The notes under the pieces are model-generated. The model did not search any database, was not told the DNA's origin, and was given only the letters and a program-made list of their open reading frames with translations. A stretch of DNA of 36,938 nt from Anaerolineae bacterium (GTDB lineage Bacteria; Chloroflexota; Anaerolineae; J036; Brachytrichaceae), in contig JAHBAL020000139.1 in assembly GCA_018500105.2 (NCBI GenBank), positions 1 to 36,938 on the forward strand. The letters run 5' to 3'. Positions 1 to 36,938 of the stretch are shown one piece after another; within the stretch, counting starts at the first letter, position 1, and each line of letters opens with the position of its first letter. The position numbers and the translations under genes were made by a program.

Positions 1-1001
1 AAAGCCCGTCGACCCCCAACACTGGCAGCGCATCCACCCAACCCCCCCCCCACCCCGCCGCCACCGGCACGCCCCCACCCGCAACCCCCCCTGCCGCCAA
101 TGCCGCTGGGTTAGCTGCCGCAACGCCAGCGCCCACCCCCGCCCCACCTTGGAAGCCGCAAAATATTAAGCCATTTACCAAAAAGCAAGGCGAAGGCGAA
201 TGGACGGCGTATTTGAAAGACGGCAACGGTAACCCCGTCGCCTATCGCACTTTTCTTTCGCCCGATCTCAAACGCCCGTATGTTTCGGTGGGCGTGGTGG
301 CGTTCGATTTAAACCGCACCAAACTGCACTTTCTGCTCGGTTTCGACGAACCGCGCCCCACTGTGACAATTAACAGCGCCCGTCTCAACCGCACAGGCCG
401 CATCCCCAGCGAAGACGCAAAGCCAAAGCGCCTATTGGCGGCCTTCAACGGCGGCTTCAAGGCGCAGCACGGCAATTTTGGCGTGATGGTGAGTAATACC
501 GTATTACTGCCCCCGCGTGACGGCTTTGCGACGGTGGCGCTGCAAAAAGATGGCGGCGTGCGTATTGGGGCATGGGGCCGCGATGTCAGCGCCAATGGCG
601 ATTATGCGGCATGGCGGCAAAATGGGCCGCCCATTCTCGAAAATGGCAAAGTCAACCCATTGACCAATGTGATGACGGCGGCCAATTGGGGCGCGGCGCT
701 GGATGGAACTGTAGCGGTGTGGCGCTCGGCCTTGGGCATAGATAAAAACAACAAGGTGTTGTATTTTGCCGCCGGGGATGGGGTAATTTTGCCGACCATG
801 GCTGATGCGTTGTTGGCGGCTGGGGCCGACGACGCCATGCAACTCGACATCAACAACTATTGGGTGCATTTCACCGCCGTGCGCGACACCGCTGGCAAAC
901 TCAGCCCAGAGCCACTGTTCGACAGCATGAAACCCCAAGACCCCAACCGCTTCCTCAACGCCTACAGCCGCGACTTTTTTTATGTCACTGTCAGAGAGTG
1001 A
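1..1001 (+). CDS. Phosphodiester glycosidase (NAGPA/DUF2233)-like secreted protein, 5' partial
   Basis: The ORF track starts this gene at a TTG (213), but the frame is open back to base 3, so the true start is outside the window. The visible upstream part is a low-complexity Pro/Ala/Thr-rich linker of about 45 residues, typical of an extracellular stalk. The globular domain follows. It has an 'AAFNGGF' motif, a 'AAGDGV' strand and a 'GADDAMQLD' block near the C-terminus; this combination is typical of the phosphodiester glycosidase family (the domain of the mannose-6-phosphate uncovering enzyme). In bacteria these proteins are usually exported and are thought to act on cell-wall or polysaccharide phosphodiesters. 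Substrate unknown. The gene ends just before a hairpin-forming repeat. Family call fairly sure, function inferred. Confidence 0.75.
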   Translation, partial: SPSTPNTGSASTQPPPHPAATGTPPPATPPAANAAGLAAATPAPTPAPPWKPQNIKPFTKKQGEGEWTAYLKDGNGNPVAYRTFLSPDLKRPYVSVGVVAFDLNRTKLHFLLGFDEPRPTVTINSARLNRTGRIPSEDAKPKRLLAAFNGGFKAQHGNFGVMVSNTVLLPPRDGFATVALQKDGGVRIGAWGRDVSANGDYAAWRQNGPPILENGKVNPLTNVMTAANWGAALDGTVAVWRSALGIDKNNKVLYFAAGDGVILPTMADALLAAGADDAMQLDINNYWVHFTAVRDTAGKLSPEPLFDSMKPQDPNRFLNAYSRDFFYVTVRE

Positions 1002-1009
1002 GGAGCAGA

Positions 1010-1131
1010 GTTGCAGGTGGCAGGGGGCAGGTTGCAGGTTGAAAAGTGGCAAGTGGAAGGTTGCAACCTGCAACTTTGCAACTTTGCAACCTGCAACTTG
1101 CCCCTGCAACTTGCCACCTGCCACCTGCAGG
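1010..1131. repeat. Self-complementary short-unit repeat (TGCAACT/TGCAGGT type)
   Basis: The left half is built of 'ttgcaggtggcag'-like units and the right half of their complement ('ctgcaacttgccacctgcca'). The transcript would fold into a long imperfect hairpin. It fills nearly the whole gap between the glycosidase-like gene and the Nudix gene. Its right arm runs into the putative Nudix promoter. Confidence 0.85.
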
Positions 1132-1140
1132 ACTTATAAT
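1111..1140 (+). promoter_or_regulatory. Putative promoter of the Nudix gene, -35 inside the repeat arm
   Basis: TTGCCA (1111-1116), an 18-bp spacer and a perfect TATAAT (1135-1140). The ATG is only 10 bp beyond the -10 box, so the transcript would be leaderless or nearly so. The -35 hexamer is part of the repeat's right arm. Confidence 0.5.
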
Positions 1141-1150
1141 GGCTTAATTG

Positions 1151-1618
1151 ATGGCGAAAATAGTGACGGGTGACCGCGTGACCAAACATGCGCGGCTGAA
1201 GGGGGGTTGCGCGGCAGCGATTTTTAACGCAGCCCGCGACAAAATTTTGCTGACGCGACGCAGCGACAATGGGCTATGGTGTTTGCCGGGTGGTGGCATG
1301 GATCCCGGCGAAAGCGCGGCGGAATGCTGCGAACGCGAGGTGTGGGAAGAGACCGGCCTCATGGTCAAGGTCAAGCGTTTGATCGGGATTTATACCACCC
1401 CGCATGTCCTCATCGAGTATCGAGACGGCAATCGGGTGCAGATTGTGTCTATGCTGTTTGAAACCGAGATCATCGGCGGGCAAGCGGGGTTGAGCAACGA
1501 AGTAACTGAATACGGCTACTTTGGCCCTGACGAGGCCGCCAAGCTCGACCTCATGTATCACCACCGCGAGCGCGTCACCGACATTTTCGCCTATCCGAAA
1601 GAGGCGATAATCAAGTAG
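1151..1618 (+). CDS. Nudix hydrolase
   Basis: The protein is 155 aa from the ATG at 1151; the track's TTG at 1148 lies directly before this ATG and is less likely. It has a complete Nudix box, GGMDPGE followed by seven residues and REVWEETGL, so the metal-binding REx2EE glutamates are present and the enzyme should be active. The N-terminal strand 'CAAAIFNAARDKILLTRR' and the preceding start are normal for small stand-alone Nudix enzymes that hydrolyse nucleoside diphosphates linked to another moiety. The substrate cannot be read from sequence. No Shine-Dalgarno site is visible. A TATAAT ends 10 bp upstream, suggesting a leaderless mRNA. The stop codon touches the next repeat. Confidence 0.9.
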   Translation: MAKIVTGDRVTKHARLKGGCAAAIFNAARDKILLTRRSDNGLWCLPGGGMDPGESAAECCEREVWEETGLMVKVKRLIGIYTTPHVLIEYRDGNRVQIVSMLFETEIIGGQAGLSNEVTEYGYFGPDEAAKLDLMYHHRERVTDIFAYPKEAIIK

Positions 1619-1736
1619 GAAGTGCTAAGTGCTAAGTCCTAAGTGTTTGGGGCTTGGTGATTTGCGCTTTTAGCTTTGAAACTTTATACTTAGGGCTTAG
1701 CACTTAGCACTTAGCACTTAGCACTTAGCACTTCCT
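1617..1736. repeat. AAGTGCT heptamer repeat forming a hairpin
   Basis: The left arm has about three copies of the 7-mer AAGTGCT/AAGTCCT. The right arm has five copies of the complementary CTTAGCA heptamer. The outer ends match (aggaagtgct / agcacttcct). The array starts at the Nudix stop codon and ends 2 bp before the PHP start codon, so it occupies the entire gap, including the ribosome-binding position of the PHP gene. Confidence 0.9.
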
Positions 1737-1738
1737 AT

Positions 1739-2404
1739 ATGCTCAACCTAGAACTACACAGCCACACCCAATATTCGCCAGACAGCCTGAGCAAGTTGCC
1801 AGATGTCATTGCGCAATGTCGCAAGGTGGGGATTGACCGAATCGCCATCACCGATCACAGCGAGATTCGCGGGGCGTTGCAGGCGCACAACATGGCCCCC
1901 GATTTGGTCATTGTGGGTGAAGAAGTGATGACGACGCAGGGTGAATTGCTGTGCTACTTTATTACTGAACTCATCCCGCCGTATCTTAGCCCGGAAGAAG
2001 CGTGTGAGCGCGTTCATGCGCAAGGTGGCATTATCGGCCCCTCGCATCCATTCGACCCGCGCCGCAGTGGGTTGGGTCGCAATAATCTGTTGCGCATCGC
2101 CGAGAAAATTGACTTTATCGAGGTGTTTAATGCACGGACATATGACAAAAGCAAAAACGACCTCGCGCACCAATTGGCCGAAGAACTAGATAAGCCGATG
2201 ATTTGCTGTAGCGACGCGCACACGCTCAAAGAAATTGGCGTCAGCCGCACCTGTTTGCACCGCGATTACACCTCGCCCCAAGATTTTTTGGCGGCCCTGC
2301 GCGAGGCGGATTATGTGCCACACACCAGCTCTCACCGCGTCAGCCTCAAATCCACCGCCGCCTCGATTGTCAAGGGCTTCGGTTTTCGGCAGCCGGATCT
2401 GTGA
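1739..2404 (+). CDS. PHP-domain metal-dependent phosphoesterase
   Basis: The protein is 221 aa. The N-terminal 'ELHSHTQYSPDS' is the HxH motif of the PHP superfamily. 'AITDHSEI' carries the next metal-ligand histidine, 'GPSHPFDP' another, and 'CCSDAHTLKEIG' the conserved SDAH near the C-terminus. The metal set is therefore essentially complete. Stand-alone PHP proteins of this size hydrolyse phosphate esters (for example histidinol phosphate, 3',5'-nucleoside bisphosphates or oligonucleotides). The target is unknown here. The ATG follows directly after the heptamer repeat and no Shine-Dalgarno site is visible. The TGA stop is the first triplet of the next repeat. Confidence 0.85.
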   Translation: MLNLELHSHTQYSPDSLSKLPDVIAQCRKVGIDRIAITDHSEIRGALQAHNMAPDLVIVGEEVMTTQGELLCYFITELIPPYLSPEEACERVHAQGGIIGPSHPFDPRRSGLGRNNLLRIAEKIDFIEVFNARTYDKSKNDLAHQLAEELDKPMICCSDAHTLKEIGVSRTCLHRDYTSPQDFLAALREADYVPHTSSHRVSLKSTAASIVKGFGFRQPDL

Positions 2405-2468
2405 CAGGGTGACATGGTGAGGGGGTGACATGGTGAATTTGTCACCTTGCCACCTTGTCACCCTGTCA
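2402..2468. repeat. TGACA/GGTGACA inverted repeat shared by two convergent genes
   Basis: The ends are a perfect 13-bp inverted match (tgacagggtgaca / tgtcaccctgtca) with looser GGTGA/TCACC units between. The first three bases are the TGA stop of the PHP gene. The right arm holds the TGA stop and the last two to three codons of chrA on the other strand. It could serve as a bidirectional terminator, but no T-run is evident. Confidence 0.85.
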
Positions 2469-3777
2469 TTCCCAAACCCACGCCCAGCGCTGCGCAAACG
2501 GCGAGGGTAAGCAACATGCCGCGCCGAAGGCCAAAGAGCAGAATGAAGGCAACAGCAGAGATGAGCAACGCGGTCCCATTGAGGCTGGCCCAAACAGGGC
2601 TGGTGAGGTGAACCGCGCCCCACGTCACCTCATTCACCACACCAAACCAAGTGTGTAGTGCAAACCAAACCGCAAGGTTGAGCACCACGCCCACGACGGC
2701 GGCGGTGATGGCAGACAGGGCAGTGCTCAGCGCCTTAATCCCGCGCAATTGCTCAACATAGGGCGCACCCATAAACACCCACATAAACGACGGCACAAAA
2801 GTGACCCAAGTGGTCACCGCCGCACCCAAAGTGGCGGCCAACATCGGCGGCAACGCGCCGGGCTGGCGATAGGCCGCCATAAAACCAACAAATTGCACGA
2901 CCATAATCAGCGGGCCGGGCGTCGTCTCGGCCATGCCGAGGCCGTCGAGCATTTCGCTGGGGCGCAGCCAGCCAAACACCTCGACCACCTGTTGCGCGAC
3001 ATAGGCCAAGATCGAATACGCCCCGCCAAAGGTCAGCACAGCGGCCTTGCCAAAAAACCAACCGATTTCGCCGAGCACGGGGTTGCCTGTGAACGCCACA
3101 ATGAGCAGCACCGGCGCGACCCACAGCAAAACGCCAACCGCAAAAATGCGCAACGTGTGCACCCAATGAGGTGACCGTGAAACCTGATCGGGCGCGGCCT
3201 TGGCGGTAGATGACGCAACAGGGTCAAACTTGCGCCAGCCCAATTTGCCGCCCACAAACCCAATCAACCCCGCCGTTGCGATGAGGGCTGGAAAAGGCGC
3301 ATTAAAAAAGAAAATGGCGACGAAAGACAAGACCGCAATGCCGATCATGACCTCATTTTTCAACACCCGCCGCGCAATGCGCAACACCGCCTCGACCACC
3401 AACGCGATGACCGCTGCCTTGAGGCCGAAAAATAGCCCTTGCACAAACGTGACATGTTGAAAACCGGCATACAATACGCTGAGCAACCACACACTGACTG
3501 CCCCCGGCAACACAAACAAAATGCCCGCCGTCAGCCCGCCGCGGGTTTTGTGCAATAACCAGCCAAGGTAGGTCGCCAATTGTTGCGCCTCTGGGCCGGG
3601 CAACAACATACAATAATTCAGGGCATGCAAAAAACGCGCCTCGTCTACCCATTGCTTTTCTTCAACAATGAGCTTGTGCATGACGGCAATCTGCGCAGTG
3701 GGGCCGCCAAAACTCAGCGCCGCCACCCGCAGCCATACCCGCAATGCGTCGCGGTAGGGGATTTGTGAATTGGCCAT
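2458..3777 (-). CDS. chrA: Chromate transporter, ChrA family (CHR)
   Basis: The protein is 439 aa, the size of two-domain ChrA proteins. It has two homologous hydrophobic halves. The first has the 'ALSFGGPTAQIAVMH' signature and 'MLLPGPEAQQLATYLG'; the second has the related 'AVLTFGGAYSILAYV' and 'AETTPGPLIMVVQFVGF'. There are about 10-12 membrane segments. The family exports chromate across the inner membrane; some members may carry other oxyanions. A hydrophilic loop between the halves (around residues 190-205) is rich in Ala/Ser/Pro. It is separated from hyuB by a perfect hairpin, so it is probably its own unit. Its last codons lie in the shared repeat. Confidence 0.9.
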   Translation of the reverse strand: MANSQIPYRDALRVWLRVAALSFGGPTAQIAVMHKLIVEEKQWVDEARFLHALNYCMLLPGPEAQQLATYLGWLLHKTRGGLTAGILFVLPGAVSVWLLSVLYAGFQHVTFVQGLFFGLKAAVIALVVEAVLRIARRVLKNEVMIGIAVLSFVAIFFFNAPFPALIATAGLIGFVGGKLGWRKFDPVASSTAKAAPDQVSRSPHWVHTLRIFAVGVLLWVAPVLLIVAFTGNPVLGEIGWFFGKAAVLTFGGAYSILAYVAQQVVEVFGWLRPSEMLDGLGMAETTPGPLIMVVQFVGFMAAYRQPGALPPMLAATLGAAVTTWVTFVPSFMWVFMGAPYVEQLRGIKALSTALSAITAAVVGVVLNLAVWFALHTWFGVVNEVTWGAVHLTSPVWASLNGTALLISAVAFILLFGLRRGMLLTLAVCAALGVGLGMTG

Positions 3778-3792
3778 TTTGTGTGATGACGA

Positions 3793-3863
3793 GGTGACAA
3801 GGTGAAGGGGTGAGGGGGTGACAAATTCACCTTGTCACCCCCTCACCCCTTCACCTTGTCACC
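3793..3863. repeat. Perfect 32-bp inverted repeat (GGTGACAAGGTGA units)
   Basis: Arms 3793-3824 and 3832-3863 are exact reverse complements around a 7-base loop. The right arm is coding: bases 3843-3863 are the last six codons and stop of hyuB (GDKVKG-stop). As RNA this is a 32-bp stem at the end of the hyuB message. Confidence 0.95.
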
Positions 3864-5465
3864 AAAATCGCGTCTATCTTTCGCAATCAAAGCCGGGTCG
3901 CGGACGATAGGAGAGCCGTAGCCGCCGCCACCAGCGGTATCAACGGTTAATTCGTCGCCGTCGCGCAGTTCGTATGCGCCGGTCAATTGGGTGGCCTCAA
4001 GGCGCGTCAGCCAGCGCCCATTTAGCCGCACCCGCGCCGGTGCGCCTGCCTCGCCACCATGCAATCCTTCGGGCGCGGGGTCTTGGCGATGCGGCGAGGC
4101 CGACACGATGATATGAGCCGTGCTGCCCGGCAAACGCCGCACGCTGGTGCGCTGGCCCAAGCCGCCGCGATATTGCCCCGCCCCGCCGCTGTCGGGGATG
4201 AGTTCCTTTTCGCTGATCAACACCGGCGCAGCCACCTCAAATAATTCAACTGGCACATTACTAGCGCTGCTGGGAAAAACCGTCGTGTGCAGCCCGTCAT
4301 TTCGCGCCGTCGCGCCCAATCCCCCCGCATTGAACAAACTGGCGTTAAAGCCACGCCCATCGGCCTCGCGCCCATACACGCTAATGGCCCCCATCAGCCC
4401 GCCCGCCGCAAACACTTGCTTGGGCAAAGCCTGGCTGAGGGCCGTCATGATGAGCGGGGCGATATACCAGCCGCTTTTGGTGCGGTTCATGGTGCTGGCC
4501 GGACGAATACAATTGAAAATGCTGCCCGCCGGTGCGCAGATGGTAAACGGCGCATAACAGCCCTCGTTGCTCGGCACATCGGGCAACAAGGCGCATTTGA
4601 GCGCGTAGCAAGCATGGGCGGTGGTGTAACTGAGCGTCGAATTGATGCCGCCACGCGGGTGCTGGGGCGCACTGCCCGCAAAATTCACCGTCAATTGGTC
4701 ACCCGCCACCATCAAAGTCAATTTGGCGGTCAATGGCCCATCTAGCTCATCAAAGGCGATCGCGGCGGCATACTCGCCATCTGGCAAGGCCCGCACCGCC
4801 GCCCGAATGGCCGCCTCGGAGCGGGTGTGAATCTCGTGCGCCAATTCGCCAAATCCCGCCAAAGCATATTCGGCCAGCAAGGCCAAGGCTTTTTGCGCCC
4901 CGACATGGCAGGCGCTTACTTGGGCATGAACGTCGCCAATCACCATTTCGGGGTTGCGCACGTTGTGATGAATGAAGTCGAGCACGACGCTGACCTCTTG
5001 CCCACCCGAATACAGCCGCGTCAGCGGAATAAACAAGCCTTCCTCATAGCTTTCGCGGGCACGATTTTGGTCGAGGATGCCGCCAATGTCGGCCATGTGG
5101 GCTATGCTGGCGGCGAAACCCACCCGAACCCCATCCTTGAAAAATGGCAAAACAATGGCGATATCGGGCGTGTGCCCGACCAATAGCCAAGGATCATTGC
5201 AAATGAAAATATCGCCCTCGCGGATGCCATCGCCATATTTTTGAATGACGGCCTTGCACACGCTGGGCATGAGCAAATTAAAGACCGGCATACTGCGGGT
5301 GGCGTGGGCCAAGCCGTTGCCGTTGGCGTCGAGCAGTTCGCAGCCAAAATCATTGGCCGCGCCGATGACGGTGCTAAACGAGGTGCGCAGCAACGTCGCC
5401 GCCATCTCGTCCACCAGCGCAATCATGCGCCGCCACAAAATTTCGAGGGTGAGGGGGGTGAGCAT
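3843..5465 (-). CDS. hyuB: Hydantoinase B / oxoprolinase family subunit (HyuB)
   Basis: The protein is 540 aa, usual for HyuB. It begins 'LTPLTLEILWRRMIALVDEMAATLLRTSFS', the classic start of the family, followed by 'DPWLLVGHTPDIAIVLPFF' and 'ASIAHMADIGG' with conserved His/Asp residues. It carries the glycine-rich C-terminal 'DSGGAGQYRGGLGQR' and 'GGGGYGSP' segments. HyuB pairs with HyuA to form an ATP-dependent cyclic-amide hydrolase (N-methylhydantoin, 5-oxoproline) or, in related families, an acetone/acetophenone carboxylase. It is the last gene of the minus-strand operon, after an antitoxin-like gene. Its C-terminus is encoded by a repeat arm. The exact substrate is open. Confidence 0.92.
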   Translation of the reverse strand: MLTPLTLEILWRRMIALVDEMAATLLRTSFSTVIGAANDFGCELLDANGNGLAHATRSMPVFNLLMPSVCKAVIQKYGDGIREGDIFICNDPWLLVGHTPDIAIVLPFFKDGVRVGFAASIAHMADIGGILDQNRARESYEEGLFIPLTRLYSGGQEVSVVLDFIHHNVRNPEMVIGDVHAQVSACHVGAQKALALLAEYALAGFGELAHEIHTRSEAAIRAAVRALPDGEYAAAIAFDELDGPLTAKLTLMVAGDQLTVNFAGSAPQHPRGGINSTLSYTTAHACYALKCALLPDVPSNEGCYAPFTICAPAGSIFNCIRPASTMNRTKSGWYIAPLIMTALSQALPKQVFAAGGLMGAISVYGREADGRGFNASLFNAGGLGATARNDGLHTTVFPSSASNVPVELFEVAAPVLISEKELIPDSGGAGQYRGGLGQRTSVRRLPGSTAHIIVSASPHRQDPAPEGLHGGEAGAPARVRLNGRWLTRLEATQLTGAYELRDGDELTVDTAGGGGYGSPIVRDPALIAKDRRDFGDKVKG

Positions 5466-5490
5466 GGGTTATATCAGCGCGATCAAAACA

Positions 5491-5772
5491 TTAGTGTCGC
5501 ATAAACTTTGCATACGCAAGCGCTTCTTCCTCATCCTGTGCTGCCAAAGCTAAATTGACCATTTCATTCGTAATTGGCGGCAGTTCTTTTCGGGCCTTAA
5601 TCAAGGGAAATTCGACGGTATGCAGTTGACGCGGTGGATCCTCAGGCATCGGTTTGGCTAACGCATTGATAAGCGCTTGTGAAATAAAATCTTTTAGCTT
5701 GATACCTTCTAATGCCGCACACGATTTAACTTGTCGGAAAATATCATCGGGGATTTCAAGTGTCGTCTTCAT
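5491..5772 (-). CDS. Orphan antitoxin-like protein (ribbon-helix-helix/VapB-type)
   Basis: The protein is 93 aa. The N-terminus 'MKTTLEIPDDIFRQVKSCAALEG' followed by 'LKDFISQALINALAK' is the strand-helix-helix pattern of short DNA-binding antitoxins. The C-terminal half is acidic and Pro-rich ('KPMPEDPPRQLH', 'AAQDEEEALAYAKF'), as expected for a toxin-neutralising tail. No toxin gene follows: only 25 bp separate it from hyuB. It sits between hyuA (26 bp upstream) and hyuB in the same direction and is probably co-transcribed. It may be a remnant of an inserted toxin-antitoxin pair, a regulator, or a solitary antitoxin. Fold call moderate, role unknown. Confidence 0.7.
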   Translation of the reverse strand: MKTTLEIPDDIFRQVKSCAALEGIKLKDFISQALINALAKPMPEDPPRQLHTVEFPLIKARKELPPITNEMVNLALAAQDEEEALAYAKFMRH

Positions 5773-5798
5773 AAATCCATTTTAGCAAAAAACCATAT

Positions 5799-7976
<2,178 letters not shown>

Positions 7977-7985
7977 TGGCAAACG

Positions 7986-8282
7986 TTAGACCGCCCCACC
8001 CTCAAAATGCTGCACTGTCACATCGGCGATCAGATCGGCCTCGTCGGGGTCAATGAACGGGCGATTCCAATTATCGCCGATGAAGCCCTTCAGCGCGTCG
8101 AGATCGCGCCACACCGTGATCATGACATACTCATCCGAAACGCCGTCTATTGGGCTGCCCGCCGTCACCGAGACCAAACCGGCATGAGCGCGGACATTAT
8201 CAACTGCTTTGCCGCGAAAAAATTGCTCGAATCGTTCACGCTGGCCGGGCTGCACCCGAGATTTGAAGATGCGAATAATCAT
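7986..8282 (-). CDS. Antibiotic biosynthesis monooxygenase (ABM)-fold protein
   Basis: The protein is 98 aa, the size of a single ABM domain (dimeric ferredoxin-like fold). 'MIIRIFKSRVQPGQRERFEQFF' is a typical first strand and helix, then 'HAGLVSVTAGSPI', 'EYVMITVWRDLDALKGFIGDNW' and a final 'VTVQHFEGG' strand. Such proteins range from heme-degrading and quinol monooxygenases to non-enzymatic small proteins. The substrate is unknown. It is the first gene of the hyu operon, 9 bp before hyuA, so it may act in the same catabolic pathway. A TATACT box lies 10 bp upstream of the ATG. Confidence 0.8.
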   Translation of the reverse strand: MIIRIFKSRVQPGQRERFEQFFRGKAVDNVRAHAGLVSVTAGSPIDGVSDEYVMITVWRDLDALKGFIGDNWNRPFIDPDEADLIADVTVQHFEGGAV

Positions 8283-8292
8283 AGTGAGCCGG

Positions 8293-8298
8293 AGTATA
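8293..8298 (-). promoter_or_regulatory. Candidate -10 box of the ABM-hyuA-hyuB operon
   Basis: TATACT on the minus strand, 10 bp before the ATG at 8282. No convincing -35 hexamer. The spacing suggests a leaderless transcript. Confidence 0.35.
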
Positions 8299-8376
8299 GC
8301 CGAAGGTGGGTGATGCCGTGACCCTACCTTCCTTTAATATCAAAGAAAAATTTCACCAAACTCTCATCTTTATTTG

Positions 8377-8561
8377 TAAAATAAGTGCAATTAATTGATG
8401 TTAGCCGTTCATGTGTGTTGTGTTTGCTGTTCAGACGGAACCTGCGCCGCAGTGTCCCGCAGCAACCGCATTTGGCATGATTAAGGTTTAACGCATATCA
8501 TCATTCGCACCGATTGTAGTTGTAAAGAGGGGCAAAGCATTTGACTTTGCCCCTCTTTTTT
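8377..8561 (+). ncRNA. Candidate structured leader RNA upstream of cysE (attenuator or riboswitch-like)
   Basis: A TAAAAT box at 8377-8382 could start a transcript of about 170 nt ending at the perfect terminator hairpin just before cysE. The upstream neighbour is divergent, so this plus-strand terminator has no coding transcript to end other than the cysE leader itself. The leader contains 'cccgcagcaaccgc', reminiscent of the GCAACC core of SAM-binding S-box-type riboswitches, but I could not find the other conserved segments. It may be a sulfur-responsive leader of another kind or a separate small RNA. Confidence 0.4.
8524..8561 (+). terminator. Rho-independent terminator/attenuator before cysE
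   Basis: A perfect 14-bp stem (aaagaggggcaaag / ctttgcccctcttt), a 7-base loop and a six-base T-run whose first three bases pair in the stem. It ends 9 bp upstream of the cysE ATG. It overlaps the track's upstream TTG start, which argues for the ATG at 8571. Confidence 0.85.
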
Positions 8562-8570
8562 GTTTGGTCT

Positions 8571-9413
8571 ATGAGCACTGAAAACTTAAATCGCCTATTT
8601 AAAAAACTCGACGCGCAACGCGACGTGTTGCACTCGTGCTTGCCGCCCAAGCAAGAGGTCAATCGTTTCGCCGACGATGTCTTCGACTTTCTCTTTCCGA
8701 TCAACTGCCAAGGCCGGCGCAAGGCGTCGGTTCAATATGCGCTGCTGCGTGACACGCTGGCGCAATTGGTGACGCCGGTGCTGCCGCCCGTGCCCACATG
8801 GCAAAGTGAAGTAGATGATACCGTCGAACAATTTTGCGCGGCCTTGCCCAATTTGTATGACACCTTGATGGAGGACGCCAAAGCCACGCTCAATTTTGAT
8901 CCTGCCTCCGAGAGTTTGGAGGAAGTTATCACGACCTATCCCGGCTTTTACGCGGTCGCCATTTATCGGGCGGCGCACCAGTTGGTGAAATTGGATGTGC
9001 CGCTGCTGCCGCGTATGCTCACCGAATATGCGCACGGCAAAACCGGCATTGACATTCACCCCGCCGCCAATATTGGGCGCTCGTTTTTCATTGATCACGG
9101 CACGGGATTGGTCATTGGTGCGACCAGCGTCATTGGCAACAACGTGAAAATTTACCAAGGTGTGACCCTTGGGGCGTTGCAAGTCGAGAAATCGCTGGCC
9201 GAAACCAAGCGCCACCCCACCATCGAAGACAATGTCATCATTTACGCCAACGCCACCATTTTGGGCGGGCACACCGTCATCGGGCACGATTCGATCATTG
9301 GCGGCAATGTCTGGATCACCGACAGCCTGCCGCCGTATTCGCTGGTTTATCATCAAGCCAAGGTCAGCGTGCGCAACAAACTCGACAAAGAAGTATTGAA
9401 TTGGGTTATCTAA
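8571..9413 (+). CDS. cysE: Serine O-acetyltransferase
   Basis: The protein is 280 aa from the ATG at 8571; the track start at 8541 falls inside the terminator stem. The N-terminal helical part (about 150 residues) contains 'DVLHSCLPPKQ' and 'DDVFDFLFP', as in the longer serine acetyltransferases of cyanobacteria-like type. The C-terminal left-handed beta-helix has hexapeptide repeats: 'GIDIHPAANIG', 'FFIDHGTGLVIGATSVIG', 'YQGVTLG', 'KRHPTIEDNVIIYANATILGG', including the catalytic Asp-His/His set. It makes O-acetylserine from serine and acetyl-CoA. It is followed by cysK 86 bp downstream across a perfect palindrome, completing the two-step cysteine pathway. Confidence 0.92.
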   Translation: MSTENLNRLFKKLDAQRDVLHSCLPPKQEVNRFADDVFDFLFPINCQGRRKASVQYALLRDTLAQLVTPVLPPVPTWQSEVDDTVEQFCAALPNLYDTLMEDAKATLNFDPASESLEEVITTYPGFYAVAIYRAAHQLVKLDVPLLPRMLTEYAHGKTGIDIHPAANIGRSFFIDHGTGLVIGATSVIGNNVKIYQGVTLGALQVEKSLAETKRHPTIEDNVIIYANATILGGHTVIGHDSIIGGNVWITDSLPPYSLVYHQAKVSVRNKLDKEVLNWVI

Positions 9414-9416
9414 AGA

Positions 9417-9482
9417 GTAACAAGTGCTAAGTGCTAAGTGCTAAGTATCAATACTTAGCACTTAGCACTTAGCACTTGTTAC
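9417..9482. repeat. Perfect 32-bp inverted repeat of AAGTGCT heptamers between cysE and cysK
   Basis: Arms 9417-9448 and 9451-9482 are exact reverse complements with only 2 bases between them. Each arm has three AAGTGCT units, the same unit as the repeat at 1617-1736. It starts 3 bp after the cysE stop and ends 17 bp before the cysK ATG. Confidence 0.95.
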
Positions 9483-9499
9483 TTAGCACTAATAAAATT

Positions 9500-10411
9500 A
9501 TGAAAGCAAATAACATTCTCGAAACGATTGGCAATACGCCACATGTGCGGTTAAACCGCTTGTATCCACAGGGTTATGAAGTGTGGGTGAAACTCGAACG
9601 CACGAATCCGGGCGGCAGCATCAAAGACCGCATCGGTTTAGCCATGATCGAAGATGCCGAAAAGCGTGGCGTGCTTAAGCCCGATACGGTCATCATCGAA
9701 CCAACCAGCGGCAACACCGGCATCGGTTTGGCGATTGCGGCTGCGGTCAAGGGCTACAAGCTGGTATTGACCATGCCCGAAAGCATGAGCCTTGAGCGCC
9801 GCCGCCTGTTGGCGGCCTACGGGGCCGAATTGGTCTTGACCCCGCGTGAGAAGGGCATGAAGGGCGCGATTGCGCGAGCGGTGGAATTGGCCGCCGAAAA
9901 CCCAAATTCGTGGATTCCGCAACAATTCGAGAACGCCTCGAACCCCGACATTCACGCCCGCACCACTGCGCTTGAGATTTTGAACGACTTCCCCGAAGGT
10001 TTCGACGCGCTGATCACCGGCGTCGGCACAGGCGGTCACATCACCGGCGTGGCCAGCGTGCTCAAGCAACACTTCCCCAATCTCAAGGTGTTCGCGGTCG
10101 AACCCGCTGCCTCGCCTGTCATCAGCGGCGGCAGCCCAGCCCCGCACCCGATTCAGGGCATCGGCGCGGGCTTTATCCCGCAAAACCTCAACACTGGCCT
10201 GCTGGATGGCGTGATTCAGATCACCAAAGATGAGGCGTTTGATTTTGCACGCCGCGCCGCCTTGCAAGAAGGCATTTTCGGCGGCGTATCGTCAGGCGCA
10301 TCCTTGGCTGCTGTCGCCAAAAAACTGCCCGAACTCGGCGCTGGCGCTCGCGTGCTCACCTTCAACTACGACACCGGCGAACGCTATTTGTCGGTAGAAG
10401 GGCTGTTCTAG
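9500..10411 (+). CDS. cysK: Cysteine synthase (O-acetylserine sulfhydrylase, PLP-dependent)
   Basis: The protein is 303 aa from the ATG at 9500; the track's TTG at 9476 lies inside the palindrome. The PLP lysine is in '[11 protein letters not shown]', the substrate loop is 'PTSGNTGIG', the phosphate-binding glycine loop is '[10 protein letters not shown]', and the PLP N1 serine is in '[10 protein letters not shown]'. Length and motifs match CysK. It converts O-acetylserine and sulfide to cysteine. The same family includes cystathionine beta-synthase-like enzymes; the lack of a CBS or heme domain and the cysE neighbour favour CysK. There is no clear Shine-Dalgarno site. Confidence 0.93.
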
Positions 10412-10413
10412 GA

Positions 10414-10594
10414 ATGAGTGATTGACTGAATGAGTGAGTGACTGAATGAGTGAATGGGTGATTGAGTGATTGTTTAGAGATTGCTGTCCGACACATCTGC
10501 ATTCATACTTCATCATTCCCCAATCACTCATTCAGTCATTCACCCATTCCCCCATTCCCCAATCACTCATTCAATCATTCACCCATTCACTCAT
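10414..10594. repeat. TGAGTGA/TGAATGAGTG repeat hairpin
   Basis: The left part is 'gaatgagtgattgactgaatgagtgag...' units and the right part their complement ('cactcattcagtcattcacc...'), with a short unique centre (about 10475-10520). It fills the gap between cysK and the convergent GNAT gene and contains the GNAT stop codon (TCA at 10591). Confidence 0.9.
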
Positions 10595-11088
10595 TTGACA
10601 TCAAAGGCCGTGTGAAAGCTGATTTCGCCGCGCGAGGTGTGGGGGCGCAGGGGGTAAATGCGAAAATGAACGGCGGGGAAGGGCGAATAAAACCGGGCGG
10701 GGCTGGGCAAGAAACCATAACGCTGCAAAATTGCGGGGGTCGCCGAAGGCCAGGGGGCGGGTCCCCCAAGTTGGCGCAAGGCAGCGAGGCCATGCGCCAC
10801 CAATTGCCGCCCAATGCCGCGCCGTTGCAGCAGCGGCGACACCGAGATCGGCCCCAAAGCAAACCACCCCGTGCTGCCATCTGAAATCGTGGCAGGCGAA
10901 AACGCCACATGCCCGACCACCTGCCCCTCATGCTCAGCCACCAGCGACAACGTGAGCGCCCCCTGCTCACGCAAGGCGTTGACAATCAAATGCTCGGTTT
11001 TATCGCTAAACGACATCGGCGCAAACGCCGTGCGCGTCAGCTCGTAAATCGCATCAATATCGTGCGGGGTTTCGGGGCGAATGATCAT
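10591..11088 (-). CDS. GNAT-family N-acetyltransferase (YhbS-like), possibly with compensating frameshifts
   Basis: The protein is 165 aa. 'IRPETPHDIDAIYELTRTAF' and 'LVAEHEGQVVGHVAFSP' are typical of the COG3153/YhbS group. 'ALGPISVSPLLQRRGIGRQLV' is acetyl-CoA motif A with the R/QxxGxG/A loop. After 'LRQLGG' the protein reads 'PAPWPSATPAIL', while the +1 frame reads 'PLAFGDPRNF', closer to the 'LGDPxYY' expected there. The main frame then resumes with 'RYGFLPSP', as expected. Thus a short stretch may be shifted by two compensating indels. The substrate is unknown. The start codon lies 2 bp from the repeat that fills the divergent promoter region. Confidence 0.85.
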   Translation of the reverse strand: MIIRPETPHDIDAIYELTRTAFAPMSFSDKTEHLIVNALREQGALTLSLVAEHEGQVVGHVAFSPATISDGSTGWFALGPISVSPLLQRRGIGRQLVAHGLAALRQLGGPAPWPSATPAILQRYGFLPSPARFYSPFPAVHFRIYPLRPHTSRGEISFHTAFDVK

Positions 11089-11089
11089 T

Positions 11090-11237
11090 TGAATGATGAG
11101 TTATGAGTTATGAATGATGCTATTATCAGTCACATGGAGAGGGAACGAGTAATGAGTAATGAGTAACGAGTGATGAGTCATTACTTGTTACTCGTTACTC
11201 ATTACTCGTCATTCATAACTCATAATTCATCATTCAT
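11090..11237. repeat. Nested inverted repeat filling a divergent promoter region
   Basis: The outer arms (11090-11119 and 11207-11236; TGAATGATGAGTTATGAG type) match with two mismatches. The inner arms use GAGTAAT/GAGTAAC heptamers and their complement. The outer left arm begins 2 bp from the GNAT start and the right arm ends 6 bp from the MoxR start, so the only unique sequence is a short central piece (about 11120-11145). Confidence 0.88.
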
Positions 11238-11242
11238 AGTTC

Positions 11243-12193
11243 ATGCAAAGCATTATTCAGCAACTACGGGCCAATATTCAAAAAGTGATTGTTGGCAAGG
11301 ACGAGATCATTGATTTGGCGCTGGTGGCGCTGCTGTGCGAAGGGCATGTGCTGATCGAGGATGTGCCGGGCACAGGCAAAACCACACTCGCCAAGGCCAT
11401 CGCACGCAGCCTAAATTGCACTTTTCGCCGCATCCAATTCACACCCGACCTGCTACCCAGCGATGTGACCGGTGTATCGTATTTCGATCAAAAAAAGCAA
11501 GCGTTTGAATTTCGGCCCGGCCCCATTTTCGCTAATGTGTTGCTGGCCGACGAGATTAACCGCGCCACGCCACGCACCCAATCGGCCTTGCTTGAGGCCA
11601 TGCAAGAGCGACAATGCACGGTGGATGGTGAAACGTTGGCGTTGCCGCGCCCGTTCTTGGTGCTTGCCACCCAAAACCCCATTGAGCTAGAGGGCACTTT
11701 TCCGCTGCCCGAAGCCCAAATTGACCGCTTTTTGCTGCGCATCAAGTTGGGCTATCCCACCGCCGATGAGGAATTGCAAATTTTACGGCGCTTTGAGCGC
11801 CCGCCCGATGCGCAAGGCGATTTGCTCGACACGTTGGGCAGCGTGATCGAAATTGGACAATTGGCGGCCATGCGGGCCGAGTGTCAGGCGGTGCGGGTCG
11901 AGCGAAGTGTGGCCGACTATATCGTGGCGCTGTGCCGCAACACCCGCGAGGCGGCGGGCGTGATGTTGGGCGTCAGTCCCCGTGGCACGATGGCGCTGTA
12001 TCGCGCCACTCAAGCCTTCGCCGCCATGCGCGGGCGCGGCTTCGTTTTGCCCGATGATGTCAAGACGCTTGCGCCCTACGCCCTCACCCACCGCATCGTC
12101 ATTGACGGGCAAAGCCGCCTGCGCGGTCGCCGCGCTGAAGACATTCTGCGCGATGTGATGGAGCGCACGCCTGTGCCAGTGGATAGCATATGA
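11243..12193 (+). CDS. MoxR-family AAA+ ATPase
   Basis: The protein is 316 aa. Walker A is 'EDVPGTGKTTLAKA', Walker B 'LLADEINRATPRTQSALLEAMQE', sensor 1 'VLATQNPIELEGTFPLPEAQ' followed by the arginine-finger region 'IDRFLLRIKLGYP', and the lid is 'GVSPRGTMALYRATQAFA'. These are diagnostic of the MoxR family, a chaperone-like ATPase thought to help assemble or activate metalloproteins and surface complexes. The DUF58 gene downstream is its usual partner. No VWA-domain gene is present in the window. The TGA stop is the first triplet of the GAGCCTT array. Confidence 0.92.
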   Translation: MQSIIQQLRANIQKVIVGKDEIIDLALVALLCEGHVLIEDVPGTGKTTLAKAIARSLNCTFRRIQFTPDLLPSDVTGVSYFDQKKQAFEFRPGPIFANVLLADEINRATPRTQSALLEAMQERQCTVDGETLALPRPFLVLATQNPIELEGTFPLPEAQIDRFLLRIKLGYPTADEELQILRRFERPPDAQGDLLDTLGSVIEIGQLAAMRAECQAVRVERSVADYIVALCRNTREAAGVMLGVSPRGTMALYRATQAFAAMRGRGFVLPDDVKTLAPYALTHRIVIDGQSRLRGRRAEDILRDVMERTPVPVDSI

Positions 12194-12400
12194 GCCTTCG
12201 GCAGCCTTGAGCCTTGAGCCTTGAGCCTTGAGCCTTGAGCCTTGAGCCTTGAGCCTTGAGCCTTGAGCCTTGAGCTTTGAGCCTTGAGCTTTGAGCCTTG
12301 AGCCTTGAGCTTTGAGCCTTGAGCTTTTGAGTTGTGAGGTTTTTAGCTTGAGAATAAAATATACTCATAGCCTAAAGCTCATGGCTCATGGCTCATGGCT
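12191..12400. repeat. (AGCCTTG)18 heptamer array with short complementary arm
   Basis: From 12203 to 12328 there are 18 tandem 7-mers, 14 AGCCTTG and 4 variants (AGCTTTG, AGCTTTT), preceded by the partial unit carrying the moxR stop codon. A smaller complementary part ('aaagctcatggctcatggct') follows at about 12374-12400. Unlike the others it is strongly asymmetric, as if one arm had expanded by slippage. Confidence 0.95.
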
Positions 12401-12407
12401 GCCTCCT

Positions 12408-13673
12408 ATGACTAACCTCTCCCCCGACCGTATGGAGCGCGTCGTCAGCTTGTTGATGCTGATGGGTGTGATCGGCGTGCTGTGGCGCGTGCCGGCGCTG
12501 ATTGTGCTGGCGGTGTTGCCGTTGATGGTATTTGGCATGGCAACGGTTTTGCAACGGCGCGTGCTACGCCCGATCACCTATCGGCGGCGCATCAGCCAAA
12601 ACCGCGCGTTTGTCGGCGAAACCTTGACTGTGACCAGCGAAGTGACCAACACAGGGCGCTTGCCAGTGCTGTCGCTCGAAATTGTGGATCAGTCGCCGAA
12701 GGGGTTTCAAAAACCAATGATTAATGATCAATGGTCAATGGTTAATGAAGGGAAGACCCAATCCCCAATCCCCAATCCCAATACGTCAGACGCGCTATTT
12801 GAACAGGTATTTTTCTCGCAGTTGCTATCGCTCAAACCGCGTGAACGGGTGCTGCAACATTTTCAAATTCAAACCAAACGACGCGGTTATTTTACTTTTC
12901 CACAGCCTTTGCTCACCGCCACCGAATTATTTGGCCTATTCGAGACCGAGCGCCATGAAAATATTCGGGATGCGGTGCTGGTTTATCCGCGTGTCTACGA
13001 CCTCGACGAAATCGGCATCCCCACTCGCACCCCCAATGGCGCACTTTCGGCCTTGCGACGGCTGATCGAAGACCCCTCGCGCACCATCGGCGTGCGCGAT
13101 TATCAATACGGCGATTCGTTTCGCAGCATCCATTGGAAGGCCAGCGCCCATCGCGGGCAATTGCAAACCCGCGTGTATGAGCACACCAGCGAGCCAACCG
13201 CCATGATTTTGCTCAATGTCATGACGTTTGAAAGCGACTGGGTGGGGGTTGACCCAGAGGTGTTTGAATGGGCAGTATCGGTGGCAGCTAGTTTGTCGAA
13301 ATGGGCGCACGAGTCGGGTTGCATCATCGGCATCTCGTCGAATGGGGCCGCGCCAAATATGCCCGAAGCCATTCAAGTGCGTCCGCGCCGCAGCCCCGAC
13401 CAATTGACGCATGTGCTAGAGGCATTGGCGGTGCTCATTCCGTTCGCCATCGGGCGCTTCGACGAATTTCTCATCAGCGAGCAACGCAGTTTGCCCTACG
13501 GCGCTGCCCTCATCATTATCAGCGCCATGCTCACGCCACAAGTCGAGATTGCGCTACGGCGGCTGCACAACGCTGGCAAGCGCATCGTTCTGGTCATCGT
13601 CGGTCGCCAGCGGCCTGCGTTGGATGGCTTGCCGTTTGCGGCTTATTATGTGGGGATGTTGGATAATTTCTAA
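12408..13673 (+). CDS. DUF58-domain membrane-anchored protein (MoxR partner)
   Basis: The protein is 421 aa from the ATG at 12408; the track's longer start reads through the repeat. There are two N-terminal membrane helices (about residues 10-45), then the extracytoplasmic/cytosolic beta part, then the DUF58 signature 'GVRDYQYGDSFRSIHWKASAHRG' and a VWA-like C-terminal half. DUF58 proteins occur with MoxR ATPases. Their role is unresolved but is linked to envelope or surface-complex assembly. Residues about 103-127 (NDQWSMVNEGKTQSPIPNPN) are encoded by a short-unit repeat in frame. It is followed within 15 bp by the end of the AT-rich island. Confidence 0.88.
   Translation: MTNLSPDRMERVVSLLMLMGVIGVLWRVPALIVLAVLPLMVFGMATVLQRRVLRPITYRRRISQNRAFVGETLTVTSEVTNTGRLPVLSLEIVDQSPKGFQKPMINDQWSMVNEGKTQSPIPNPNTSDALFEQVFFSQLLSLKPRERVLQHFQIQTKRRGYFTFPQPLLTATELFGLFETERHENIRDAVLVYPRVYDLDEIGIPTRTPNGALSALRRLIEDPSRTIGVRDYQYGDSFRSIHWKASAHRGQLQTRVYEHTSEPTAMILLNVMTFESDWVGVDPEVFEWAVSVAASLSKWAHESGCIIGISSNGAAPNMPEAIQVRPRRSPDQLTHVLEALAVLIPFAIGRFDEFLISEQRSLPYGAALIIISAMLTPQVEIALRRLHNAGKRIVLVIVGRQRPALDGLPFAAYYVGMLDNF
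12713..12785. repeat. In-frame repeat inside the DUF58 gene
   Basis: 'aatgattaatgatcaatggtcaatggttaatg' units are followed by three 'aatcccc'-type heptamers (caatccccaatccccaatccc). It adds about 25 polar, low-complexity residues between conserved segments of the DUF58 protein. Confidence 0.75.
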
Positions 13674-13688
13674 TTTTTTATTATTTCG

Positions 13689-14999
13689 CTATTTATCTTC
13701 AAAACTTGAAATTTGAAACTCAAGCTCCAATTGCTGAGCATCCGGCTCAAAAAAATCCTTATTCTGTTTTTCCACATAAGACCATGACAGTTTTGATATT
13801 CCTCTTGAAGGGTCATAATTTTTTTTATAGTCTTCTACGACTTTCCTTGCAGGCAAGAATAATTTATCCAAATTATTTTCTATTTCCTCAATACTCCACC
13901 ATTGCCAATCCTCATTTTGATCAAATTCCTTCAGTTTTGGATTACCGTCATAGTCGCGCAACAAAAAACCTAGTGATAAAACTTTGGGTTTATCTTGAAA
14001 GTGTTGAATGTCACTAGAGATTGGAATAAAATATGACTTTTTATCATCATCGGTTGTTATTTTAGAGACTGTTAGCCCAGTTTCCTCTCTAAGTTCACGC
14101 AAAACACCATTTATTAAGTTCTCGCTGGGGTTAATCTTTCCGCCTGGAACCCCGTAAAGGTCTTTCCCGAATCCCATAATCCTTCTACTAAATAAAAAAC
14201 TTACCTTGCCATTTATTGCATTTTTTTGAAGAACGAGAATATGACAAACAACATACGGTTTTTTTCTTGTTGAATGTATTTTAAAAACAGGAGGATCCAA
14301 AAAAACGGGCTCAACTATCCAGAACAGATTATTATCTCTTTTTATACGATTTTTCTTTAAATCTACAAGCAGTGGAAGGCCGAAAAATGCGTGATACTTT
14401 ATCGGCAAACTAGATTTCCTCTTTGAGCTTTGAAATAAAAAAAAGGAAAGCTGTTCATCTCGATTTTCCGTCTTATCATCAATTGTTTGTTGAACTGTTA
14501 TGCTTGTTGCCGAATTGATACTTGATGTTGATAATGTAAAGTCTTTCGGCTCCCATATATTCAAATTTGGTGGAGAATCGTTTACATCACTTAATTCAGC
14601 ACGTTTTATATATGGCATATCTTGGTCTATCTCACCATCTTTGTAGGCCATCTCAACAAGAGCGTTCAAAACCAAGTTCTTTATATCAGTTGGATATTTT
14701 TGACGAACATGCCAAAGCGAAGGACGTGTTGGGAGATTAATCTTATTAGCCTTGGTTTCGTCTATATTAACAAAATCACAAAGCTCTTGAAGCTGCGGTT
14801 TCTCTGCCAGTTGTTTTGCAAGATCACGTTCACTTTGGATTTTAGTTAAAAAAGGTAACGTTAAAAGTTTAATAAGACTTATAAAGCTATATCCATTATA
14901 TCTATATGATGATAAGTTCTTGCCCCCTCCATTACCCATTTTACCTAACTCAGCCCAATTAACCCTAGAGTAAATCTCCTTTAACTGGTTGTAGTCCAT
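13689..14999 (-). CDS. Transposase-like (DUF772-type) N-terminal domain fused to a Nudix domain
   Basis: The protein is 436 aa, AT-rich and the last gene of the island. Residues about 35-125 ('FISLIKLLTLPFLTKIQSERDLAKQL', 'LQELCDFVNI', 'PTRPSLWHVRQKYP') resemble the N-terminal DNA-binding region (DUF772) of IS5/IS1182-type transposases, but no DDE catalytic domain follows. A polar linker (about 135-200) leads to a C-terminal Nudix domain with an intact box at about 287-309 (GKINPSE, then REL-REETGL). The catalytic glutamates are present. Such a fusion suggests a domesticated transposase domain giving DNA targeting or regulation to a nucleotide-sensing or hydrolysing module. It starts 12 bp after the preceding gene. 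The DUF772 assignment is by pattern only; the Nudix call is firm. Confidence 0.7.
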   Translation of the reverse strand: MDYNQLKEIYSRVNWAELGKMGNGGGKNLSSYRYNGYSFISLIKLLTLPFLTKIQSERDLAKQLAEKPQLQELCDFVNIDETKANKINLPTRPSLWHVRQKYPTDIKNLVLNALVEMAYKDGEIDQDMPYIKRAELSDVNDSPPNLNIWEPKDFTLSTSSINSATSITVQQTIDDKTENRDEQLSFFLFQSSKRKSSLPIKYHAFFGLPLLVDLKKNRIKRDNNLFWIVEPVFLDPPVFKIHSTRKKPYVVCHILVLQKNAINGKVSFLFSRRIMGFGKDLYGVPGGKINPSENLINGVLRELREETGLTVSKITTDDDKKSYFIPISSDIQHFQDKPKVLSLGFLLRDYDGNPKLKEFDQNEDWQWWSIEEIENNLDKLFLPARKVVEDYKKNYDPSRGISKLSWSYVEKQNKDFFEPDAQQLELEFQISSFEDK

Positions 15000-15011
15000 A
15001 TAATTAGCTCA

Positions 15012-16193
15012 TTAACTATTTCGAAGTAATTTAATTAGTGAAGCTATTGTGGTTACAATAACTATTATAGTTTGAATTAATGTAGCCCAATTAGCATAAC
15101 GTGACAGCACAGGATCGGTCGGGTTTAACATCAAAAGCAATGGTGCCGGGACTAGTATTAAGACCAACAATAGAAAAAAAATCAGCCATTTTTTTGTAAA
15201 ACGGCCACCTAATGCTGTCAAAATCTTGCCTTCTTGCTCAAAATTTTTAGCATTTTGGGTTATATATTTTATTAAGTCAATATTCCAGTCCTTAAACAAG
15301 GTCGGGGTCGACTTCATAATTTTCTCGTTATTGCGGCCAGAGCACTTTTCAATTTCCGTTTGATCAAACCAGCGATATGTGTTTATATTAACAACTCTCC
15401 CATTTACATCTAACCGTTTTTCTTTAAGCAACTGTTTTAAATGCTCATTGATATCAACATTTAGAGAGTCAATAACTCGTAATGTATATTCATACCTTGT
15501 AAATGCTCCTGTTGTTTTCGATACCATATCTACTACTTTGACAGGAGGAATAATAGTAGGTTCAATTTTGTATAAATTTTTACTTAATCCCAATTGAGTC
15601 TTCATTGCATCTTCTATCTCTTCACTCACATTAATAGGAGGATAGGGTTTGTTACTTGCTCCAATCAAATGATACTCATCCCATTCCGGATGAAGAGCAA
15701 ATAAAAACACATCTACAACTTGGTAGTTTCTTATTTGCTTGCCCTTAATTAGAACATTTGTAATACTTCTATTGTGAATTGGATCTTTTTCTAAAATTGA
15801 TGAACTATGCTCTCGTAGTTCTTCTAAAATTTTGGTGAATCCTATTGAGAAATTTCTTTCTGCGTCCGTTGAAAATCTAATCTTCAAACCCGATGTGTTT
15901 TTAAAAAATTTTGTCAAACTACCGATCACAAAGTAACTACTTCTTGATGTTACGCGAATAACATCTTCATTCTCGATTCTAAAAATTCCTAATCTCGCAA
16001 AAAAAAAGATAAAAGATTGAATTTGTAACCACTCGCCTAATTTATCAGCTTTAAATTGTGATTTAAAATCATGTAGGCTAATATTGGGCAACTCCGAGTT
16101 GAGCTTAACATGTTCCTCATTTTTTTGCAAGAGGTGCGTTAGAAGATTAGAGATATTTTCGATAAAAACATCATTTTGGCTTCGATTAAACAT
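15012..16193 (-). CDS. Unknown protein: degenerate Nudix-like core with two C-terminal membrane helices
   Basis: The protein is 393 aa and I do not recognise a named family. The N-terminal 110 residues are helical with a possible winged-helix part ('ENEDVIRVTSRSSYFVIGSL'). The middle (about 150-285) has strands in a Nudix-like order: 'VVDVFLFALHPEWDEYHLIG', then 'EEIEDAMKTQLGL' where an active Nudix would have REELGL-type glutamates, then 'FTRYEYTLRVIDSL' and 'NTYRWFDQTEIEK'. It therefore looks like a non-catalytic, ligand-sensing Nudix fold. Two hydrophobic helices at about 336-356 and 368-390 end the protein, separated by a short loop, as in 2TM effectors of nucleotide-dependent defence systems. 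Function is inferred only. Confidence 0.6.
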   Translation of the reverse strand: MFNRSQNDVFIENISNLLTHLLQKNEEHVKLNSELPNISLHDFKSQFKADKLGEWLQIQSFIFFFARLGIFRIENEDVIRVTSRSSYFVIGSLTKFFKNTSGLKIRFSTDAERNFSIGFTKILEELREHSSSILEKDPIHNRSITNVLIKGKQIRNYQVVDVFLFALHPEWDEYHLIGASNKPYPPINVSEEIEDAMKTQLGLSKNLYKIEPTIIPPVKVVDMVSKTTGAFTRYEYTLRVIDSLNVDINEHLKQLLKEKRLDVNGRVVNINTYRWFDQTEIEKCSGRNNEKIMKSTPTLFKDWNIDLIKYITQNAKNFEQEGKILTALGGRFTKKWLIFFLLLVLILVPAPLLLMLNPTDPVLSRYANWATLIQTIIVIVTTIASLIKLLRNS

Positions 16194-16252
16194 AATGCTT
16201 TATTTGAAATGAGATAAAACTTTAGACAGGTGAATTTAAATAAGTTCTTTAG

Positions 16253-17467
16253 TTATAATTTTGGGGACAATAATTGCTTAGTTGCTTCCCATGTAATCTC
16301 TTGCACCTCATCTATGGGATGATTCGCGTCTATCTTTGTTGATTTTATGAAATAAAAATTATTGTCAAATATATCCAGATATGCCTCTCTCAATTTTGTT
16401 ATTTTATCCAGCGTTTCGTATATTCCTGTTTTTCTGCCTCGTGTTTCTATTCTAGAAATTGCATTTTCAGGTGTTACATCATAGAGTAATACTAGATTAG
16501 GAATAGGAATAAATTGATGTTGAAAAGCTACTTGTGCTCTTTCCCAATTATTTTTACATTGATATACTAAGGTGCTAATATAACTGCGGATAGAAATTAC
16601 AATCTTCCCATTGGCTAAAGCCGGTTTAACAACCTTACTAATTTGTTCGTATCGATCTGCCAAGAGCAGATGGCTCATAATAACAGGATCATCTAATTCT
16701 TTATCACTGTTATTCGCCGACGCCCAAGCATTTCGATAATTTTTATACATTTCCGTTGGTTCAGATATGCAAACTACTGAGTACCCCTCCTTTTCAAGGC
16801 GTTTTTTTAACAATTGTGCTTGCGTATCCTTTCCAGAACCACTGACCCCTTCCAACACTATATATTTTCCATTGTGAGTAAATGCCTCAAAAGGTGGCTG
16901 ATATCTTAGATGCTCAAGAAACATTCTTGCCATTAATGTCTCATTTCGCGCAATTTGTTGACTTTCAACAAATAATAAGCTATTCAAACGTTTTGGCATA
17001 CGATTTTGTAAGCGATCCAAAATCTGCGAAACACCACCTCTAGTTTCACCTGCCCATAAGGCAATTCGCAATACCCCCCAAGCTCCAAAACCTGCTAAAA
17101 AATCTGCCTCTTTGAGAATTAAACCTTCAAGAGAGTTAGGTGATAAATCAGGCTGATCATGTTCCTGAATTGCCTGTATAACCCTACGTTTTTGTTCCAC
17201 TGTAAGGTTCACTGAATTTAAAATCTCCTCTGCTTGTCTTATGGAACTATTACGACTAGCTTCGCCATGTAAATTATCTGGATCACTCCGTCCTAGGTCA
17301 TGAAGTAACGTAGCTGCAATGATGACATCTAAGTCGCCTCCATGTCGCGAATGTAAAAAGTTGGCAAAGCTTAGTACACGATCTATGTGCCAATGATCAT
17401 GGCTCACACTTAAAAACTTACTTGCTATGGTTTTCCATAATTTTGCTTCTATTGAGTTATTAATCAT
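16253..17467 (-). CDS. HD-domain phosphohydrolase fused to a thymidylate kinase-like domain
   Basis: The protein is 404 aa. Residues 20-125 form an HD domain: 'SHDHWHIDRVL', 'ATLLHDLGRSDP' (H56-D57) and 'KEADFLAGFG'. Residues 200-404 form a thymidylate kinase-like domain: 'YIVLEGVSGSGKDTQAQLL' (P-loop 207-214), 'SEPTE', and 'LLADRYEQISKVVKPALANG'. The usual DRY after that block is replaced by 'SIRSY' (I293-R294), so substrate binding may differ from dTMP kinase. The HD half would hydrolyse a phosphoester and the kinase half would phosphorylate a (deoxy)nucleotide-like compound. Its first 8 bp overlap the upstream ParB-like gene, indicating translational coupling. Domain calls are strong; the joint role is unknown. 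Confidence 0.85.
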   Translation of the reverse strand: MINNSIEAKLWKTIASKFLSVSHDHWHIDRVLSFANFLHSRHGGDLDVIIAATLLHDLGRSDPDNLHGEASRNSSIRQAEEILNSVNLTVEQKRRVIQAIQEHDQPDLSPNSLEGLILKEADFLAGFGAWGVLRIALWAGETRGGVSQILDRLQNRMPKRLNSLLFVESQQIARNETLMARMFLEHLRYQPPFEAFTHNGKYIVLEGVSGSGKDTQAQLLKKRLEKEGYSVVCISEPTEMYKNYRNAWASANNSDKELDDPVIMSHLLLADRYEQISKVVKPALANGKIVISIRSYISTLVYQCKNNWERAQVAFQHQFIPIPNLVLLYDVTPENAISRIETRGRKTGIYETLDKITKLREAYLDIFDNNFYFIKSTKIDANHPIDEVQEITWEATKQLLSPKL

Positions 17468-18143
17468 GTTTATATTCCTTAAATGTTCGAGTGCCTTTTG
17501 AACCGAGACAAGACAAATCTCTATAAAAAAAATATTTTATATTTTCATCTTTGATGTTAAATTTAGCTGCTATATTCTCGGGCACATCATTTTTTGTGTT
17601 GTAACGATACATTCTCTTTTCCTCAGACGATAACTGTGCTCCTGTTGGGTAGTTTTTTACATCTTTCCATTCGCAAGCTATAGGGACAAGAGGCGTTTCA
17701 ACACCTTCGATAGCAATAACTTTCACTTTTTGAATTCCTAAGTTTTGTGCAACACAACAACGATGTAACCCATCAACTAAGCCCACTTTCCATCCATTCC
17801 GGCCTACATTAAGGTGTGCATTTTCGTAAAACATCTCCACCACGGGCGGTGCTATTTTCTGAATATTGTCCGTTTCATATTGAAACTCAACAATGCCAGA
17901 TAAATTAAAGAGATCTAATCCAGCTTTTAGAAAAGATTTATATAACTCTTGTGTTTCTAAAATTCTATTTTGCAATGTGTATAACGCAAGAGGGGTTAAA
18001 TCTTCAGGGTTATAAAATGCTTCTGTGATTGAACAACCAGCATATGGATAGTGATTTGTGTCACCTTTAAGCTGCACTTTTCGCAATTGGGTCGCCATAG
18101 TTTCCCAATCAATAATATTTAGGATATTAAGCTCATTAGACAT
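17460..18143 (-). CDS. ParB/DGQHR-like domain protein
   Basis: The protein is 227 aa. The block 'KVGLVDGLHRCCVAQNLGIQKVKVIAI' (about 119-145) matches the DGxHR motif and following helix-strand of ParB N-terminal/sulfiredoxin-fold and DGQHR-domain proteins, which bind or hydrolyse nucleotides and include the phosphorothioation regulator DndB. No helix-turn-helix partner domain of a chromosome-partition ParB is visible. The C-terminal part is Lys/Tyr-rich. It is the first gene of the four-gene run and overlaps the HD-kinase gene by 8 bp. I infer a DNA- or nucleotide-related enzyme rather than a segregation protein. Confidence 0.65.
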   Translation of the reverse strand: MSNELNILNIIDWETMATQLRKVQLKGDTNHYPYAGCSITEAFYNPEDLTPLALYTLQNRILETQELYKSFLKAGLDLFNLSGIVEFQYETDNIQKIAPPVVEMFYENAHLNVGRNGWKVGLVDGLHRCCVAQNLGIQKVKVIAIEGVETPLVPIACEWKDVKNYPTGAQLSSEEKRMYRYNTKNDVPENIAAKFNIKDENIKYFFYRDLSCLGSKGTRTFKEYKHD

Positions 18144-18262
18144 AAATGAATCACGATTAACCTACATTTCATCAAACAAATAATCATCACAAGTAATCTT
18201 GTGTTATAACTTGTTAAATGGGCAGATCTAATTTGAAAATCAAACAGAAATTGGATAGATGC

Positions 18263-18268
18263 ATTATA
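18263..18268 (-). promoter_or_regulatory. Candidate -10 box for the four-gene island operon
   Basis: A perfect TATAAT on the minus strand, about 120 bp upstream of the ParB-like gene, within the 146-bp gap. No good -35. A short hairpin (cacaag-taat-cttgtg) lies between it and the gene. The flanking 'gatgcatt' occurs twice. Confidence 0.35.
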
Positions 18269-18289
18269 CGATGCATTCAATGCTATAAT

Positions 18290-19309
18290 TTAGCTGGGCG
18301 CTTTATTGCGCCTGATGCGTTTTAAATTTTTTGTTCTAGTATTGTTTAATGTTCTCACAAAAGGAATACGTGTTGGACCATCTCCTAAAGAAGGAATATC
18401 CGTTAAAGGGCCAACAACGCTCATTCCTACATGGGGTAAATTTGGCTTATAACCATGGTTATAAGATAGTATCCGATTACTAAAGAACAACTCACGCCCA
18501 ATAAAACTGTTTCCTCCAATTGGGTTAGCTGAATAAGTTTGATCAATGACACACCCATATATACCTGTCAAACCATCATAAAGTTCACGGACTTCCGGGG
18601 CATCATCATAAGATAACATCCATGGTAATGAAAGTTTAATTACATAATCACGCAACTCACAATGCATCCTCTTGTTAAAAACGTATTCATATAATTTAGG
18701 AGCGCGGTGATAATATGGGGGGTCCATATACAAATAGGCAAACTTTGTGTTCTCATATAAACTACAAAACGCTCTCCAATCCATATTTTCCACACAATCA
18801 ACCTGATCCCGATAATCATACAGTTTTTTCAGTTTCTGAATAATCTTTTCGCGGTTGAATCGAACACTAATCAATCTATTTTCTTGCTTCCATCCGCCGA
18901 TTGGCCCAGATTTATGCAAAATGCCATTAAAACTTGTGCGATTAATAAAGAGGCACTTCCAAGCTAATTCACGAACATTCTGAGGCTTATAGTTTCTTTG
19001 GCGAACCCATTCCTCAACTGAAATATCACTCGACTCAACTTGATCTATCAGCCATTGAATATCATTATGTGATTTACAACTTTTGCCAAACACTACTTTC
19101 CAAAAACTGGCAACTAAAGGGTCAATATCGTTCAGCGCAATTCGTTTTATTTTCTTTGACTCTAAAAGCGCAATTGCAGCACCAGCACCACCACAAAATG
19201 GCTCAACAAATACATCAGCAACTTCACCTGAAGTTTTTATTGAGTCAAAAATAAAGTGAGTGAATCGTGCTTTTCCGCCAGGATAACGTAATGGAGATGT
19301 TGAAATCAT
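18290..19309 (-). CDS. DNA adenine methyltransferase, D12/Dam class
   Basis: The protein is 339 aa. 'PLRYPGGKARF' (residues 6-16) is the Dam motif X, 'VEPFCGGAGAAIALL' is the SAM-binding motif I, 'ALNDIDP' is motif II, 'INRTSFNGI' is a conserved D12 block, and 'YMDPPYYH' (196-199) is the catalytic DPPY. It should make N6-methyladenine. It is longer than Dam (about 270 aa) and ends in a basic tail. The recognition site is unknown. No restriction endonuclease gene adjoins it. The next genes downstream in the same direction are the ParB-like and HD-kinase genes, 146 bp away. It is AT-rich like the rest of the island. Confidence 0.9.
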   Translation of the reverse strand: MISTSPLRYPGGKARFTHFIFDSIKTSGEVADVFVEPFCGGAGAAIALLESKKIKRIALNDIDPLVASFWKVVFGKSCKSHNDIQWLIDQVESSDISVEEWVRQRNYKPQNVRELAWKCLFINRTSFNGILHKSGPIGGWKQENRLISVRFNREKIIQKLKKLYDYRDQVDCVENMDWRAFCSLYENTKFAYLYMDPPYYHRAPKLYEYVFNKRMHCELRDYVIKLSLPWMLSYDDAPEVRELYDGLTGIYGCVIDQTYSANPIGGNSFIGRELFFSNRILSYNHGYKPNLPHVGMSVVGPLTDIPSLGDGPTRIPFVRTLNNTRTKNLKRIRRNKAPS

Positions 19310-19426
19310 CTATCAAAAAAGAAAATTTAAATTTTAATTAATTGCATATACTACCGCAAAACAGAGATTGTTACATTAAATTAATTTGACAAATCTTCCA
19401 ATAACCCGCTTAAATTTAGAATGAGG

Positions 19427-19672
19427 TCAGATTTTCCGATCATATTCGTCATGCTTGCCGACCCAATACCAAAAAACGGTGTCGTCTTCAATAAATCCGA
19501 GCGCTCGATAATTTCTGTCCACACGAGCGGATACATCACTGCCCACCCGTTTAAACCGCCGCGCATTGGGGTTTTCCTTCCACTCGCGATAAGCATAGCG
19601 AATTCTGGCGCGAATTTCAGGCGACAACGCCCGAAAAGCTTCGATAAAACCCGGCAGCAATTTTGATTTCAT
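19427..19672 (-). CDS. RelE/ParE-family toxin
   Basis: The protein is 81 aa. 'PEIRARIRYAYREWKENPNARRFKRVG', then 'SARVDRNYRALGF' and 'TVFWYWVGKHDEYDR' are the strand order and conserved Arg/Tyr/His pattern of the RelE/ParE superfamily (mRNA interferase or gyrase poison). The start overlaps the antitoxin stop by 4 bp (ATGA). The track's overlapping ORF 19381-19596 is a shadow frame. Confidence 0.88.
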   Translation of the reverse strand: MKSKLLPGFIEAFRALSPEIRARIRYAYREWKENPNARRFKRVGSDVSARVDRNYRALGFIEDDTVFWYWVGKHDEYDRKI

Positions 19673-19998
19673 TTCAACACAAACTCGCCATTTTCATCAT
19701 ACGCCGGAATTGCTTTACCAGCCTTGGCGTCAACCCTAGCCTTGGCTTTTAGCTCAGCAAATTTATCTGCATGACGCGCCATAGAAGCCGCCCACAATTC
19801 ATCTTCTTGCGCCAACTCAGCATCGCTAATAAAGTTAATATCGTCCTCTATCTCTACCGATGGTGTCACAAAATCATCAGCGGATAAAAAACGAGCAAAC
19901 GCATATAGTTGCGCTGCTTTCTCAACCGGAAGGGTTTTGACCAATGCAGCAATTAATTGTGAGTAATTCGCTACAGGGCTTGTTAATTGAGTTTGCAT
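19669..19998 (-). CDS. Antitoxin of the RelE/ParE pair
   Basis: The protein is 109 aa. The N-terminal half is a helical dimerisation-type region ('QLIAALVKTLPVEKAAQLYAFARFL'). The C-terminal half is acidic and Lys/Ala-rich ('DAELAQEDELWAASMARHADKF', 'AIPAYDENGEFVLK'), as expected for a toxin-binding tail. It lies directly upstream of the toxin with a 4-bp overlap, so it belongs to the same operon. The exact antitoxin class is not clear from motifs. A TAGAAT box lies 8 bp upstream of the ATG. Confidence 0.8.
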   Translation of the reverse strand: MQTQLTSPVANYSQLIAALVKTLPVEKAAQLYAFARFLSADDFVTPSVEIEDDINFISDAELAQEDELWAASMARHADKFAELKAKARVDAKAGKAIPAYDENGEFVLK

Positions 19999-20006
19999 AC
20001 ATTTTT

Positions 20007-20012
20007 ATTCTA
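20007..20012 (-). promoter_or_regulatory. Candidate -10 box of the toxin-antitoxin operon
   Basis: TAGAAT on the minus strand, 8 bp before the antitoxin ATG, with a weak TTGCAC 18 bp further upstream. The spacing implies a leaderless message. Confidence 0.4.
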
Positions 20013-20050
20013 CAAAAAATCTAAAGCTTTGTGCAAAAAAGCCGCTCTCA

Positions 20051-20476
20051 TCACCCCACAATTGCCCGTAACCCCACCGCCTCGATGCCAGCCAAGGCGC
20101 AGGCTTCGTCATTCACACCCGTATCACCCGAAATACCGACCGCACCAATCACCGCGCCATCGGCCCCGACGATGAGCACCCCGCCCGGCGACGGGATCAT
20201 GCGGCCCTGTGTCGCCATCGCAATCGCTGCAACAAAGGTGGGAAATTTGGCCGCCCGATCCATCAATTCGCGTGTGCCAAACCCCATACCCAACGCACCC
20301 CACGCCTTGCCATAGGCAATATCATAACGGGCAAACCCCGCGCCATCCTCGCGCTGAAACGCCACCAAATGCCCGCCCGCATCCAGCACCGCCACCGCCA
20401 GCGCCGTCAAATTGCGCTTGCGGCCTTCGGCAATCGCCGTATTAATAATGGTATTTGCTTGAGAAAGTGTCAACAT
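20051..20476 (-). CDS. GlcG/HbpS-family (DUF336) heme-binding-like protein
   Basis: The protein is 141 aa, usual length. 'ALAVAVLDAGGHLVAFQREDGA', 'DIAYGKAWGALGMG', 'IPSPGGVLIV' and 'GAVGISGDTGVNDEACALAGI' are the recognisable blocks of the GlcG/HbpS family. Members bind heme or act as accessory proteins in glycolate or diol metabolism. No such pathway genes adjoin it. It lies upstream of the toxin-antitoxin pair and is probably transcribed alone. The repeat at 20487-20588 ends near its start codon. Confidence 0.88.
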   Translation of the reverse strand: MLTLSQANTIINTAIAEGRKRNLTALAVAVLDAGGHLVAFQREDGAGFARYDIAYGKAWGALGMGFGTRELMDRAAKFPTFVAAIAMATQGRMIPSPGGVLIVGADGAVIGAVGISGDTGVNDEACALAGIEAVGLRAIVG

Positions 20477-20486
20477 TGTTTTTAAA

Positions 20487-20588
20487 ATTACGAATTACGA
20501 ATTACGAATTACGAATTGTTAGGCATTAATTCATCACTCATTACTCATTACTCATTACTCATCATTCATAATTCATAATTCATAATTC
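20487..20588. repeat. ACGAATT and CATTACT/CATAATT heptamer array
   Basis: Four 'acgaatt' heptamers, a short spacer, then 'tcattac' heptamers (about three) and 'cataatt' heptamers (three). The two halves are only partly complementary. It fills the gap between the GlcG-like gene start and the ccmB stop codon (20589). Confidence 0.85.
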
Positions 20589-21254
20589 CTACCCTTCCAC
20601 AATGATATCAAAAAGCATGGTTCCCGCCGACCAAAAGATGACGGCGAAGGCGACGAGCACACCGAGCCACGAACCAAATTGCGCAAAATCGGCGCGGTCA
20701 ACAAATCCAGACGTGACCAACACCGCCGCCACCACCATTGGCAAGATGAGCGGAAAGAGTAAAATGGGCAAAAACACCTCGCGTGAGCGGGTGCTGATGG
20801 CAATAGCGGCAATGAGTGTGCCAGCGGCGGCATAGCCCAGCACGCCAACGACGATGGCGAACAATACGCCCCACGTAAACAACCGCTCATCAAACAGCAT
20901 GGCCGTCACTGGCCACGCCACCGCCGCCATTGCCAACATAAAAATAACATTGGTGATGGCCTTGCCGATGAAAATGAGCGAACGGTCGTGCGGGGCCAAC
21001 AAAATGCCCTCAATCGCCATGTTGAGTTGCTCGACCGCCATGCTGCGGCTGAGGCCCAGCGTGCCCGCAAAAGCCAATGTCACCCACAACACGCCCGGCG
21101 CCAACACGCGCATATCATCGGCCCGCAAACGCATGGCAAAATTGAGCATCACAATCGCCATGATGGCAAACACCGTCATGGCCGAAAACGACTCGCGCCC
21201 CCGCGCTTCGAGCAACAGATCTTTACGGATGAGGGCAAAAATAGCGTGACGCAT
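20589..21254 (-). CDS. ccmB: Heme exporter-type ABC transporter permease, CcmB family
   Basis: The protein is 221 aa, exactly CcmB size, with six hydrophobic segments. It has the family start 'ALIRKDLLLEARGRESFSAMTVFAIMAI', the middle 'AFAGTLGLSRSMAVEQ.N..IEGILLAP' block and 'PILLFPLILPMVVAA'. CcmB is the membrane subunit of the CcmABC(D) complex of cytochrome c maturation. No ccmA, ccmC or other ccm gene is in the window, so the partners are elsewhere or it works in a reduced system. It follows the methyltransferase gene by 13 bp, so the two are co-transcribed. Confidence 0.9.
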   Translation of the reverse strand: MRHAIFALIRKDLLLEARGRESFSAMTVFAIMAIVMLNFAMRLRADDMRVLAPGVLWVTLAFAGTLGLSRSMAVEQLNMAIEGILLAPHDRSLIFIGKAITNVIFMLAMAAVAWPVTAMLFDERLFTWGVLFAIVVGVLGYAAAGTLIAAIAISTRSREVFLPILLFPLILPMVVAAVLVTSGFVDRADFAQFGSWLGVLVAFAVIFWSAGTMLFDIIVEG

Positions 21255-21267
21255 AAGTAACAGGGCG

Positions 21268-21975
21268 CTATTCTAAACCCAACTGCTTGCGCAACACCCA
21301 CACCGTCACCTCGGCGTGTTGGGTGGGCACTTGGTGCGTGTTCAGGGCAAAGCCCAATTGCGCCACTTTGGCCGCAAAACGTGCGGCGGCGGCGCTTTCT
21401 TGCACGATCTCGGCTGGTTTTCGCCCCGATTGTTGGTTGGTAATGCGATACAGCCAGCGGATGAAAGCCGGCAGCGGCCCGTTACCAGTCAAGGTAATGC
21501 TCGGCACAATGACAAATACACCATCGCCCGCCAGCACACGCCGCGCCTCACGCAAGGTGGCCTGTGCCGAGATAAATTCGGTGGGAAAAGTGGCGATCAG
21601 ACAATCGAAACTGGCATCGGCAAACGGCAAACGCATGACATCGGCGCGGGCCAGACGCGGCACAACCCCGCCCCGCGCACAACGCCAATACGCCATTCGT
21701 CCCATTTGTGGCGACAGGTCAATTCCAATTGGACTATATCCTTGTTTGTATAATGCCATGTGTAAATGACCCGGCCCATGCGCAATTTCCAGCACCCGTA
21801 TTGGGTGTTGGGGGGCAGCGGGTGTGGTTTGGCTGGATGAAGTTGGGATAAAGCGCAGCGCCGCCGCGCCCCATGTTTTCCATTCGCCAAACGACACACT
21901 GGTTGCGACCAAGTCATAAAGCCATGCAAAATGGGTATAAAGCAGGGTAAAAGCAAAACGGATTAGTTTAGACAT
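21268..21975 (-). CDS. Class I SAM-dependent methyltransferase (UbiE/MenG-like fold)
   Basis: The protein is 235 aa. Motif I is 'VLEIAHGPGHLHMALYKQG', motif II 'GIDLSPQMG', and the later block is 'MRLPFADASFDCLIATFPTEFI' followed by 'EARRVLAGDGVFVIV'. The glycine loop has AHGPG where most have xGxG. The N-terminus contains a hydrophobic helix ('FAFTLLYTHFAWLYDLVA') typical of membrane-associated small-molecule methyltransferases of the ubiquinone/menaquinone type. The substrate is unknown. It is first in an operon with ccmB and divergent from the small membrane protein gene. Confidence 0.85.
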   Translation of the reverse strand: MSKLIRFAFTLLYTHFAWLYDLVATSVSFGEWKTWGAAALRFIPTSSSQTTPAAPQHPIRVLEIAHGPGHLHMALYKQGYSPIGIDLSPQMGRMAYWRCARGGVVPRLARADVMRLPFADASFDCLIATFPTEFISAQATLREARRVLAGDGVFVIVPSITLTGNGPLPAFIRWLYRITNQQSGRKPAEIVQESAAAARFAAKVAQLGFALNTHQVPTQHAEVTVWVLRKQLGLE

Positions 21976-22008
21976 AACGTGTTTAGCAAATTCAACTTTT
22001 AATTATTG

Positions 22009-22014
22009 TAAAAT
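22009..22014 (+). promoter_or_regulatory. Candidate -10 box for the 63-aa membrane protein
   Basis: TAAAAT, 11 bp before the ATG at 22026. The region is AT-rich, so this is weak evidence. It fits the leaderless pattern seen at other genes here. Confidence 0.3.
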
Positions 22015-22025
22015 TCCCCTTCATT

Positions 22026-22217
22026 ATGAAACAGTTGCAAGGCCAATGGCCCCTCATCGTATTTGCATTAATGTTCTTGGTTGTGCCGCTGTCAACACTC
22101 GGAAATGGTTGGTTCGAGCCGATCTTCGTTGTGTTAGGCATTTTTACGGCAGCAATCGCCATATTATTGGTTGCGTCAATTGTTACGGCGAGAAATCGCC
22201 AAAATAAAGAAAGTTAA
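22026..22217 (+). CDS. Small two-helix membrane protein, unknown
   Basis: The protein is 63 aa with two hydrophobic segments ('LIVFALMFLVVPL' and 'FVVLGIFTAAIAILLVASIV') and a basic, polar end. I do not recognise a family. It has its own promoter-like box and is followed by a perfect hairpin. The start codon ATG is the only reasonable one. Composition and hydrophobicity pattern suggest a real gene, but homology support is needed. Confidence 0.6.
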   Translation: MKQLQGQWPLIVFALMFLVVPLSTLGNGWFEPIFVVLGIFTAAIAILLVASIVTARNRQNKES

Positions 22218-22242
22218 ATTTGTATCTTTAAATAAAATGGGA

Positions 22243-22297
22243 TGCCGATTTCACTATTCCCTCCAAGCGTGGCTTGGAGGGAATAGTGAAATCGGCA
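22243..22297. repeat. Perfect 26-bp hairpin between the small membrane protein and the SH3-glycosidase genes
   Basis: Arms 22243-22268 and 22272-22297 are exact reverse complements with a 3-base loop (gtg). The unit is a unique sequence, not a short tandem repeat, so it differs from the other elements here. It is followed by an A-run and then T's rather than a clean T-run. It may be a terminator, a processing site or a leader structure of the gene at 22391. Confidence 0.9.
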
Positions 22298-22390
22298 AAA
22301 AATTTATCATCGTTAACCTGATGACAAGCGACAATAAACGACAAAAGATACATAAAATTAAAAAAACAAAATAGGAGTATAAGCAAACGA

Positions 22391-24088
22391 ATGAAACGAC
22401 GAATTGCATCATTAGTCATGGCTGCCGCGATGGGAAGTGCATCGGTATTTACCGTTAACCCCGCCGTGATGCTCGCGGGCGAGATTAACGCCCCAGTGCA
22501 GCAAACTTCATCTGTCACGGTCACATCCGACTATCTCAACGTTCGGGCAAGCGCCGGTTTTGATGGCGCGATTGTGGGGCGGCTCAACAAAGGCGAATCG
22601 GTGCGCGTATTAGATGCGTCTAACCCAAATTGGTATAAGATTGACTACAAGGGGTATCAGGCTTACATTTATGCGCCATTGACCTCGGCAGGCGGCACGC
22701 CAAGTGCCCCAGCCGCCAGCGCCCCAGCCGCCAGCGGCAGCTATGTGCAAGTCACCTCAGACTTTTTGAATGTGCGCAACGGCCCCAGTGTTAATAATAA
22801 CAAGATTGGCGAATTGAAGAAGGGCCAAGTCGTAGCCTATTCTGCCAAGGAAGGCGATTGGTATCGCATTAGCTATAACGGGCAAACCGCCTATATCTTC
22901 GCCGATTACACCACGCCAGCATCTGCCCCAGCGGCCTCGGCTCCGGCAGCTTCGGCCCCCGCCGCCGCTGCGCCTGCTGCCCCAGCCGGTGGCCCACCAC
23001 AGGTCTCCGCTTACCGCACTTACGACGAATACCTAACCGCCTATTACGCCTATATTCGTGCGCCCCGCCCCGCAGCCTCGGCTCCGGCAGCGTCTGCGCC
23101 CGCCAGCTCAGCACCGGCGGCATCATCGCCGCCACCAGCCCCCTCCACCGCGGGCGGTGGCTCGTTTGAAATGGGTGCACATATCAAAGACCCAGAGCGA
23201 CTGGGCGAGATGAAGGGCAACGGTATGGACTGGGTGAAATATCAAGTCGTGATGCCGGGTGGCGCGCCAGACTTAGGTGGCATCATCGGCACCGTGCGTG
23301 GATCGGGCATGAAGATCTTGATCGGCGCGATTGGTGATCGTGGTCGCGCCAACGATACTGGCTATCACAAGGAATTTGCCGCCGCGCTGGCCAATGTCGC
23401 CAAGCAAGGCGTGGATGCCATCGAAGTGTGGAACGAGCCAAACCTCGACCGCGAATGGGGCGGCAGCGGCGCCAACGGCGTCAATCCTGAAAATTTCGCC
23501 AACATTTTGCGTGAATCGTATAACGCCATTAAAGCCGCTAACCCCGGCGTGATGGTGATTGCGGGTGCGCCCGCCCCAACCGGCTACAAAGGCGGCAATT
23601 GTGGCGGCGATGTGTGCGACGACAAGCCATTCTTAGAGCGTGTTCACCGTGCAGGCGGCACAAGCTATATGGATTGCCAAGGCGCTCACTATAACGGCAG
23701 CCCGAACCCGCCTAACGTGCGCAGTGGTGGCCCAACCGGCGATCACTACTCGTGGTATTTCTGGGGCACATTCGACACCACCTATAACGCCATCGGCGGG
23801 GTGAAGCCTTTGTGCTTTACCGAAATGGGGTATGTGACCAAAGACGGCATTTCTGGCTCGTTGCCCGGCGGCTTCGCTTGGGGCAATCACATCACACTGC
23901 AAAATCAAGCTGATTGGCTCGGCCAATTGGTGACCAACTTGCGCAGCAGTGGCCGCGCCCGCCTCGGCATCGTGTGGAACTGGAACTTCCGCCAATACGA
24001 CGACGACCCACAAGCTGGCTACTCGATTCTTCGCCCGAACGGTAGCTGCCCAGCCTGCGCTTCCATCAAGAGCGCGATGGGCCGCTAG
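22391..24088 (+). CDS. Secreted protein: two SH3 domains, Ala/Pro/Ser linkers, glycoside hydrolase-like barrel
   Basis: The protein is 565 aa. The signal peptide is 'MKRRIASLVMAAAMGSASVFT'. Two bacterial SH3 domains follow at about 40-95 ('SDYLNVRASAGFDGAIVGRL') and about 117-175 ('SDFLNVRNGPSVNNNKIGEL'), each with the NVR...G motif and WY motif. Low-complexity linkers built on Ala-Ser-Ala-Pro-Ala come next. The C-terminal 310 residues look like a TIM-barrel glycosidase: 'AIEVWNEPNLDREWGG' supplies the acid/base Glu and 'KPLCFTEMGYVTKDG' the nucleophile Glu. SH3 domains usually bind peptidoglycan, so a cell-wall or exopolysaccharide target is likely. AGGAG lies 13 bp before the ATG. A strong terminator follows. 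Confidence 0.85.
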   Translation: MKRRIASLVMAAAMGSASVFTVNPAVMLAGEINAPVQQTSSVTVTSDYLNVRASAGFDGAIVGRLNKGESVRVLDASNPNWYKIDYKGYQAYIYAPLTSAGGTPSAPAASAPAASGSYVQVTSDFLNVRNGPSVNNNKIGELKKGQVVAYSAKEGDWYRISYNGQTAYIFADYTTPASAPAASAPAASAPAAAAPAAPAGGPPQVSAYRTYDEYLTAYYAYIRAPRPAASAPAASAPASSAPAASSPPPAPSTAGGGSFEMGAHIKDPERLGEMKGNGMDWVKYQVVMPGGAPDLGGIIGTVRGSGMKILIGAIGDRGRANDTGYHKEFAAALANVAKQGVDAIEVWNEPNLDREWGGSGANGVNPENFANILRESYNAIKAANPGVMVIAGAPAPTGYKGGNCGGDVCDDKPFLERVHRAGGTSYMDCQGAHYNGSPNPPNVRSGGPTGDHYSWYFWGTFDTTYNAIGGVKPLCFTEMGYVTKDGISGSLPGGFAWGNHITLQNQADWLGQLVTNLRSSGRARLGIVWNWNFRQYDDDPQAGYSILRPNGSCPACASIKSAMGR

Positions 24089-24111
24089 TCGGTGACTGGG
24101 TGACAAAATGA

Positions 24112-24146
24112 GGGGGTGACAAGGTGACTTGTTACCCCCTTTTTAT
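24112..24146 (+). terminator. Rho-independent terminator after the SH3-glycosidase gene
   Basis: A 12-bp stem (gggggtgacaag / cttgttaccccc, one G-U pair) with a GTGA loop, followed by a T-rich run. The stem is made from the same GTGACA units as the hairpin repeats, so here a repeat seems to serve as a terminator. Confidence 0.85.
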
Positions 24147-24155
24147 TTGACAAGG

Positions 24156-24241
24156 TGAGGGGATGTCAGAGTGTCAAGGTGTCAAAGTGTCAGGTGTCAA
24201 AGTGACGCTTCGACACTCTGACACCTTGACCCTTTGACACC
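24156..24241. repeat. GTGTCAAA/GGTGTCAA repeat hairpin between convergent genes
   Basis: About 8-bp units (aaggtgtc, aaagtgtc) on the left and their complement on the right. A 12-bp perfect inner match (tgtcagagtgtc at 24164-24175 / gacactctgaca at 24212-24223). The array ends at the tsaD stop codon. Confidence 0.88.
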
Positions 24242-25423
24242 TTATCTCCCCAACTTCAGATCGGGCAACACGTCGAGATCGAGCGAGTCGCGGATGCCGC
24301 GCAGGTAGGAGAAATGGGCAGCAGCGCCGATCATGGCGGCATTGTCAGTGCAAAGCGACATGGGCGGGAAGAAAACAGGAATATTGTCGGCCTTGTCGCT
24401 ACGCTCTTTTACATCGGTATTTCGCGCCACCGACGACGGGAAAAGTGGATGCGGGTTGAAGGTGGCAGTCATCTTTTGACGCAGTAATTTATTGGCCGAC
24501 ACCCCGCCGCCGACCAACACCGCCTTGGCCCCAAAACGCTTGACCGCCGCCAACGTCTTCTCCACCAACCAATCTACCGCCGCCGCCTGAAAACTAGCTG
24601 CAATATCGTTGACCGGAATCGGCGTTTGTTTGGTGGGCGTGTTGACAAACTGCGTTTGTAATAAATTAAGCACCGCCGTTTTGGCCCCGCTAAACGAAAA
24701 ATCAAATTCGCTGTTGTATGAGCGCGCCTGCCCATTGCGCACATTGCCGCTGATGCGCGGGCGCGAAAAGGCGAATGCGTCGGCATTACCGGCCCGCGCC
24801 ACCCGCTCGATGGCTGGCCCACCGGGATAACTCAGCCCCAACATTCGCGCCACCTTGTCAAACGCCTCGCCCACCGCGTCGTCAATCGTATGCCCCACCA
24901 GTTCGTAATCGCCATGATCGTGCATGCGGATTAGCTCGGTATGCCCGCCCGAAACAATTACGACCAACATCGGGAAATGGGTCAGCACCACCGATTGCGG
25001 GTTGGCGGCGGTGGTCGGCTGCCCAGTCGCCGTCATCAGCCAATGCGAATAAATGTGGCCTTCGAGATGATTGATGCCGAGCAACGGCAAGCCGCGCATG
25101 AGCGCGATGCCCTTGGCGGCATTCATGCCCACCACCAGAGACCCCGGCAAGCCCGGCCCTTTGGTCACCGCGACGGCGGTCAAACTCTCCCATGTCGCCT
25201 TGGCCTCGTCCATCGCTTGTTTAATCACCGGCCCAATCGCCTCGACATGCGCCCGTGATGCCATTTCGGGGAAAACGCCGCCGTATTGCTGATGCAAATT
25301 GATTTGCGAAGCGATGATATTCGAGCGGATGATGCGCCCATTGTCAATCACGGCAGCAGCGGTCTCGTCGCACGAGGTTTCAAGCGCAAGGATACGGGTA
25401 TTGGCGGTTGGCAAAGTTGACAT
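24242..25423 (-). CDS. tsaD: tRNA N6-adenosine threonylcarbamoyltransferase (TsaD/Kae1)
   Basis: The protein is 393 aa from the ATG at 25423; the track's start ten codons earlier is within the divergent gene's 5' end and less likely. Motifs: 'ILALETSCDETAAAVID', 'NHLEGHIYSHW' (metal-binding His pair), 'VIVSGGHTELI', 'DDAVGEAFDKVARMLGL', 'FSFSGAKTAVL', 'GGGVSANKLLR' and 'CTDNAAMIGAA'. It transfers the threonylcarbamoyl group in t6A37 tRNA modification with TsaB/E/C. A stretch before the last motif (around 'ARNTDVKERSDKADN') is longer than typical for TsaD, perhaps a loop insertion. A TATTAT box is 11 bp upstream. Confidence 0.95.
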   Translation of the reverse strand: MSTLPTANTRILALETSCDETAAAVIDNGRIIRSNIIASQINLHQQYGGVFPEMASRAHVEAIGPVIKQAMDEAKATWESLTAVAVTKGPGLPGSLVVGMNAAKGIALMRGLPLLGINHLEGHIYSHWLMTATGQPTTAANPQSVVLTHFPMLVVIVSGGHTELIRMHDHGDYELVGHTIDDAVGEAFDKVARMLGLSYPGGPAIERVARAGNADAFAFSRPRISGNVRNGQARSYNSEFDFSFSGAKTAVLNLLQTQFVNTPTKQTPIPVNDIAASFQAAAVDWLVEKTLAAVKRFGAKAVLVGGGVSANKLLRQKMTATFNPHPLFPSSVARNTDVKERSDKADNIPVFFPPMSLCTDNAAMIGAAAHFSYLRGIRDSLDLDVLPDLKLGR

Positions 25424-25434
25424 TTTTTTCGCTG

Positions 25435-25440
25435 ATAATA
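25435..25440 (-). promoter_or_regulatory. Candidate -10 box of tsaD
   Basis: TATTAT on the minus strand, 11 bp before the ATG at 25423. An A-run follows, with no Shine-Dalgarno, consistent with a leaderless start. Confidence 0.35.
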
Positions 25441-25451
25441 CACCACGTTTC

Positions 25452-26594
25452 ATGTCGGTTCAAATGAACACCCTCACTCGTATTTTGGTCAAGGCGCTGC
25501 TGCTGTTTGTCGTTGTCAACCTCATTTTTGCCGTTGGCAACCCCATGCCGCTGCTGGGCAAACTCTCGGTTTACAACGGCCTTGTGCCCGGGCGGCAACG
25601 CTTGTCGTTTGGCTATCGCCCCGACCGCGATTACAACCTCGTCACCCATCACTTCGACGCGCTCTTTGCCGCGCACGAAATCGCCCGCCCCAAAGCCAGC
25701 GACGAATTTCGCGTGCTGCTGATCGGCGATTCGGCGACATGGGGCTATTTGTTGCCGCCGCAGCACACCCTCGCCGCCACACTTAACCAGCAACAATTGC
25801 GCAGCAAAGATGGGCGCAAACTGCGCGTTTACAACCTCGGCTACCCCGACTTTTCACTGACCAAAGACGCGCTGATTTTGCAACGCGCCCTTGCGTATCA
25901 GCCCGATCTGGTGTTGTGGCTGGTCACGCTCAACTCATTGCCGCTCGACCGACAAAGCGAGCATGTGTTGGTGCGCCGCAACCCCGATGCGGTGAGCAAA
26001 CTTATTGCGGCAGCGCCCCCCGCCAGCATTCGCTCGGTTGACCCCACCGCACCCAATTTCGAGCGCCCAACGTGGTGGGAGCGCACACTCGTCGGGCAAC
26101 GCCGCGATTTGGCCGATTTGCTGCGCCTGCAATTATTGGGGGTGATGTGGGCCGTGACCGGGGTTGACCAAGATTTCCCCGATGCCAATGAGCGCTATAG
26201 CCGCGATCTTGAGGCCGACGACGGGATGCGCGGGCTGTCCGCCGCCAGCATCGGCAGCAAAACCCTGAGCGAGGCCGACTTGGCGCTCGATCTATTGGCA
26301 GCCGGACACGCCATTGCCAAGCAAGCCAATGTGCCACTGGTGCTGGTCAATGAACCCATCGCGGTTACCAATGGCAAAAACAGCGACCGCCGCTACAACT
26401 CATTTTACCCGCGTTGGGCCTACGATCAATATCGCGGGTTGATGTCGGCGCTGACGCAACGCAACGGCTGGCGCTATCTCGATGCGTGGAACACGCTGCC
26501 GCCCGATGAATTCACCAACACGCCAGTGCATCGCACCCCACGCGGCGAAAACATTTTGGCGCAGCAGCTTTTGCCACTGCTGCAAGGGGATTAA
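25452..26594 (+). CDS. SGNH/GDSL-type hydrolase-like membrane-anchored protein
   Basis: The protein is about 380 aa from the ATG at 25452 (25464 is an alternative); the track's earlier start overlaps tsaD. The N-terminal hydrophobic anchor is 'ILVKALLLFVVVNLIFAVG'. 'FRVLLIGDSATWGYLLP' is the GDS block I with the serine nucleophile. 'YNLGYPDFSLTKDALILQ' is a block with G/N. A late 'TNTPVHRTPRGENILAQQL' supplies the histidine. Related proteins act as esterases or O-acyl-modifying enzymes of surface polymers. The substrate is unknown. It is followed by the MBL gene after 1 bp, so the plus-strand operon starts here. Confidence 0.75.
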   Translation: MSVQMNTLTRILVKALLLFVVVNLIFAVGNPMPLLGKLSVYNGLVPGRQRLSFGYRPDRDYNLVTHHFDALFAAHEIARPKASDEFRVLLIGDSATWGYLLPPQHTLAATLNQQQLRSKDGRKLRVYNLGYPDFSLTKDALILQRALAYQPDLVLWLVTLNSLPLDRQSEHVLVRRNPDAVSKLIAAAPPASIRSVDPTAPNFERPTWWERTLVGQRRDLADLLRLQLLGVMWAVTGVDQDFPDANERYSRDLEADDGMRGLSAASIGSKTLSEADLALDLLAAGHAIAKQANVPLVLVNEPIAVTNGKNSDRRYNSFYPRWAYDQYRGLMSALTQRNGWRYLDAWNTLPPDEFTNTPVHRTPRGENILAQQLLPLLQGD

Positions 26595-26595
26595 T

Positions 26596-27330
26596 ATGCG
26601 AATTTACCAATCTATTTATATCGTCGGCAGCTACGAATTGGGGTTGAGTGATGCGTGGGATTGCCACGTGTATGCGCTCGATTATGGCGATGGGCTGGCA
26701 CTGATTGATGCCGGTGGCGGGCGTGAGATTAGCATTCAGCGCATCGAGCAAAACTTGCGCGATGACGGTCTCGATCCAGCCAATATCCGGCATGTCATCT
26801 TGACACATTGGCACAAAGACCATGCGGGCGGGGCGCATATTTGGCAGCAAAAATATGGCGCAACAGTGTGGCTGAACGCCATCGAAACGCCTTTGCTCGA
26901 AGGCCGAAATGCTCAATTTAGTGGGGCCGTGCCGGTGTGCAAAATTGACCGCCAACTGCACGACGGTGACGAGATTGCATTGGGGCAAATGCGGCTCAAA
27001 ACCATTCAAGTGCCCAGCCATAGCGACGGCATTTGCGCCTTTTTGCTCGATCTCAACGGCTATCGCGCCATTTTCAGCGGCGATATTGTCTTTGCCAACG
27101 GGCTGTATGGCCTCATCAATTATCACGGATCGAGCATGGAGGGGTATCGCAAACATCTACACAAATTGGCGCATTTAAATATTGACGGGTTCTACCCGGG
27201 GCATCTCATGTTTTCGATACACGGCGGGCAGCGTCATATTGATGTTGCCATGCAGCGCGTCAGCGGGCCGTTTATGCCACCCAGCATTGGGCAAAGCGGC
27301 ATCACCTATTTGATGGCGGATGATTATTGA
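26596..27330 (+). CDS. Metallo-beta-lactamase-fold hydrolase
   Basis: The protein is 244 aa from the ATG at 26596; an AAGGGG Shine-Dalgarno precedes it, and the track's earlier start runs out of frame through the previous gene. Metal motif: 'VILTHWHKDHAGGAHIW' (HxHxDH). Further ligands are in 'VPSHSDGICAFLL', 'AIFSGDIVF' and 'FYPGHLMF'. It belongs to the broad MBL superfamily (glyoxalase II, lactonases, thioesterases and others). It has no extra domains, so the substrate cannot be assigned. It is sandwiched in a tight operon with the SGNH hydrolase and the SDR. Confidence 0.88.
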   Translation: MRIYQSIYIVGSYELGLSDAWDCHVYALDYGDGLALIDAGGGREISIQRIEQNLRDDGLDPANIRHVILTHWHKDHAGGAHIWQQKYGATVWLNAIETPLLEGRNAQFSGAVPVCKIDRQLHDGDEIALGQMRLKTIQVPSHSDGICAFLLDLNGYRAIFSGDIVFANGLYGLINYHGSSMEGYRKHLHKLAHLNIDGFYPGHLMFSIHGGQRHIDVAMQRVSGPFMPPSIGQSGITYLMADDY

Positions 27331-27333
27331 CGC

Positions 27334-28095
27334 ATGAAGCTAAACGACAAAGTGATATTAGTCACCGGCGGGGCCACTGGCATTGGCCGCGCTTGCGCCC
27401 AGTGCTGTTTGGCGGATGGGGCGCGGGTGGTCATCGCACAGCCGACCTTGGCCCAAGCCCAAACTGCCGCTGCTGAAATGGGCACACCCGATCGCGTCAT
27501 CGGGCTGGCCTGTGATGTCACCCAGCTTTGGCAAGTGCAAACGCTCGTGACCGACACGGTGGCGCATTTTGGGCGGCTCGATGCGCTCATTCACAGCGCG
27601 GCGTTGGTGGCGGGGGCATCGCAGCCTACTGCATTTCTAGATGAAACCGCAGCCCATTGGCAGCGCATTTTAGATGTCAATTTGACCGGCGCATTTTTGT
27701 GCGCCCAAGCCGCCGCCCGGCAAATGGTGGCACAGGGCGACGGCGGCAGCATCGTGCTGATTTCGTCGGTGGCCGAGTTTGCCGCGCAAGAGTTGGCCGC
27801 CGCCTATTGCAGCGCAAAATCAGGTTTGGGTGGGCTGAGTAAGGTCGCCGCCATCGAGCTTGGCCCGCATCGCATTCGTGTTAACAATATCGCGCCCGGA
27901 GATATTGACACAGCCGCCGCGCACGCCCTGCCAACTGCTCACGGTGCAAGCGGCAAATTTATGCGCCACACCCCGCTCGGTCGGCGTGGGCAACCCGCCG
28001 AAGTCGGGCATGTTGCAGCCTTCCTAGTCAGCAATGATGCGTCATTCGTCACTGGCGCAACTTGGCTGGTGGATGGCGGTTTTTTGAGTTATTGA
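27334..28095 (+). CDS. Short-chain dehydrogenase/reductase (SDR)
   Basis: The protein is 253 aa. Cofactor loop 'VTGGATGIGRACA' (TGxxxGxG). Catalytic Ser in 'VLISSVAEFAAQE' and 'YCSAKSGLGGLSK' (YxxxK). The C-terminal 'NNIAPGDIDTAAAHAL' and 'SNDASFVTGATWLVDGGFL' are typical of classical SDRs of the FabG/glucose-dehydrogenase type. NAD(P)H-dependent, substrate unknown. It starts 3 bp after the MBL gene, so they are translated together. Confidence 0.9.
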   Translation: MKLNDKVILVTGGATGIGRACAQCCLADGARVVIAQPTLAQAQTAAAEMGTPDRVIGLACDVTQLWQVQTLVTDTVAHFGRLDALIHSAALVAGASQPTAFLDETAAHWQRILDVNLTGAFLCAQAAARQMVAQGDGGSIVLISSVAEFAAQELAAAYCSAKSGLGGLSKVAAIELGPHRIRVNNIAPGDIDTAAAHALPTAHGASGKFMRHTPLGRRGQPAEVGHVAAFLVSNDASFVTGATWLVDGGFLSY

Positions 28096-28137
28096 AGATT
28101 AAGCATCATCTTTTATAATTAGGATTAGCGCAAAATT

Positions 28138-28231
28138 TTATTTTCACCGCCAAACACACGAAGAACTCAAAGATTATCGTCATAAATCTTTATGATCCTT
28201 GTGCCCATTGCGCTCTTTGTGGTGAAAAATT
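28138..28231. repeat. Imperfect inverted repeat upstream of mutS2
   Basis: The end arms 'attttcaccgccaaa' and 'tttgtggtgaaaaat' are nearly complementary. The middle carries 'cacgaagaactcaaagatt' and 'aatctttatgatcctt', also partly complementary. It resembles the repeat family of this window in layout but has mixed units. It lies in the 165-bp gap before the mutS2 GTG start. Confidence 0.6.
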
Positions 28232-28260
28232 TCATGCGTCAAACCAGATCTTAACCAGCC

Positions 28261-30717
28261 GTGCTTGCCAAACACCTAAACACCCTCGAACTGCCGAAAA
28301 TTTTAGAGCAGCTTGCCAAAGAATGCAGCTTTAGCGCCAGCATCGAATTGGCGCACGCCTTGCGCCCCAGCACCCACCCCACCGAGGTGAGGCAATGGTT
28401 GGAGGAGACGAGCGAGGCGCGGCAAGCCATGGAAACCAATGACACGCTCGGCATTGGCGGGGCGCGGGATGTGCGCGACATGGTGATGCGGGCCGGACGT
28501 GGTGGCATGATGGAGCCAAGCGAATTGCTGGACGTGCGTGAAACGCTGCACAGCGCCCGCAATTTACAACGCGCCATCACCCGTTACGCCGAACTATACC
28601 CGCGCCTAAACGATCTTGTGGTGCTAATTGAGCCACAGGTCGAATTGGTCGAAAGCATCAGCCACTGTATTGATGATCGCGGCGAAGTGCGCGACAGTGC
28701 GTCGCCCGAATTGCGCAAAATTCGCGTCGAGGTGCGCATCGCCCATGACCGGTTGCTGCAAAAGCTACAAAATATCGTCAATAGTAATGGCAGCTATTTG
28801 CAAGAATCGCTCATCACCCAGCGCAATGGGCGCTATGTCATTCCAGTCAAGTCGGATTTCAAAGGCCGCGTGGCGGGTGTGGTGCATGATCAAAGCGCAA
28901 GCGGGCTGACCATGTTTATCGAGCCGTTAGCAACGCTGGAGTTAAATAACACATGGCGAGAATTGCAATTGGCCGAACAACACGAAATTCGCCGCATTTT
29001 GGTAGCATTGTCGAACCAAGTCGGGGGGCAGCGCGATTCGATTTTGCGCACGGTTGAGCAAATCGCACGCTTTGATTTGGTGCTGGCAAAGGCCAAATAT
29101 GCCGATCGCCTACGCGCCAAGCCCGCCAGTTTGCGGCTAAAAGCCCAAAATACAGCGCCAACGGTGCAGTTTTCGATCGAACAAGCCCGTCACCCGTTGC
29201 TCGACCCCGAAAAGGTAGTGCCGATTGACATCACGCTCGATCCCAGCACACGCATTTTGGTCATTACTGGCCCCAATACCGGCGGCAAAACGGTGGCAAT
29301 GAAAACCATCGGCTTGCTCGGCATGATGACCCAGTGTGGGCTACACCTGCCCGTCGAAAGCGCCATTTTGCCTATTTTCGATGCCGTTTATGCCGATATT
29401 GGCGACGAGCAAAGCATCGAGCAAAGCCTGTCTACCTTCAGCGCCCATCTCACCAATTTGGTGTCGTTTTTGTCCAAAGTAGATGCCAATTCGTTGGTGT
29501 TGATGGACGAATTGGGGTCAGGCACAGACCCAATTGAAGGCGCGGCCTTGGCGCGGGCCACGCTCGATTATTTGCTGCGTTCGCAAGCCATTTGCGTGGT
29601 AGCAACCCATTATGCCGAGCTAAAGGCGTGGGCCGCCATGACCGAAGGCGTGGCAAATGCCAATGTGGCATTTGATGTCAAGACGTTGCGTCCCCTTTAC
29701 AAGCTGACCATCGGCTTGCCGGGCAAGTCGAACGCCTTTGCCATCGCCCAGCGGCTGGGGTTGCCGCAACCCATTCTCGACGACGCACAACAGCATTTGA
29801 CGGGCGAGCATATGAAGGCCGAAGACATGTTGTCGGAGATCGAGAAAATGCGGCGGCAGACCGAAGCCGCCCGCAATGCAGCCCGTCGCGCCGAGCGCGT
29901 GGCCGAAGACAACGCCGACAAATTGCGGGCGCAATTGCGCAAGATTGACGAGGAACGACAGCGTGTAATGGCCCAAGCGCATGACGAGGCCGAGAAAGAG
30001 ATCGAATTGTTGCGGGCCGAGGTGCGGCGTTTGCGCGGGCGTGTGGTGGCGGCGGGTGAGGCACTGGATGAGGTGCGCGAGATCGAACGCGAGTTGAATT
30101 TGGCCGAGGAATTTGCAGAAGAGGAAAGGGAAAAGAGCCAAGAACCAAGAACCAAGAACCAAGAAGTAAGCGCCAAAAGCCAAGCGCCAAGAGAAGATCG
30201 TCCAACGCCAAGTCAAAAAAACCTGCCTTCGAACCAATCTAAAATCCAAAATCTAAAATCTAAAATTCAGGTGGGTGACACGGTGCGGGTCAAGGCGCTC
30301 GATTCGTTGGCGAGCATCACCAGCATCAGCGACGATATGGCCGAGGTGCAGATTGGGCGGATGCGCATGAAGGTGAAACTGCGCGATGTGGAGCGTGCCA
30401 AAGCGCCGGAACCAGTCGTCGTTGATAATACCAGCAAGTATGAGCGAGGGCACGTTGAGCCATCGCCCGGCATGGAACTGGACATGCGCGGCATGATGAG
30501 CGAAGAGGGCGTTGAGCGCGTGCAAGATTACCTCGATCGTGCCTCACGGGCCGGCTTGCCGTTTGTGCGCATTATTCACGGCAAGGGAACAGGCGCATTG
30601 CGCCGCGCCGTGCGTGAATCAATCAAAGACCATGCCGCAGTCAAGTCGTTTGAGACGGGGTTAGATGGTGAGGGCGGCGACGGCGTGACGGTGGTTAAGT
30701 TACATGCGTTGATGTAG
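28261..30717 (+). CDS. mutS2: MutS2 DNA-binding ATPase with Smr endonuclease domain
   Basis: The protein is 818 aa. GTG start (28261); a stop codon just upstream in frame excludes an earlier start. Core ATPase: Walker A 'VITGPNTGGKTVAMKTIG', 'DIGDEQSIEQSLSTFSAH', Walker B 'LVLMDELGSGTDPIEGAALA' and 'VVATHYAELK'. A coiled-coil region follows (about 530-620). The C-terminal Smr nuclease has 'LDMRGMMSEEGVERVQ' and 'IIHGKGTGALRRAVRE'. MutS2 suppresses recombination and rescues stalled ribosomes in some bacteria. The linker at residues 624-670 is encoded by an in-frame repeat, between the coiled coil and the KOW-like/Smr part. pcrA follows in 25 bp. Confidence 0.95.
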   Translation: MLAKHLNTLELPKILEQLAKECSFSASIELAHALRPSTHPTEVRQWLEETSEARQAMETNDTLGIGGARDVRDMVMRAGRGGMMEPSELLDVRETLHSARNLQRAITRYAELYPRLNDLVVLIEPQVELVESISHCIDDRGEVRDSASPELRKIRVEVRIAHDRLLQKLQNIVNSNGSYLQESLITQRNGRYVIPVKSDFKGRVAGVVHDQSASGLTMFIEPLATLELNNTWRELQLAEQHEIRRILVALSNQVGGQRDSILRTVEQIARFDLVLAKAKYADRLRAKPASLRLKAQNTAPTVQFSIEQARHPLLDPEKVVPIDITLDPSTRILVITGPNTGGKTVAMKTIGLLGMMTQCGLHLPVESAILPIFDAVYADIGDEQSIEQSLSTFSAHLTNLVSFLSKVDANSLVLMDELGSGTDPIEGAALARATLDYLLRSQAICVVATHYAELKAWAAMTEGVANANVAFDVKTLRPLYKLTIGLPGKSNAFAIAQRLGLPQPILDDAQQHLTGEHMKAEDMLSEIEKMRRQTEAARNAARRAERVAEDNADKLRAQLRKIDEERQRVMAQAHDEAEKEIELLRAEVRRLRGRVVAAGEALDEVREIERELNLAEEFAEEEREKSQEPRTKNQEVSAKSQAPREDRPTPSQKNLPSNQSKIQNLKSKIQVGDTVRVKALDSLASITSISDDMAEVQIGRMRMKVKLRDVERAKAPEPVVVDNTSKYERGHVEPSPGMELDMRGMMSEEGVERVQDYLDRASRAGLPFVRIIHGKGTGALRRAVRESIKDHAAVKSFETGLDGEGGDGVTVVKLHALM
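30130..30269. repeat. In-frame repeats inside mutS2 (CCAAGAA and TCTAAAA units)
   Basis: 'agccaagaaccaagaaccaagaaccaagaag' (7-mer 'accaaga') is followed by 'gccaaaagccaagcgccaag' and later 'tctaaaatccaaaatctaaaatctaaaatt'. It encodes a polar Lys/Gln/Asn/Ser/Pro-rich linker of about 47 residues in MutS2. The arrays are tandem rather than self-complementary. Confidence 0.85.
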
Positions 30718-30727
30718 CGAAATGCGG

Positions 30728-30733
30728 TATCAT
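30728..30733 (+). promoter_or_regulatory. Candidate -10 box of the helicase gene
   Basis: TATCAT, 9 bp before the ATG at 30743, within the 25-bp gap after mutS2. Weak. Confidence 0.25.
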
Positions 30734-30742
30734 CGCGCCTGA

Positions 30743-32932
30743 ATGACCACAGCACCCTATTCACATCTCCTCGACGGCCTAAACAGCGGCCAAAGCCAAG
30801 CCGTGCAGGCCAAAGACGGCCCCACGCTCGTGATTGCCGGGCCGGGCAGCGGCAAAACCCGTGTGCTCACCAACCGCGTGGCCTACCTGATTGAGGCTCG
30901 GCGCGTGTTGCCGTATCGCATTATGGCGGTGACATTTACCAACAAAGCCGCCCGCGAAATGCGCGAACGGCTGGGGCACATTGTAGGGGAGGCGCAGGTG
31001 AAAGAGGTGGCAATGGGCACATTTCACAGCATTTGCGGGCGGCTCATCCGCCGCGATGCGCCGCTAATTGGCCTTGACCGCAATTTTGTCATTTACGACA
31101 CCGATGACCAATTGTCGGTGGTGAAAGTGGTGCTGACCGAGCTAAACATTGACGACAAAAAATATAAGCCTGCGGCCTTACACGCCCGCATCAGCAACGC
31201 CAAAAACGAGTTGTTGACGCCAGAGTTTTTTCAGGCTCAGTCGTATTTCGATGAAGTTGCAAAACGGGTGTATGCCCGTTATCAACAAATTTTGCGGGCC
31301 AACAATGCGGTAGATTTTGACGACTTGCTGATGGAAAGCGTGATGTTGCTGCGCAACAACCCGCCCGTGCTGGAAAAAATGCAAGAACGCTATTTGCATG
31401 TGCTGGTGGATGAGTTTCAAGACACCAACATTGCCCAATACGAATTAGCCAAGCTTATTTCGGGCAAAAATCGCAATTTATTTTGCGTCGGCGACCCAGA
31501 CCAAGGGATTTATTCGTGGCGCGGGGCCGATTATCGCAATTTGCTAAAGCTACGCGACGAGTATCCCGATCTCAATATCATCCCGCTCGACCAAAATTAT
31601 CGCAGCACCCAAACCGTGCTCGATGCAGCAATGGCGGTGATTAAGCGCAACCCCAATCGCCAGCATATCGAGTTATATACCGAACGCGGCAAAGGGCCAA
31701 AAATCGTCTTGTGTGAGTTGTTTAACGAATCTGAAGAAGCGCAATACGCAGTTGACACGATCAACGAACTGGTGCGGCAAAAAGCGGCGGGATTGGGCGA
31801 AATTGCGGTAATGTATCGCACCAACGCCCAATCGCGGGCAGTTGAAGATGCCTTTGTGCGGGCCAAAATTCCGTATCGGCTGGTGGGCGGCACACGCTTC
31901 TATGGGCGCAAAGAAATCCGCGATGCCTTGGCGTATATGCGCATCGTCAACAATCCCGCCGATACGGTCAGCCTGCGCCGCATCATCAACACGCCCACAC
32001 GTGGCATCGGCGATAAAAGTTTTGAGCAACTCGAAAGCGCGGCCAAGCAACACGGTATTGGTTGCCTCGATGTCATTCGCCGCGAATTGCTGACCGGACG
32101 CGGGGCAAAAGCCTTGGCCGAATTTGGCGAAATGTGGACAAAATGGCTGACCTTGCGCGACGAGTTGAGCGTTAGCCAGCTTTTTGATCGCATCATCCGC
32201 GATGTCGGCTACCGCGAGCATTTGTTGGATGGCACATCGGAGGGCGAAGATCGCTGGGCCAACGTGATGGAATTGCGCAATGTGACCGCCGAGGCGGGCG
32301 ACACGCTATTACCCGAATTTTTGGCGGAATTGGCGCTGGTGAGCGAGCTAGACGGCATCGAAGAAAATGTCAATGCGCCGACCTTGCTCACCCTGCACGC
32401 CGCCAAAGGGCTGGAATATCGGGTGGTGTTCATTTTGGGGCTAGACGAAGGCACATTGCCGCACATCCGCAGCCTCGACGACCCCGAACAATTGGCCGAA
32501 GAGCGGCGCTTGATGTATGTCGGCATTACTCGCGCCAAAGAGCGGTTGTATTTGCTGCGGGCGTTTCGACGCGGGCAATGGGGCGTGACCGACGCCACGG
32601 AGCCATCGCGCTTTTTAGAAGATTTGCCAGCCGCGTTGGTAGATGGCGTGGTGCGCAAACCGAGCCAAGCCGCACAAGCGATGAGCACATGGGGCAGCAC
32701 TTCTAAGATCAACAACCCGCTCGTTATGAAGCCAGCCGCATCGCCCAGCAACACCTATACCGAACAAACCCAATTTAAGCCGGGCGACCGCATTTTGCAC
32801 CCAACCTTCGGCGAGGGTTTGGTGCTGCGTAGCATTCGTTTGCGCAACGACGAAGAAGTAGATGTTGTATTTGGCACACAGAAGAAAAGATTATCTGCGA
32901 CAATTAGTGGTATAAAGAAGATAAAAGTGTAG
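30743..32932 (+). CDS. pcrA: ATP-dependent DNA helicase PcrA/UvrD (SF1A)
   Basis: The protein is 729 aa. Motif I 'VIAGPGSGKTRVLTNRVAYLI', Ia 'AVTFTNKAAREMRERL', Ib 'MGTFHSICGRLIRR', II 'VDEFQDTN', III 'GDPDQGIYSWRGADYRN', IV 'LDQNYRSTQTVLDAA', V 'LLTLHAAKGLEYRVVFILG' and VI 'EERRLMYVGITRAKERLYL'. The C-terminus has the PcrA-type Tudor-like tail 'FKPGDRILHPTFGEGLVL'. A 3'-5' helicase of repair and replication. Its pairing with mutS2 suggests a DNA-maintenance transcription unit. PcrA, Rep and UvrD cannot be separated from sequence alone; the tail favours PcrA. Confidence 0.94.
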   Translation: MTTAPYSHLLDGLNSGQSQAVQAKDGPTLVIAGPGSGKTRVLTNRVAYLIEARRVLPYRIMAVTFTNKAAREMRERLGHIVGEAQVKEVAMGTFHSICGRLIRRDAPLIGLDRNFVIYDTDDQLSVVKVVLTELNIDDKKYKPAALHARISNAKNELLTPEFFQAQSYFDEVAKRVYARYQQILRANNAVDFDDLLMESVMLLRNNPPVLEKMQERYLHVLVDEFQDTNIAQYELAKLISGKNRNLFCVGDPDQGIYSWRGADYRNLLKLRDEYPDLNIIPLDQNYRSTQTVLDAAMAVIKRNPNRQHIELYTERGKGPKIVLCELFNESEEAQYAVDTINELVRQKAAGLGEIAVMYRTNAQSRAVEDAFVRAKIPYRLVGGTRFYGRKEIRDALAYMRIVNNPADTVSLRRIINTPTRGIGDKSFEQLESAAKQHGIGCLDVIRRELLTGRGAKALAEFGEMWTKWLTLRDELSVSQLFDRIIRDVGYREHLLDGTSEGEDRWANVMELRNVTAEAGDTLLPEFLAELALVSELDGIEENVNAPTLLTLHAAKGLEYRVVFILGLDEGTLPHIRSLDDPEQLAEERRLMYVGITRAKERLYLLRAFRRGQWGVTDATEPSRFLEDLPAALVDGVVRKPSQAAQAMSTWGSTSKINNPLVMKPAASPSNTYTEQTQFKPGDRILHPTFGEGLVLRSIRLRNDEEVDVVFGTQKKRLSATISGIKKIKV

Positions 32933-32938
32933 CAAACT

Positions 32939-35014
32939 GTGCGAATCGAAAATTTATTTCAATATTCATACTGGTTCAATACGCCAACCTCCGACCTTTC
33001 GCCGCTGGTGAATGGGTTATTGGTGGCGCTGGCTGGGCTGTGGTGCATCGTTCACGTGGTTTGGGGTCGCCCAGCTTGGCGGCGCTGGGCCAATATTTTG
33101 GCGGGCTTATTGTTCGGCAGCTCGGTCTTTGCCCGCGTGGCTGGCATCCCCATTTTAGAATTGCGCGGCTGGTGGCTGCTGGCGGCCTTCATCATTGTGC
33201 TGAGCTACACATCACAATGGTTGGGTGTGTTACTCAAGCTCTTTTTCGTCTACCTCCTCAATCCACTGGCAAAACGGCTCACGCACCCCATTGCGACACA
33301 AGCGATAGCAACTGCGTTACTGGCCTTCAGCTTTGGCTGGGCCGTCTGGGTAGCGTGGGTGCTGCGCACACATGGCGTCACCGGCAGCGACCCTTACGCC
33401 TATGCGCAAATGGGCGTTGATTTGGCGACCAACGGCACGGTTTATCACGCTTTTCCCTTGGTTCGCATCACACATGATCTGAGCATTGACGCGCCGATGG
33501 TCAATTCATACCCGATCACCCACATCGGCTACCGTTTGCCCGAAGATGCACGGCGGATTTCGACCACTGTTTGGCCGCCGGGCTACGCGGTTTTCACTGG
33601 GTTGGCCTATTTGTTGTTTGGCGAAGTGGGTTTGTATTGGGTCACGCCGTTTGTGGGATGGCTGTCGCTTATCGTCGTTGGCTTGCTGACCTATTTGTTA
33701 GTGGGCATTTTCAAAAGCGGACGCTGGACGTTGGCCTTGCGCGAGCCGGAAATTGGGCAGTTGAGCGACCCGATGCCACATCACGAATGGAATATGCCCG
33801 ACCCGACGCAGTTGCTGGCCGCCGCCATCGCGATTTTCATCACCGCCACCTCATATCAGCAAGTGGAATGGCAAATGACGCCGATGGCGGACCTCGCCGC
33901 CCAATTAACCTCGCTTTTGGCGTTGTTGCTGGCGTTTAATGCCGAACGCGCCTCGCATGTCGAGCAAAAACAAGCGGAACAACTGGCGAATCAACGGGTG
34001 CGCAATCGCACGCCTGCCCCGCCACTGTATCGCCTCAAATCACTGCGTTTGGCGGTGTTGAGTGGGCTTTTGCTCGGCGCCGCCTTCACCATTCGTTACA
34101 CCCAAGTGCTAATTGCGCCGGCGCTGGCTATTGCGTTGTGGCAATGGCACAAACCCGTTTTGTCCATTCGGCGGGTGTTGCTGTGCGCCTTCAGTGCCTT
34201 TATTGCCATTATTCCGCTGCTCATTTACCACACCAATGCCTTTGGCTTGCCTTGGGTCACCGGCTCAGATGAATTAAGCAACTTTTCACTCAGCCGTTTC
34301 CCCGAAACGGTCGAGCGCTTTTTCGACGAGATGAACTCGCACCGCGAATTTGGCTATTTATGGCTGCTCATGCTGATCGGCAGCATTGTGCTGGCATGGC
34401 GCAATGTGCGGCATTTCTTGGCGGTTGCGTTTTATGTGTTGCCGCTGCTCATTTTTCACCTTTTCTATGATTATTTGCGCCCGCGTGATTTGTTGTCTAT
34501 CTTCCCGATGGGGGCAACCTTGGTCGCATTGGGTTTTGCCACACTATATTCGTTGCGCTGGCGCGTATTGCGTTTGGCGGCGGTCATTTTGGTGGCGGCA
34601 CTGCTGCTCGGGCGTTCTAGCCAAACCTTGGTGTTGCCTGTCACCCGTGCTTTCGGCGCATTTGGCCATTTGGTGGCCGAGCAACGCGCCTCATTCGAGC
34701 ATATCCGCCTCAACACCCCTGCCAACGCCGTCATCGGCTGCTCGCTCAACAGCGGCGCAGTAGATTTGCATTCGCAGCGCCAAACTTTCCGCCCTGCAAC
34801 CTGGAAAGCCACCGAATTGGTGCGGTTTATCCACGCAGTCAAAGCCGAAGGCAAACCCGCTTATCTGCTGTTCGACGGCGATGAGTTGCGCGGCACAATT
34901 GATACGCTACAATTTAATTTCCGTATGACCGAGATCGGGCGCTTCGACATGCCCTATTATTTTCATGGCGGTGGGTCAGAAAACCGAAAAGTGCCGCTTT
35001 ATCGGTTGGATTGA
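32939..35014 (+). CDS. Multi-pass membrane glycosyltransferase-like protein (PMT/ArnT-like)
   Basis: The protein is 691 aa. GTG start at 32939, 6 bp after the helicase stop. About 12 or more hydrophobic segments. An N-terminal group of four helices is followed by a large loop with 'RTHGVTGSDPYAYAQMGVDLATNGT', where the acidic residue could be the catalytic one of the GT-C fold, and 'TTVWPPGYAVFTGLAYLLFGEVGLYWV'. A soluble domain (about 590-690) ends the protein. GT-C enzymes move sugars from polyprenyl-phosphate carriers to proteins or lipids. I do not recognise a specific member; the helix pattern and the 'PPGYxxf' block support the class. Acceptor unknown. Confidence 0.7.
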   Translation: MRIENLFQYSYWFNTPTSDLSPLVNGLLVALAGLWCIVHVVWGRPAWRRWANILAGLLFGSSVFARVAGIPILELRGWWLLAAFIIVLSYTSQWLGVLLKLFFVYLLNPLAKRLTHPIATQAIATALLAFSFGWAVWVAWVLRTHGVTGSDPYAYAQMGVDLATNGTVYHAFPLVRITHDLSIDAPMVNSYPITHIGYRLPEDARRISTTVWPPGYAVFTGLAYLLFGEVGLYWVTPFVGWLSLIVVGLLTYLLVGIFKSGRWTLALREPEIGQLSDPMPHHEWNMPDPTQLLAAAIAIFITATSYQQVEWQMTPMADLAAQLTSLLALLLAFNAERASHVEQKQAEQLANQRVRNRTPAPPLYRLKSLRLAVLSGLLLGAAFTIRYTQVLIAPALAIALWQWHKPVLSIRRVLLCAFSAFIAIIPLLIYHTNAFGLPWVTGSDELSNFSLSRFPETVERFFDEMNSHREFGYLWLLMLIGSIVLAWRNVRHFLAVAFYVLPLLIFHLFYDYLRPRDLLSIFPMGATLVALGFATLYSLRWRVLRLAAVILVAALLLGRSSQTLVLPVTRAFGAFGHLVAEQRASFEHIRLNTPANAVIGCSLNSGAVDLHSQRQTFRPATWKATELVRFIHAVKAEGKPAYLLFDGDELRGTIDTLQFNFRMTEIGRFDMPYYFHGGGSENRKVPLYRLD

Positions 35015-35037
35015 CGGCAATATCTGTAAATTGTCAT

Positions 35038-35385
35038 TTACAACGCCCACGAAAGCAATATCACATTGAGAATACACCCCATCACATTCACTACCACCGC
35101 AGCGGACAAGCTTTTAATATCGTAGATTGCTTCTCTTCGTTTTACTAATTTAACACATAAAAAAATAAGAAACGCGGTAATAAGCAACCCAATCAGCAAC
35201 GAAATTGCGAGTGCTTGCACTGAGGTTAACCCCAACGCCGCATATCTCGATGGGGTTGTAGCAAACAAGAAAAAAATACTACTATAGATGAAAGACAAAA
35301 AAATGAAGTAATCTTTCCTCTGTTTTTTGACTGAAACAACAAGACACAGAAGAAAGAAAACAAGTAAAACACTAATGAATAACAT
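35038..35385 (-). CDS. Small multi-pass membrane protein, unknown
   Basis: The protein is 115 aa with about four hydrophobic segments ('LLVFFLLCLVVSV', 'FLSFIYSSIFFLFA', 'ALAISLLIGLLITAFLIFLCV', 'AVVVNVMGCILNVILL'). Lower GC than the neighbours. No family recognised. The overlapping track ORF 35226-35477 is a shadow. It may be co-transcribed with the secreted-protein gene upstream on the minus strand (105 bp away). Confidence 0.6.
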   Translation of the reverse strand: MLFISVLLVFFLLCLVVSVKKQRKDYFIFLSFIYSSIFFLFATTPSRYAALGLTSVQALAISLLIGLLITAFLIFLCVKLVKRREAIYDIKSLSAAVVVNVMGCILNVILLSWAL

Positions 35386-35490
35386 GTCTTGCTTTTCAGC
35401 CGAAGAAGAGAAAGATTAATGATCTCTCTTCTTTGGAGTGACGCTTTAAACTTTGAATCTATTAGAAAGCAAGTCAAAATATGTTAATTT

Positions 35491-36150
35491 TCACTTACTT
35501 TTTTCTCTTATTTTTGCTTCTAAATCGCCAAGTGTTTTAGGTCTGCTCGCAGATTGATTCTCGCTAAATGAATTGACGTTATTTCCGCTAATTTTATATC
35601 TACCGGCTGGATTTACTATTCGGTAGAGTGTTCTGCCATTTGCATGAATATTGTCATGCGAAATATCCACCAAAAACAAAACGTATTCTTCGCCCGCTTT
35701 ATACAACGGGTCGTCACGTATCTCAAATTTTGCCGACCACATTTGTCTGCCGGTTTGCATCACAATTATTTTAGATTGTGCTTGACCTTGATAAACTTGA
35801 AGCACATCAAATGTCGTATCCGTAAAGGGTAATTCGTCAACATGTGTGCCGACAACCTTCGTCCCTTCCATCATTGGGAATTCATTTCTTAATATTCTGG
35901 TTTCTTTCGTGCTGGTTGCCCTAACTTTTACGACAAGCTGAGATTCAGATTTCAGCGCTTCAATTGTTGAGGCTTTGGATACCCATTCGGCAATTGATAC
36001 GACATCAGCACTTGGCAAATCGCCTAAAGCCCCTTCGGAGAGAGGATATTCTTTTGAAGAATCTACAACCGGTTGTGTTTTATAGACCTGCCCGCCAACG
36101 ACCATCATTAAAGCAACAATTATCGCCAGCACCTTCAAATTGATTGTCAT
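35491..36150 (-). CDS. Secreted protein of unknown function
   Basis: The protein is 219 aa. The N-terminus 'MTINLKVLAIIVALMMVVGGQVYKT' is a signal peptide or anchor. The rest has alternating strands ('LVVKVRATSTKE', 'FDVLQVYQGQAQSKIIVMQTG', 'AGEEYVLFLVDIS', 'LYRIVNPAGRYKI'), suggesting a compact beta-rich domain. I do not recognise a named family. A strong AAGGAGG Shine-Dalgarno precedes the ATG and two overlapping sigma-70-like promoters lie upstream, unlike most genes here. Composition is AT-rich. Confidence 0.65.
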   Translation of the reverse strand: MTINLKVLAIIVALMMVVGGQVYKTQPVVDSSKEYPLSEGALGDLPSADVVSIAEWVSKASTIEALKSESQLVVKVRATSTKETRILRNEFPMMEGTKVVGTHVDELPFTDTTFDVLQVYQGQAQSKIIVMQTGRQMWSAKFEIRDDPLYKAGEEYVLFLVDISHDNIHANGRTLYRIVNPAGRYKISGNNVNSFSENQSASRPKTLGDLEAKIREKSK

Positions 36151-36215
36151 GATTAGCCTCCTTAAAACGCTTCACTTGCCCAACTACACATAACAACAGT
36201 TATTTACACAACAAT

Positions 36216-36263
36216 ATTCTAGCAGTTGGTCTTTAATTTAGTCAAAAAACGGTAAATTGTCAA
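36216..36263 (-). promoter_or_regulatory. Two overlapping sigma-70-like promoters for the secreted-protein gene
   Basis: On the minus strand: TTGACA (36258-36263), a 17-bp spacer and TAAATT (36235-36240); and TTGACT (36240-36245), an 18-bp spacer and TAGAAT (36216-36221). These are the best promoter matches in the window and give a normal 5' leader of about 60 bp. Confidence 0.6.
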
Positions 36264-36325
36264 AAAAATTTAAGTTTAATGACACGCCTCGTGCATTCCC
36301 CCCCACAAGCAACTTTTGCGTTTTT

Positions 36326-36356
36326 TTGCATCACGCCTCAAACAACCCGCTATACT
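36326..36356 (+). promoter_or_regulatory. Candidate promoter of the terminal secreted-protein gene
   Basis: TTGCAT (36326-36331), a 19-bp spacer and TATACT (36351-36356), 15 bp before the ATG at 36372. The long spacer makes the -35 uncertain. Confidence 0.35.
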
Positions 36357-36371
36357 CAGACGCTTAGAAAA

Positions 36372-36938
36372 ATGATGAAAATATCCCTTAAGCAACTCTT
36401 ACTCGTGGCTGTCCCACTCACCGTCATCACCTGGAACGGGGGATCGGTGAACACACAAGCCCAGCTTATGCCGCTAAATTCATCGCCCAACACCGCACCC
36501 CAACGCACCGAGGTATGTAATGGCGGCAAATGCTTTACCATGCGCATGTATGCCAGCACCAAGAAAACCTGCGGGGTCACCGACACACTTTATGTCACCA
36601 GCGACACGCCGGTTTACTTTTGTTATATCGGGCGCAATGGCAGCATTGACCCAGTCACGATGGGCCAACACACCCTCATCAGCACCGCCACCGGAACCCG
36701 CCGAACGGTATTCAGCGACTTGGGCGTGTATCTCAACAATGGCGACGAATATGAATACGTTGACCCAACGCCCTACACTTTCGCCAGCACGTCCATTATC
36801 GAATCAGAGTGGACAACGCGCTTCTCACATTATCAATTGACCGCCTACGAGTCGGCGACAGTGAATATTGTGGCAGCCAGCCCGACGCCTGTGCCGCCCA
36901 CCGCAACCCCGTTGCCAGCCACTGCCACATTCACCCCC
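36372..36938 (+). CDS. Secreted protein with Pro/Thr-rich stalk, 3' partial
   Basis: Absent from the ORF track because it has no stop within the window; the frame is open from the ATG at 36372 to the end (189 codons seen). The N-terminus 'MMKISLKQLLLVAVPLTVITW' is a signal peptide. A domain of about 130 residues follows with Cys residues in 'EVCNGGKCF', 'KKTCGVTD' and 'VYFCYIG', possibly forming disulfides. Then comes a low-complexity 'PTPVPPTATPLPATATFTP' stalk common in surface proteins of Chloroflexota. Family not recognised. The next domain lies outside the window. Confidence 0.8.
   Translation, partial: MMKISLKQLLLVAVPLTVITWNGGSVNTQAQLMPLNSSPNTAPQRTEVCNGGKCFTMRMYASTKKTCGVTDTLYVTSDTPVYFCYIGRNGSIDPVTMGQHTLISTATGTRRTVFSDLGVYLNNGDEYEYVDPTPYTFASTSIIESEWTTRFSHYQLTAYESATVNIVAASPTPVPPTATPLPATATFTP

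Follow-up and report, generated by a model that had tools for sequence, protein, structure and literature searches.

A protein of 436 amino acids, encoded on a contig of an Anaerolineae bacterium, combines an intact Nudix domain with a helical N-terminal part, or head, that resembles DUF772, the N-terminus of IS5/IS1182-type transposases, weakly yet better than by chance. The gene is the last of a closely spaced row of four, situated in a low-GC island of the window, by which we mean the whole stretch of 36,938 nucleotides analysed. The explanation tentatively preferred here is that of a mobile module for nucleotide handling, in which the Nudix enzyme has a head derived from a transposase.

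The fusion gene and its Nudix domain

The gene (13689..14999, minus strand), recognised as an ORF with Pfam matches to NUDIX and DUF772 and a Nudix box, starts with an ATG at 14999, stops at 13689 and runs through its 436 codons as a single uninterrupted frame. Two parts can be delimited: an N-terminal helical DUF772-like domain (residues 1-120; 14640..14999, minus strand), defined by Pfam, profile rankings and AlphaFold, and a Nudix domain (Pfam residues 265-390; 13830..14207, minus strand), defined by Pfam and motif. The stretch coding for the head has a normal coding composition, like that of the neighbouring genes (position GC 0.46/0.30/0.33), while the other two frames of the minus strand carry 10 and 21 stops across it. 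The fusion looks genuine.

The presence of a Nudix box with all its catalytic glutamates, claimed earlier from the sequence, has been confirmed: the pattern G-x5-E-x7-RE-U-xEE-x-G-U is matched exactly at residues 287-309 (GKINPSENLINGVLRELREETGL), and the Pfam NUDIX model scores 50.9 bits (E=2e-13) against a cut-off of 21.1. The best sequence matches are hydrolases of the MutT/MTH1 type and of the NMN-adenylyltransferase/Nudix type (PRK05379), which have the intact box and the surrounding domain in common with the fusion but not its DUF772-like head; in PRK05379 proteins an NMN adenylyltransferase domain takes that place. The best NCBIfam models for the domain are those of NMN/ADP-ribose-type Nudix enzymes, and the substrate is uncertain because the domain resembles these enzymes too.

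The head had also been described as transposase-type without a DDE nuclease after it. This agrees with the Pfam scan, in which a DDE nuclease model gave zero matches in the fusion protein at E<=1 and only the Nudix domain follows the head; at the same threshold no winged-helix model matched the C-terminus. Furthermore, no IS-like inverted repeats of at least 18 nt flank the gene within 13.5-20.2 kb.

Resemblance of the head to DUF772

The DUF772 domain (Pfam PF05598) of IS5/IS1182-type transposases has in common with the head a helical pattern and the core S-E-R-x-L ... L-P, over residues ~36-120; the fusion differs from these transposases in having a Nudix domain in place of the DDE nuclease, and the pairwise identity of the head to DUF772 domains is as low as 8-18%. 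In the protein scan, the Pfam model matched residues 36-103 with 20.4 bits (E=5.2e-4), below its cut-off of 23.1, while in a six-frame scan of the genome the same head reached 23.9 bits, above it. A profile built from 47 DUF772 domains gathered by genome searches gave residues 1-140 a score of 12.7 bits, the second highest in a set made up of this sequence and 5000 of its own shuffles, one of which reached 15.0 bits. When four DUF772 subgroup profiles were used, the head ranked first with three of them and dropped out with the one made of three sequences; one subgroup profile aligned residues 42-125 throughout. Among 3715 ORFs of the collected loci, the head came directly below the genuine DUF772 ORFs, which for the most part match the profile by construction, and above some 3,660 others. 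A phmmer search with the single N-terminal sequence returned nothing significant, although DUF772 ORFs top its list.

Structures were predicted as well. AlphaFold drew helices over residues 1-118 from the single full-length sequence, with a pLDDT of 33 that makes this model of the whole fusion protein unusable, whereas residues 1-140 together with 24 aligned DUF772 domains gave a pLDDT of 79 and a pTM of 0.71, in a model that leans on these presumed relatives. The helix positions are nearly identical in both. Foldseek searches of PDB and BFVD with the head model gave no match at E<=0.001, and the profile of the head alignment matched none of the solved chains, so that the comparison with transposase structures proposed by the sequence-only reading yields the alignment-based model and no structural match.

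The resemblance is thus real but weak, better than chance and not secure. The sequence-only reading, in which the first ~125 residues were held to be DUF772-like, is borne out with modest significance by the weak Pfam match and the shuffle and ORF controls, and the boundary it placed near residue 125 agrees with the extent of the helices, residues 1-120, in both structure predictions. The profile searches with their controls, together with the alignment-based model, support a distant homology between residues ~1-125 and the DUF772 part of IS transposases.

The low-GC island and the partner genes

The GC content is 33-38% from about 14 to 19 kb and reaches 41% at 19-20 kb, the contig elsewhere being mostly at 50-62%, and the low-GC stretch as a whole covers 13.7-19.7 kb; since one contig includes the sequence on either side, the stretch reads as a horizontally acquired island. 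It is bordered by a MoxR/DUF58 pair on one side and by an HbpS-like gene on the other. The listed genes are all on the minus strand and follow each other, in the direction of transcription, as a small gene, a ParE-like toxin, a D12 methyltransferase, a ParB-CE protein, an HD-thymidylate kinase, a 393-aa protein and the DUF772-Nudix fusion. The ParB-CE family protein, with a DGxHR motif (17460..18143; Pfam Parb-CE 6.8e-10 and alignment), overlaps by 8 bp with the gene for an HD phosphohydrolase-like and thymidylate-kinase-like fusion (16253..17467; Pfam Thymidylate_kin 4.1e-31, HD 3.1e-6). After 59 bp comes the 393-aa or two-TM protein (15012..16193), of no known family and with two hydrophobic segments near its C-terminus, whose gene is separated from the fusion gene by 12 bp. 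The spacing of these last four genes is as in an operon, a setting that the sequence-only reading did not mention. The D12-class DNA adenine methyltransferase (18290..19309; Pfam MethyltransfD12 5.3e-16, PADLOC PD-Lambda-5_B 9.3e-66) is separated from the row by 146 bp, and a functional link between them is uncertain; none of the PADLOC defence models takes in all four genes together. The ParE/RelE-like toxin gene and its small upstream partner gene stand at the island edge (19427-19998, minus strand). A second low-GC stretch (38%) is found at 35001-36000, close to the end of the window, together with an ORF of 219 aa (35491-36150, minus strand).

The kinase differs from the other thymidylate kinase of the genome (G000:C484) in its P-loop, EGVSGSGK instead of EGLDGSGK, and in the region of its DRY motif, ISIRSYIS instead of ICDRYYLS; these motif changes may reflect an altered substrate. 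A search of genome contigs with its P-loop pattern gave 54 loci, which were discarded as generic thymidylate-kinase matches devoid of the island partner genes. As regards the 393-aa protein, its hydrophobic windows start at about residues 337 and 372, no Pfam model matched it even at E<=10, no relatives appeared in plasmids, phages or viral contigs, and BLASTP found nothing in common between it and the fusion protein. A small Nudix profile, run with shuffles, gave no support to the idea that it holds a degenerate Nudix domain.

ParB-CE proteins (Pfam PF24392) belong to nucleotide-targeting immune systems reportedly described by Nicastro and colleagues in 2023. In such conflict systems the ParB-CE gene is placed in a row with nucleotide-handling enzymes, as in the island, but its combination with an HD-thymidylate kinase, a two-TM protein and a DUF772-Nudix gene was not seen in 20 other ParB-CE neighbourhoods, in which tblastn found relatives neither of the HD-kinase nor of the Nudix protein. 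ParB-CE relatives from the phylum of an Aurantimonas MAG (G401) lie near genes for a thymidylate-synthase-like/DUF4346 protein, a HAD hydrolase and a dCTP deaminase, all three being present at three of the seven loci and one of them at two more. In three loci of this phylum (L168, L173 and L174) a row of thymidylate-synthase-like/DUF4346, HAD hydrolase, ParB-CE and dCTP deaminase genes recurs, which hints that the ParB-CE family acts on nucleotides. At a further locus (L171, 1482-4496, minus strand), the ParB-CE domain shares a frame of 1005 aa with a calcineurin-like phosphoesterase.

Among plasmids, three of the six Nudix matches lie directly after a thymidylate-kinase-like gene (Streptomyces twice, Kitasatospora). 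The two Streptomyces plasmids (L002 and L003) carry a row of a hypothetical gene, a B12-binding radical SAM protein, a thymidylate kinase and a Nudix gene; as a counterpart of the island this cluster was rejected, as only the kinase-Nudix pairing is common to both. Taken with the neighbouring HD-thymidylate kinase and the genes found beside the ParB-CE relatives, the plasmid kinase-Nudix pairs point to a pyrimidine deoxynucleotide theme.

Possible role, rival explanations and distribution

According to the tentatively preferred explanation, the fusion protein would be a Nudix (nucleoside-diphosphate-X) hydrolase that looks active, and its first ~120 residues may descend from the helical N-terminus of a DUF772 (IS5/IS1182-type) transposase, minus the DDE nuclease. 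It would act as the final enzyme of a four-gene module gained by horizontal transfer (ParB-CE, HD-thymidylate kinase, two-TM protein and DUF772-Nudix), predicted to make, remodel or destroy a (deoxy)nucleotide, with a pyrimidine as the most likely candidate, and probably acting in conflict with phages or plasmids. The head would most likely bind DNA or assemble the protein, thereby placing or regulating the hydrolase. In favour of this explanation are the exact Nudix box, the ranking of the DUF772 match against shuffles and ORF decoys, the alignment-based model, the drop in GC, the close gene spacing and the pyrimidine theme; against it count the sub-cut-off Pfam score in the protein scan, the single genome found, the 20 ParB-CE neighbourhoods lacking the partner genes, the empty Foldseek searches, the likeness to NMN/ADP-ribose-type enzymes and the want of a PADLOC model for the four genes. 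If functional, the fusion would illustrate how the N-terminal domain of a transposase can be recruited to an enzyme of nucleotide handling, and the unusual gene combination of ParB-CE, HD-thymidylate kinase, two-TM protein and Nudix is a testable candidate conflict system. A bolder proposal, which we regard as distinctly improbable, is that of an undescribed four-gene immune module which would have recruited a transposase DNA-binding domain as the head of its hydrolase and would link contact with foreign DNA to a membrane effector and to the making or destroying of a thymidine-type nucleotide.

The likeness to DUF772 might instead have arisen by convergence between helical domains, the protein then being a Nudix enzyme of the ordinary kind with a helical extension specific to its lineage. 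The Pfam score under the cut-off in the protein scan, the identity of only 8-18%, the lack of significant phmmer matches with the single head sequence and the one shuffle scoring above the head would all fit, and yet the head outranks nearly all shuffles and some 3,660 other ORFs, is aligned throughout residues 42-125 by one subgroup profile and rises from 33 to 79 in AlphaFold confidence once DUF772 domains are aligned; convergence is held to be doubtful. A passive gene fusion from a decayed insertion sequence, leaving a transposase remnant without function, is very unlikely: although a second genome with the fusion was not found in the sets sampled, the supposed remnant is open, normal in coding composition and far diverged from the transposases compared, the gene starts 12 bp after its upstream neighbour, and its flanks are without IS-like inverted repeats.

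Somewhat less probable than convergence is a ligand-responsive regulator of the NrtR kind, in which the Nudix domain would sense the nucleotide of the neighbouring enzymes and the DUF772-like domain would bind the island's own promoter. NrtR-type regulators, like the fusion, join a Nudix domain and a putative DNA-binding domain in a single chain, the Nudix fold serving as sensor, and a helical, possibly DNA-binding head next to a nucleotide-binding domain, whose best NCBIfam models are of the NMN/ADP-ribose type, is consistent with such a function. In NrtR, however, the additional domain is a C-terminal winged helix, of a family different from DUF772, whereas that of the fusion is N-terminal; moreover, many regulator Nudix domains no longer have an intact catalytic box, while that of the fusion is complete, and the fusion gene stands last in the row.

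The distribution of the fusion was followed in ~900 genomes sampled from three phyla and in records of phages and plasmids. The head domain was found in the window's own genome only among 400 genomes of its phylum, and was not found in 297 and 203 genomes of two other phyla (those of L048 and L020, respectively) or in the plasmid and phage records. A tblastn match of the head in another locus (L167, E=0.033) falls inside an RND-pump-like ORF and was taken as chance. Scans of genome and viral contigs with full-protein patterns, which reach close relatives only, were empty. Since these are samples or shallow searches, their empty outcome is weak evidence. Among the papers searched, none treated DUF772 together with Nudix. 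With no second genome found in the sampled sets, the fusion could be a one-off. The earlier proposal of domestication stands in part: distant DUF772 homology, the missing DDE nuclease and the intact Nudix box favour it, the want of a second genome and of a significant Foldseek match does not, and domestication of a transposase part appears, from sequence, to be a reasonable inference.
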